From: Diphasiastrum complanatum
Lineage: Eukaryota; Streptophyta; Lycopodiopsida; Lycopodiales; Lycopodiaceae
Reading direction: 5' to 3'
Assembly: GCA_029204225.1 (NCBI GenBank)
Contig: CM055111.1
Location: forward strand, 47,757,470-47,821,469
DNA length: 64,000 bases
Each line of letters starts with the position of its first letter. Position 1 is the first letter of the stretch. Positions 1-64,000 of this stretch are shown here, in pieces. Below the pieces are notes generated by a model that saw only the letters and a list, made by a program, of their open reading frames with translations, searched no databases and was not told the DNA's origin. The translations under genes were made by a program, and so were the position numbers.

Positions 1-217
1 GGCTGTTCTAGTTGAGAGCAATTTTGTACTTGGAGACTTTATGTATGAATATATATTCGTTGAATTTAAATTTCTTTCATCAAATTTTAAGTGCTTAAAA
101 TGTAACTCAAATAATTTTTGCAAATTTTTTATTAACAATCATGAACGAATGATTTTGTTTACCAACTTCATAAGAAGTGGTGCAAAAGACTCCTAGGGTC
201 GGATGGAGTCCATTTTT

Positions 218-257
218 AGGACAGAATGGAGCCAATAAACTGGTTCCATTCTGTCCT
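218..257. repeat. Inverted repeat, 13-bp perfect arms
   Basis: AGGACAGAATGGA (218-230) pairs perfectly with TCCATTCTGTCCT (245-257). The pairing extends inward through CCA/TGG after one mismatch and leaves a 6-base loop. An A/T-rich tract follows. It could be a MITE remnant; no flanking duplication is obvious. Confidence 0.7.
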
Positions 258-319
258 AGTTTTTTTTTTTTCATTTTTTACTCTCAGAATAATTCTCGGA
301 ACAGGGTGCCATTTTGATA

Positions 320-353
320 GGGATATACCAAGGGATGGCCCTCGGTATATCCC
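320..353. repeat. Inverted repeat, 10-bp perfect arms
   Basis: GGGATATACC (320-329) and GGTATATCCC (344-353) are exact inverse complements around a 14-base spacer. Related ATATATCCC words recur downstream to about position 480, so this may be part of a decayed repeat family. Function unknown. Confidence 0.65.
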
Positions 354-559
354 TCAATAGAGATAGGCCACCAACAGCCTTTTTAGAGGAATATACTGAG
401 GGCCATCGATATATCCCTTGATATCCCCGTGCTATAAACAACGCAGAAACGAGATGAAAAAATCTTGATTAACGAGGGATATATCCAGGATCTCGTTCCG
501 AGACATACTTCATGGTGTATGAAGAGCTTTATGATGTTTTTTCAAAAAAAAAAAATTCT

Positions 560-1076
560 TCATAAAAGCTTTGGTAATCCTCTAGAATCTTGTAGCAATT
601 CTCTTCTAGCACTTATACCAAGCAAATCAATGCATAGAATAGTGAAATTTTGATCAACCTTTGATCTATCCTTAATCTAATGACTCTTGCCACTGCCTAA
701 GATAAAGCCACACTCAAATAAAGTTTAGCAACCTCACTATCTAGAGATCCAATCAAAATTAGGGTTTTGACAAAATCACAAAAGATTGATTATTTCAAAA
801 TCTACATGCAAATGCCAAAAACTTGATATGCAATCTAATAGCCACCACTTAGGCTTTTCCAGTGATCCAAAAATTGGCCAAATCCAACATGAAATGTGTG
901 AAATTAGAGTTGATCAAGATTATAAATCTATATAGGGTTTTGATCTACAAAAGATCCAATCTACATATGCAAGAAACTTGATTTTGGTGTAGAATCCAAT
1001 CTAGCATGCTATAGCATTGATATCTTCTCCAAATCATTGATAGATGTGATTGCTTCCTTCATAACCTGAAACCATA
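560..1076 (-). mobile_element. Copia family B, copy 1: leader region
   Basis: Read on the minus strand this is the 5' leader of a Ty1/copia element. It aligns by eye with 25840-26360 (minus) and with the inverse complement 36706-37010 (plus); shared words include AAGATTGATTATTTCAAAAT-type leader sequence and the region just after the primer site. The primer site itself is damaged: where the other copies read TATCAGAGCTC, this copy has lost most of it near 1060-1076. No gag start is recognisable to the left, so the copy is truncated. Confidence 0.6.
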
Positions 1077-1684
1077 TGAAGAATTTCTAATCAATAAAGA
1101 TCCAAATCCATAAAATGATCATGGGTTAGAAAGACAACATATCACCAATCTTGCCAATGTAGAAAAATCAGCATCTACTTTAAGAATGAGATGCAAACTC
1201 CGATAGATCTTGACAAAAAATGAACCAAAACATAAAATAATGTTTTTGTCCATACACTTAATCTAAAAATAGCAATTAATGATCATTCTACACATAGAAT
1301 TGCAAGATATCACAAGTATAGTGCACCAATGGATAATAGAACCCAAGCAAACCATGTATAAGCATGAATGAGATAAGAGAGAGAGTGTGATCCCTCTTTC
1401 CACGAGTTACATCCTTTTATAACAGGTCCAAAACCTAAATTGCCACTTGGTTTCCCTCCATAATGAAAATCCTACTATTTTTGGGACTAGATTCAATTTA
1501 CCCGACATTCAAATTTGAATGTACTAAAAATCGGCTTCTACATTTCCTACACTTTCAAAAAGTGTTTATTCAAATACTTTTAGACTACTTTGAAAAGTCA
1601 AACTCTAAGTCTAACATGAAATTGGCCTCAAATGCCAAATAAACAAATGTAGCAAATATGACTAAACTAGTTGAATTTCTCACA
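1077..1684 (-). mobile_element. Copia family B, copy 1: LTR
   Basis: On the minus strand the LTR runs from TGTGAGAAATTC at 1684 to a CA end at 1077, about 608 bp. It aligns with the interrupted LTR at 26362-33867 and in part with 36270-36705. A TATA-type element (TTATAAAAGG on the minus strand near 1420) precedes a GA/CT-rich stretch that all copies share. This copy keeps the empty site for the solo LTR found at 32657-33734, which helps to define that insertion. Confidence 0.65.
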
Positions 1685-2039
1685 CAAATCAGTCTCCATT
1701 TGGGGTCCACTAATGCATCAAATTACATTGGGATCTAGTTCACTTGTGCTAGATCACCACTCAAGAGAGTTTCACAAAGGAAGGATGGCACTAGAGATCG
1801 TGTTGGTCATGGGCATGTCCTCGTTGTTCTTGGGTTGACTGAGTCATTCTTCTTCATAGTAGTATCTCAGTTTAGGTGTGTTATCGAGTGCTTGGTTTGT
1901 CGCTTGTCGCTTGTCCGATAAGGGGGTCCTTAGGTTGTAGATTGTTGATGGCTCCACGAGCACCTAGGTTTCTTGTTCAGAGGTTTCATTATCTACTGAT
2001 TTCTTTTAACTATTTAAAAAACTAAGCAGTGATTAATAC
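1685..2039. other. No gene seen
   Basis: Moderately AT-rich DNA flanking the Copia B LTR. I see no open reading frame with a domain, no RNA gene and no clear repeat structure. Confidence 0.4.
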
Positions 2040-3130
2040 ATATTTGTCATTTTTAAAAAAGCATCAAAATCTTCAAAGTTTCGAGTTTGGAAAAATCAAG
2101 TAACTTGAATTTGATACTTACATGTGAAACAACTCTATTTTGGTCCCTATCACTTGACATAGCCCATTGAATAATCATAATTAACCAGCATCACATGAGA
2201 TAGCTCAAACAACTTGATGTCTATCAATGTAAAAAGACTCATTTTGGCACTTCTCACCTGAGGCTCCTCATAGAGTGATCAACTTTGAGGGATTTCATCC
2301 AAATAGATTAAATTTGTTGCCTATCACTTGGGAATGCCAAAATTTGATGCCCAATGTGTAATTTTTTTTCTTATCACCCAACATGGCTCATCAAGTTATT
2401 AGACTCAACTAGTTTCAAATCTAGTATATTTTGTTACACCAGTTATTGTTGACGTTTGATCCCTATCACATCAGATAGCTCAAATTTGCTATCTACCATT
2501 AAAGATAGTTGTATTTTTGGCCTTTATCACTCGAGATTGTCTATTAAGTGATGAAACCAATAGAATAGTGACTTCAAGACATTGAAATACCTTGAATTTG
2601 GTACCTATCACTTAGAATAGCTCAAATTCGATGCCTAACATGTGATTTTGATGCAGTCACTCGACATGGCTGGTCAAGGGATTAGACTCAACTAGTTTCA
2701 AATCTACTATGAATGAGATCTAATGACTTAGAAGATCTAGTAGAAGAGTTAGCAAATGGTTGCTTTCGAGCCTTTGAGAAAAGCCTCATTTGCTTAACTA
2801 AACCACTATCCATTAGTTGCCCAACACCAAGCGAGCTCCTAGTAAGATTAGAAACATAGAGTACATTTTCTATATCCAATCTTTTAGAGGATACAAGACT
2901 TAAAGAGATTGTTCCCACTCAATCTATTCTACATTCTTGATCACTTGCTGTTAGAATAAACTTTTTACAACCTAAAAAGGATACAAGAGTTGAGAAGAAT
3001 TCCTTTTGGAATGTCATGTGGGAACTAGCTCCACTCTCAATCCACTATGTGTCATTGGAGTAGCTCCACCCGACATGGCTCATCAAGTGATCAGACTCAA
3101 CTAATCCCAAGTCTAGTATAGTAAGATAGC
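2040..3130. repeat. Degenerate repeat field
   Basis: A phrase built on GACATGGCTCATCAAG, then ATTAGACTCAACTAG and CAAATCTAGTAT, occurs around 2383-2430, 2663-2710 and 3068-3120. A second phrase of the type CCTATCACTTG...ATAGCTCAAATTTGATGCC recurs at least six times between 2130 and 2640. Spacing is irregular and copies are diverged, so this is an old dispersed or tandem repeat rather than a clean satellite. A Copia pol fragment is interleaved at 2690-3058. Confidence 0.6.
2690..3058 (-). pseudogene. Copia protease/pre-integrase fragment, decayed
   Basis: Minus-strand translation across one frame break gives a retropepsin-like WIESGASSHM, where Copia proteases have WI(D)SGASSHM. It continues to NVLYVSNLTRSSLGVGQLMDSG, typical of the region between protease and integrase, and ends with SLDLIHS, the start of the integrase core. 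The stretch between (GAG-pre-integrase, HHCC) is deleted. The catalytic Asp codon now reads Glu. No LTR is attached. Not functional. Confidence 0.75.
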
Positions 3131-3234
3131 TCAACCTTGACCCATTGTCAACGAAATTGACTGCATTTCATACGTTTATTGTTTACCAATAATTTTTTGT
3201 TTTTTTTTCTAATCATCAATTTGTGTTGATGTAG

Positions 3235-3605
3235 GTTGAAGATTATGGGCATAAGTATACAAATGTCGAGTACAATATTGGATATTGCCAAGGCTATAGT
3301 GCCTTGGTTGATCATCTCGCGGCACAAGGCGTACATCCAAGGGTAAATTTTTGCTATATAATTTGTATTTCTCTTATTTTTTATACACAATTTGTATTTC
3401 ATTTCAATTTTATGACAAGTGTTTGGCTAATAATTATTAATCTGTTTTGTGAATGTGTATGTAGCAGGCATCCGCTTCCTTTGTGAAAAAAAGTATGGGA
3501 GGAAACCAAGGAGAAGAAGGGAATGAAGATGAAGGGGACAAATTCGAAGACGAAGGACAAGATTCGGCTATGGACAATAATGAGGGAGAAGATAGCGAAG
3601 ACTAA
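3235..3605 (+). CDS. Last two exons of an unidentified gene with acidic C-terminus
   Basis: Exon 3235-3342 has exactly 36 codons (VEDYGHKYTNVEYN...AAQGVHPR). It is preceded by a long T-rich tract ending GATGTAG and followed by donor GGTAAAT. The intron is 3343-3467, with acceptor TATGTAGCAG. The terminal exon 3468-3605 stays in frame for 46 codons including TAA and is very acidic (EEGNEDEGDKFEDEGQDS...EGEDSED). Both exons are phase 0 and free of stops. I do not recognise the protein. A transposon-encoded protein with an acidic tail or a host gene fragment are both possible. Upstream exons are not evident in the flanking repeat field. Confidence 0.5.
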
Positions 3606-3970
3606 GAAACCTACTATTACTTCTTAGATTTGATGTATTTCTAGTATTTGCAAATGTAGAAAAAAAAGGGTATTAGTATCAATGCTCTTTTCATGAATTA
3701 GATGCGAATATGTACGCTTTTTTCAATTATGAATATAAACTTTTGTATTTGATCATCTCTATCTCATTATGTATGGAATGATTGTTTATTGTTTATGTTT
3801 TTCTATTTCATCTTGTATAAATTTGTTGTAAATATATACAAACAATAAAAAAACAAACAAAAACATCAATTTAAGATGATAAAAACATACCTCATCTATT
3901 GTTTGAATGATCTTTAATTCCTTCTAAGATGCATCTCTTTTTTTCTCTATAAAAGCAAACAATGAAAACC
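3606..3970. other. 3' flank of the exon pair, no gene
   Basis: AT-rich downstream sequence with TATGAATATAAAC and several A-rich words that could serve plant polyadenylation. No further exon or domain is visible. Confidence 0.35.
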
Positions 3971-4095
3971 AAATCATTGTTAGATTAGAAATCAAATAAT
4001 CATTGTTAGATTACAAATCAATCAACAAGATGATAATTGTTAGAATACAAATCAAAGAATCATTGTTAAATTAAAAATCAGTAATCATTGTTACA
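3971..4095. repeat. Short direct repeats (AATCATTGTTAGATTA type)
   Basis: About five imperfect copies of AATCATTGTTAGATTAnAAATCA start near 3971, 3997, 4032, 4058 and 4084, with spacings of roughly 26, 35, 26 and 26 bp. Such short iterated motifs are common in the subterminal regions of plant DNA transposons, but I see no terminal inverted repeat to confirm that. Confidence 0.6.
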
Positions 4096-4189
4096 TCAAT
4101 CTCACCATGTTGAAGATACTATGAAAATGCACTTTATGACTCAAATGTAATCTACCAAAATTTGCAATGCATAATATACCTCATGAATA

Positions 4190-4221
4190 AACAATGAAAA
4201 ACTAAGAAACAAAACTATCTC

Positions 4222-4303
<82 letters not shown>

Positions 4304-4476
4304 CTTTTCTTCAAAATTTAGAATGCCTAACATACCTTATGCATTTGGTTGGATTGTCTCATTTCCTTCAAAATTGCATAACTTTTTTCTACAAAAGCCA
4401 ACAATGAACAATCATTCGCTAACCAACCAATAAACAAATCAATAAACAATGACAAACTAACAAACAAAACTATCTC

Positions 4477-4554
<78 letters not shown>

Positions 4555-4570
4555 AGCTTTTCTTTCAAAA
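4190..4570. repeat. Duplicated block containing two CT microsatellites
   Basis: The block AACAATGAnAAACTAAnAAAC...TATCTCACC, then (CT)n, then AAGCTTTTCTT occurs twice (about 4190-4320 and 4440-4570). The dinucleotide tracts are 4224-4300 and 4479-4551, 77 and 73 bp long and uninterrupted. The duplication includes unique DNA on both sides of the microsatellite, so it is segmental and not mere slippage. Reading frames through it (Arg-Glu or Leu-Ser repeats) are artefacts. Confidence 0.85.
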
Positions 4571-4641
4571 GCTTCTCTTCACAAAATCTATTTGCAAATG
4601 CAGTCGAGGCCCCCACCTTTTCCATATCGCGGGTTTTTCTT

Positions 4642-5075
4642 GTGGCACTGCCACGCGTGGCAGTGCCACGCCCAAATTCTTTTTTTTCCAGAAAACTTGC
4701 CACGGCATGGCAAGTTTTTGCTTGCTGGAAAAACTTGCAACTTCAAAATTCTTTTTAAGAATTTTGCCACGCATGGCAAAATTCAGCATTCTGGAAAAAA
4801 AATGCCATGCGTGGCAGTAACACGCGTGGCAAATTTTCAGAATTTCAAGCGTGGCAGTGCCACGCGAATTTAAAATTTGAATAGCTCTAAGCCCCCCCCC
4901 CCCCCCCCCCCCCCCAACAAAAGAATCTGTTCAGAAGAAGAGCCGGTGATGGAAAACTTTGATTGCGTGGCAATGCCACGCGTTCATTGCCACGCAGTTT
5001 GCCACGGACATTGCCACGCGAGGGACGTTGGATCAAATTTGGTCCCCGTCTTATGTGTGTGGCAATGGGCATGGC
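4642..5075. repeat. Cluster of TGCCACG/CGTGGCA palindromes
   Basis: I count about 20 TGGCA or TGCCA words in roughly 430 bp, mostly in opposed pairs. The strongest is a perfect 28-bp palindrome at 4642-4669 centred on CCACGCGTGG. Others are ACTTGCCACGGCATGGCAAGT (near 4696), ATTTTGCCACGCATGGCAAAAT (near 4760), GCGTGGCAGTGCCACGC (near 4850) and GCGTGGCAATGCCACGC (near 4966). Outer words TTCCAG/CTGGAA enclose some hairpins. Frames read through this block, but the sequence is dominated by inverted repeats and is unlikely to encode protein. Confidence 0.8.
4892..4915. repeat. C24 homopolymer
   Basis: An uninterrupted run of 24 C separates the two halves of the palindrome cluster. Length should be treated with caution because homopolymers are error-prone in assemblies. 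Confidence 0.9.
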
Positions 5076-5184
5076 AATGGGCCTATATTTGTAGTTGTAA
5101 TCCTGAGAAAAGGATAAGTACAAAGGTGAGACACCTGCATCATCCTCGAGCTATACTTTGGAGGATGAAGGACTTCAGTCCGTA

Positions 5185-6060
5185 AGGACTGAGGAAGGAG
5201 AGAGATTTGTCACATTAAGTATATCTGCATACAGTAATAAAGTAGAATATGTAGATAGAGGAGATTGTGGAGTTCCAAAGATTAGTGCTATTATAGGAGA
5301 TCATACTATGATAGAATACTAATAGACTCAGGATCCAGTATCAACTTAATAATTGAAACAATGGTTAAGGACCTAGGACTAGAAAAACAGATACAACCTA
5401 TTACTTACCATGAAATCCATTTAGCAGAGGCATCCAAATGCATACCAGTAGGAGAGCTAAAGGGTATTAGTGTAGTTATAGAGACATAGACATTCGTTAT
5501 GAATTTCTTTGGCATAAACCCAGTAGATACACCACCATATTCAATATTATTTGGAAGATCGTGGCTATATCAAGGATATGCTATTATAAACTGGTCTACT
5601 AAACAAATATTTTTTCCAAGCATTCTCACAACTAGTCCAATAGGGGGTCACCTTCTGAGATGGGGTGAGGAGTTAGCCAGACCTACTGAATCCTGTATCA
5701 ATTTCATAGGATGTTATGAGATCGACAAGGAAGAGAAAATTCCAACAACATCCGAGTCGAGAGAAGTTCTGGGTGGAACCGGAGCAAGCCTGACCAAAGG
5801 GATGGTAGATAAGACAGATTATGTAGAAATAGAAATTAATAAAGGTGAAATTTATATAAACACCAATCGGACTAGGAATGTGAAGAGTATATATTACTTT
5901 TTCAGAAATATCAAAACGTATTTCCTTGGTCAATGGACGATTTAATAGGAATATCAGTTAAATGGGGAGAACATAGAATAGATCTCAGGGAGCAATACCT
6001 GTTAGGCAGCGCCAATATAGACTAAATCCGAAGTATTCCTTGTTAGTTTGAAAAAACCTC
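5185..6060 (+). pseudogene. Ty3 family 1: protease and start of reverse transcriptase
   Basis: The conceptual translation shows a retropepsin active site LIDSGSSINLI (5319-5351) followed by HEIHLAEASK and FFGINPVDTPPYSILFGRSW, the flap and C-terminal signature of plant Ty3 proteases. After a decayed linker, VRQRQYRLNPKYSLLV at about 6003-6050 is the usual entry into the reverse transcriptase. Stop codons occur just before the active site and after the protease core. The rest of the RT and the RNase H are deleted: within about 130 bp the sequence reaches the integrase N-terminus. Not functional. Confidence 0.8.
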
Positions 6061-6122
6061 AAAAAATAAAACTTATTATGAAATCCTTGCGATATCATCT
6101 TATTGCATGACAATTATATAAG

Positions 6123-6805
6123 TTAGGTATTTATGGTATTACACGACATTGTCCTCACGAATTTGAAGTCTGACAGATTATTGCCTTGACACATGAAGGT
6201 ATCGGAGGTGGATATTTTTCCTCCGATGCTACTGCTAGGACAATTCTTTTGCCAAGTTTTTGGTGGCCAACCCTTTTCAAAGACACCCATGCTTATGTAA
6301 AAGTTTGCGACATTTGTCAACGTGCAAAGAATATAAAAAAGGCCGACCACAATCTCCGTACTCCAATACTTGAAAGCGAAGCATTTCACAAATGGAGTAT
6401 CGATTTCGTTGGCCCTATTAGTTCGGCAACATGTGGCACACAATCCCGATACATCTGGATTGCCACTAATTATGCGACAAAATGGATAGAGGCTAGAGCA
6501 ACATGCAAAGCAGATACAAAATCTATAACACGTTTCCTCTCTGAAAATATTATCACTCAATTTGGTTGTCCAATAGAGCTTGTTAGTGATCAAGGTTCTC
6601 ACTTCCTTAATGAAGTAATCAACAGTTTACTGACTCATTACTTCGTTAGCACCCCGTACTATCCTAGATGCAATGGACTAGCTGAATCTATGAATAAAAC
6701 AATTTGTAAAGCCTTAACCAAGATAATAGAAATAAGTCGATCAGATTGGAAAACGAAATTATTTTCTGCTATCTGGGTGTATCGAACAACGTCAAAGCGA
6801 GCCAC
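6123..6805 (+). pseudogene. Ty3 family 1: integrase, first copy
   Basis: The translation from 6186 opens with HEGIGGGYFSS and reaches CDICQRAKN, so the HHCC zinc module is present in most parts. The catalytic core shows WSIDFVGPIS and VSDQGSHF, with the third acidic residue near PRCNGLAESM. The frame is intact over more than 200 codons and then ends abruptly at about 6806, where an inverted copy of 8047-8349 begins. A stop lies just upstream of HEG. RT and RNase H are missing, so this is a relic. Confidence 0.85.
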
Positions 6806-7107
6806 TATTCTATGGGCCATTTCTAAGGCCTCAAATTTTGCTCTAGCCACATTTTGGGCGGGCTGGGACCCCTACCTATAGGAAACTGTGTGCTGATTTT
6901 ACCATTAATAGTCGAGTTTTACATGCCGATTTTTATAGAAAATTGTGAAAATTGCTTTAAAAATAGTCCGTTTTTTCTTCGAAAATATCGGCTAACATGA
7001 GTCGATTGCTAAGTAAAGGTCTCAAAGTGGAGAAAACTTGGGTAAGAATATACATAAACAAAAATGTTTATTTGAATCATTATATACAAGAGAATGGATC
7101 AGAGAGA
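6806..7107 (-). repeat. Inverted copy of 8047-8349 inside the integrase
   Basis: This segment is the near-perfect inverse complement of 8047-8349, spanning the short pre-LTR spacer and the first 190 bp of the family C LTR. It replaces integrase codons between the first and second integrase copies. Its left junction follows GCGAGCCAC and its right junction reads CAGAGAGAAATGCCAC, with only one or two bases of ambiguity. The duplication plus inversion points to template switching or a fold-back event. Confidence 0.85.
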
Positions 7108-8030
7108 AATGCCACTAATTATGCGACAAAATGGATAGAGGCTAGAGCAACACGCAAAGCAGATACAAAATCTATAACACGTTTCCTCTCTGAAAATATT
7201 ATCACTCAATTTGGCTGTCCAATAGAGCTTGTTAGTGATCAAGGTTCTCACTTCCTTAATGAAGTAATCAACAGTTTACTGACTCATTACTTCGTTAGCA
7301 CCCCGTACTATCCTAGATGCAATGGACTAGCTGAATCTATGAATTAAACAATTTGTAAAGTCTTAACCAAGATAATAGAAACAAGTCGATCAAACTGGAA
7401 AACAAAATTATTTTCTGCTATCTGGGTGTATCGAACAACGTCAAAGCGAGCCACAACTTGGAAAACACCATTTGAGCTGGTATATGGCGAAGAGGCTTTT
7501 ATGCCAGTAGAGTTTTTAATTTCTTCTCTATGCATTACTTTAGCTTATGCCACTGACTTGTGTGACGATAGTGCTTATCAACACCAAGTTTAGAATCGAC
7601 TCTTTACATTGACGAAACTGTGTGAAACATGACTCATATTTTATCGAAACATGACTCATATTTTATCATGCACAGTTAGTTCATAAATGACGGCAAAAGG
7701 CTTGGCATGATCATCATGTCAAGACTAAGGATATTCATGATGGTGATAAAGTTTTACTTTATACATCTTCCAAGGTCCATCCAGAAGGATATTCATGATG
7801 GTGATAAAGTTTTACTTTATACATCTTCCAAGGTCCATCCAGGGAAATTAAAATTCCATAGCCAAGGTCCTTACGTTGTCAAGAATTTTTTTACAAATGG
7901 TGTCGTGCAATTAGAGACATTAGAAGGCATACCCCGTGACACATTAATCAATGGTAGCCGACTACAGTGATACTATGAGGATACCTCTACAGTAGATCCT
8001 ACCTGTCTAAGAAGTATTTCAGGGGTATTG
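7108..8030 (+). pseudogene. Ty3 family 1: integrase, second overlapping copy and C-terminus
   Basis: 7108-7440 repeats 6463-6805 almost exactly (SDQGSHFLNEV, YPRCNGLAES). It then continues where the first copy broke off: TTSKRATTWKTPFELVYGEEAFMPVEF, then AWHDHH and LLYTSSKVHPGKLKF...GPYVVKNFF, the C-terminal DNA-binding part. There are several stops. Two short tandem duplications break the frame: 22 bp at 7624-7645/7646-7667 and 58 bp at 7727-7784/7785-7842. A homologue lies on the minus strand at 48915-50400. Confidence 0.85.
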
Positions 8031-8158
8031 TTTTTCTCTTTCAATTTTTCTCTCTGATCCATTCTCTTGTATATAATGATTCAAATAAACATTTTTGTTT
8101 ATGTATATTCTTACCCAAGTTTTCTCCACTTTGAGACCTTTACTTAGCAATCGACTCA
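8031..8158 (+). other. Spacer between integrase end and LTR
   Basis: Short noncoding DNA, AT-rich, of the kind that follows pol in Ty3 elements. No clear polypurine tract is visible directly before the presumed LTR start TGTTAGCC at 8159. Its copy within the inverted segment 6806-7107 shows that the rearrangement postdates this junction. Confidence 0.5.
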
Positions 8159-9899
8159 TGTTAGCCGATATTTTCGAACGAAAAATCGGACTATTTTTAG
8201 AGCAATTTTCACAATTTTCTATAAAAATCGGCATGTAAAACTCGACTATTAATGGTAAAATCAGCACACAGTTTCCTATAGGTAGGGGTCCCAGCCCGCC
8301 CAAAATGTGGCTAGAGCAAATTTTGAGGCCTTAGAAATGGCCCATAGAATAGTTTACGGCCTTAGAATTGGCCCAATTATACTACCTGACACTGCCAAGT
8401 AAATTTTCAATGTACTCCGTTACTTTTATTAATGCAAAAATTGCCTACTGTGTTTTTCAGGGAACCAATTGCCTTGAAGAAACCCCAAGTCATGAGTGCT
8501 CGCCAGTAACGACACACGGGAAAAACCGGCAAAATCAACTCGCAACCAATGATCGAAAATTATGGGACAAGGTCAAGGAAACTTCAACAAAAATATAGGC
8601 AAGTTCTAGCGCAAGTTGAAGCAGCACACTGATAGGAAAATCACCTCGACAGCTTAAGCCATGGGCCACAGACACACAAAGGGAAAAATGCAAAGGGAGG
8701 CCAAAAGTGCATAAGAAAAAATATCCTACCTAAAAGTGGTAGGGGTTGACCACAAGTAGCAAAGAGGACTACTCAATTAAGAAATACAAGCAAGTAAAGT
8801 ACTCGCCATTTACACTACCAACAAGTGCAAAAGAGGAAATTGGCTCACACAAGTGGTACCCCAGTACCAGTGACCCAAAACATCTCTCAAAACAAAGGGG
8901 GTACCACTTCAAGTCCAATCCCAAGTTAAAGAGCCATGTACAAAATGGGACTCATGTCATGAAGGCCTAAGGATGAAAGTATGACATTTTGAAGGGGAAG
9001 GTGTGAGAGATGCCTATAAGAGGAGGGCCTTTTTTTTTTTTTTGGCATAAACGTTGAAGGATAGAGGAGTTAAGAAACTAGTTGATGATAGAGAGTGGTT
9101 GATGTTGGTTCATGTGAATTCAAGGAGAGTTGCAAGAGAGTGACAAATAGTGTTGTTGGGGTTGGGAGAGAATTCTTTTAGACGTGAAGCAAAGATGAGA
9201 ACTTTTTGTGGAATGAGTGGGGGATTGAGGCCAAGCTCGTTGAATGTTACGTGAGAGGAGGTGTGTGTAAAAGAAGAAATACGGAGGTACCATCTCCCAT
9301 CCCGCATAAGATCAAGCTGTGATCCAAATGGCTTGTAGAACGAGTCAGAGACAGGCAATCGGAAGACAACTACCGTATTAGAGATGGATCAGAAACCAAT
9401 GGAAATCCTTCATGAATCGGTGTATTGTTTCAACCGTCATTCGTCGCTAAGGATTTGGGGGTCGGAAAGAGTGCGGTTTGATCACTATTAGCTATCCACT
9501 CTGTGTGGGATGCAATCTATAGCTCAAGCGTGGTCCCTCAACCTACTATATGTGATCCGTCGGACCGGAAACTATGGTGCACGCTGCCTCCTCTCTGATG
9601 AAGTCGCTGCAGATCCAAGAGAGAGCTACGCAATGGGTATTTGAAGTATGACAATCCTGCTACTCCTGGCACTGACTGTTTGAGTGACCCAGAGGATACA
9701 CATACCCATATGAATAACGTTTAGCTCTCTGTCTGAGTGACATATATAAAGTATCAAGGCGATTGAGTGTCGTGTGATCTCCACTCAGGTGTACCTAGCT
9801 ACTGTCATCTTCATACCAGAACTGCAACGTCCACCGAGCCCATCATGTTCACAATCAGCGTTGATCTCGTTGAACCTCTGCTAGCTCGCTGGGGTGCTG

Positions 9900-9942
<43 letters not shown>

Positions 9943-10240
9943 TGAATCCATGCTTATTGTCTAAACCTTGTCTGGAACCTGCTGTATCCTTGACAAAGTC
10001 CAATGAGTCTCTGTGGGGATTTCGCTAATTCACTAGAGCTCTATCAAGCTTGGGTCGCCGGTTGAAACTCTTCTGGAATCCGCAGACTCCTTGCTAAAGC
10101 TCCCTGAGCTCGGAACCTGCTAGCTCGACGCATCTGGACACGCCCACCTGAAGCATAACTGCAGATCGACCAGCAGCTACAACATCTCAAAGTCATGCGA
10201 CCTCCAGTGAGGCTAGAAAGAACGACCAACGAGGCCAAGA
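8159..10240 (+). mobile_element. Ty3-like family C: upstream LTR
   Basis: The block begins TGTTAGCCGATATTTT and is matched by 14185-16021, with homology certain up to 10089. A TATA-like CTATAAG at about 9014 is conserved as TATAAG in the second copy near 14991 and marks a likely U3/R border. The first copy has an extra internal segment near 8178-8270 and a (GA)n tract at 9902-9939 where the second copy reads straight through. The 3' boundary is uncertain: a minus-strand copy of this family is collinear to at least 10135. I infer a long LTR of about 1.9-2.1 kb. Confidence 0.65.
9902..9939. repeat. (AG)n microsatellite in the family C LTR
   Basis: Nineteen AG units sit between GCTGC and TACTGAATCC. 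The equivalent site in the second copy (near 15868) has no tract, so the microsatellite grew after the copies separated. Confidence 0.9.
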
Positions 10241-11259
10241 TGAGCTATGAATACCACCATCCAAAAGACCAACGAACCTCGTACCAAGGCTTATGGCATC
10301 TATCGGAAATGGTGTGAACTCATGATTTGGGGGAGTCCAAGGGCACTCTGGTCTCCCGTTTTCACATAAGGTATAGTTTTCAGTTCCTTGTTAAAGCATG
10401 TATCTTTCCATATGTCATGAAATATAATGTCATCCTTGGAATTTTGTGGGCATTGCTTAGCATAACTTGGATTTGGCGTGGCTCTCTAGCCTGACTTCGA
10501 TTATAAATTAGTATTGTTACCTTGGTATGGGTTTGCTTGACGATGATCAAATTAGATAGCATGCTAGTCGTGTCTCCTCAGAGTATGCTCACAATCATCA
10601 AAAGTTAAAATCTCTATGCATATTATGCTTAGATTATAAGACTTAGTTTGATGTTGTATTTGGAAATGAGATGTTTTGTGTGTACTTAAGTCACTGGCCT
10701 GACCTCTTTGAAATAGAAGAGTGGGCCGTCACTGTACGTGGTTGAAATACCCCACCTCGGTTAGGGGTCATCATAGTCACCTCCATTCTGCCTAGCGAAA
10801 TAACTAGGCCTGACGTTTGGCAAAATACCACCGCCTATCAAGCAAGGCGGCGCGTATAATTGACACCCTCACACTGCACGGAACTAATCATGACATATCG
10901 TAGCATAATTATCTGAGAACGGTTTGCTTATCTCACCCTGATCAGTTGGACACTCTAGTGACGCATTCCAAGTAAGTAACAAGCAACAGACGATGGCTCC
11001 ATTTCATTTGACCTATGAGTGAGCACCCCTATGGAAACCTCTATAGCATTTGGAAGTAATTACACTCGGGTGGCCTCGAGCCGTGAACCTCGACCATTGT
11101 GAAGTACCAGAAACACTGGCATGAGCAAAACTACCCAGAATAGTATCTCGAGTTATAGATATGATCTCGTCTTGACAATAGTCGGTGCCTCTAGAGACCT
11201 AGGATGGGGGACGCGCCAAACAACTTCCGTCCTCGTGGGGGGTTGGACCCTTAAACATA
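10241..11259 (+). other. Family C leader region
   Basis: Noncoding DNA between the LTR and the gag-like ORF. The inverse complement is present at about 52065-53230, which proves that it belongs to a repeated element. No convincing tRNA-complementary primer site could be fixed; TGGTGTGAACTC near 10309 is a weak candidate. Short ORFs here lack domains. Confidence 0.5.
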
Positions 11260-13111
11260 ATGGATGAGAATCAGTTCCACCCTATATTAGGGGATGTCTG
11301 TCAATTAATCCGAGAAGGAGCCATACACTACTATGTCTATACCCCGGCACTCCACCCTCACCTACGGGCGGGAGATACTATATTTAGAGTACAACATTGC
11401 GGGGGTTATAATAACTTTGAAACCTATGAGTTCAATATTGATGGGTTCTGGCATCTGACTTACGCCGTTTCCACCGATTACACGAAACCCACGCAGCCTT
11501 TCATACCATTTGGATCGCCAGCGCAGTCACCCGGACCAAGTGGCAGTACTAATAGACCCCCATAATTAGATCCACCAGAAACAAAGAGAGATGAAACCAG
11601 TAGCAATGACCCCTCTACGAACTTCTATATAGAGGGATGGCCAATCTAGAGGACGAACAGTCTAGGCATCAAACCGATAGGACTGAGATTGCAATTACAC
11701 CTCCCTACAGCCGTGCCTCTGGACATGCCTAGCCCCGTGGACCCGAAAATTCAAAGTACAAACAAAACTATGCAACACCCTCAGAAAATGCCTAGCAATA
11801 TCCCTTCAGAGGAAAGGATGAACAAAACTAGGAAGAGAATGAGAGTAGAGACCCACAACAAGAGAGTTATTCCCCAGGGACAACCATCAGTTACAACGCC
11901 TTTAGAAAAAACTGTCTTGGGGGCTCTACCCAAGATAACTCCACTTGTGCAACCCAGAAATATCATTGATCATGAATCTGCTAACGAAAGTATATGGGAA
12001 AACATGATTGGGAAATGACCTCCTAGGATCTGCTTGGAAAAGGGAATCACCAATACTTGGCTATCGCCTAGAGCCAAAGAACCAAAGCAAAAAGACACTA
12101 CCCCAGAAAAGGAGTGTGTTTAAGTAGTAGCATAGGAAGTGTAGACCTACCAAAAATTTCAAATGATCTGAACATAGAAGTAACTTTGTGGCAATTGCTT
12201 AGACTATCCCCGCTGATGAGAAAAAAAGTCAAGCAACTGATAGGGTCATCTGTTCTTCAAAAGCTAGTTCCACCCAATGGCGAGCTAAACTATTACAATA
12301 TCCAACATGAGGCTGATAGAGATTTACCACCTACAGACCTCAAAGTAACCCCTCAGGATAGATGAGATGAGACCAATGACAAGAGGCCCCCGACACACTC
12401 AGAAAGCACACCCATACCCAGAGAGGCTAGGGCGAGTGTACTGAAGATAACCCAAAGTGAGTTACGAACAGACCCCCCTAGAGAAGAGTGGATGGAAGAG
12501 AGTGAATGGCAGGTGAGTCTTTGGAAGTCCACTAAGTCTGAGGAGGAAATACTAGCAATATTTAGCAATCAGCCAATTGAAGTTGTACCTCCTAACGAGG
12601 GCAACAAAAATGGTAGCTCAAAATGGGAGGAAATAGAAGAACCCGTATGGACCACCCCTACAAATCACTCTGCTAGATCCAGACGCACAAATCTAGATTC
12701 CACGACTTTCGATAAAGAATATGACCTATTCGAAGATCACGTGACCATGGTGGGCATGAGTACGTTGATACACAATGGTGAAACTGAGTACCAAAATCCT
12801 ACCCAAGGAACCCAAGAGATGCCAGTTGATACACTCTATTGGGTGGATTGCCGGGCTTTGATTCTAAAGTTGAAGATGAAGATCCCGAGTCTGGATTTAA
12901 AGGTAAAGTAAGAAATACCCCAACCATGGATAGGACCAAAGGTGAGGAAATCTATGATATGGCCGAAAGAATATTCCAAGCTATATGTATGGATCTCTCA
13001 TTTCTACTATGGAGTCCAAATATACATGAGAATCACATGCATCAGACGAGAGATCTGAGCTCTTTGGCCCCTAACCCTATACATCATGATAGATCTACCA
13101 CAGAGGATTAA
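11260..13111 (+). pseudogene. Family C gag-like polyprotein, frameshifted
   Basis: The first ORF (11260-11565, 101 codons) begins MDENQFHPILGDVCQLIREG and has a nearly identical minus-strand counterpart at 51734-52039, so the start and frame were under selection in the family. Coding potential continues through 11689-12018, 12114-12365, 12492-12911 and 12839-13111 in three frames. The stretch VDLPKISNDLNIEVTLWQLL...RLSPLMRKKV resembles the segment just before the protease in plant Ty3 gag-pol proteins. No zinc knuckle, protease, RT or integrase follows. I read it as a broken gag of a pol-less derivative. Confidence 0.55.
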
Positions 13112-14184
13112 TACCCAGATAACAAGCTCGATGTTGGGTAGATGATGCGATAACAGGCCACACCCTTATCTTTAATTTTACCTATGGGATGAGGGAAAAT
13201 AGGAAGTTTATGTTTTATTTTCATTTGTTCATTTCGTTGTTTTGCTAATTTTGTTGTTTGGTGAATTTCTTTCTATCTATATATTATGAAAAAAAAAAAT
13301 ATTATTGTTGTATGCACTACCTGTTGTTGGAGTGCAGAAACCAGATGATCCAAAAGTCAAAAGCAATTGCACCCACCACCTTTGCACTTGCATCATATAG
13401 TCACGACGTGATTAGACCAATTGATTGCACGGTTGAATGAATGCATCCATATCCATGCACTCTGCATATACCTTGAGCTGCATAAGGCATTGTGCATTAT
13501 TGTAATGGGCATACGTTTGACTGACATAGAAGCATATGGGGGGGTTAGAGAGAAAAGTTGGGAATGGAAACATTGTAGCGAGGAGAAGAGTGACTCCTTT
13601 GCCCAATAGATAAGACACTGAAAAAAAAAAGCAGGTTCACATTGCTCTAGTCGGTTGTAGATAGAGAATTGTGGTAAATCATCTTACGCACTTTGGATTC
13701 AAGCTAGGAACATCTCATTTAGATCGACGATGTTTACAAGAGCAAAGCTAGTCTTCGAACTGTGCAACATTTTTGAAGCTGCAACACACATGCACACTGC
13801 AATCACGCAATATTAGACACAGCACTGGTAACCTGCATCCATGCTAAATCACTCAAAAATGCATTTGCATATCCCTCCATGCATGGGTCTGAGACGGGCA
13901 TGTCTTGAATATGATGGGTGGGAGCATTTGCCAAATAGGTCATGGGTGTTTTGATGCAGGTATGAAGACACTAGCTTATTTGAAGATGTTGCAATGAAGA
14001 CCAACCAGTTGCAGATGGATCCTAAAGGCTCAACCAATGGCCTTTGGAAAGAGAGCAATTCAAGACACCATCCTTGTGGTTAGCATCACCCAGCAAGGGT
14101 GCTGAGCCCACTATCGTTGATTCACCACCAAGAACAGTCTGAGTTCGTTCGTGTGCGGACCACACTCCCCAGTGACGTCGCCAA
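13112..14184 (+). other. Family C internal 3' region, no gene
   Basis: AT-rich noncoding DNA with a poly-A tract near 13287. It ends in GACCACACTCCCCAGTGACGTCGCCAA directly before the second LTR; a CCCAGTG-(G/A)CGTCGCCA phrase is familiar from 3' ends of plant Ty3/Tat-type elements. Open stretches at 13258-13618 and 13849-14058 have no recognisable domain. Confidence 0.45.
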
Positions 14185-16021
14185 TGTTAGCCGATATTTT
14201 CACACGCACAATTGCCTATAGGTAGGGGTCCCAGCCCGTCCAACATGTGGCTAGAGCAAATTTTGAGGCCTTAGAAATGGCCCATAGAATAGTTTACGGC
14301 CTTACAATTGGCCCGATTATACTAGCCGGCACTGCCGAGCAAATTTTCAATGTACTCCGTTACTTTTATTAATACAAAAATTGTCTACTGTGTTTTTCAG
14401 GGAACTAGTTGCCTTGAAGAAACCCCAAGTCATGAGTGCTCGCCAGTAACGACACACGGGAAAACTAGCAAAATAAATTCGCAACCAATGGTCAGAAATT
14501 ATGGGACAGGGTCAAGGAAACTGCAACAAAAATATAGGCAAGTTCTAGCGCAAGTCGAAGCAGCACATTGATAGGAAAATCACCTCGACAACTTAAGCCA
14601 TGGGCCACAGACACGCAAAGGGGAAAATGCAAAGGGAGGCCAAAAGTGCATAACAAAAAATATCCTACCTAAAAGTGGTAGGGGTTGACCACAAGTAGCA
14701 AAAAGACTATCCAATTAAAAAAGACAAGCAAGTAAAGTACTTGCCATTTACCTCACCAACAAGTGCAAAAAATAAAATTGCAAAAAATAAAATTGGGTCA
14801 CACAAGTGGTAGTGGTACCCACTACCAATGACCCAAAACATCTTTTCAGAACAAGGATACCACTTCAAGTCCAATCCTAAGTTAAAGAGCCATGTACAAA
14901 ATGGGACACATGTACAAAATGGGACACATGTCATGAAGGCCTTGAAGGAAGAAAGTATGGCATTCTGAATGGGAAGGTGTGAGAGATGCGTATAAGAGAG
15001 GGCCTACATAAACGTTGAAGGATAGAGGAGTTAAGAAACTAGTTGATGATAGAGAGTGGTTGATGTTGGTTCACGTGAATTCAAGGAGAGTTGCAAGAGA
15101 GTGACAAATAGTGTTGTTGGGTTGAGAGAGAATTCTTTTAGACGTGAAGCAAAGATGAGAACTTTTTGTGGAATGAGTGGGGGATTGAGGCCAAGCTCGT
15201 TGAATGTTACGTGAGAGGAGGTGTGTGTAATAGAAGCAATACGGAGGTACCATCTCCCATCCCGCATAAGATCAAGCTGTGATCCAAATGGCTTGTAGAA
15301 CGAGTCAGAGACATGCAATCGGAAGACAACTACCGTATCAGAGATGGATCAGAAACCAATGTAAATCTTTCATGAATCAGTCTGCTGCTTCAACCGTCAT
15401 TCGCTGCTAAGGATTTGGGGGTCGGAGAGAGTGCGGTTTGATCACTGTTAGCTATCCACTCTATGTGGATGCAATCTATAGCTCAAGCGTGGTCCCTCAA
15501 CCTACTATATGTGATCCATCGGACCAGAAACTATGGTGCACACTGCCTCCTCTCTGATGAAGTCGCTGCAGATCCAAGAGAGAGCTACGCAATGGGTATT
15601 TGAAGTATGACACTCCTGCTGCTCCTTGCACTGACTGTTTGAGTGACCCAGAGGATACACATACCCATATGAAGAACGTTTAGCTCTCTGTCTGAGTGAC
15701 ATATATGAAGTATCAAGGCGGTTGAGGGCCGTGTGATCTCCCCTCAGGTGTACCTGGCTACTGTCATCTTCATACCAGAACTGCAACGTCCACGTGCACC
15801 AAGCCCATAATGTTCACAATCAGCGTTGATCCCGTTGAACCTCTGCTAGCTCGCTGGGGTGCTGCCAGGCTTACTGAATCCATGCTTACTGTCTAAACCC
15901 TGTCTGGAACCTGCTGTATCCTTGCCAAAGTCCAATGACTCTCTGTGGGAATTTCGCTAATTTACTAGAGCTCTGTCAAGCTTGGGTCACCGGTTGAAAC
16001 TCTTCTGGAATCCGCAGACTC
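14185..16021 (+). mobile_element. Ty3-like family C: downstream LTR, truncated
   Basis: Begins TGTTAGCCGATATTTTC like 8159 and follows it to 16021 with scattered substitutions and a deletion of about 90 bp near the start. Homology to the upstream copy stops at CCGCAGACTC, after which unrelated DNA begins, so the 3' end is lost and no target-site duplication can be checked. The pair of LTR-like blocks around a gag-only interior fits a large retrotransposon derivative lacking pol. Confidence 0.65.
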
Positions 16022-16820
16022 TATTCTGGATCAATAATTAATACATAGATAAAAACAACATAATTTTCAGGTTCTTGTTTTGTTGAGTGAGTATAATCAC
16101 TCATCATGATAAGAATATGATTTGAGCTCCAAGTTCTCAAATGTAGTGAGAGCTCAATAAGGATTGTCTTCAAGATCCAAGCTTTGTCTTTGGTAGATTG
16201 TTGAATGAACACCGTGGGCTGCAAAATGTGAGTCTCCTCCTTAAAATAAACATGAAAAACAGCAGCTTTCCATAAGATTCAACTTTTGTATGAAGAAGCA
16301 CATTTTAGCCAAAGCTTGAGTGTAGCGCAGGCATCCCAAAGGGAGCCGGGAACCACGACTTAGCTTCCTAGCCTTCAACCCTTGCCATCCAAACCCACTT
16401 GACATACAAGCAGCCAACTCGCCAACAAAGATCAGACTTAACCAACTGGAAGTTCGGAAACCAACATTGAGATCCAATCTGGTGCCATGCCAGATTGGTG
16501 GTCCTGATGTGGGTGACTTCCCTCCAAGCAAGTCGCCCGACATACATCAAACTTAACCAACTCGAAGCTTCGTTACAAACGAGTAACATCCATTCCAAGC
16601 AAGCAGTCTGACTTACCTCAGACTTAACCAACTGAAAGCTTCGTCATGAGCGCTAGAAGCCAACCTGGCACCATGCCAGACTGGAAAGCCATAAACATGT
16701 AACTTCCACCCAAGCAAGCCATCCAACTCAGCTGATATGTTAGAGCCCGTTCCCCAAGAGCTTAATCCATTCACGTTCATGCAAGGAACACTCAGAACCA
16801 CAAGCCGCGACAGATATGGA
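16022..16820. repeat. Degenerate tandem phrases
   Basis: The phrase CAGACTTAACCAACTGGAAG occurs near 16433, 16549 and 16619 with variants CTCGAAGCTTCG and TGAAAGCTTCG. ACCATGCCAGA-(T/C)TGG occurs twice (near 16485 and 16671), and CCAAGCAAG three times. The copies are irregularly spaced, so this is an old repeat array. Open frames on the minus strand follow from the repetition and have no domain. Confidence 0.55.
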
Positions 16821-17600
16821 GACAACTAGTTCCTGGACCAAATGGTTCCGACAGCATACCGCTGGCGCCACAGACCGAATGGTCCCAACGGCATACCATT
16901 GGCGTGCCGGGATACGACCCTCAGCTATGTGTCAAATTAAAAAGTTTGAAGCGGCCTTACAACTGGCGCTTTTACCGAACACTGAAATCCAGAAGGTAAT
17001 CAGAGTCAGTTTGAGAAAAATCCCACTTTATTGATAAATCTGAGAAGGTTACATTTCAAGTGTGTGACTGATCCTAGTCTCCAGGGCCCTGGCATGCCAA
17101 GGCGAGTGCCAAGACAACATTCCAACAAGGGAGGCTAAGACTTGGTTGGAGCTCGTCCTGAGTCATAACCCGCACTCCCTTATAGTATTGGTGGGATTCG
17201 CCACCTCCCCTCATACCAAGTACTCTACCCAGGCTGGTAAAGCACATTTTCTCTCTCTAGAATTTTCTCTCTCTAGAATTTTTTGATCCCCAGACTTCCT
17301 TTAATCATGCCTAGATCGTGTGAGGTGATTGCACATCGATCTGAGCTCTCTGGACTTCGCTAGAACCGATCAAAGATTTTCAGCCATAGGAACTTGGCGC
17401 CGGCTGAATTCTGGTCACAGTGGCGCCAGGAGCGGCGCCGGCGCCGGTGGCGCGGGGAGCAGCAGGGGCGTTGCTGGCGCTGGGGACAGTGGCGCCGGAA
17501 GTAAAGCTTGTAAAGGAAGCTTTACAACATCCACCCCACCTTTATAAAATCTGATGTCCTCATCAGATGTCAAATTAAAGTAAAGGTGTCTCCCAATTAA
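16821..17600. other. Unassigned DNA with GC-rich GGCGCC island
   Basis: A GC-rich island at 17394-17508 is packed with GGCGCC palindromes and yields a Gly/Ala-rich frame in translation, typical of low-complexity DNA. CTCTCTCTAGAATTTT is directly duplicated near 17251. GGCGCC-type words can form part of Ty3 primer sites (complement to tRNA 3' ends), but no flanking LTR was found. No gene is supported. Confidence 0.4.
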
Positions 17601-18424
17601 AATAACTATACATTTAAGCTACTTGTCACAGTACTCAATTTGCTGGCCACTTTTTATTAACATTGAAGCTGGCACACCACAAGTCTGAGGCTCAGCTCTT
17701 TGTACTGAAAAATTACATAACTTGAAAATATCTCTTTGTCTGGGAAAAGCGTAGAGTTTATATCGCTTACGTAAAACCCAAAAACCTTATTAACTGGTGA
17801 CAGAGGCCTTTCTGTGAAATGTTCGCCCTTGTCGCTTCTGACTTTTGACTTTGGAACTCCTTTGAGCTCCTGATTTGTCCTTGATGCACTTTGTGTTGAG
17901 CTCCCTGAGCTCCAAATTTGATCAGTTTCGCATAGGTATCAAGGCTCCATGAGCCAAAGGATTTATCGTTTGATTGCCCACTTTATGGTCCACTTTGTGC
18001 CTTGTTACTTTCGCGTCTGGATTTCTCTCCTTGTCCCAGCCTGATCTTGATACTTTTCCTTCTTGGCTCTTTAAGGTAGGCAAAGATTGAGTACTCCGCA
18101 ATGCACCTCTCACTTAGCTTGAAGTAGCTCTTTGAATCAGCCCAAATGTAACCATTGACCTCGTGGAGAGCCAAAGGGTCACACCAGTTTGATGCGCATA
18201 CGAACTATCTCTTCGCGTTTGTTTGAAGCACCATGTCCGTCGCGCAAAACTTGACTTTCACAATTCCATCACTGGTCAGTTGCCTCACAGTCAAAACAAG
18301 AAGTGTATATCGGGCTTGGCTTCAAGTAGCTCTCTTTGAATCAGACACATGCACCCAGAGTTTGCACTAGTCCGATCTCAACACGAACTGTCCCTTAGCG
18401 TCCGTTCGACACCGAATATCTCAC
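17601..18424. other. Unassigned DNA with an imperfect duplication
   Basis: GTAGCTCTTTGAATCAG followed by a related stretch ending in a TCTCTTCGCGT or TCCCTTAGCGT context occurs twice (about 18122-18235 and 18336-18420). The second copy is cut off by the integrase fragment at 18425. No coding sequence is recognisable. Confidence 0.4.
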
Positions 18425-19140
18425 CAAGTGAGTCGAAGCCAAGGCAGTAAGAGTACCTGATGCTAGGACCACTGCCAAGTTCCTTTATGAAAATATCATT
18501 GTGCGCTTTCGATGCCCGATGGAGCTAGTCAGCAATCGCGGAAGTCATTTCATCAATGAGACCTTCAAGGTCCTGTTGGAGGAATTCTTCGTGATCCATA
18601 GAACCAGTACGCCTTATTATCCTCGTGGTAATGGACAAGCAGAATCATCCAATAAGATCCTGTGTAGTATGCTCACGATTGGGAACATAAGTAGCATGCT
18701 GCTCTGTGGGCATTTAGGACAACATATAAGGGAAGTACTGATCAAGCACCTTTCCAATTGGTATATGGTCAGGATGTTGTGATGCTAGTAGAGTTTTTAG
18801 TCCCTTCATTAAGGATTGCCACAATGCAACGTCTTAATGAATCCAAATATTTACAACTACGCCACGAAGCTCTGCATAAACTTTGTGAAACACGCTTACT
18901 AGTTGTGCATGCACTGGCAGTTGAAAAAGAAAGACGCAAAGCATGGCACGATCGCAGGTTACAAAAGAAGGATCTTCGCGTCGGAGATCTGGTCTTGATG
19001 TATAAAACCAAGGTGATCAAGGGGAAACTAAAATTCACAGACGAAGTTCCTTATCGAATCAAGGAAATTCTTAATCATGGAGATGTGAATCTAGAGAAGC
19101 TATCCACGGTAGCCGGTTGCACAAGTACTGGCCATCGCAG
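18425..19140 (+). pseudogene. Ty3 family G, copy 1: integrase core and C-terminus
   Basis: Starts in mid-domain at EYLTK-VEAKAV and continues with SNRGSHFINETFKVLLEEFF, STPYYPRGNGQAESSNK and VEFLVPSLRIATMQRLNES. It ends in the C-terminal module RKAWHDRRLQKKDL...GDLVLMYKTKVIKGKLKF. The second catalytic Asp is changed (SNRGSHF; the minus-strand copies read SDCGSHF). A frame break lies near 18690. The N-terminal zinc module and all upstream pol are absent. Closest relatives in the window are the two minus-strand copies at 61693-64000. Confidence 0.85.
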
Positions 19141-20340
19141 TGAGATAGATCCAGATTGGTGGTGGCACATTACAAAAAACTATTCTGATAGACCATCACC
19201 ACTAGATCTAGGAAGATCAACTCAAATCAAGCTAGATCCATCAAGATTTGGCTAGATCTGGCAAGATTGTGGAAATTCATCAGGGTCCAAGGGGGATTCA
19301 GATTCAAATGGGATCAAGAAGAAAGCAGATCACCAGATTATGCCAATAAGTCCTCTAAATTTGTAGATCAAAGACCTCGATCTCAGTAACTATGACAAAT
19401 TAAGGGCAAAAGTCAACCAGAAGTGATGGATTTGCTATCAAATATCCATCAAAACTTCCAGAGAACTACCAACAGTCAGATCAAGCATGGATGAAGCTGA
19501 TTCCCAGTTTGCAAAAGTTAAGAATCAGAAAATCTCAAGATCTCATCAAAAAACACTCTAAAAGAGCACTTTTTCATGATTTTTGGAGATCCTTTGGGAG
19601 ATAGCTCTTGAAACTTGGACAGTCACTAGATCTGACCCAGAGGCAGCCATAAAAATCTCTGCGAGAGTTTCTGATGGATGAGTTATCATTTTTTAGTGTG
19701 TGCAAGGGCTCCTAGAAGTTGAATCTTCAGAACCCTCGCAGAGCATCAAGATCATCCTACCAACCCTTGCAAGATGTCTAAATGGAATCAGAACAGTGAA
19801 ATTAGCCTGCCTAAATGGTCTGATCTTGAAAATCCAATCACAGAAACATGTTGTGCGAGAGATGACTTCCTGCGAGAGTTGAACCCTCGCAGACGGTCAG
19901 AACCCTCACAGAACCTTCGCAGGGCAGTCAAATCACCTTCTGAACTCTCGCAGACTTCTTTGAGGTCTTAGAATTTTGTGAAGAAGGCCCCTGCCAAAAT
20001 TTGGGTGGAATTGAACAAGGAAAAGTGGATTTCACCTAATACGCACTCTAAATTTCGCTATATAAGGGCTGAATTCGAGTCATTTGTCACCTTTGCTGGC
20101 GAAGCTCTATTCAAATTTTTACTGAAATTTACAAGTTCTCTGTTTGCGACCAAATTTCCTAGAAGCTATCATCTGCTCATGCTGGACACAGATCTGCGCT
20201 CTGAACTACAGTTCTTGCCATCCAACGCTCGTTATTCACAATTTTTTGTCGTTTCCACACCTTTTTATCTTTTCCATCATTTTTCTTATTTTTTCGCCCT
20301 TTAACTATCACTACTAACATAACCTCCTCATCCTCTGAAG
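19141..20340 (+). mobile_element. Family G spacer or LTR with TATA box
   Basis: This 1.2-kb noncoding block is matched in inverse orientation by 60490-61690. It carries TATATAAG at 20059-20066, conserved in the other copy at 60790-60797. It also holds many CTCGCAG/CTGCGAG words (19660-19960) in both orientations. It follows integrase directly and precedes another ORF. Either it is an LTR shared by two tandem elements or an internal promoter region between pol and a downstream ORF. The near-conserved TGGCACCAAGCAGGTGAT just before the ORF could be a primer site, but I cannot match it to a tRNA. Confidence 0.55.
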
Positions 20341-20357
20341 ACTGTGGCACCAAGCAG

Positions 20358-23354
20358 GTGATGCAGCGTGAAATTTCCTCAGCCACACAGATTTGGCCCT
20401 TACCCTCTAATGCTTTGATTCAACCATGGCTTCAAACAGCCGACCCACTTCTTGAGGCAATGGATTTTCTCTCAGCGCTTTTCCATTCTAAGATTAACAT
20501 GGGCCTCGCCCTTCACGCTTACGCCACCTGGGACATGTCGAAGACACACTTCCACTTCCTGTACCAAGGAACCACGTACAAGGTCAGGATTAACGCAATC
20601 TCGATGGTCACCATTGGCATTATGTCCGGTGACCGTCAGCCCATCTCCCATCATCAGGCAAAAACTCTAATCAAACATTTCATCACCCAAACTGCGCCAG
20701 AAATTCTAATCCAGACTAACAATGGTTATCTAATGGATGTTATCACGGAACTCATCATTCAAGCGGCTGCACATCTGTTGAACAACTTTCTGGTTGTTTC
20801 AACATTTTGCAAGGACAGAATCTAGTCCAAGCTGCTAAGTCAGATAGTGGAATCCTTTCTGGCATTCCCTGGCCCCTCAGTTGTGCCATACGGCTTGCAT
20901 AGCTTTCTCATTCGCGAACTAACCATCTCCATCAAACTCGACAACCGTGAGCATATCGTAGTAGGCCCCCTCTTGTGTAATTTTGCTTGTGCACTTCTCG
21001 AGGTGAAGGTGCACGGTTTCCACTGCTCAACCCGTTTGTCTTCCATCGTGCCACACACTAACCTCTATCTGCCACCTGTAGCATCCACCTCCTCCCAACC
21101 TAAAGTCACTGACATGACGGCCAGCAAACAAATGCGTGGCGCTGCCTCTTCATCCTCATCTCCACCTACTACCCGAAGACGCACCACCACCACCTCACTA
21201 ACCACCGCCACTTCTTCTTCCGTACAACCTTCTCCTCTTGTCTCTGTTGTCACTAGTCTCTTTCTATTCTTTCCACGACTGTTTTTGTTTCCATTCCCAT
21301 TTTCTTTGTTGATACCACTTCCATTTCTGTTCCATTATCCACTACTATTTCCATCACCATTGCATCTTCCATCACTCTCGTCGCAACCGTTGTTCTCCTC
21401 ACGTTTAATCTCTTTGATTCTCAGTTGTCTCCAGACACTCTGGAATGGATGCAAGTCATCAACTTTTTACCCCCACGCCAGACCATTTCTGCTCCATCCT
21501 CGCCTTCCGTACTCCACACCACACTTCAGTTCCCCTCTGTTCCACCCATCCTCTCCTTTGGACAAACCGTCTGCACCCCAGTTTTCACTGTTGCTTCTCA
21601 AACCCCACCTGTTTTGCCACCAAAGGTTGCCGAGGGCAACCAACCATTGCCTGATGACACATTTGTTCAAACAATCTTTATACCATCGCTAGATCGGACA
21701 GATCCCACCGCCCTAGATGACATCAGGTCCCCCAAGAACCTGATTGAAGACAATGACGACGGAGCTCCACAAGTCATCGGGACCGCTACCACACAAGCCC
21801 CTATCAATGCCAGCGTACTGGCTACTCCAAAAAACTTAATGACAGCGTACCAGACCCTGGGCAAATACATCCTGGAGGCGGTAATAGCCAAGACTATTTT
21901 GGAAAGCAGGGTACTCCACCTGGCGACTAGCAACACACAGTTGTGAGCGGAACTCACAAAGCTGCACCACGAGGTGATTCTAGCTCACCAACATGAACAA
22001 GAAGGGCACTGGGAGATTGCCAAGCTACAACAGATGGAGGATGGCCTCAACCTATACAGTCAAAGCCTCTCCAAAGCGTTGATAGAGTCCTCCACGAAGA
22101 TGCGGGAGCTTCAATCCGAATCGTCCCAACAGCTTGCTCCCCCCCAAGAGCAACTACAAATTTACGAAATAGAGAATACGCGCCTGGGGGCAAAAGTCAA
22201 AGTTCTACAAAGTGAAAAGCTCATCTGGCTAGCTCAACTTGCACCAGACTCAAGACCGCTATCTGAAAGATGAATCTCTTTAGAAGTCAGGTGCAGGTAT
22301 ATAGTCAAACATTAAACAGTTACCAGATAGAGTACGATAAATACCGGGCAAGCGCAACTCATGAGCTCAGCCAGGCCAAGCAAGCCCTCAAGGCTTGCCA
22401 ACAGTACATGGAGAAGAAGGCCCAGTTCGAAGGCCAAGACCAAGAAGCAACAGATACGTTTCAGCGAGACCAAGGCCAAGGCACAGGTCCTGGCCAAAGC
22501 CAAGAGGAAGGACATGCAATATCATCCAGAGGTTCGCGCACCATATCTGCCAGCTGGGCCTTCCGAAGACCAAAGTCCATGGAGGAAAAAATAAACGAAT
22601 TCCTAGCAAAGTATCCCCACGAGTCATCAAGAGGCGGCTGGCAGATATCAAATTCAGCTCAGACAATAAAGGGCAAGGAGCTGCAAGCATTACCCACCCT
22701 CCAACCACAACCAGAGTGGCATCAACAGCTTTTTGAAAGAGATCCTACAGCCATCAGGGCCTATGTGACAAGTCTGCAACAACTACAGGTGAATGTGCAC
22801 TTCCTGCCATGCACACGATGATCCAAATGGGCGGAATGCAATACCCCTTTGCACAAGATCACCATTCAAAATTTTAATTGGCCGACCATTCCATCATAGC
22901 ATGGTTGGGATACGGATGTAGATGCCAGAAGGGCTCTCACTATGTTTGCCAATAACTATTTCAACTGCCCTGATCCAACAATCCACGCGGCAGCCACTTA
23001 TGCCCGGGACTTAGAGCATTTAATGAGGATTGAAACTAAATGGGACAATTTTCTCCCCCCCATATTTTTTGATCCTAATAAGGTGCTAGCTTTCGACAAA
23101 GTCGAAGATCAGCTGCCAGTCGCTCGTGTCTATTACTGAGCTGCCTTCCTCAGTGATCCTTGGACGCACAGATTCTAAGCATGGGTCGACCAGGATTGGT
23201 TGACAAGAGACGCCAAAGGACTTGAAGAAACTGAACCGCATCAATTTTATGGAAAACGTCACAGGCTACATGATCCACCAGAGGTGGGCAAAGAAGACGC
23301 TTTACTGAACCGGCAAAGTGCTGAGGGACCGGCACTACTTCAGGCCGTGGGTCC
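20358..23354 (+). pseudogene. Family G ORF downstream of the spacer, broken
   Basis: Coding potential runs through frames at 20358-20825, 20847-21692, 21425-21946, 21974-22273, 22270-22821 and 22942-23382. The N-terminal part contains MDFLSALFHSKINMGLALHAY and WDMSKTHFHFLYQGTTY. A Ser/Thr/Pro-rich low-complexity middle follows, then a Gln/Glu-rich probable coiled coil (near LQIYEIENTRLGAKVKVLQS). The C-terminal part has DKVEDQLPVARVYY and AWVDQDWL. The same protein is present at 57313-60404 (minus) and a diverged relative at 45590-47260 (minus, LYYRAAF). I do not recognise the family: gag-like, or an extra ORF downstream of pol. Stops and frameshifts rule out function. Confidence 0.6.
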
Positions 23355-24170
23355 TGTTGGGGGTATTCCCGATAAATTGTAAATAAATAAAATTGACCAA
23401 TAAAATGTGTTGCGAGGGCATGGCATCCTGCGCGTATAAGCCCATGGCCCAATGAGCACGCAAGCTAAGTTGTAATTAAAATAATAGGCTTGGGACCTTT
23501 GTAAGTAAAATAAAACTTGAGGCCCAAAGTCAATTTTAAACTTAGAGATTACTTTTTTAGAGTTGACTCCAATTTGGGACTCACATGAATCTTGTGAATT
23601 TCAATGTACTTTTTGTGGACCCTTGGATCAAGTTGGGTCCAAGATTAATGGATAGGATCAATGTAAATATTAGCCAATAGGATTTTGGGGCAAGGGCCTT
23701 CCCCATTTTATAAACAGACGCCATTTGTACTCTATTTCCATGCTTAATAGAGAGGAGGAGACTCTATCATTTTGAGAGCTCAAGCATCCTCATTTGCTAA
23801 TCACTCTTGTTTATGCTATTGTTGTGGTTTGCTTGTTATTTCCATTTCCCATGCTTTTTGTTTATGCTAGTTAAGGTTTTTCCATAAGCAATGAAATTGA
23901 GCATTTGAGCTAACTTCCATCTCATCTCTCTCTCTTTCTCTCTTCTCCTTTTTCTTCCTCTTCTATTCTATCCTTTCTCTTCACCAACAATCATGATGAA
24001 GTTAGTTAGGGGAGTAGAGTTAGTGTGAGTAGTGTTAGGGGAGGTAGACTTAGACAAAAAGTAGATACTAACTAAAAGTAGCATCTATGTATAGTTAGGT
24101 GCCTATCCAATGAACTAACCCTTGTTGACAGACGGGAGGGCTATTACAACGTCGGATCAAAGACCCTACA
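23355..24170 (+). mobile_element. Family G LTR, copy 1 (816 bp)
   Basis: Starts TGTTGGGGGTATTCCC and ends AGACCCTACA. The minus-strand counterpart 56497-57312 has the same length, 816 bp, and the same ends. A TATA box (TTTATAAAC near 23707) is followed by a pyrimidine-rich region (CATCTCATCTCTCTCTC). Sequences beyond the 3' end differ between copies, as expected for an element boundary. An earlier CCAACA at 23984-23989 could be mistaken for the end, but homology continues past it. No target-site duplication can be tested because the 5' LTR is missing. Confidence 0.7.
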
Positions 24171-24598
24171 ATGACAAGCCACAACATGACCATAATACAA
24201 TTTACAAGCAACATGACCAAAATTGGTCATTAGGGCCCTTTTTGGACTCAAAAAGGGCCTCTTCCTTGCCTAAACAAGTTTTCTAATCATAATTAATTTA
24301 GTGCTAATCAATCCTACGTGGCACCTTTACCTTGGGTTACCATACAAGGTGAGCAAGAGTTAAGGCCTAAATGTAGCTCTCATTTTCATAGACTATTGTA
24401 GGTTATTTGCATAGACTATAATAGGCAACTAATAGGTAAGTTACAAATTACAACTAGAGTAGGGTTAGTATAGGACGACCTTTCATTGTCCTAACTACAA
24501 TAGGACCCTAGGGATGGAAACTAGTATATGCCTAATAAAGCTTATATCATGGTTAGTTCACATTGAACTTTGACACCATTTGATTAAGGTATATTGTA
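24171..24598. other. Repeat fragment related to 53250-53315
   Basis: GACAAGCCACAACATGACCATAATACAATT...ACCAAAATTGG (24172-24232) is the inverse complement of DNA at the start of the Copia-like LTR at 53233. The rest, to 24598, has no recognised feature. Confidence 0.5.
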
Positions 24599-25092
24599 AT
24601 GTTCTACATAGATTCTTTTGGAAAATTTGACATCTTCAAGATGACAACCAAGTATCACTTACATGTGAAGTTAGAGAAGAATTATGCGACCACCAAAGCC
24701 GCATGGCGTGTTAACTTAAATCCGTATGACATGCATTGTTGGAGATTAGAAGGAAAAAAACATATTGACCTATGGGTATGAGGTGATTTATACCCTCATA
24801 ATCCATTAGTAGATGCTTCTCCTAAATTTTCTGATGTACATAGTTTGTTAAGGTTCATTGGGGATGGTCAGAATGGACTGCTTGGCTATTGTCAAGCAAT
24901 GGATTCTCGAAGAATTCAAGCTGAGACATTGGCAAATACGGCAAACATTCATATATTGAGTATGAATGACAATTTAAGTCATTACATGGAATAAATATGA
25001 AATTGGAGCAGGAGATAAATGGTTTGAAAATAGAGCTTGCCAGTTCTGTTGCAAAAATTTCTGATATGGTGACATTAGCAGAAGAGCTTTAG
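24599..25092 (+). pseudogene. Gene family X, decayed second copy
   Basis: From MTTKYHLHVKLEK the translation reads GKKHIDLWV, a TGA at 24779, then GDLYPHNP...SLLRFIGDGQNGLLGYCQAM up to a stop at 24992. A frame shift leads to MKLEQEINGLKIELASSVAK...AEEL, a likely coiled coil, ending at 25090-25092. It matches gene X at 38651 in order and content: YHLHV, GKKNVDLWTDGTLYPQDP, NGHSGLLGYCERL, then coiled coil. The family is not one I recognise. Two copies in one window, both among transposons, suggest that it is carried by a mobile element. Confidence 0.6.
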
Positions 25093-25516
25093 GACGTGGC
25101 TAATCCACCACTCTTGTAATCCATGATTAGTTATAGATGTTTAATCTGTCTAATCAGGAATGTTACTCGAAGTGATACAAAAAAGTTCACGAAATATATA
25201 CATTTTGCTAGATGTATCAAATACATATAGATAGACAAAAAATACAAAATATAAGTCCGCCTGTGAGCGAGACAATTTTTTTTTTGTATGCAAGATTCAC
25301 AGAGATCCAAGAAGTCCGCTATTGAGCTTTTCTGGGTCCATGAACATTTCTTCTTTATGTTCGGGTATCCTTCAGTCAACGAACGTTCGACTGTCATCCT
25401 CGGGTCTTCACTCCTTGAAGCTTTGGTCTTCGCATCTAGGCAGCTCCCTTGTGTTTCTGCAGAATGGAGCTCTAAATTTAGTAGAGCTTTGTGGCTCGAA
25501 ACAAATTGTTCCTTTA
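25093..25516. other. Unassigned DNA between gene X copy and Copia B
   Basis: No domain is found on either strand. At about 25517 the homology to Copia B gag stops abruptly (GGTAAGAGTA is shared, then the sequences diverge), so this marks a recombination or deletion breakpoint. Confidence 0.4.
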
Positions 25517-26361
25517 TACTCTTACCACCTCTTTAAGGAGTTCATTGGTAACATTCATCATTATCATGTGTAGAGCCTTTTTAGCTCTCTTGTCATACCT
25601 CCCTTGATCTTGTTGTTCCATGGGCCTTTCCTCCACACCTAAAAAAATATCTAACAAGTCATTCATTTCAAGAAGTGATTCCATCCTCACCTTCCACAAT
25701 GAATAGTCGCTTGAGGTAAGTCTATCATTGCCTTCCAACATAAAACCACGTGACGTAGCCATGTTGCAATGACCTGATCTTCTCTTTCAACATGTTCCAA
25801 TGCACAAATCACTCTTTTGAATAACAACAAATGTTTTTAAAAATAAATCACAAAGATATGGAACCTCTCAATTCTCTTCTAGCACTATAACTAGCAAATC
25901 AACACATTGAATGAAGAAATTCTGATCAACCTATGATCCACCTACAATCTAATGAATCTTGCCACTTTCTAATATTGAAACACACTCTATTGAAGTACAG
26001 CAACCTCAAAAAATAGAGATCCAATAAAAAAATAAGATTTTGAAAAAATCACAAAAAATTGAATATTTCAAATTCTACATGCAATTGTGAAAAACTTGAT
26101 ATAGAATCTAGTAGCCTCTAATGAAGCTTTCCTAATGCATCAAAAATTGTCCAAATACAGTAAGCCATGTGTGAAATTAGAATTCTTTAAGTTCATAAAC
26201 CTAAATTTAGTTTTGACCTACAAAAGATCAATTCTACATATGCAAAATGCTTGATTTTTGAGTAGAAATCAATCTAGCACACTCTAGAATTGATAACTCC
26301 TCCAAATCTTTGATAAATGTGGCTTTTTTATTCATAATCTACAACGCAAGCTCTGATACGA
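25517..26361 (-). mobile_element. Copia family B, copy 2: leader and gag start
   Basis: Minus strand. The primer site GTATCAGAGCTTGC lies directly inside the LTR end (about 26345-26361). A leader of about 580 bp follows, then a gag start at 25762 reading MATSRGFMLEGNDRLTSSDY, SLWKVRMESLLEMND and MMNVTNELLKEV, the N-terminal part of a Copia gag. The plus-strand fragment at 50447 continues the same protein. The gag stops at 25517, so this element is truncated and its other LTR is missing. Confidence 0.75.
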
Positions 26362-26662
26362 TGTGAATATTTTGTCAATCATTAAGATCCAACATCACCT
26401 ATTGATCTTTGGTTAGAAAAACAACATTATTTACACCATTTGCAATATAGAAAATCAACATCTACTTGATGAAAGAGATGCAAACTCAACAAGATCTTGA
26501 TCAAACATCAAACTTATGATAAAATGAAGTTGTTGTCCATACAAAAATAGTAAGCTCCTATATTTCACACGTGTGGATCCGAATATCAACTAAACAATAC
26601 ATTCTACACACAAGATTGCAAGATATCACCAAGATAGTGCACCAATGGATAGATGAATCCAA

Positions 26663-26667
26663 GAGAA
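26663..26667. repeat. Target-site duplication GAGAA, left
   Basis: GAGAA directly precedes the Copia A 5' LTR and is repeated at 32452-32456 directly after the 3' LTR. Five bases is the usual Copia duplication length. Confidence 0.9.
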
Positions 26668-27405
26668 TGTGAAGAATTGAAAAAAGATTATCTATGTTAG
26701 ATATAGGGGTCTTATGTTTTTTACATCAAGCATCTAGATGTAGGATGCTGATAGGAATAAATTTGGCATAGATGGCAAATTATGCATTTCCACTTGTAAT
26801 GCCACTATTGAGCCAAAATAGAGTAAGAGGCTAAACACTTGCTAATTAGAGTGTAGACAAGTGTAAAGTTTTTGTTTGATGAATTCCAAGAGGTCCAATA
26901 GGATTTAGAGGTGGAACCTTGTGAGGTCCAATAGGAAATTGAGGTGTGCTTGAATATAGTCCAATAGAATCAAGAGGTGCATAGATCAATGATCCAATAG
27001 GATCAAGAGGTGACAAAATATGGTCCAATCATAGTTAAGCATAGTGGTAGCTCGTGGACCTACTAGTATCATTGTACTCCTCATTTTGAAATCAATTGAT
27101 TTGGTGATTTCATGAATTTTGTGAGTTATTGGATTTCTAGCTTTCTCTCTCTACCCGAGAGCTCATGATGCATTTTCTCTCTCTACCTGAGGAGAGCAAC
27201 TTGTTTTTACTTAGATTATTTTTTGAATACTTCCCACACGTGTGAGTGAGAGTTGGAAGTGATTGAATGCATGTAGTAGCGTGTTTTTGCCAGAGGATTC
27301 AAGATTGATCTTGAATCTCAATCTAGTCTTGATTTTGGTGCATCTACACACCTTAGGAGATCACAAGTACATGTAGTGGACAGTCCACACGTGTGAAATT
27401 CAACA
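26668..27405 (+). mobile_element. Copia A 5' LTR
   Basis: 738 bp, starting TGTGAAGAATTG and ending AAATTCAACA. Compared by eye with the 3' LTR (737 bp) it shows about 18 substitutions and one single-base indel, roughly 2.5% divergence, so the insertion is fairly recent. GAATTCCAAGAGGTCCAATAGG and related AGGTCCAATAGGA phrases recur inside. CACACGTGTG palindromes occur near 27235 and 27386. Confidence 0.92.
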
Positions 27406-27417
27406 TGGTATCAGAGC
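27406..27417 (+). promoter_or_regulatory. Copia A primer-binding site
   Basis: TGGTATCAGAGC follows the LTR without a gap. It is the classic plant Copia primer site, complementary to the 3' end of initiator methionine tRNA. Confidence 0.93.
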
Positions 27418-28108
27418 CTACCTAAGGTTACCATGCATTTTGATCCATCTAAGTGAAAAAATTTCCATCAATCTTGAGCTATAAGTTGTCAAGGCCCATT
27501 TTCCTAGCTATCTTGTTCAATCTTGGATCAAAAGAGATCAAAAGGACATTGATTGGGTCTGACCTGGTACTGTACGGAATCAGGTGCTCAGACACGTGTG
27601 AGGAACATCCAATTTCAGTTTGAAAATTCTCTCTCATGTTTGATCCATTTATCTTGCTTGATAGCTTGTTTTGAAGCTATTTTTGTCTAGTTTCTGTTGC
27701 AATCAGTTTTATTCCATTTGGTTGAGCCAATCAAAAGTTATAAGCTTTTGAAGAAGGTTAGGTAGGGCACCTAGACCTGGGTGGACACATTTGGTTTGTT
27801 CAAGAGATTGCTTGGTTGATCCAAAATCACAGTTGTATGCTTGCCAATCTCATCTATATGTGATCTAGGCACTGTTTTGAGATCTTAGCCATTTTGTTTC
27901 ATGCAATATCATTGTATTTGAGTCAAATTTGGTTTCTTAGTGTATTTCACACGTGCTAAGAGTGTTAGATCCTAACTTTGCCTATACTCCATCATTTGAT
28001 GTGAAACAGATCTTGTTTTAGAGAGATTTGAGTAGCTAGTGAGAATCAATTCACAAATTGTTGTAAGATCTTTCATAGGAGGAGATAGTACTCAATTATT
28101 GGATCCTA
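27418..28108 (+). other. Copia A untranslated leader
   Basis: About 690 bp of AT-rich leader between primer site and gag-pol. It has several short upstream ATGs but no domain. CACACGTGTGAGG near 27592 repeats a palindrome found in the LTR. Confidence 0.7.
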
Positions 28109-31100
28109 TTGAAAGTGTGTAACAACATTTATTGTTCATCATTTGAGTTTTCTTCACTTCAAATGTCTTCAATGGGTTCATCCTTGTTGGAACCAAGTGA
28201 AAGATTGACCACTTCAAATTATTCAATTTGGAAAATGAGGCTGGAGTCCATCTTGATTCTTCAAGACGTGATGGACATAGTTCTTGGCCTTGAAGAAGAA
28301 CCACAAGTTCTTCAAGAGGTTCAAAAATACAAAAAGAGAGCTAGGATGGCTCTCCACTACATTAAGATGAATGTCTCTAATGAGATATTGAGGGAGATAG
28401 GTACTTGTACAACAGCCAAAGAAGCTTGGGATTGTCTCAAGACTATCTATGAGGCTAAGAATACCTCTAGGCTTCTCACTCTTAGGAATCAAATCTTTCA
28501 AAGTAGCCAAAAGAGTGATGAGAGTGCATCTAGTTATGTTTTGAGAGTAAAAGATATTCATAGAAAGCTTGTTTGCATTGGTGATTCCATCAATCAAAAT
28601 GAGCTAGTTCAAGTCATTCTCAATGGCTTGATAAGTGAATTTGATAACCTTGTCCAATCCTATGCCATTAAGGAGGAGCTACCAAGTTTGGAGACTCTCC
28701 AAAGTGTGCTAATTTCAGAAGAATCAAGACAAGAGTACAAGCACTTGAGGATGGACAAGCTTTCTCTCACTCATAATGATGGCAAAGCTCTCTTTGCCAA
28801 GGATAAGCACAAAGAGAGGAGCAAGAACCAACATCAACAATCCTCAAGCAAGGACAAAGTCAAATCCAAAGACAAAGATGAGGAGGAAGATGATTCCTCT
28901 AATGCTTCATCATCCAAGCTCAAGAAGAAGAAGAAGATCAAGTGCTTTTATTGTGGCAAGAAAGGTCATTATGCCACCAATTGCTTCAAAAAGAAGAATC
29001 AACTCAAGCAAGCCAATATTACCAATGAGAAGGAAGATACTATTGCAAGTGATGGAGAGGGATCTCTTATGGTCTCTAGTTTCTCATCTACTCCTTTCAA
29101 GAAGGACGGCCTATGGTATATTGATAGTGGATCCTCTTCACATATGTGTAGCTTCAAGGACTCTTTCTCTTCTATTGCACCTTATGATGGAGTGAGGAAA
29201 TCAATATACACTACAAATGATTTTGAATGTCCTATTGAAGGCATAGGGAACATTCCCTTGAAGCTTGCATCCTCTAAAGTTCTTTCTCTCTCTAGAGTTC
29301 TTTATGTACCTAAGCTTACCAAGAATCTTATTAGTGCTGGCCAATTGCTTGATAATGGCCTTGATGTAGAATTCAATGTTGATACTTGCACTATCAAGAA
29401 GAATGATGAGATACTTGCATTAGGATCTAGATTTGGTGGCATCTATAAACTAGATCCAAATGAGTATGTGAATGCTTGTAATGTTGCTCTTGTGAACAAG
29501 CTCTCTATGGAGGAATTATGGCATAGGAGGTTGGGACATCCCAACTACAAATCCATGCTCTCTATGATCAAAGAGACCAAAGCTATTGGTTTGCCAAAGT
29601 CATTCTCCAAGAAGATCAAGCCTTGTGAGGCTTGTGCTGTTGCTAAATCTCACAAAAAGCCATTTACAAGATCTTCTATCAAAAGCAAGCATCCTTTGGA
29701 GTTAATCCACTCGGATGTGCATTTCTCATCAACTACAAGCAAGGGAGGAGCCACTTGTTTTGTTACTTTCATTGATGATTACACAAGATTCACTTGGATA
29801 TATCTTCTTGCTTCAAAATCTATGGTGTTTTATCATTTCCTTATTTTCAAAGCTTATGTAGAGAAGCAATTCTCATTCAAGATTAAAGATCTTAGAAGTG
29901 ATAAAGGTGGTGAATATATCTCCAATAAATTTCAAGATTTTTGTGAGCTTGAAGGCATTAAAAGAGAGTTTTCTTGTGCCTACTCTCCATCTCAAAATGG
30001 AGTGGCCGAGAGAAAGAATAGATCTCTATGTGAATGTGCAAAATCTATGATAATTGAGGCATCTTTGCCCAAAGATTTTTGGGGAGAAGCCATCAATTGT
30101 GCAAATTATCTTTGCAATAGGCTCCCACATATAGCTCTTGGAGGAAAGTCACCATATGAAATCTTTTTTTTTAAGAAGCCTAAGGTTGATCACCTTAGAG
30201 TTTTTGGATGCTTATGCTTTGTCCATATTCCCTTGGAAACAAGGAAGAAGGAAGATCCTAGTGCATGCAAAGGGATCATGGTTGGATACTCATCCACCAA
30301 GAAGGCCTATAGATTCTTTATACTCTCTACTTCTCAAGTTGTTGAAAGTAGAGATGTTGTCTTTCATGAAGATCAACACTCATCATTTGAAGAGGCCGAG
30401 ATCAAGAAATCTATGAATGCATCATCAATTATTGATTTTGAAGACAATCATGATGTGATGGGGTCGAGATTTGAAGAAGACTCTCCTCGGATTTTTTCAC
30501 CAAGAAGATCCATGAGAGATAGATCCGAGCCTAAGAGGCTCTCATATGTTGACAAAGGCAAACAAGTGGATCTTGATTCCACTAATTATGTTTTTTATGT
30601 CTCTCATGAAGAGCCAAAGAATGTACAAGAGGCACTCAATACCAAGGAGTGGTATGATGCCATGAAGCAAGAGTATGATGCATTGATCACCAACAATACT
30701 TGGGAGCTTGTGGATCCTCCATCCAACAAGCATGTGATTGGTTGCAAGTGGGTATTTCGGATCAAGTTCAATCATGATGGCACCATCAACAAGCATAAAG
30801 CAAGATTATGTGCCAAAGGATTTGCTCAAATCCATGGTCTTGATTATGAGGAGACCTTTGCATCCGTTGCAAAGATGGTGACAATAAGAATTCTTATATC
30901 TCTTGCTTGTTTTTTCAATTGGAAGGTGTTCCATTCTAAGAGCATAGATACTCCAATGGAGCAAATTGTAAAAGATCCTAATAAAGGTGATGAAAGATCC
31001 TTTGAGGACATCACACTTTTTAGGAGTCTTGTAGGCTCCTTGATTTGGCTTACCATTACTAGGCCCGATCTTAGTTTTTGTGTGCACAAATTGAGTCAAG

Positions 31101-31696
31101 TTATGCAAGATCCTAAGATCCATCATTGGAAGATGGCCAAGAGGATTCTAAGATATGTATCTTCATCTTGTGATTATGGTCTACTCTATAAAAGTGAAGA
31201 TCTATCCATTATTGGCTACTCGGATTCGGACTTTGCAAGTGACAAGATGGATCGAAAGTCTATTAGTGCATACACTATCTTTCTTGGAGGCAATCTAATA
31301 TCTTGGCTTTCCAAAAAGCAAGATACTATATCTCTCTCTTCATGTGAGGCCGAGTACAAAGCACTCACTACAACTACCAAAGAAGTGCTTTGGATCAAGA
31401 GGATATTAATGGAACTAAAGTGCATCAAGGAGGATGATCTACCAATGATCAAGTGTGATAACATCTCGGCCCAAGCTCTTGCCAATAATCCCATATTTCA
31501 TGCAAGAAGCAAGCACATAGAAGTGGCACACCATTTTGTGAGAGAAAAGCTTATTGGAGAAGAAATCTATTTGGAGCATGTCAACTCGTCCTCTTGTATT
31601 GCCGATCTACTCACCAAGCCTTTGAGCAAAAGTGCTTTCATCAAGCATAGATCTAATCTTGGAGTTATATCAAGATCAATGTTCAAATCTTCATAG
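28109..31696 (+). CDS. Copia A gag-pol polyprotein with the RT core deleted
   Basis: One uninterrupted frame of 1195 codons; the natural start is probably the ATG at 28163 (MSSMGSSLLEPSERL). Order of domains: gag (UBN2-like); zinc knuckle CFYCGKKGHYATNC (about residue 279); protease WYIDSGSSSHM (Asp about 339); integrase with H(472)...C(506) zinc module and a DD35E core at D536, D598 (RSDKGGEY) and E634 (NGVAERKN). The reverse transcriptase starts normally (NTWELVDPP, GCKWVFRIK, ARLCAKGFAQ). It jumps near residue 940 from FFNWKV to FHSKSIDTPME, losing the palm with TAFLNG and YVDD. RNase H (YSDSDFASD, SSCEAEYKAL, LLTKPLS) is complete. The deletion keeps the frame. The element cannot make its own active RT and must have moved in trans if it moved after the loss. 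Confidence 0.95.
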   Translation: MKVCNNIYCSSFEFSSLQMSSMGSSLLEPSERLTTSNYSIWKMRLESILILQDVMDIVLGLEEEPQVLQEVQKYKKRARMALHYIKMNVSNEILREIGTCTTAKEAWDCLKTIYEAKNTSRLLTLRNQIFQSSQKSDESASSYVLRVKDIHRKLVCIGDSINQNELVQVILNGLISEFDNLVQSYAIKEELPSLETLQSVLISEESRQEYKHLRMDKLSLTHNDGKALFAKDKHKERSKNQHQQSSSKDKVKSKDKDEEEDDSSNASSSKLKKKKKIKCFYCGKKGHYATNCFKKKNQLKQANITNEKEDTIASDGEGSLMVSSFSSTPFKKDGLWYIDSGSSSHMCSFKDSFSSIAPYDGVRKSIYTTNDFECPIEGIGNIPLKLASSKVLSLSRVLYVPKLTKNLISAGQLLDNGLDVEFNVDTCTIKKNDEILALGSRFGGIYKLDPNEYVNACNVALVNKLSMEELWHRRLGHPNYKSMLSMIKETKAIGLPKSFSKKIKPCEACAVAKSHKKPFTRSSIKSKHPLELIHSDVHFSSTTSKGGATCFVTFIDDYTRFTWIYLLASKSMVFYHFLIFKAYVEKQFSFKIKDLRSDKGGEYISNKFQDFCELEGIKREFSCAYSPSQNGVAERKNRSLCECAKSMIIEASLPKDFWGEAINCANYLCNRLPHIALGGKSPYEIFFFKKPKVDHLRVFGCLCFVHIPLETRKKEDPSACKGIMVGYSSTKKAYRFFILSTSQVVESRDVVFHEDQHSSFEEAEIKKSMNASSIIDFEDNHDVMGSRFEEDSPRIFSPRRSMRDRSEPKRLSYVDKGKQVDLDSTNYVFYVSHEEPKNVQEALNTKEWYDAMKQEYDALITNNTWELVDPPSNKHVIGCKWVFRIKFNHDGTINKHKARLCAKGFAQIHGLDYEETFASVAKMVTIRILISLACFFNWKVFHSKSIDTPMEQIVKDPNKGDERSFEDITLFRSLVGSLIWLTITRPDLSFCVHKLSQVMQDPKIHHWKMAKRILRYVSSSCDYGLLYKSEDLSIIGYSDSDFASDKMDRKSISAYTIFLGGNLISWLSKKQDTISLSSCEAEYKALTTTTKEVLWIKRILMELKCIKEDDLPMIKCDNISAQALANNPIFHARSKHIEVAHHFVREKLIGEEIYLEHVNSSSCIADLLTKPLSKSAFIKHRSNLGVISRSMFKSS

Positions 31697-31706
31697 ATAA
31701 TTTTTT

Positions 31707-31714
31707 AGGAGGAG
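31707..31714 (+). promoter_or_regulatory. Copia A polypurine tract
   Basis: AGGAGGAG lies immediately before the 3' LTR and after a T run, the expected plus-strand primer. Confidence 0.85.
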
Positions 31715-32451
31715 TGTGAAGAATTGAAAAAGATTATCTATATTAGATATAGGGGTCTTATGTTTTTTACATCAAGCATCTAGATGTAGGATGTTGATAG
31801 GAATAAATTTGGCATAGATGGCAAATCATGCATTTCCACTTGTAATGCCACTATTGAGCCAAAATAGAGTAAGAGGCTAAACACTTGCTAATTAGAGTGT
31901 AGACAAGTGTAAAATTTTTGTTTGATGAATTCCAAGAGGTCCAATAGGATTTAGAGGTGGAACCTTGTGAGGTCCAATAGGAAATTGAGGTGTGCTTGAA
32001 TATAGTCCAATAGAATTAAGAGGTGCATAGATCAATGATCCAATAGGATCAAGAGGTGACAAAATATGGTCCAATCATAGTTAAGCATAGTGGTAGCTCG
32101 TGGACCTACTAGTATCATTGTACTCCTCATTTTGAAGTCAATTGATTTGGTGATTTCATGGATTTTGTGAGTTATTGGATTTCTAGCTTTCTCTCTCTAC
32201 CCGAGAGCTCATGATGCATTTTCTCTCTCTACTCGAGGAGAGCAGCTTGTTTTTACTAAGATTATTTTTTGAGTACTTCCCACACGTGTGAGTGAGAGTT
32301 GGAAGTGATTGAATGCATGTAGTAGTGTGTTTTTGCCATAGGATTCAAAATTGATCTTGAATCTCAATCTAGTCTTGATCTTGGTGCATCTACAAACCTT
32401 AGGAGATCACAAGTACATGTAGTGGACAGTCCACATGTGTGAAATTCAACA
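31715..32451 (+). mobile_element. Copia A 3' LTR
   Basis: 737 bp with the same TGTGAAG...CAACA ends as the 5' LTR, followed directly by GAGAA at 32452-32456. Differences from the 5' LTR are spread evenly and are mostly transitions (for example ACACGTGTG versus ACATGTGTG near the end). Confidence 0.92.
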
Positions 32452-32656
32452 GAGAACTCATGTATAAATATGAAATGAGATGAGAGAGAGAATGCTTCTC
32501 TTCCCATGAGTTTACATCTATTTATAACAGGTCCATGTCTCATTAATGATCTTGGTTTCCCTCCATAACAAAAACCCTACTATTAATGTGGACTAGATTC
32601 AATGAACAAGATATTCAAATTTGAATCATCCAAATTGGACCTCCTACATTTTCCCT

Positions 32657-33734
32657 TGATATGGTTTAAGTTTGGATCAATTTCACCATGTAATCTGGCG
32701 CCATGCAACATTGTATTCTCTCAATGTTTTAAAAAGACTTTCCAAGTCTGTAAAACATTATAAGATAATTTATTGTTAAGGTTTTTAGCCTTGAGTAGGC
32801 CCAACAAGTCGTACATGGGCCCCTAGAGGCAATTTCACATACTTCTAGCTTAATGTTGGAATTTTGTCAATTTTGCATGTAGAAGAGGGTGCATTTTTCC
32901 TAGTGTGGAAACCTGTGGACCAAGGCAAATCATGCAAAGACTCATTGCATGTAGAGAGAATGTGAAAACCCATGCATAAAAGTGCATGCTTGAGACTTAG
33001 CATGTGGGACACGTACTTTGACACTTGGAAGCCATGTACATCACATATTATTTGTTTCTTATCTATAAAAGAGACCTGCTAGTGGGTGCACTTTTGATGG
33101 AGAGATATTTCTTACATATGCTATAGTGTTTTGCTCTCTTGTGTGGTAGATTTCTTGCTCATTAATGATAGTGTTATGCTCTCCATATGGTTTCTTGAAT
33201 GGTGTTTAGTTGGATCTTGTTTCTTTCATTGTATCTTGCTAATGTTATGTTCTTCATGCTGGAAATTTGTGGACAACAAGTATTTGAGATCCATTTGGCC
33301 TAATTGAAGGAGCAATATCAAAGATTAATGATGCTAGAATGCTCCCTACAACACACACTATCATTCTAGATAATGAAGCAAGTTTCTTTCATGAGTATTT
33401 TGTAATTTTCTGCTCACATCCTCTTCATCTTCTTAGTTGTCCACCATAGCTGGGTAGATCCAATCGCTTCATAAGTATGATCAATTAATCGCATGTCAAC
33501 AAATTTACAATTTGCTAGCAATTTACTTTTGCATGTGCAAGTATTAGTCCATGCATGTTGCATGCATGTCTCTTGATTTTTTCAGATTGCTTGCATGTTG
33601 CCATATATGCTTGCATGTCGAATGCATGTTAGTGGTTTTAATCTATTTTGAGTTGTCGAAGACCATCAAGGTCTCCTAGATTGGTAAACCTTGATTCAAA
33701 GATTCTTTCTATCTCTATTCTCAGTTTTACAACA
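32657..33734. mobile_element. Solo LTR nested in the Copia B LTR
   Basis: 1078 bp with TG...CA ends (TGATATGG...TTTTACAACA), flanked by the exact duplication TCCCT at 32652-32656 and 33735-33739. The uninterrupted Copia B LTR at 1077-1684 reads straight across this point (CTACATTTCCTACACTTTC), which confirms the insertion site. A TATA box TATAAAA lies at about 33064 on the plus strand. There is no internal region, so this is a recombined solo LTR. A GCATGC/TGCATG-rich stretch lies at 33540-33620. Family unknown. Confidence 0.8.
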
Positions 33735-33867
33735 TCCCTCACTTTCTAAAAATGGTAATTCAAAAACATTTGAACTAAAATAACTTTGAAATGTTAATCT
33801 CTAAGTCTAAAATGTTAAATAAACAAATTATGACCAAACTTGACTAAACTAGTTGAAATCTCTCACA

Positions 33868-34999
33868 AGTTTTACTATGATCCTTTGTGTACGCTACAAA
33901 TGAATCTTTGCTACAAATAGTAAAAATATTTTTTTTAATGTTTTGCTAAGATCTCACATTATAAGAGAGATCATATGTCATTGGTTCCCTCACCGGTACC
34001 CCAACGGGTGTTGTCTACCATGGAGTGTGCAGAGATTGCAAAGCATTGGAGTGGAATACACTCATTGACAAAGACATCCACCTCTTTAGAGTGGCATCTT
34101 GACGTACAATGCATTGGCCCTTTTGGATAAAGATGTAATTGTTGTATACACATATGACAATATTAGAATTCAAGCACAATAGTACTTCAACATGACAAAT
34201 GAGATTGAATTTGGAGGCCAATGAAAGGCCAATTTTTTTTTATCTAGTCCACTTTATAAAAAAAAGGTGGTCTTTTCTAAGTCCAATAATAAGTTTGATT
34301 GTATTTTTGGCACAATCAATGGAGTGGCATGTCAAGAATTGATCAACAAATAGACAAGTAATTAGTCGCGAAGAGCAGACAGCCAGACAAAACATAGAAA
34401 AGCATTGCAGTATTGACACAAATCTGAACGTAGAACCCAGCAGGTTTTGTAATCAGATTAAGTATAATGAAATATACAAGCCAATATTGCAGGCGAGCAC
34501 AAAACAATAGCGGACGTGACCGTGTGCTTCTCAAAGCTAATCACAATTTGTAAAGGTTATGAACCTATTACTGACAATCTATCTAAAAGAAAGAATCAAT
34601 GCGCGAAGGCATCTACAATGTCTGTCTCTGAATTACAAATCATGTTTAGTTCTATCTTCTGTTGTTTAAATACTAAGATGGTATTCAATATCTACATAAA
34701 TTTTATAGCTGTGCAGATGAAGAAGGTACAAAAGTGGTTGTGTTGTCTGTGGGAGATCGTGGGTGGTTGTTGTTGTTGTCAATTTGATTGCACAGTGCAT
34801 AGAACGAGCGTGAGGAGGCCGCAACGTCGGGCTTCGCTAAATTTCATGCTGGTGAAAATGCGAAAATTGCAACACTCTGTCCAATGCCTTAGAAAATGAT
34901 TTGCAAGGTACCTTCGCCTTTCTATAAGGGCACCTTCGGCTATTGTAGGGCACCTTCGGCATTTATGTCTTCGCAAAAAATACAAAGGTGAAACTTTGT
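33868..34999. other. No recognised gene
   Basis: Open stretches on the minus strand (33971-34221, 34343-34534) and plus strand (34516-34899) have no domain I recognise and are cut by stops in neighbouring frames. A short repeat, AGGGCACCTTCGGC(T)ATT, occurs two to three times at 34909-34960. Confidence 0.4.
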
Positions 35000-35107
35000 C
35001 GCATTTTTCGCCTATCTTATTTTACGTGTAAATATGCAAATTGTGGTGACTGCCGCATTTTTCGCCTGTCTTATTTTACATGTAAATATGCAGACTGTGC
35101 GACAACA
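35000..35107. repeat. 54-bp tandem duplication
   Basis: CGCATTTTTCGCCTnTCTTATTTTACnTGTAAATATGCA occurs at 35000 and again at 35054. The two units differ at a few positions. No function suggested. Confidence 0.8.
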
Positions 35108-35608
35108 CAAGTAAAAATACAGCAACATGAATGGAAGTAGATTAACATAGGATTTAAGAGAGTAGAGAAGATAAATCCAACAATGCATACATGAAGAAGG
35201 TGGTTCTTCTACATTCTTTTGTGATGAGTCCAAGAAAGTCATTTTTGCATCAAGTGGAGTCACATATTTTCATAAAGAGAGTAGATCAAATGGTTCCATC
35301 ATGAGACTTGGTGAGGGAGGTAAACACAATTCAAGAAGAAGAGAAGTATTTGAAGAGTTCAAAGTAGGGTGTACTTTGAATGATGTCCTTGTGAATGATA
35401 GTGAGAAATAATCATCATCATATTAGTCATTACCTAAAACATTTAATAGAAGTTCTTGTTTGAAAAAAGAGAGTACTTCAATCGTCCTTATGTTGAAGGT
35501 ACTGATGATTTTTATCATGGCTTCTAATGTTTTTGAGATTTCTACTTCTTATGATGCAATCATTAAGAGGAAGTCTTATGAAGGAAAGAGCAATGGAAGA
35601 TCCAAGGC
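35108..35608 (+). other. Possible upstream part of the ORF at 35609
   Basis: Contains the open stretch 35460-35660 in another frame (MKKESTSIVLMLKVLMIF...). It could be the upstream half of the following ORF after a frameshift: its last codons, KSNGRSKAWISHLFINSKD, overlap the start of the next frame. No domain. Confidence 0.35.
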
Positions 35609-35974
35609 ATGGATCTCACATCTCTTCATCAACTCAAAGGATTCTATGATTATGAATTAATCACTCATGATCGAGATGGAAAAAGGTTGGTTGGAGAAGA
35701 CTACATGGAGCAAATCGAGAGGCAATTTCTACAAGGCAAGGGAGATCTCATTGGTGAGCTTATTGAGGTTCCTTATGGACTCAAGAAGTCTGGATCTATT
35801 AGGTTTGATACTCATCTTCACCTACTCTACTTCATGTTCGATGAAAAGTTTGGAATCTATCTTTTGCTTTATGATGGTGGCATTGTTTTCACTAACCTTT
35901 GTGGAAATTCAAAATCAGACATTGATGAGATCTTGTTGGATCTAGATCATATGTTTGAGAGAGAAAATTTTTAG
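35609..35974 (+). CDS. Unidentified 121-codon ORF next to a Copia B LTR
   Basis: Translation MDLTSLHQLKGFYDYELITH...ERENF is compositionally normal, with charged and hydrophobic residues mixed (DYMEQIERQFLQGKGDLIGE, RFDTHLHLLYFMFDEKFGIY). It has no stop and no low complexity, unlike the shadows around it. After its stop the text stays protein-like in places (EDIDIFDIFDDQEKG). It lies about 300 bp upstream of the Copia B copy 3 LTR and may be a sequence carried by that element or a gene fragment. I do not recognise it. Confidence 0.4.
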   Translation: MDLTSLHQLKGFYDYELITHDRDGKRLVGEDYMEQIERQFLQGKGDLIGELIEVPYGLKKSGSIRFDTHLHLLYFMFDEKFGIYLLLYDGGIVFTNLCGNSKSDIDEILLDLDHMFERENF

Positions 35975-36269
35975 AGGTTCAGGTCTGAAGATATTGATAT
36001 ATTTGATATCTTTGACGATCAAGAGAAAGGTAAGCAAGTGGAAGTGACACTCTTTGTTTTACTCACACGTTTGGAGAATCTTCTTCCGTAGATGATGCTA
36101 TGCAAGTAAATATTGGTATTCATGGTTTTACATAAACTAAAGGATTTGTAAAGGAGATCTTAGTCAATGAATTTGATGGTCAAGTGGAAGATCAAGAATT
36201 TGATCTCAAAGGGCTTCAACAACACAAAAGGGAAAGCGGGAATTCGGAACTAGTCAAGAGCATCAAAGG

Positions 36270-36705
36270 AGGGTCATTTTTAAAGGTGTTTTGGATCCAT
36301 TTTTGTAGAATGTGTCATGGATCTACTATATATAGCTATACACATGTGTGAGGAGAAGCATTCTCTCTCTCTCTCATCTCATTTCATGCTTATACATGAG
36401 TTCTCTTGGGTTCATCTAGCCATTGGTGCACTATATTTGTGATATCTTGCAATTTTGTGTGTAGAATGCTCATTAAATGTTATAATCGGATCCACATGTG
36501 TGAAAAATAGTAGCTTACTATTTTTGTATGGACAGAAACTTCATTTCATGTTTTGATTTATGTTTGATCAAGATCTATTAGAGTTTGCATCTCATTCATA
36601 GAATAGATGTTGGTTTTTCTACATTGGCAAGGTTGGTGATTTGTTGTCTTCTAACCAAAGATCAAAGGGATGATTTTGGATCTTAATGGTCTGAAATTAT
36701 TCACA
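36270..36705 (+). mobile_element. Copia family B, copy 3: LTR
   Basis: From about 36310 it matches the inverse complement of 26362-32560 and of 1077-1430. The shared parts are the TATA region CTACTATATATAGCT at 36331, the CT-rich tract, CATTTCATGCTTATACATGAG, GTATGGACA and the 3' end ATTATTCACA at 36705. The U3 part differs from the other two copies. The left edge is uncertain; a purine run AAAGGAGGG near 36267 could be the polypurine tract. Confidence 0.6.
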
Positions 36706-37010
36706 TAGTATCAGAGCTCTTGTGTTTTAGGTTATGAAGTAAGCAATCACATTTATCAAGAATTTGGAGGAGATATCAATGCTAGAGCATTAATGATTAA
36801 CTTCTACCCAAAGATTGAGTTTCTTGCATATGTAGATTGGATCTTTTGTAGATCAAAACTCAAATTAGGTTACAATTCCAATTATACACTTCACATATTG
36901 GATTTGGTCAATTTTTTTTTGAATTAGAAAAGCCTAAGTGGTAGCTACAAGATTGCATATCAACTTTTAAGCAATTGCATGTAGAAATTGAAATATTCGA
37001 TTTTTTGTGA
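36706..37010 (+). mobile_element. Copia family B, copy 3: primer site and leader
   Basis: TAGTATCAGAGC (36706-36717) is the Copia primer site with one changed base. The following 290 bp are the inverse complement of 740-1076. The leader ends at 37010 at the foot of an 11-bp hairpin, where a different repeat begins; gag is absent. Confidence 0.7.
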
Positions 37011-37019
37011 TTTTGTCTG

Positions 37020-37044
37020 TTCACAGATTCACTGAATCTGTGAA
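37020..37044. repeat. Hairpin at a repeat junction
   Basis: TTCACAGATTC (37020-37030) and GAATCTGTGAA (37034-37044) are perfect 11-bp arms around a 3-base loop. It lies exactly where Copia B homology ends. Confidence 0.8.
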
Positions 37045-37159
37045 CACGGTTTTAGAATTTCTTTTACTTCTTCTTCGTTCTTCTGTAGTTACGGTTCTTA
37101 TGGTTCTTCTTCTTATTAGAACAGTTACAAAACAACAGTGTTACTTAGATTGCAACATG

Positions 37160-38100
37160 TATTTCATAGCCTGTCAGTGGGAGTCGCGGTTCCGATACTC
37201 AGCTACGTGCATAAACCAGCCATTTAACCAGATATACCTCAAGAGGATCAACGTTCTGGAACGGGGAGCAATCCTACCACTATCTACCAATTCAAAAAAC
37301 AATCAAGAACAAGATTAACTACTGAAACAAGAAAAAACTAGATTCCTTACAGCATTTTAACAGTCTAAGAATCAAGAAACACTCATTTCTTGAAGCTTAG
37401 ATTACTCAAGAACAATCAAGAACTGGACTGTAAGAAAGTATGCAAGATCTACACCACAAACCAGCCTATTTAGTTTACTTGAATGCTGATTTCTACCTTA
37501 TTTCACAAGCAAGAAAATGAATCCTAATCCGTAACTAAGCAAGAGACAAGAAAGCAAGAACCTAGTTAATCCACAGTAGCATGCTCATAGAAACTTCACT
37601 CAAGAACATTGCCATTAACAAGGAGCTTAGCAATCATCAAGAACTCGTGGAGGATCCTCTTTATTTGCTCAAGAGAATTTGATAATACATTCAAAGCTCC
37701 CTCACAAGAGAGGGGGGCCCTTAAATAAGCAAGAAGGCTGCCCATGTAGAGCCCAAGTGGCAATTCCACCAAATTAGAAATTACATGTGGAATTTGCCCT
37801 TTCACTAAAGGTCGCCATCAAAAGGTGGCTCACTCTAACTAATTTAAGGGGGGTCTACATTTATTTACAATGCCTAGGAAATATTGCTACCTCCTACATG
37901 GTCGTTCCTTCTCTGGGATACACCATGTAGGCTCACATAGATATTTTACTGTCATTCTAGCTAGTAATTTCTCGGCTCTCATGCTCGGCTCTCAACTTCT
38001 TCTGCTCTCCTCCTTCTGAGACCTCCTCGGTCATGGGTGAGAGATATTTTGTGTCTTCAACTTGGCTTGACATCTGGGGATTCTCCGAAATCTGCTAACA
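37160..38100 (-). mobile_element. Probable LTR of another Copia-like element
   Basis: On the minus strand the block starts TGTTAGCAGATTTCGG at 38100, preceded by the purine run ATTAGGGGAGGATAA (38115-38101), a typical polypurine tract plus LTR start. It contains a TATA-like CTTATTTAAGGG near 37725. The far end is not certain: TAAGTAACA near 37138 or a point near a weak primer-site-like GTATCGGAACC at about 37193. The frame 37596-37805 on the minus strand lies within the presumed R/U5 region and has no domain. Confidence 0.5.
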
Positions 38101-38116
38101 TTATCCTCCCCTAATC

Positions 38117-38160
38117 TGTTGCAGGCATTAGAGGAGTTCTTAATATCAAAAAGACCCTTT
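38117..38160 (+). repeat. Left terminal inverted repeat of the X-Y-Z-W segment
   Basis: TGTTGCAGG followed by the 35-bp core CATTAGAGGAGTTCT...AAGACCCTTT at 38126-38160. The core is the inverse complement of 45375-45409 with a single mismatch. The inner flanks then diverge. It lies 17 bp from the LTR start at 38100, so it could alternatively belong to the 3' end of that retroelement. Confidence 0.6.
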
Positions 38161-38650
38161 AAGAAATGCCATGTAGGATATACAAAAATATCAAAATAAA
38201 TAAAACAATATTGTTTGTTTGCTTGCCCACACCACTCCCAAGGCCTCCCCAACTCTCAATGATCTAACCACAGTGTCTATAGTCACAGTTAAGAACTGTT
38301 AATAGTTCGCAGTATAACTTGACTAAATTCAAAAATATTCCCTCCATTGGTTACGAAAAGGACAATATTTTCACTGGATCTAGAATATGACCGCCATCCC
38401 CAAATTTGAATCAGAAAAAATTGCAAAATGTTTACATATGCATTCCTTCCACAAGAATGGAAATATGAGCGCCAACTACCTATTGGAATGAAAAAATGAG
38501 CGGCATTTCCAAATTTGAATCAAGCATACAAGCATGGAGATTGGATTGATCGTACATAGTATATAATATAATCAAAGATGAGTATTTTGTTTTGCTTCAT
38601 AGAATCTGGTCATAGTACTTTGATGCAAGTGATTACTCTATTTTTTTTTT
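38161..38650. other. Upstream region of gene X
   Basis: AT-rich DNA with a near-duplicate phrase (ATATGA(C/G)CGCCA and GAGCGGCATTTCCAAATTTGAATCA near 38385 and 38495). TTTTGCTTCATAG near 38597 could be an acceptor of a further exon. No domain. Confidence 0.35.
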
Positions 38651-39643
38651 ATGATGACATTATATCATCTACATGTGGATATCCCTGTTGATTTGGCACC
38701 TTTGCAGAGAAGAGGAGGCAAAGGAGTTCAAATATCTACTGAAGATCGTTCTCGTTACAGGGCAGAAGGAAAGAAAAACGTGGATTTGTGGACAGATGGA
38801 ACATTATATCCACAAGATCCAAGCACTTTGACACATCCCACATTCTCTTCAATAACTCATTTAGTTACATGGATATGCAATGGGCATAGTGGATTACTAG
38901 GATATTGTGAAAGATTGCAAAACCATGGAAAACAACTTTATATGAATAAAGTTCACTTTTTAGAAGGTGAGTTAATTCAGATATCCTCTTATTGTCAGAA
39001 TAGAGATTGTCATCTCCAAAAGACGTTAGAAGAAAATGAACAACTTAAAAAAAATCATGAATCATTATAGAAGATAGCAATCAATATCAAATCAAAAATA
39101 GAGCAAATGCAATCAGTCTTACAGTCTATTCGTATTGAAAACTTGCAATTACTGAAGGATGTGGATTTAGTAAAGAAGAAGGCTGAAAGTAAGAAGCGAA
39201 AGCGACAAAGTTGCAAGGATATTCAAACGCTTTCAAAAGGAGGTTATCGAAATAGAAGGATCTGTGCATTCAAGTAAGCATATTCTAAATTTTGTAAGTT
39301 TTTCAATGACATTTGGATTTTAATTTCAGCTATGGTGATATTCTGCTAACTATCTATTTTTTTTTGCAGATCTGCATTAGTAGCTCCTCGGAATATTAAA
39401 GACAATGCTTCACTAGGAATGTCATTGGGCACAATATTGACTTCAAATCCATTGAGCGTATCATGATGAACAATAGGATTTCAAATGTAAAGTTTAAAAT
39501 AGCAGAGTCTTTGATGGTGGACATTCAAAATATTTTAGATAAGACTATAGTTCAGGGTGCTTGTGATTTTGTAGGTATTAGTAGGGAAGCATATGCAACA
39601 ATATTTAAACTAAAGAAATTATCTGCTAGCGTATGCATCTAAT
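38651..39643 (+). pseudogene. Gene X: unknown protein with coiled coil, two exons, broken
   Basis: Exon 1 (38651-39273) begins MMTLYHLHVDIPVDLAPLQR and contains AEGKKNVDLWTDGTLYPQDP and ICNGHSGLLGYCERLQNHGK. A Lys/Glu/Leu-rich probable coiled coil and a basic segment KKKAESKKRKRQSCKD follow. One TAG at 39068 interrupts it. A donor GTAAGC at 39274 and an acceptor TTTTTTTTTGCAG ending at 39369 join in phase (Lys-Ser). Exon 2 gives SALVAPRNIKDNASLGMSLG and stops at 39464; an overlapping frame from the ATG at 39463 continues NVKFKIAESLMVDIQNILDK to about 39643. Its 3' end overlaps that of gene Y. A second copy lies at 24599-25092. I do not recognise the family. Confidence 0.5.
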
Positions 39644-40861
39644 AGATGTGCATTATCCTTATTTCCACTAAGCTCAATATAAGTGGAATACAATGAATAA
39701 TGGGATCTCCTTAAAGGAACATTCCCATCAGTAAAGCCTAAAATGTTCAAAACATAAGATCTTTTGACAAAAATGATCTTATTTGTCTTAACAAATTTAT
39801 GTCCTCCTAAATAAAATGATAAAGCTTTAACTGCCATTATAAGACTCTCCCCGACTGGGCTCAGCTTGGAATGAGCAATACAGATCTCACTCTTCAAGAA
39901 ATGCCGAAGATAGTGGCCCAGTCCACTGTCCCTCTGGAACAAGGATGCGTGTTGTCTGAAACCACCTCGTCTCACAGAAAAATCATCTATTATGAGAGCA
40001 TTTTGCAATAGGAAATATGTTAGCGAAAATACATTCAGTGATTGAAAACATTCAAATGCAAGGAAGATTAAACACTTACACATTCTTCATCATCAGCAGC
40101 AACCAGATCAGGATGATCAATATAATGACCATGTATTGAAGTGGAATCATCAGTGAAATGCATTAATGATGGACGAAGGAAGCCCATCTGGGATTGAAAT
40201 GCCGTGAATTCTTCATCGGATGGTCTGCCTCACCCATCCTCAGCTATATTTGATAAAGGCTTATTCAGGCATTCTTCACCGGTCATAAGACCCTCCTCAT
40301 CATCAAAATCAATACCAACAACAATGTCATCTGTCTCAAAATCTACAAAGTCGGAGAATTCGGAAATTGTGCCGGATAATAAACATAGAACCTCGTCCTC
40401 ACGATAGTCAAATAATTTACATAAATCAGCAGTAGTAAAATATACATTGTCATTAATATAATATACAAGCAAATTGAAAAGACATTTCGAATCCTCCATA
40501 GATTTGGATTCATCATCAGATGTATTTTGGCCAGTGAAAGAATCCCGGAGAACATCAGTATTTAAATCAATGAAGTCACTTTCTTTATCAGGAGTGTCGA
40601 TAAGAAAGTGACTGATATCCCTAATGGCTGATGAACAGAGGAGGGTGCAAAAGGAGAGTCAGCAACAAGAAACTCATCATCATCTGGGATCTGAACTAAA
40701 AGAAAAAGTACGAAACCACTCTGATATTCAACCAATTGACATTTCTTGTTGCAATACGAACACATAGAACTACTTTTGAAAAGATCAAACAATTTGGTGA
40801 ACATTCTATCCAGTCTATGTCTAAAAGCTGGGAAGAAATGAACAAGATCAGTATAATGCAT
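39619..40861 (-). pseudogene. Gene Y: unknown protein, frameshifted
   Basis: Minus strand. The N-terminal stretch reads MFTKLFDLFKSSSMCSYCNKKC (a Cys4-like CxxC...C cluster) and LLVQIPDDDEFLVADS. After a frame change near 40610 it continues DTPDKESDFIDLNTDVLRDS, MEDSKCLFNLLVYYINDNVY, FTTADLCKLFDYREDEVLCL and a stop near 40237. A donor-like GTAAGTG sits at 40073-40079; the matching acceptor has lost its G (TTGCAA near 40005). The last part is NALIIDDFSVRRGGFRQHAS, FVKRSYVLNILGFTDGNVPL and DAYASR-stop at 39619. The middle is acidic. Convergent with gene X. No family recognised. Confidence 0.45.
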
Positions 40862-41656
40862 GTACTGGAGTTGACCTATGGAGGAAATAGGCTTCTAAGT
40901 ATATCCCTGAATCTGACATAATGTTTATAAAATACGTCAGAATTTGGTTATACAGTCCTGAAAACATGTAGATATGAAATGAGCATGCACAAAAGCGATA
41001 TGTCGCGAATTTCGAGAACGCAAAAGGTAAAAAAATATTCGGTTTTCGTGCCATTTATATTAAATTTTCGCACATGGTCAACGGACTTATGACACATGTC
41101 TACTTTCAATTCGACAACAGGCGCAGGCACGTGTGAGATGACACCTGCACATGTGTGAAATGACACCTAGACACGTGTCGCGTGTTCATTCGAGTGCTTA
41201 TAAACACGTGTCGCTCTCACATTCGATCGTACAAATCCCACACGTGTAGTGTGACAGAGTGACACGTGTCGCTCTCGCATTTGTCCGTACAACTCCCACA
41301 CGTGTGACAGGACGTTCTTTCGCACGTGCAAACCCCGATATAAAATCACAAATTTCGATGAATTTTTTTCACTTTTTTCTCGCTTCGCATATCGCATTTG
41401 TGCGCGTCCTTCACGATCAAAATTCCTCCTACTACCTTCCATGCGCACAGGTCTGATACATCTTCCTACGTGTCACCCCATATCGCACTTGTGCGTCTTT
41501 CCTCAAATCTAATCGTTCTCTCTGATATTCGGCTCGCATAGGTCCGATATACCGTACATTCTGTCCGTACATAGTGGTCCTCTGCGAGTCCTTTATCATC
41601 CCTTCCTTGTCATCCTAACCTTCACGCACAAGTCCGCTATCACACAGTTCACGCCC
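40862..41656 (+). promoter_or_regulatory. Divergent intergenic region with ACGTG-core direct repeats
   Basis: Seven ACGTG cores, most as CACGTGT, lie at about 41128, 41171, 41205, 41241, 41263, 41298 and 41322. Part of this is a 58-bp direct repeat: ACACGTGTCGCTCTC(A/G)CAT...TCCCACACGTGT starts at 41204 and 41262. GTGTGA(G/A)ATGACACCT is also repeated near 41131. TATA-like ATATAAAA follows at about 41338, and the presumed gene Z start is at 41657. Such clustered G-box/ABRE-type cores are known targets of bZIP and bHLH factors; that they act here is inference. The region could serve both Y (leftward) and Z (rightward). Confidence 0.5.
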
Positions 41657-43371
41657 ATGGATAGGAGAAAGCAGACAAGGAGAGACTTCTTCTCTCCTGG
41701 CTGATCCTCATCTCCTACGGTTGCCATCACACCCCCTGCTAGACCTAGAACGCGCAACCGCAGCAGGTGGCTCTCTGAGATACGCAAGTATCAGAGGTCA
41801 ACAGCTCTGTTGATCCCAAGAGCTCCATTCTACTGTGCTATCCGAAACATAACAAGAAATGATCTCGGATAGCACGTTAGATTCACACCGAGTGCTCTTC
41901 AGTGCCTTCAGGAGGCTGCTAAAGATTATATTAGCCTTTTTTTTTAGGATTCTTTTTTGCTTGCCATCCATACCAAGAGGGTTACCATAATGCCCAAGGA
42001 TTTTCAGCTTCTGATGAGAATGAGGGATAGGTACTATAGGTTACATGTATCTCAGCCTGCTGCTCCTAGACCAACTCCTGTAGATAGGACTCATCTTCCT
42101 ACAAAGCGTCCTAGGAAGCAGACAGCCCCCAAGCATGCTCCTAAGAAAGTGAAGCCTATCCCAGAATCCATTGTAGATAATGCTGTAAATATAGCTACCT
42201 CTGTTTTGGATACTCCTAATATTGCTGTAGATACTACACTTCCACCTCCTCCTCCTCCTCCCAATTTCTATACATATATAGATTCGCATGATTATCTTAA
42301 ATTTGAGAAAGACATATCGGATGCTATAGATACAATTGGTACTCCTTTTTGTTTTAGACTAGAAGAACTTGATTTTAGTATTGATTTTAGAGTTCTAGAT
42401 TGTCTGGATCTCAAAGACAGATGGGCTTCTATCATTGATCCTGTGATAGATTCCGGACTGACACTCTTGCAATTTGACATTGCAAGAGATTCATCAAACG
42501 AGTTGCTGGTGCTGAGTAACTTTCGGCTCCAGGCCTTCAAGGAGAATAATGACACATTGTCACAGTGTCTGACAAGTGGATTCACACCAGCAACAAAGTA
42601 TCTGGTCATTCCTTATCATACCAAATAAGATATATTAAGTGCTTCTTCTTGTTTTATGCATTAACATTGACATTTTCAATTTAAATAGTTCTCAGAATTG
42701 CCGCTAAAGTACTTTCAATCTTATTTTGCAGTGACCACTGGAGTTTAAACCTGATCTCTATTAAGAGATCTGTAAATAATATTACTAAATGTTCTTGTGT
42801 CAAGATGAATTCGGCGAGAAATACGCATAAGGATGTAGATATATTCATTCCATATCTAAGTAAATATATTCCTACAGACGTTCCCCATTCCGTGGACTGG
42901 CAGATCGTCAGCTTGGAGGTAAACTCTTCTTTCTTAATAGCATTTTGAAATCAGTATTCTAATGAAATATTTTCAATCTAATTCATTCTGTTTCATAATT
43001 GATTTCTTGTGTGCTGAATTATTTTGCAGTCACCCTAGCAAAATGATTCATTCAACTGTGGGTGGTACACATTGTACAATGCCAAGCTGTTTTTTGAGTG
43101 GTTCATCCTTCAACAAGATGTTGATATTTCTAAGGTAATAAATTCTGTTTATTCTTATTTTGGAATCATGATTAGTTTTCTATTCTGGTGATGTTATTGG
43201 CCATTACTAATGCATAAATGTTCTATTTTGCAGTTTACACTTCCAGAGTACACATCAAGCCAGGTGTACAGATTTAGACAAGAAATTATCCTGAGTATAC
43301 TGGCTCGGGCAAGGCTTCAGCCTCCCGTTATTGATGATGGTGCAAAAGATGATGTAGTTGTACTAAATTAA
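41657..43371 (+). pseudogene. Gene Z: histone H3/CENH3-like domain fused to Ulp1-type protease
   Basis: From the ATG at 41657 one frame runs to 42628. The first 130 codons align with histone H3: N-tail-like MDRRKQTRRD, then EIRKYQRSTALLIPRAPF, RFTPSALQCLQEAAKDYISL and AIHTKRVTIMPKDFQLL. LLIP, RNIT and DS-x-L-x-AIH are closer to plant CENH3 than to canonical H3, and the loop-1 region is one residue longer than in H3. In-frame stops lie at 41702, 41870 and 41945 (the last in a T9 run). A basic, Pro-rich linker (PTKRPRKQTAPKHAPKKVKP, PPPPPPP) follows, then a Ulp1-like fold: YLVIPYH (end of exon 1), DHWSLNLI in exon 42732-42918, QNDSFNCGWYTLYNAKLFFE in exon 43030-43134, and a last exon 43234-43371 ending in TAA. 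Catalytic His (42736), Gln (43039) and Cys (43057) are kept. The Asp position appears as Asn (KMNS, 42808), and a TAG at 43036 precedes the Gln. Donors and acceptors of the last two introns are canonical and in phase. The first intron's donor is unclear. Confidence 0.6.
41835..41875. repeat. 11-bp inverted repeat within the H3-like region
   Basis: GTGCTATCCGA (41835-41845) and TCGGATAGCAC (41865-41875) are exact inverse complements. The second arm contains the in-frame TAG of the loop-1 region, so the stop may have arisen by a local template switch copying the first arm. Confidence 0.75.
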
Positions 43372-43566
43372 AATCAGAAACAATATAGATAGCATAGAAC
43401 CAAAATACATGTATAGACTTCATAGAAAAATATACATTGATATATCAAATGTTGCTCCAGTTTATGAATTTGGGAGCACAAAATACATGTACAGATGCCC
43501 AACTTGGGCTTTCATTTATTGAATGAAAGGGTGTATACACAGATTTTTACCAAAGTTTATTTGAAA
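43372..43566. other. Intergenic between convergent genes Z and W
   Basis: About 195 bp of AT-rich DNA between the TAA of Z and the TAG of W. It contains the word AAATACATGTA(T/C)AGA twice (43402 and 43481). No gene. Confidence 0.5.
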
Positions 43567-44541
43567 CTATTGTTCTCCCACAATGGTGATTGTTGTAGGT
43601 AGATCTTTGCAGCACGTTATCAGCTCCTGTCTTTTTCGCATCTATGACATGGCAAATATTAGTGAATGTGTAATTGTAAATGATGACATTTTCTATTATT
43701 TTGTTCTATTTTGAAATGGCAATAAACATAAAGTACTTACGAGTCTTCCGTTGATGATAAATCTGAAATATGTTGGTAGATTGGTTTGTAATAGCATCAG
43801 CTCTGTTCTGATAAAATCAAGCTTTTAGTGCTCTTCCACCTCAACCATAGTCAAATATTCCTCATTGTAGATAATGCTTATCTCCATTCAGTTTGTGTGA
43901 CCATTTAGTTCAAAGTCTTAATCCAGTGGTAGCCATGTACCTTCAATTTTCTTGTATCTCTGGTAGCTAAATGTGAGACTGAGCATTTGCTTTTCGATAT
44001 AATATTGAAAGATCATTGAGTACTTTTTAATCCTGAATTCTATGCCATTATTTGTTTTACTATCCCAGCCTTGATCCATGAGATCTGACAAAGTCTCATC
44101 TGATAAATCCTTGCAAACAAATAAAGTTGGTGTCCTACAAACACTAGCACTCGAGAAAAAATCAACAAATGTATGCAATGAGATAAACCAACTTAGGTGA
44201 ACAATTTTTGAGCTTGTGCTTATCTTCATAGCATTTTTAATATCAATGAGTAGCTTGCATCTCAAGGATTCAGAAACAATGTTGTCAGGAGTAGGCCACT
44301 CATCACTTTGAAAACTAGGCAATGGAATTGCTTCGAGCTTGCCAAAACCTCCATCTGTTTGTGGCGTATATAAAGATTCATAAAAATAGATACCACAATC
44401 TGCAAGTTCCTTTGGACTTCTTCCTCTGTATTGTAGCTTTCCAACATCAGAGTGAATCATGTCTAATATTCCTGCAAGTGATTGTGCGGGCTCCCATTCA
44501 CTTATGCATAATGGATATAAATCCGAAAAAAAAAAAAACAA
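43567..44541 (-). pseudogene. Gene W: unknown protein, C-terminal part, two exons, broken
   Basis: Minus strand. The main frame 44541-43918 reads SEWEPAQSLAGILDMIHSDV, GRSPKELADCGIYFYESLYT, ESLRCKLLIDIKNAMKISTS, WFISLHTFVDFF and GIEFRIKKYSMIFQYYIEKQ. It stops after GTWLPLD, then continues in another frame (MEISIIYNEEYLTMVEVEEH, a TAA, then LPTYFRFIINGRL). A canonical donor GTAAGT lies at 43740-43735 and an acceptor CATAG at 43642. They join in phase 0 to the last exon MRKRQELITC...TITIVGEQ with TAG at 43567. The protein looks like a genuine, once-conserved host or element gene, but I cannot place it. An upstream exon probably existed beyond the T-rich tract at 44525-44541. Confidence 0.5.
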
Positions 44542-45374
44542 TGTTGAAGCATTTAAATCATAATCTGAAGAGCATCAATAAAGGAAATCACCTATGATTG
44601 CTGTAGAGTGCATATGTTTTGATATACTTACAATTACATTTTTTATGATCATGAGGATTGATATCATGTACTTTGATTTCTGAATGCATATATACATGTT
44701 GCACTAAGACTTCGGATATCGATTAACCTCCCAGGGTAGTCTTAAATCCCAAAATTTTTGCTTTCCAATAAGATTTGTAAGTCATTTTTGCTCTTTTCTT
44801 TTGTCGAAAATTGCCTTTTGATGATGGATGCAGCAATACCCATGAGTTCTTCGTATATTTTGTTGGCTTCTAGTTATCAGCTTCATCTTTCTCATTGTAA
44901 AGAATCACATAATCGATTGTAGATCTGGGTCTCCTCACCATTGCTATTTTCAAAGCTTGGGCGCCAAAAATCTCTCTGATATGTTACTTGGTTTTAATTT
45001 TTCGTATCACATTTAATCTAATGTGAATGCCAACATAGTCACAATTACTGCGTATACCATATTTTATGTAACTGTACATACTTTATTTCTATAACCGTAA
45101 CTAGTATAGTTAGAAAATTTCATTATACTAACTAGCATAGTAAAGTAAATTTAACTTGAGATATTGACGTCGGGCATATTAGCATGTGTCGAGCAGGAAA
45201 AAGAAACCAATGGGATACGTACATGTTGCCCGGACAAAATTTTAAATTTCGCTATATTGCATTTTTATTTTTTAGTCAATTTGAACTACGTTACGTAGAT
45301 TTCAAATCTGTGCATTTTGATTGGACCTGGTGACGGTCGAAACTGAAAAAAATAAAAAATAAAAATATCTATAC
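44542..45374. other. Right flank of the X-Y-Z-W segment, no gene
   Basis: AT-rich DNA without a convincing frame on either strand. Some words (CATATACAT, TAACTAGTATAGTTAG near 45096-45135) are partly palindromic. Confidence 0.4.
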
Positions 45375-45422
45375 AAAGGGTCTTTTTGATATTGAGAACT
45401 CCTCTAATGACCCACTACAACA
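45375..45422 (-). repeat. Right terminal inverted repeat of the X-Y-Z-W segment
   Basis: 45375-45409 matches the inverse complement of 38126-38160 at 34 of 35 positions. Outside it ACCCACTACAACA continues to a CAACA end at 45422, mirroring TGTTGCAGG at 38117. No clear target-site duplication is seen (CTAATC outside the left end, CCAGTAAT outside the right end). An LTR start of the family lying to the right is the main alternative. Confidence 0.6.
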
Positions 45423-45569
45423 CCAGTAATGTCTTTTCGCTTGGCACTTGGAAAAGCGTGGATCTTCATTCGCTTCCGTAAAACCAGGAGCTTATTATCT
45501 GCAAAACTTATTCTTCAAAATTGGAAGTCTCTCAATTGGCCGCTACATTCCAGCCCTGTTGAGAGCTTT

Positions 45570-47265
45570 TTGCGAGTCCTGCTCGCCTCGTCATCGTGCT
45601 GTTTGCTTTCTCTCACTCATCTTTCGCCCCAGGGCTTCAAAAACTTGGAAGCGGAGCTTACTTCCAAAATTGAGGGGCCCCAGGTATTCTCTTACCTTTT
45701 CAACAAAGCCCATTTCTTGCCAGTCCTCCACCATGGTCACATAGCATGATGACATGAAAGCCGCTCTGTAGTATAGCTTGGCCATCATCTCATGGTCTTC
45801 TTTCGACTGGAGAGCTACATTCAGGTTGATCTTGATGGGATCCAAGCCTCGATCCCAGAAACAATCTTTGGGTTGGGTACTGATCTGGAGTGTGGGATGG
45901 TGAGGCTAAACCAAAAAATAACCGTTGTGTTAGAGCTGAAAATGGAGGTGGAGGTGGAGGTGGAGGAAGTGGAGGGATGATGTTAGTAACTGTTGTAGTG
46001 GTGGTGGTTAGTGGAGGGGTCATACTTCTTCTTGGCTGCTTCCCCTTTTCTGTCTCGTCGTCGTTTATTTTCATCAAGTCCGCGGCATCAAAATATTGCA
46101 ATGTGTCCAATGTGTGGACTTGTTGGGCCTGTGGTTGTTGGTCGTGTGGTTGTTGAGCCGCCTCTGTGTCCTAGGGACTAGATATCCCCACTCGTCCCCT
46201 CCCCAAAACTTGTGTCGGTGCTGATGTTGGTGGCGTTGGTGTAGTAATCAGTGTGGGTGGAGTGGTGACTCTATCTGGCTGACCTGTGACTTGAGATACT
46301 GTTGTGTCAGGTGCCGGTGTGGAGGTAGTTGCTCCATCACCCCCGTTGATGACATGTGAGGGTGATGAGTGTTGTTGTGATGACATGGATGAGCTTCCAT
46401 CATCTGAGGCAGAACCATCTGAAACTGATCCCACTGGTGAGGTGCTCCCAACTTGAAGCTACTTTTGCATCATTTGTTGTCATGTGTTTGGCAACTGGGC
46501 CTTGGAGGTATCGGCCTCTTGAGCTTCGGAGGTTGCAGTGATTTGTTGATCTTGCTTCTGTACCAGAGGGAGAATACTGGTGTGGACTCGTTTATCTTGG
46601 GATCCTGATAGGGAGGTAGCTCGTGATCGTGCACGCTTGGACTTTTTTTGCTCGATGGGAATGTCCCATGCCTTGTTCGCAAGCTGCAAGTGGTGTTGAA
46701 GCTTTGGCCCGTTCTAGACTTGGTGGAGGGTGATATCTGTCAAGAGATATCTGAGTATTGTTATTGGCTACTTGTTCTTAATGCACTCATGAAGGCAGTT
46801 CAAAACAAACTGTGCCCAATCATAGAGATTCTGAAAATGCAGTCGTGAATCTGCCATCATGTGAAACATGGACATGGGTACACTCTGCAACTTGGTTCTT
46901 GGTCATTGTGTGCACTTTGTCAAGTACACACATGTCGCTTGTAGTTGTGAGTCATTGATTGCTTCGACTCAATACCCATCCTTGTTTTCTCACTTGGCCA
47001 TGGATGGGTCAATGAATTTAAAATATACTGTCTGCTTGATCTTTTTAAGTGTTCTGGTGACAGCATTGGGTCCTCCTGGTAACCCAAAAGGTTGCAAGTC
47101 AGCCGATGCAAATGATATGTTGTAAACATAGTTCCTCACAGGAGGAACTATTAGCTGGCACAACCTTGCTGAAGCATTGTAGTTGGCAGATATCATATGC
47201 ACGAGGTACAGGCTTTGATACCTCATCAAGACTGGCATCTGGAACTCAATGGCTTGAAATAAGGA
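45570..47265 (-). pseudogene. Ty3-type post-spacer ORF, diverged relative of family G
   Basis: Minus-strand coding remnants at 46990-47238, 46480-46689, 46171-46434, 45790-46110 and 45591-45845. The last reads KEDHEMMAKLYYRAAFMSSCYVT-type sequence and corresponds to DKVEDQLPVARVYYRAAF in family G (23090-23150; 57359-57661). The middle is Ser/Thr/Pro-rich (TTTTTTVTNIIPPLPPPPPPP), as in family G. The early part has QSLYLVHMISANYNASARLC. Frames are broken several times. It lies downstream of a minus-strand pol (48915-50400), repeating the order seen in family G. Confidence 0.5.
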
Positions 47266-47420
47266 CGCTGCTTATTGGTACCAGTGTTGCATTTCAGTAA
47301 TATCCAATTTGGACAATTGGATGTCGAGCTTATTGGCATCAGGATCATCAAAACTAGAGGCAGGGTTGGTAGACATGATGAAAAACTGGGAAAGAAGAAT
47401 CTAGAAAAAATGGTGTCAGT
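47266..47420. other. Spacer between minisatellite and ORF
   Basis: Short noncoding stretch, minus-strand context. Nothing recognised. Confidence 0.35.
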
Positions 47421-47625
47421 TGAGATTTCAGACAGGGTTAACAGGCGTTGGTTGAGATTTGATCGGAGGGTGTTGGCTGAGATGGGAGCGGAGGGCGTCG
47501 GTTCAGATGGGAGCGGAGGGCGTCGGCTGAGATGGGAGGGGAGGGCGTCAGCTGAGATGTAATAGAAAGGCGTCGGCTGAGATGTAATGGAAATGTGTCG
47601 GTTGAGATGTAATGGAAAGGCTGGC
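47421..47625 (-). repeat. 25-bp minisatellite, array 1
   Basis: About eight units of 25 bp of the type GGCGTCGGCTGAGATGGGAG plus five bases, with variants TGTAATGGAAA. The unit is clearly related to that of the array at 48305-48500 (CGTCGG(T/C)TGAGAT core). Translation in any frame gives periodic peptides and is not evidence of a gene. Confidence 0.75.
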
Positions 47626-48304
47626 TGAAGGGAGTGATGGCGGGAAAGGAATGGACTGTGAGGAACTGAGGTTGGGAAGGAAGGTGTGTGAAAGTGGAGG
47701 CGTTGTGGATAGAAGGGTATGGAGGATGTGTGGAAAATGAAGTATGGTGTGAACAATGGAAAGTAGAAGTTCCGAAAAAGAAGATGTTGATATATGTTTG
47801 TGACTAAGCGAAAGGGATGAAGATATTGGGAGATGTAAAGAAAGTAGCTTTCGGTGAAAACGGGTGTTTGGACAGGATGAAAGAAAAGTGTGTAAGATTA
47901 AAAGGTGATACTCAATAGTGTAACGGAAGTGTGTTGAAGGCTTGCATGACACTACCCCTCAGCGTGCGAAATGTTTCAAATGCTTTGTTCTCCACTGGCA
48001 ATATAAGGTTTGGAGATGGTTTGTGATGGCACTCTCAATGGGAAACACACTAGGATGGCTGATATTGGGTGGAGATGGTGTGGAAGCAATGACTGATGCA
48101 CCGGACGAGAGAGCGCCAAGATCGTGTAGGAGAGCCAGAAACTCACCAACAGATTGTCATCAGAGAGCTCCAGAGTTCGCACTTTGCTGAAGTGTGAATG
48201 GCGTTGAAGTGATGGCATTTATGGTCGTCGTCGGCTAGGTTCGGGCGCGATGGGACGTGTCTGTTCGTTGGATTTTGAATGAGAAGTGTCAAGATTTGAT
48301 GAAA
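47626..48304 (-). other. Noncoding spacer between the two minisatellites
   Basis: Minus-strand spacer of the Ty3-type element. Open stretches (47548-47952, Ser/Thr/His-rich) look like low-complexity pyrimidine-rich DNA. No domain. Confidence 0.4.
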
Positions 48305-48500
48305 ATCCATCAGTTGAGATTCGGGCGGATCCCGTCGGTTGAGATTTGAGCGAATCTCGTCGGTTGAGATTTGAACAGATCCCGTCGGTTGAGATTTGAA
48401 CGGATCCCATCGGTTGAGATTTGAGCAGATCCCATCCGTTGAGATTTGAACGAATCCCGTCGGTTGAGATTTGAACGGATCCAGTCGGTTGAGATTTGAC
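48305..48500 (-). repeat. 25-bp minisatellite, array 2
   Basis: Eight consecutive units of 25 bp, consensus CGTCGGTTGAGATTTGAACG plus GATCC, with a few changes per unit (CATCGG, GAATCT, CAGATCC). Because 25 is not a multiple of three, a translation cycles through three frames every 75 bp. It shares its core with array 1 about 700 bp away. Confidence 0.9.
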
Positions 48501-48914
48501 AAAATTCCAATATGAAGGAATTGATCTATTTTCTGCAAGTGAAGAACTTCAAGGGAAAACATGACTGTGGCTCAGAGTAGAAGCTCTTACGAAGAAGGTG
48601 TATCTCCAGGAATGTTTGTATGCCTGAGATACCAGTCAGACGAAGATGAGGTGGCTAAAGTGTGAGAATCACTTCCTATGGTGTAGCCTATCATTTGTTG
48701 ATCTAGAACATCCATGACCCATGAGTATGTACAGAAAAAAGAAAATGCATAGATAGTACATAAGAAATGGTATGAAGTATAAACAAGGAATGAGGTGAAC
48801 AACAGGCATGCAAAACGAGAATTACAAACAAGGAAATAAAATAAAAAGTAATAGAATGAATAAAAAATAACACAAAAAATAAAAATAAAATGTAGAATAT
48901 ATACGAGAGAAAAG
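48501..48914 (-). other. AT-rich spacer after integrase
   Basis: Follows the integrase stop on the minus strand. The hydrophobic-looking frame at 48587-48970 comes from TTT/TAT-rich DNA and is not supported as a membrane protein. Confidence 0.45.
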
Positions 48915-50405
48915 ATGTTAAATTGGGTCAACAAAGAACAACTCTTCGTAATACCGTCGTAGACGACCACCGTTTACGACAGTGTCTAGGAGTATCCCGT
49001 CAAGTGTTTGTAACTGGACTGCACCATTAGGAAAGATTTTACTAATAACATACGACCCCTCACTTCTGAATTTCAATTTGTCAGGGTGCTTCTTTGATGT
49101 ATAAAGAAGCACCTGGTCACCTAAGTGTAGATCTTTATTGCGTAGGTGACAGTCATGCCAGGCCTTTTGGCGTCATTTGTTAACCAGTTGTGCGTGGTAA
49201 GATATAAGTTGTGTCTCGCATAACTGGGCTAACGTAAATAGTCTGGTTTTGACTTGTTGTTCGATTGCAGCTTTTTCACAGAGATCTGTTGAAAAAGCTT
49301 CCATGACTCTTAGCGAAGGTACTAAGAATTCTACGGGCATTACCGCCTCTTGACCATATACTAAAAGTGGAAAGGGGTAACCCACCCAGTGGCTTTCTTC
49401 GGGGTGGTGCGGTAAGCCCAGACAGCTGAGAAAAGTTTTGTTTCCCAATCAGAGTGACTAGTTTCAACTATCTTGGTCAAAATGTTACATAACGTCTTGT
49501 TAGTTGATTCAGCCTAGCCATTACATCTAGGGTAGTACGGTAGACTTTTTCTGTGAACGACAAGGTAATGGCATAGGAGGTTATCAACAACAGCATTTAA
49601 AAAATGCATGCCGTGATCACTAACTAGCTCTATGGGATAGCCAGAACGTGTACTAATGTTTTTCTAAAGAAAACGCGCGACTGTCTTTGCGTTGGCGTCC
49701 TTTGTTGCTCGAGCCTCAACTCACTTAGTGGCGTATTCGGTGGCTATGAGGATGTAACGAGCTTGCGTATGTTTTGCGACTGAACTGATTGGTCCAACAA
49801 AGTCAATTTCCCATTTATGGAAGGCTTCGCCTTCTATAATGGGAGTCAGTGGTGTGAAGTCTGCTTTGGTATTTCTCTTTGCTCGTTGACAGACATCACA
49901 CGCTTTAATGATAGCAAACGTGTCCTTAAACAAAGATGGCCACCACAATCCTGCTCGAAGGATAATCTTCATTGTGGCTTCAGCAGAATAGTGGCCACCT
50001 CCAATGCCCTCATGAGTCTAAGATATGATAGGTTGTATTTGAGATCCATAAGCACATCGACAAATGATACCGTCAATGCCCCTTTTGTAAAGTTGTCCCG
50101 CAATTAACTGAAAGGGCACTACTTTTAGTAAAAAATTTCTTTTTGCCGCCGTACTTGGGCCTTCTTTGAGCCTACCTGTTGTTAGAAACTAAGTGATCTC
50201 CTCAGCCCATAAGGGTGTAGCATCAATCCGAAAAAGGCATGCATAAGGGAGATCATCGTTGACTGGTGCAGTTGCTTTTTCAGCACTTGGTAGTCGGGAA
50301 AGGTGGTCCGCCATGAAATGTTGGGTCCCTTTCCGAACGACTACGCGAAAATTGAATTCCTCTAAAATCAACAACCATCGAGCTATGCGTCCCATTTTAC
50401 AAGAT
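48915..50405 (-). pseudogene. Ty3 family 1-like RNase H end and integrase
   Basis: Minus strand. Starts with the end of RNase H and linker (CKMGRIARWLLILEEFNFRV, GTQHFMADHLSRLPS). Then come the integrase N-terminus (LWWPSLFKDTFAIIKACDVC), the core (WEIDFVGPISSVAKHTQARY, then a decayed stretch with the SDHG-type core) and the C-terminal part (VYGQEAVMPVEFLVPSLRV, LLYTSKKHPDKLKFRSEGSY, GGRLRRYYEELFFVDP). At least four frame breaks. It is a homologue of 6123-8030 without the fold-back rearrangement. RT is missing: at 50447 the sequence switches to a Copia fragment. Confidence 0.8.
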
Positions 50406-50446
50406 TTATTAACGATATATAGAAGGGCTTGATGGTCTGTGTAGAA

Positions 50447-51425
50447 TGCAAGACCAAGTGAGGTATGACAAGAGAGCTAAAAGAGCTCTACATATGATCA
50501 AGATGAATGTTACCAATGAACTTCTCAAGGAAGTTGGTAAGAGTACTTCATCAAAGGATGTTTGGGATTCTTTAAAGAAGCGTTATGAATCCAAGTCTAC
50601 TTCTAGAGTGTTGATTCTAAGAAGACAAATCTTTCAATGTTTGCAAAAGAGTGAAGAAAGTCCGAATACTTTGGTTTTGAGAGTAAAATCTTTGAATGAT
50701 GAGTTGGCTTGCATTGATGAGAGCATTAAGGAAAGAGAGCTTGTTCAACTTATTATTAATGGTTTGTTGGATGCTCATGCTAACATTGTACAACGTCTTT
50801 CCATTCAAAGAACTTTTCCAAGTTTGATTGATCTTCAAGAGATCTTGATCAATGAAGAATATAGGCTTCAAGCAAGAGGTGGATCTTCACAAACATCTCA
50901 AGTTGGAGAAGAGGCTATGTTCATCAAGGGCAAATTCAAGGGAAGATGCAAAAGCAAGTGGTCTAAAGGGCAAGATCAAGGGGAGTTCAAATGAAAAAAA
51001 GAAAGATAGGTCAAAGCTCAAGTGCTTCTATTGTGGCATCAAAGGACACTTTGCAAGTGAGTGCTACAAAAAAAAAAAAGATCAAGGAGACAAGCAAGGT
51101 AATCTAACTCTTGATGAGGATGGTTTGGATGTTCAAAATGAGGATGCTTTTGTGATGTCTTCATGTATGCTTGCTAATGATGGAGATCTAGATCCATGGT
51201 GGATTGATAGTGGAGCAAGTTCGCACATGACTATAGAGTACTTCACTTCTTTGTTGGCATATGGAGATGACAAGAGGGTGATCTATATTGCCAATGATGA
51301 TGAGTGTGCAATCAAAGGGATTGGCACAATTCTTATTTTTCTCTCTACAAATAGGAACATTTGGAAGATGTTTTGTTCATTCCATCCATTACCAAGAACA
51401 CTTAATGTGAGTTGATAGGAGAAAA
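50447..51425 (+). pseudogene. Copia family B gag and protease start
   Basis: The first frame (50446-50994) begins DQVRYDKRAKRALHMIKMNV, in register with the minus-strand gag at 25517-25762. It continues through UBN2-type gag (STSRVLILRRQIFQCLQKSE, ELVQLIINGLLDAHANI). A shift of frame near 50990 leads to the zinc knuckle CFYCGIKGHFASEC and the protease WWIDSGASSHM. The fragment ends near 51425 in the linker before integrase. It has neither LTR, so it arrived as a fragment or its ends were deleted. Confidence 0.85.
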
Positions 51426-51431
51426 TTCCCG

Positions 51432-53232
51432 ACGGGGGGTTTGGTCTCGCCAGGTTGCCCTACAGGGGAAGGGCCCACACTAACCTTACGCAAGTGATTG
51501 AGGGATGTCGCTTCCAATCCCGAGGGCCGTCTAAATCACCCCGTGCTCCCCAGTCGATGGGGGTTTTCCAGGCCCCAAGAGGCACGACTGTAGGGAGGTG
51601 TAATTGCAATCTCAGTCCTATCAGTCTTGATGCCTAGACTGCTCGTCCTCTAGATTGTCCATCCCTCTATATAGAAGTCTATAGAGGGGTCATTGCTACT
51701 GGTTTCATCTCTCTTTGTTTCTAGTGGATCTAATTATGGGGGTCTGTTAGTACTGCCAGTTGGTTCGGGTGACTGCGCTGGCGATCCAAATGGTATGAAA
51801 GGCTGCGTGGGTTTCGTGTAATCGGTGGAAACGGCGTAAGTCAGATGCCAGAACCCATCAATATTGAGCTCATAGGTTTCGAAGTTATTATAACCCCCGC
51901 AATGTTGTACTCTAAATATAGTATCTCCCGCCCGTAGGTGAGGGTGGAGTGCCGGGGTATAGACATAGTAGTGTATGGCTCCTTCTCGGATTAATGGACA
52001 GACATCCCCTAATGTAGGGTGGAACTGATTCTCATCCATTATGTTTAAGGGTCCAACCCCCCACGAGGACGGAAGTTGTTTGGCGCGTCCCCCATCCTAG
52101 GTCTCTAGAGGCACCGACTATTGTCAAGACGAGATCATATCTATAACTCGAGATACTATTCTGAGTAGTTTTGCTCATGCCAGTGTTTCTGGTACTTCAC
52201 AATGGTCGAGGTTCACGGCTCGAGGCCACCCGAGTGTAATTACTTCCAAATGCTATAGAGGTTTCCATAGGGGTGCTCAATCATAGGTCAAATGAAATGG
52301 AGCCATCGTCTGTTGCTTGTTACTTACTTGGAATGCGTCACTAGAGTGTCCAACTGATCAGGGTGAGATAAGCAAACCGTTCTCAGATAATTATGCTACG
52401 ATATGTCATGATTAGTTTCGTGCAGTGTGAGGGTGTCAATTATACGTGTCGCCTTGTTTGTTAGGCGTCGGTATTTTGCAAAACATCAGGCCTAGATATT
52501 TCGCTAGGCAGTTCCAACAATGGAGGTGACTATGATGACCCCTAACCGAGGTGGGGTATTTCAACCACATACGGTGACGACCCGTTCTTCTATTTCAAAG
52601 AGGTCGGGCCAGTGACTTAAGTACACACAGAACATCTCATTTCCAAATACAACATCAAACTGAGTCTTATAACCTAAGCATAATAAGCGTAGAGATTTTA
52701 ACTTTGGATGATTGTGAGCATACTCTGAGGAGACACGACTAGCATGCTATCTAATTTTATCATCGTCAAGCAAACCCATACCAAGGTAACAATACTAATT
52801 CATAATCAAAGTCAAGCTAGAGAGCCACGCCAAATCCAAGTTGTGCTAAGCAATGCCCACAAAATTCCAAGGATGACATTATATTTCATCGACATATGAA
52901 CTTACGAATGGAAAGATACATGCTTTAACAAGGAACTGAAAACTATAGCTTATGTGGAAACGCTTTAACAAGGAACTGAAAATTATACCTTATGTGGAAA
53001 CGGGGGACCGGAGTGCCCTTGGACTCCCAAAAATCATGAGTTCACACCATTTCCGATTGATGCCATAAGTCTTGGTACGAGATTCGTTGGTCTTTTGGAT
53101 GGTCGTATTCATAGCTCATCTTGGCCTCGTTGGTCGTTCTTTCTAGCCTCTCCGGAGGTCGTGTGACTTTGAGATGTCGTAGCTGCTGGTCAATTTGCAG
53201 TTATGCTTCAGGTGGGCGTGTCCAGATGTTGA
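51432..53232 (-). mobile_element. Family C, inverted partial copy
   Basis: Inverse complement of about 10135-11715: leader, then the gag-like ORF start at 52039. Beyond the CGTGCCTCT word this copy continues into about 160 bp (51432-51590) that the plus copy lacks, so each copy has its own deletion. Both ends are abrupt junctions with other elements and no LTR is attached. Confidence 0.75.
51734..52039 (-). CDS. Family C gag-like ORF, first exon-length frame
   Basis: 101 codons, MDENQFHPTLGDVCPLIREG...GSTNRPP. It differs from the plus copy at 11260-11565 by only a handful of residues, with the same start and stop. Conservation of an open frame between two copies argues that this short N-terminal protein or domain is real. 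No family is recognised. The stretch GFWHLTYAVSTDY is compact and aromatic-rich. Confidence 0.5.
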   Translation of the reverse strand: MDENQFHPTLGDVCPLIREGAIHYYVYTPALHPHLRAGDTIFRVQHCGGYNNFETYELNIDGFWHLTYAVSTDYTKPTQPFIPFGSPAQSPEPTGSTNRPP

Positions 53233-53930
53233 CTGTTAAAATTTCACAATTCTAGCTTGACCAATTTTGGTCATATTGCTTGTAAATTGTATTATGGTCA
53301 TGTTGTGGCTTGTCACACGTGCCAAATAGCATAGGATACTCTTTGTAAGTCTCATTACTAACCTAGCATAGGAGTGGCACCTTTGGAATGAGTCCAAATA
53401 GTGCTTTGATAGGCTAGAGAGATTCTGGAGCTAAAAATAGCATGTTTTTCATTGTTTTGGGATCTCGAGATCTTGACCCCTAATTAGGGTGGATCAAGTG
53501 GATATTTAGGTTAGATGTTAGGGTTAGGTTATGATGAATGCATAGAAGCCCTGATATGCTCAGATTTGGGCTCTATAGGTATAAATATGTGATGGGATTT
53601 CCATCCAATTATGAGCAAAATTGAAATTTTCCTTATTGACTAGTTTGAGTCTATGATTTGATTGATGAATGCTATTGGCATATGATTTTTTGTGATGATT
53701 GAATGAGTTTGGAGTTGTAGGTATAGTACATAGGCAGCAGCAGGCCGTATTCACACGTGTAAAGAGTTTTGGAGCTAATTCATGGAGTTCAAGCCAAGAT
53801 AATCTAGGAATCAATGCATTGATTTAGTAATCTAGCTTCTAGATCTTGTTTGGATCTTAAGCAGGTGCTTTCTCCATCATTTCTAGGATCAAATGGGAAA
53901 AATTTTGCTATATTTGTATCAGTTCTTGAC
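53233..53930 (+). mobile_element. Probable Copia LTR
   Basis: Begins (TGAC)TGTTAAAATTTCACAATTC right after the family C fragment. It holds a TATA box GTATAAATATG near 53578 and ends before TTTGTATCAGTTC near 53916, a decayed Copia primer site. Its first 90 bp share sequence, inverted, with 24172-24232. The frame 53560-53814 (minus) has no domain. Boundaries are approximate. Confidence 0.5.
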
Positions 53931-54065
53931 TATCATCATATTCAAGCTCTATGATTCTAGTCGTGGCATCATACTTTTAAAGTCTTAAAGTTAATAGGAC
54001 TTTCTCATGTAAAACAAATTATATAGTCTATGTGATAATGAGAGTACCAAATTGTGCTCTATGTG
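53931..54065. other. No feature recognised
   Basis: Short AT-rich stretch, possibly leader of the preceding LTR. Confidence 0.3.
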
Positions 54066-54364
54066 ACAATCCATGTATCAAACCATCATTGACTTAGAAT
54101 TTGCTTCAAATAGGAACACAATTCATGCTACACAGTAACACAGACAGAAAACACTCTCCACACCAAGCTCTCTTAACAACTGTATTTCTCAAAATAAAAT
54201 TACACTGTACAAATAGTTCTTCACTCAGGCAACTCATGCATGACCCATGTTGTTGTTGGCGGGACACGTGTCCTGTCGACTCTCCTCGTGGCAAGGCCAA
54301 CTGATCCGATATCGACTGATAGGACCCACAGTACAGTAGCATAGTGATTCTACTTTAATTCTAA
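54066..54364 (-). mobile_element. Copia D 3' LTR (approximate)
   Basis: On the minus strand, AAGGGAGAGAG (54375-54365) looks like a polypurine tract followed by TTAGAATTAAAG, a weathered TGTTAGAATT-type LTR start. The far end is placed near TGACAATCC by analogy only. An ACACGTGT core occurs near 54264. Confidence 0.45.
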
Positions 54365-55565
54365 CTCTCTCCCTTAAAGTAGAGTCTACTCTTTATACAG
54401 TCATATACATAGCTTTAAAGTCAACAAACTTTCTTTGATCTAAACTTATTAAAATTTTCTCTAACAAGTGGCTTAGTAAAAATATCAGCTAGTTGTTCTT
54501 CCGTACTAGAATGAACAACATGAATTTCATGACTCAATAGCCTCTCACGTATAAAGTGATACTGAATCTCAATGTGTTTGGTTCTCACATGGAACACTGG
54601 ATTCTTTACAAGCTGAATGCCACTCTGACTGTCGCTATGTATAGTTGTGGGATTTTTCTACTTCATGCCAACTTCTTCCAAGATTTGTCTCAACCATATA
54701 GCTTCCTGTGCTGCACTACACATTGCCTTATACTTTGTTTCTATGGTGGATAGAGCAATTGTACTTTGCTTCTTACTAGACCAAGAAAAGCAACTGCCAC
54801 AAAGCTGGAATAAATACCCTGTGGTGGATCTACGATCATCATAGTCACCTCCACAATCCGCATCCACATAGCCACACAACTCAGGTAAACCCTCATGCTT
54901 CTTGTAAATCAAGCCATAATTTAAAGTGCCTTTGACATAATGCAAAATGCGCTTAGATGTTTTCCAATGTATTTTCGTAGGTGCTGCCATAAACTGACTT
55001 ACAATACCAACAGCATAGCATATATCCGGTCTAGTCGTGGTAAGGTAAATCAAGCTCCCTACTAACTGCCTATATAGCGTAGCATCAAATGGCTATGACT
55101 CATCAAGCTTAGAAAGCTTTTTACCTGGTTCAATAGGAGTATTCATTCGTTTGCAATCCTGCAACTTGAACTTGTGCAACAACTCTTTGACATACTTCAC
55201 CTGTGTTAAACCCACTTTGTGTCGTTTTTGCCACACCTCTACTCCAAGGCAATAATGCATCAGACTGAGATCTGTCATCTCAAATTGTTCCATGAGGTCT
55301 TTCTTGATCATGTCTATCATCTCTTGATTATTTCCCGTAATAATCAAGTCATCAACATAAAGAGCAATCAAAGCAACCATACCATCAAAGCATAAGACAT
55401 ACAGACGGATTTGACGTCTCGAACTGCTCTTTTAGCACATCTTATGTCTATTTGGGTGTAACAACATCACAAATGTGGGTAATGATGTGATCCTTCATTG
55501 ACAAGTTAATGAAGGTCAAAGTTTTCCTCACCTTCTTGTCGAACACTTTGATGTCCACTTCATTT
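54365..55565 (-). pseudogene. Copia D: gag fragment joined to RT/RNase H
   Basis: Minus strand. 55565-55425 carries a decayed gag piece (KVRKTLTFINLSMKDHIITH). It is followed directly by RT from RLYVLCFDGMVALIALYVDD, with the catalytic YVDD present, then QLMHYCLGVEVWQ-type sequence, MNTPIEPGKKLSK, a frame break near 55085, and RNase H (TTRPDICYAVGIVSQFM, YVDADCGGDYDDRRST, STIETKYKAM) ending in LADIFTKPLVREN near 54440. Protease, integrase and the N-terminal half of RT are deleted. Ala-Glu in the usual SxAEAEY motif is altered to ETKY. Confidence 0.85.
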
Positions 55566-56496
55566 GGCAGCCTTCTCTCATCACCTGTGATGACTTCTCA
55601 CACGTCTTTCTCCATCAAAATTGTTTTTTATTTTGAATTTTCACACTGCATAAATGGAAATCCCGTTCAATTTGTTACTTTCACTCAAAATGGACTCTCC
55701 CATGTTTATCATCCCAAAATTGCTTGAAACTTCTGCCGTAGGCTAAAAGCAGAAAATAATGACCTGCACTTTTTCCCTTACCAGGCCACCCACCGCTTTT
55801 CCAACAAATTGAAAGCCAAATCGGTGTCGCCTTCCGAAATGCACTTTGTCGTCAACTCCCAACTACGTGCCCAATGGAATGGCAAAATCACTTTTGGCGC
55901 ACTCTGAACACTTTCTGCACTGCAATCACTCTGTTTTGTTCTACCGTACTTGTAGGTATAGTCCGGGTACCCTTCGTTTGGAGTCTTTAGTCTTTCGTTT
56001 GGTTCAAAACAAATAAAGGAGGCAAAATTAACAACTTTTTCACTTTTTGAACTAATTCTTCAATTTGAAGAGAGTTCAACTTTCAGTGAATTTGGACCCA
56101 ACTCAACTTTCAATATGAAGATTTTTATTGAAGTTGAAGCTTATTTTTCCTTTCAACACTCTTCAGGCCCTCTTCAAACCAATCCAATGGTTTTTGCAAG
56201 TTAGATGGCCCAGATTTCTCCTTGAGGACATTATCTTGGCCCTTGATTTATTGGCCTTTCATCCTACGGTGATGCACGATCTGGCACGCTAATGGTAGTC
56301 CCTCCAACCGCTGGCCCACCTAAGCATACTACTTGTCTCTTCCGGTTGACTACGCACAACCTGTCTGCACCTTCTCCACGAGCTTCCTATGGCCGCCCTC
56401 TGAAAGGCTGATTCAGCTCCTTGCTGCTCCTCGTGCTCTCTATGGCTAGTCACGGCCTTATGTCTACTAGGTCACCCTCCTATTGCGCCCAGCTAT
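55566..56496. other. Unassigned DNA
   Basis: About 930 bp without a domain or clear repeat. The open stretch 55509-55727 (+) is antisense to decayed gag and not credible. Confidence 0.4.
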
Positions 56497-57312
56497 TGTA
56501 GGGTCTTCTATCCGACATTGTAATAGCCCTCCGGCCTTTCAACAAGGGTTAGTTCACTAGATAGGCACCTAACTATGCATAGATGTTACTTTTAGTTAGT
56601 TCTCTACTGTTTGTCTAACTCTACCTCCCCTAACACTACTCACACTAACTCTACTCCCCTAACTAACTTCGTCATGATTGTTGGTGAAAAGAAAGGGTAG
56701 AATAGAAGAGGAAGAAGAAGGAGAAGAGAGAAAGATAGAGAGATGAGATGGAGGTTAGCTCAAATGCTCAAATTCATTACTTATGGAAAAACCTTAACTA
56801 GCATAAACAAAAAGCATGGGAAATGGAAATAACAAGCAAACCACAACAATAGCATAAGCAAGAGTGATTAGCAAATGAGAATGCTTGAGCTCCCAAAATG
56901 ATAGAGTCTCCTCTTCTCTATTAAGCATGGAAAAAGAGTACAAATGATGCCATTTTATAAAATGGGGAAGGCCCTTGCTGCAAATCCTATTGGCTAATAT
57001 TTATATTGATCCTATTTATTCATCTTGGACCCAACTTGATCCAAGGGTCCACAAAAAGTACATTGAAATTCACAAGATTCATGTGAGTCCCAATTTGGAC
57101 CCAACTCTAAAAAAGTAATCTCTAAGTTTAAAATTGACCTTGGGCCTCAAGGTTTATTTTACTTACAAAGGTCCCAAGCCTATTATTTTAATCACACCTT
57201 AGCTTGCGTGCTCATTGGGCCATGGGCTTATACTCGTAGGATGCCATGCCCTCACAACACATTTTATTGGTCAATTTTATTTATTTACAATTCGTTGGGA
57301 ATACCCCCAACA
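56497..57312 (-). mobile_element. Family G LTR, copy 2 (816 bp)
   Basis: On the minus strand it starts TGTTGGGGGTATTCCC at 57312 and ends AGACCCTACA at 56497. It has the same length and termini as 23355-24170. The TATA region is changed to a TTTATAAAATGGCATC context near 56955. Outer flanks differ from copy 1. Confidence 0.7.
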
Positions 57313-60180
<2,868 letters not shown>

Positions 60181-60404
60181 ACAAAAGGTTTGATCAAAGT
60201 TTTTGCCTGATGATGGGAGATGGGCTGACGGTCACCGGACATAATGCCAATGGTGACCATCGAGTTTGTGTTAATCCTGACCTTGTACGTGGTACCTTGG
60301 TACAGGAAATGGAAGTGTGTCTTTGAAGTGTCCCAAGTGGCGTAAGCGTGAAGGGCAAGGCCCATGTTAATCTCAGAATGGAAAAGCGCTAGAAAAAAAT
60401 CCAT
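60181..60404 (-). pseudogene. Family G post-spacer ORF, copy 2: N-terminal part
   Basis: Minus strand: MDFFLALFHSEINMGLALHA, YATWDTSKTHFHFLYQGTTY and GIMSGDRQPISHHQAKTLIK match 20461-20680 nearly codon for codon. After TLIKPFVTSS the sequence diverges. Confidence 0.75.
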
Positions 60405-61692
60405 TGCCTCAAGAAGTGGGCCGGCTGTCTGAAGTCATGGTTGAATCAGAGCGTTAGAGGGTAAGGGCCAAATCTATGTGGCTAAGGGGATTTCACGTCG
60501 GATCACCTGCTTGGTGCCAGAGTCATGAGAAGGCCATGTTAGCAGTGATAGTTAAAGGGCAAAAAAGTAGAAAAAATTGTAGAAAAGATAAAAACGTGTG
60601 GAAACGACAAAAAAATGTGAATAACGAGTGTTGGATGGCTAGAACTATAGTTCAGAGCGCAGATCTGTATTCAGTATAAGCAGATGATAGCTTGTAGGAA
60701 GTTTGGTCTCAAACAGAGAACTTGAAAATTTTAGTGAAAATTTGAATAAAGTTTCGCCAGCAAAGGTGACAAATGACTCGAAATCAGCCCTTATATAGCG
60801 AAATTTAGAGTGCGTATTAGGTCAAATCCACTTTCCCTTATTCAGTTCCACCCAAATTTTGGCTGGGACTTTCTTCACAAAATTCTAAGACCTCAGGGAA
60901 GTCTGCGAGAGTTCAGAAGGTGATTTGACTGCCCTGCGAAGGTTTTGTGAGGGTTCAACTCTCGTAGGAAGTCATCTCTCGCACAACATATTCATGTGAT
61001 TGCATTTTCAAGATCAGAACATGTAGGCAGACTAATTTCACTGCTCTAATTCCATTTAGACACCTTGCGAGGGTTTGTAGGATGATCTTGATGCTCTGCG
61101 GGGGTTTTGAAGATTCAGCTTTTGAGAACCCTCGCACACACTAAAAAATGATGATTCCTCCATCAGGAACTATCACGGATATGTTTATAGATGCATCTGG
61201 GTCAAATCTAGTGACTGTCCAAGTTTCAAGAGCTATCTCCCAGGAGGTCTCCAAAAATCATGAAAAACGTGCTCTTGTAGAGTGTTTTTTGACGAGATCT
61301 TGAGATTTTCTGATTCTTACTTTTACAAACTGGTAATCAGCTTCATCCATGCTTGATTTGACTGTTGGTAGTTCTCTAAAAGTTCTGATGGATATTTGAT
61401 AGCAGATCCATCAGTTATGGTTGAATTTGCCCTTAATTTGCCATAGTTACTGAGATCGAGGTCCCTGATCTACAAATTTAGGAGCCTTATTGGCATAATC
61501 TGATGATCTGCTTCCTTCTTGATCCCATTTGGATCTGGATTTCCCTTGGACCCTGATGGATTTCCCTGATCTTGCCAGATCTAGCCGAATTTTGATGGAT
61601 CTAGCTTGATTTGAGTTAATCTTCCTAGATCTAGTGGTGATGGTCTATCAGAATAGCTTTTTGTAACGTGCCACCACCAATCTGGATCTATC
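60405..61692 (-). mobile_element. Family G spacer or LTR, copy 2
   Basis: Inverse complement of 19141-20357, with the TATA element CTTATATA (plus strand 60790-60797), the CTCGCAG-type words and the GGCACCAAGCAGGTGATC word near 60500-60515 preserved. It connects the integrase end (61693) with the post-spacer ORF. Confidence 0.6.
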
Positions 61693-62885
61693 TCACTGTG
61701 GTGGCCGGTACTTGTGCAACCGGCTGTCATTGATGGGTGTATTGAATGGTGTCCCATCTAGCTTCTCTAAATTCACATCTCCATGATTATGAATTTCCTT
61801 GATCCGATAAGGACCTTCGCCTGTGAATTTTAATTTTCCCTTGATCACCTTGGTTTTATACATCAGGACCAGATCTCCAGAGCGAAGATTCTTCTTTTGT
61901 AACCTGCGATCGTGCCATGCTTTGCATCTTTCTTTTTCAACTGCCAGTGCACGCACAACTAGTAAGCGTGTTTCACAGAGTTTATGCAGAGCTTCGTGGT
62001 GTAGTTGTAGAGATTTGGATTCATTAAGTCGTTGTGTTGTGGCAATCCTTAATGAAGGGACTAAAAACTCTACTGGCATCACAGCATCCTGACCATATTC
62101 CATTGGAAAGGTGCTTGATCAGTACTTCCCTTATATGTTGTCCTGAATGCCCACAGAGCAGCATGCAACTTATGTTCCCAATTTGATCTGCTAGCATCAA
62201 CTGTTTTTGTGAGCACACTACACAGGATCTTATTGGATGATTTTGCTTGTCCATTTCCATGAGGATAATAAGGCGTACTGGTTCTATGGATCACGAAGAA
62301 TTCCTCCAATAGGACCTTGATGGTCTCATTGACAAAATGACTTTCGCTGACTAGCTCCATCGAGCATCCAAAGCATATTTTTATAAAGGAACTTGGCAGT
62401 GGTCCTAGCATCAGCTACTCTTACTGCCTTGGCTTCGACCCACTTGGTGAGATAGTCGGTAGCTACGATTATGTATTGAGCATCGGTACTTCTTGCTGTA
62501 GGGTGAATTGGACCGATGTAATCCGATTCCCACTTTTTGAATGGTGCTTGGGCTAAGACCAGGTGCAGTAAGTCATAATTCAATCTCGTTGGTCTCCTCG
62601 CCCTTTGGCACACATCGCACTTTCTCAAGTATTCCTCCGTATCCTTATGAATCGTTGGCCACCAACATCCTGATTGCAGGATCTTGCGAACTGTAATGTC
62701 GGATGCAAAATGGTCTCCACCCATGCCTTCATGTGAAAGCAAAATGATTTGGGTGGCCTCATGAGGGAGAATAGACCGCCGAAGAATCCCATCTAGTCCT
62801 CTTCGATACAACTGGCCGACAATCAGTTGATAAGGTCTAGCCTTCAGGATCAATTTTCGTTGATCCGCCTTTGGTAGTGATTTAT
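61693..62885 (-). pseudogene. Family G, copy 2: end of RNase H linker and integrase (inner)
   Basis: Minus strand: LPKADQRKLILKARPYQLIV and GQLYRRGLDGILRRSILPHE lead into the zinc module SHEGMGGDHFASDITVRKIL...CDVCQRARRP. The core follows (WESDYIGPIHPTARSTDAQY), then a break near 62350 where the SDQGSHF-type motif is disturbed (LVSESHFVNE), and the C-terminus MPVEFLVPSLRIATTQRLNE...WHDRRLQKKNLRSGDLVLMY. The C-terminal 136 codons are open. Confidence 0.85.
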
Positions 62886-63002
62886 CTAGCTGAATCTTGA
62901 TGGATTTAGCTTGATTTGGCTTGATTTTCTTAGATCTAGCGGTGATGGCTGAGTAGATTAGCTTTTTGTAACGTGCCACCCCCAATCTGGATCTGTCTCA
63001 CT
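62886..63002 (-). repeat. Truncated family G spacer start fused to pol
   Basis: About 110 bp starting GGGGGTGGCACGTTACAAAAAGC on the minus strand are homologous to the first part of the family G spacer (61690-61580). They then switch, after CAGCTAGAT near 62885, to the end of RNase H. This is the junction between the two integrase copies and shows that a large piece (spacer, ORF, LTR, leader, gag to RT) was deleted. Confidence 0.7.
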
Positions 63003-64000
63003 GTGGTGGCCAGTACTTGTGCAACCAGCTACCGTTGATGGGTGTGTCAAATGGCGTCCCATCTAGCTTTTCTAAGTTCACGGCTCCATGATTAAGAATT
63101 TTTTTGATCCTATAAGGACCTTCGCCAGTGAATCTTAACTTCCCCTTGATTGCCTTGATTTTCATACATCAAAACCAGATCTCCTGAACAAAGATCCTTC
63201 TTTTGTAATCTGCGATCATGCCAAGCTTTGCGTCTTTCCTTTTCAGCTGCCAGTGCATGCACAGCTAGTAAGCGTGTTTCACAGAGTTTATGCAGAGCTT
63301 TGTGACGTATCTGTAGAGATTTGGACTCATTAAGACATTGCGTGGTGGCAATCCTTAATGAAGGAACTAAAAACTCTACTGGCATCACAGCATCCTGATC
63401 ATATACCAATTGGAAGGATGTTTGATCAGTGCTCCCTTTATATGTTGTCCTGAATGCCCACAGTGCAACATACAACTTGTGTTCCCAATCTGATCTACTA
63501 GCTTCAACTGTTTTTGTGAGCACGCTACACAAGATCTTATTGGATGATTCTACTTGCCCATTACCCCGAGGATAATAAGGCATACTGGTTTTGTGGATCA
63601 CGAAGTATTCCTCCAATAGGACCTTGATGGTCTTGTTGATGAAATGGCTTCCGCAATCACTGACTAGTTCCACCGGGCATCCGAAGCGCACAATGATATT
63701 TTCATACAGGAACTTGGCAGTGGTCCTAGCATCAGCTACTCTTACTGCCTTGACTTTGACCCATTTGGTGAGGTAGTCTGTGGCTACGATTATGTATCGA
63801 GCCTGGGAACTCCTTGCTGCAGGGTGAATTGGACCAATATAATCCAATCCCCATTTTTCGAACAGTGCTTGGGCTAAGACTGGGTGCAGTAGATCATAGT
63901 TCAATCTCGTTGGTCTTCGTGCCCTTTGCCAAACATCACACTTTTTCAAGGATTCCTCCGTATCTTTATGAATCGTTGGCCACCAACATCCTGATTGCAG
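63003..64000 (-). pseudogene. Family G, copy 2: integrase (outer), runs off the window
   Basis: Minus strand from the window end: CDVWQRARRPTRLNYDLLHP (the second Cys of the zinc pair reads Trp), WGLDYIGPIHPAARSSQARY, LVSDCGSHFINKTIKVLLEE, YYPRGNGQVESSNKILCSVL, then the C-terminal WHDRRLQKKDLCSGDLVLMY. A single-base shift at about 63170 breaks the frame before GKLKF-type sequence. The N-terminus lies outside the window. Confidence 0.85.

Follow-up and report, generated by a model that had tools for sequence, protein, structure and literature searches.

A high-copy DNA transposon of Diphasiastrum complanatum carries a putative histone H3–Ulp1-type protease fusion gene

We have found that a DNA transposon of Diphasiastrum complanatum carries a gene in which an H3-like histone region is joined to a Ulp1-type (C48) protease domain. 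The copy described here lies in a stretch of 64,000 nucleotides, referred to below as the window, and some copies elsewhere in the genome are open; the gene of the open copies consists of four exons and 470 codons, specifying a 470-amino-acid protein with an H3 tail and fold, a linker and a C-terminal C48 domain. From the comparisons set out below we consider it very probable that the element bears a functional H3–C48 fusion, and probable that the fusion protein acts on chromatin. That anti-silencing is the purpose of this protein is suggested by analogy with other transposons and is put forward tentatively, at somewhat below an even chance. The explanation as a whole, in which a dead copy of a CMCT-like element is paired with a fusion protein that would counter silencing on chromatin, we regard as evenly balanced between right and wrong.

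Results

The carrier element and its genes

The element and its genes occupy the following positions in the window.

38126..45409, plus strand: internally deleted DNA transposon copy, 7284 bp, delimited by exact ends, longer relatives and the empty site L054
38126..38160, plus strand: left terminal inverted repeat (TIR), beginning CATTAGAGG, 35 nt, 97% complementary to the right TIR
38633..39613, plus strand: transposase gene remnant, from alignment to L044 and L045; a deletion at 39613 removed the D-D-E core
39619..40976, minus strand: gene recognised from ORFs of the longer copies L044 and L045, which have about 250 bp more at 40976
41657..42624, plus strand: exon 1 of the fusion gene; encodes the H3-like N tail and fold, the basic Pro-rich linker and the beginning of C48; exon end taken from the copies
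42625..42731, plus strand: intron 1; in the window copy the donor is broken (GT to AT) and the acceptor AG intact
42732..42918, plus strand: exon 2; contains the catalytic His of C48 (DHWSLNLI), with KMN at the place of the Ulp1 Asp
43030..43134, plus strand: exon 3; Gln and Cys of C48 in the motif QNDSFNCG; interrupted in the window copy by a stop at 43036
43234..43371, plus strand: exon 4; encodes the C terminus of the fusion
43918..44940, minus strand: second minus-strand gene, right limit approximate; weak DUF1985 match in L044
45375..45409, minus strand: right TIR, ending CCTCTAATG, 35-bp inverted repeat

The left end of the element is exact: the unrelated flanks of the genome copies differ up to CATTAG and halt at CATTAGAGG. 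Both ends, with their 35-bp TIRs, are seen in the window copy and in two longer copies, L044 (9357 bp) and L045 (8977 bp). The window copy lacks about 1.85 and 1.5 kb, respectively, of these copies at 39613, and the deleted stretch encodes a transposase-like protein in both; the frame at 38633-39070 is presumably part of the same transposase gene. In at least five of the best 40 H3–C48 places in the genome, a transposase match in the same orientation lies 1.8-2.2 kb upstream. The initial annotation, made from the letters of the window, had supposed that a mobile element carries the in-frame fusion, and the exact TIR ends and at least 40 copies bear this out. As for the other genes, the one at 39619..40976 gave no Pfam match above cut-off, and the match of the second minus-strand gene of L044 to PF09331 (DUF1985; E 1.6e-4, 22.1 bits) falls below the cut-off of 35.1.

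Other repeats were noted in the window. A Copia retrotransposon with long repeats of about 741 bp (97% identical) and a 1205-amino-acid open frame occupies 26665-32451, and a unit of about 4 kb bounded by inverted repeats (32451-36406) begins beside the Copia repeat, its arms matching over 41 nt (95%) and continuing for 63 nt (78%). Three pairs of inverted duplicates at 88-95% identity (10357-11720/51578-52962, 18411-20687/60177-62460 and 22425-24172/56495-58257) may be related retroelements that face opposite ways. The tandem repeats at 47430-47604 and 48267-48541 have a period of 25 bp and lie in a stretch with long open frames.

One frame joins the histone-like and protease halves

Pfam profile searches for the histone fold and Peptidase_C48, by which the initial annotation had proposed to check the fusion, matched both domains: PF00125 on 41657-42088, with X at the three stops (90.5 bits, E 1.2e-25), and PF02902 on window exons 2-4 (32.8 bits, E 7.9e-8). 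The best relatives of the H3 part of the window copy among solved structures are histone H3 chains (E 3.5e-21). With both domains matched and the two halves in line across 30 aligned copies, the reading of an H3-like and a C48 region in one frame stands. The end of exon 1 has to be moved, from 42628 as first given to 42624, where the copies place it. At the donor of intron 1, 25 of the 30 aligned copies have GT, as a rule in the context ACCAA/GTAAGA (exon/intron), four have AT (the window copy, the duplicate of that copy, L024 and L026) and one has GC; reading continues in phase across intron 1 (YHT-N-DHWSLN). In the window copy the other two introns are canonical, as had been said of them. 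The same early reading had called this copy dead, and it is: it contains four stops (41702, 41870 and 41945 in exon 1, and 43036 in exon 3), its intron 1 donor is AT and its transposase core has been deleted.

We rejected the possibility that the H3 similarity is a separate retrocopy lying upstream by chance, since the halves are colinear in the 30 aligned copies and in five further copies (L048-L052); the low dN/dS of both halves between subfamilies, described below, also counters it. Moreover, the occurrence of the same 1.8 kb at 94-100% identity in at least 40 places means that the joined frame is no chance reading.

Copies in the genome

The genome searched comprises 1.74 Gb in 5176 contigs. 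The figure of at least 40 places for the 1.8-kb H3–C48 stretch refers to the best 40 scored of 2444 first-look candidates, ranked by a query spanning both halves, which favours whole copies; 33 of these 40 span the whole gene, three are without the gene end and four are without the first 300-417 query bases. The 30 best copies, the window copy among them, form the alignment set. Stop-free paralogues with both domains had been named as something to look for, and in four of the 30 (L006, L010, L011 and L019) no stop interrupts the 470-codon frame and each of the three introns is bounded by GT and AG; over 4815 bases L010 and L011 do not differ, so that these represent three distinct open copies. 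In the other 26, which are not intact, the frame is stopped or shifted or a splice site has been lost. The H3 part, linker and C48 domain follow in the same order in all five of the further copies L048-L052, of which the diverged L051 and L052 are damaged: their Cys motif contains a stop and has lost its Cys, and their aligned start is without a Met.

We note a second copy of the window element (C20:47961612-47966913) in inverted orientation on the same contig, at a distance of about 165 kb. It shares the left flank of the window element and is 99.9% identical to it over the 4.8 kb compared. This duplicate reflects either a segmental duplication or an assembly effect.

The histone half

In the spliced open copy L006 the PF00125 match extends over residues 27-123 (97.3 bits), and the region tests as a histone H3 fold. 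The initial annotation had labelled it H3/CENH3-like. Measured against a small number of reference sequences, the H3 part is identical to canonical H3.1 at 48/84 positions, to Arabidopsis CENH3 at 43/84, to rice CENH3 at 46/87 and to human CENP-A at 42/89; the best-scoring comparison is with P0015 (48/85 identical). In a small tree of 12 rows, with all 9 inner branches below the support threshold, the element H3 falls outside plant CENH3 and beside P0034 (support 89/91). The CENH3 label is thus not sustained, identity to CENH3 being no higher than identity to H3 and the tree placing the element apart from plant CENH3. These same two results count against the idea that a captured CENH3 targets the element to centromeres; the likeness of LLIP and PFYR..RNIT to plant CENH3, and a loop 1 that exceeds that of H3 by one residue, would suit that idea, but we consider it improbable.

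In H3 numbering, H113, R116, D123, L126 and R129, residues of the H3 four-helix bundle, are kept, and C110 is replaced by Leu. R49 and R63, which in H3 make DNA contacts, are changed; these changes and that of C110 weigh against the explanation favoured below. In the tail, L006, L010, L015 and L019 keep the K4 position, as does L052 by alignment, and the K9 position is occupied by Asp in L006, L015, L019 and, by alignment, L052, and by Asn in L010. No K27-like motif was seen by eye in the copies read. The linker contains a stretch, TKRPRKQTAPKRAPKKVK, that looks like a nuclear localization signal (NLS) by eye.

P0034, a 391-amino-acid frame with a CENH3/H3-like domain, is the closest non-tandem relative from elsewhere and groups with the element histone at sub-threshold support. 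Used as a query, it scored 106 H3 places in the genome, of which 51 are without an internal stop and 22 of those 51 sit in frames of at least 300 amino acids; a few of the places matched by P0034 may be host histones. Three proteins were considered as possible fusions in another species and set aside: P0013 and P0014 are tandem H3 proteins, and P0034 is significant in its H3 part only, its tail having no significant C48 match (428 of 5000 shuffles were as good). A homologue search with the window's 226-amino-acid frame gave no match at E 0.001.

The C48 half

The spliced C48 domain of L006 matches its profile at 42.2 bits (E 1.1e-10, cut-off 20.7) over profile positions 81-204 of 217. The His, Gln and Cys are present in the open copies read, and the complete His-Asp-Cys triad of Ulp1 is not: the stretch at the Ulp1 Asp reads VKMNS, so that the Asp position is taken by Asn (or by Ser, depending on the alignment). 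This replacement makes enzyme activity doubtful and weakens the reading of the domain as an active protease. It would suit a dominant-negative or decoy protein, in which a C48 domain without its Asp would bind SUMO-like modifiers and the histone part would titrate H4 or histone chaperones, and so would the conservation of the surrounding KMN..RNTHKD stretch between subfamilies. A pure binder, on the other hand, would not need the Cys, Gln and His motifs that the open copies read have kept, and Asn serves in the papain triad; we consider a decoy of this kind unlikely.

The genome also contains a C48 gene, L001, which we take to be a NEDP1/SENP8-like host protease. It has the C48 fold in common with the element domain (24% identity over 134 columns, E 5e-5), from which it differs in being a cellular gene with a DS motif at the Asp position and an open frame without a histone.

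Selection on the fusion gene

Relative to L006, dN/dS for L048, L050, L051 and L052 was, respectively, 0.16, 0.13, 0.15 and 0.15 in the H3 part, 0.18, 0.36, 0.15 and 0.19 in the C48 domain, and 0.32, 0.57, 0.23 and 0.18 in the linker; L049 was left out as 99.9% identical to L048. As L051 and L052 are 99.8% identical, these amount to three independent comparisons, two of which use copies that are related to each other (L048 and L050 share about 94% identity), and the values for L051 and L052 are rough, with dS above 1.5, near saturation, and L051 aligned partly out of frame.

Variation within the family was taken from 24 copies, six near-duplicates having been dropped. Codon positions differ at 0.047-0.050 per site versus 0.034 for introns, and codons that vary slightly more than introns speak against strong constraint among these 24 copies. 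The ratio of nonsynonymous to synonymous variants (N/S) is 265/90 for singletons, 47/27 for variants found in two copies and 57/33 for those found in three or more, against a neutral expectation of about 2.5; shared variants thus lean synonymous (singletons versus variants in at least three copies, Fisher p 0.035). Divided by part, the variants shared by at least three copies number 19/18 in C48, 24/12 in H3 and 14/3 in the linker. Within the family, variation is nearly neutral: the synonymous lean is mostly that of C48, is not clear in H3 and is absent from the linker.

Constraint shows more strongly in the comparisons between subfamilies. Both halves appear to have been kept by selection, and so the element probably uses the protein. 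The intron comparison lowers our confidence in a functional fusion and raises a little the alternative that the H3 and C48 pieces merely hitch-hike, as captured sequences do in Pack-type transposons. That 26 of the 30 aligned copies are broken, that variation within the family is nearly neutral and that pieces of ULP1 occur in plant MULE and CACTA elements, according to a grapevine study (PMC2528002), would all fit capture without function. Against it are dN/dS values of 0.13-0.36 for both domains across subfamilies, the conserved splice sites and the existence of open copies, and we consider it very improbable.

The class of the element

A large protein set contains relatives of the transposase (P0001-P0012), which are 46-96% identical to the query and cover 24-100% of it. 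Pfam gave no match above cut-off, and no MULE transposase domain, for the transposase pieces, for P0010 or for the frames of L055 and L056, and searches of PDB, NCBIfam and viral contigs with transposase sequences returned no credible relative. A structure model of the transposase core P0010 reached a pLDDT of 50. L044 contains, in order, KLDESE, AGDLK, PCLYC, VHVCTLH and GMEKSH, of which L045 is without the third and fourth; the D-D-E catalytic residues are candidates, assigned by pattern alone. A distant relative of the transposase, L055 (C12:57906552-57907346; 52% identical to P0010), combines the motifs D1, D2, C(2)C and H(4)H in one open frame.

The initial annotation had named MULE-type elements as an example of plant transposons that have captured Ulp1-like proteases. 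MULEs make target-site duplications (TSDs) of 9-11 bp. The present element shows no TSD at its two resolved insertions, gives no Pfam match to a MULE transposase domain, and has candidate CMCT-type motifs and CA..TG ends instead, and we rejected the MULE assignment. CMCT transposases are marked by C(2)C and H(3-4)H between the second D and the E, and the clade has mostly CA..TG ends and TSDs of 2-5 bp, according to a paper of 2025 (PMC12730594). With its termini CATTAG..CTAATG the element has the CA..TG ends of this clade, and the candidate D-D-E, C(2)C and H(4)H motifs of L044 may be a further likeness to the CMCT elements (EnSpm/CACTA, Mirage, Chapaev, Transib, Plavaka, ESTA and Lanisha); it differs from them in a TSD of 0 rather than 2-5 bp, in the lack of a Pfam match above cut-off and in its extra H3–C48 gene. 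By its ends and candidate motifs, though not by its TSDs, the element would fit this clade, and we describe it as a high-copy plant DNA transposon with CMCT-type features.

Insertion sites

By eye, the repeat in which L044 sits resembles a Gypsy integrase gene, and at least 40 empty copies match the joined flanks of L044. The two that were aligned (L046 and L047) run through the joint without a gap or a duplicate. The window element sits in another repeat, for which at least 40 empty copies were scored and one, L054, was aligned; this empty site is ungapped over 298 bases across the joint of the window element. Insertion without a TSD is therefore what we observe for two copies, L044 and the window copy. 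At the ends of L045 no duplicate is visible, and no empty site of good identity was found for it. Spy elements, reportedly described by Han et al. in 2014 as TIR transposons without target-site duplications, are said to belong to the PIF/Harbinger-ISL2EU group; they have TSD-less insertion in common with the present element, which differs in its CMCT-like motifs.

The insertion sites bear on a further alternative, in which the fusion protein would be an integration or excision factor: the H3 part would lead the protein, and with it the transposase, to nucleosomes or replicating chromatin, where C48 would allow transposition or pick sites. Both resolved insertions lie in repeated DNA, and the gene belongs to the element and has been conserved together with the rest of it, as one would expect of such a factor. 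The left flanks of ten loci and of L044 and L045, some of them duplicates and all from top-scoring copies, share no common motif by eye, which does not favour it. We regard a role of this sort as unlikely.

Discussion

We favour the interpretation that the fusion protein counters silencing on chromatin. The H3 part would pair with H4 and enter nucleosomes, whether on the element or elsewhere, and its tail would bring into those nucleosomes a K4 position but, at position 9, Asp or Asn instead of Lys. The C48 domain tethered to it might then remove, or merely bind, SUMO-type modifiers on silencing factors, and the chromatin of the element would be kept expressible and open to transposition, as VANC and KIU proteins keep that of the VANDAL elements of Arabidopsis by other means. 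In its most specific form, the proposal is that the element makes its own histone, a K9-replaced H3 surrogate that delivers a Ulp1-like domain and so blocks SUMO- and H3K9-dependent silencing, and that it belongs to a TSD-less, possibly undescribed CMCT-like lineage; this we offer as a conjecture with perhaps a third of our belief behind it.

Several known transposons provide partial parallels. The KIU (Kaonashi) genes of VANDAL elements, which are non-TIR MULEs, are VANC anti-silencing genes with a captured Ulp1 domain, and resemble the present fusion in that a transposon gene, one of three in the element, joins a Ulp1 domain to a part concerned with epigenetic state, as set out in a review (PMC13317346). 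VANDAL elements are MULEs without TIRs, in contrast to the H3 fold, 35-bp TIRs, other transposase and absence of TSDs found here, and a histone is not mentioned in the main text of that review. Grapevine MULE and CACTA families carrying ULP1 domains are, like the present element, cut-and-paste plant elements with ULP1, and the main text of the paper describing them likewise makes no mention of a histone (PMC2528002). A SET methyltransferase is found in Phytophthora HarbingerS and MuDR families and a TET/JBP dioxygenase in fungal transposons (PMC12730594); these too are genes able to alter epigenetic marks, but they encode modifying enzymes, whereas here it is the histone itself that is encoded. 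A search of the open-licence PMC literature with narrow phrases, covering titles and the beginnings of abstracts, found neither a transposon-encoded histone nor an H3–Ulp1 fusion.

Anti-silencing genes and captured chromatin enzymes have been described in transposons before (PMC13317346, PMC12730594). If the fusion protein enters nucleosomes, the element would go further, in that it would rewrite the substrate of the silencing mark itself and add a SUMO-pathway domain to it. The element is unusual in a second respect, in that a transposase with candidate CMCT motifs would insert it without TSDs. With open copies at hand and low dN/dS in both halves, the idea that a plant transposon may use a histone of its own against silencing is directly testable.
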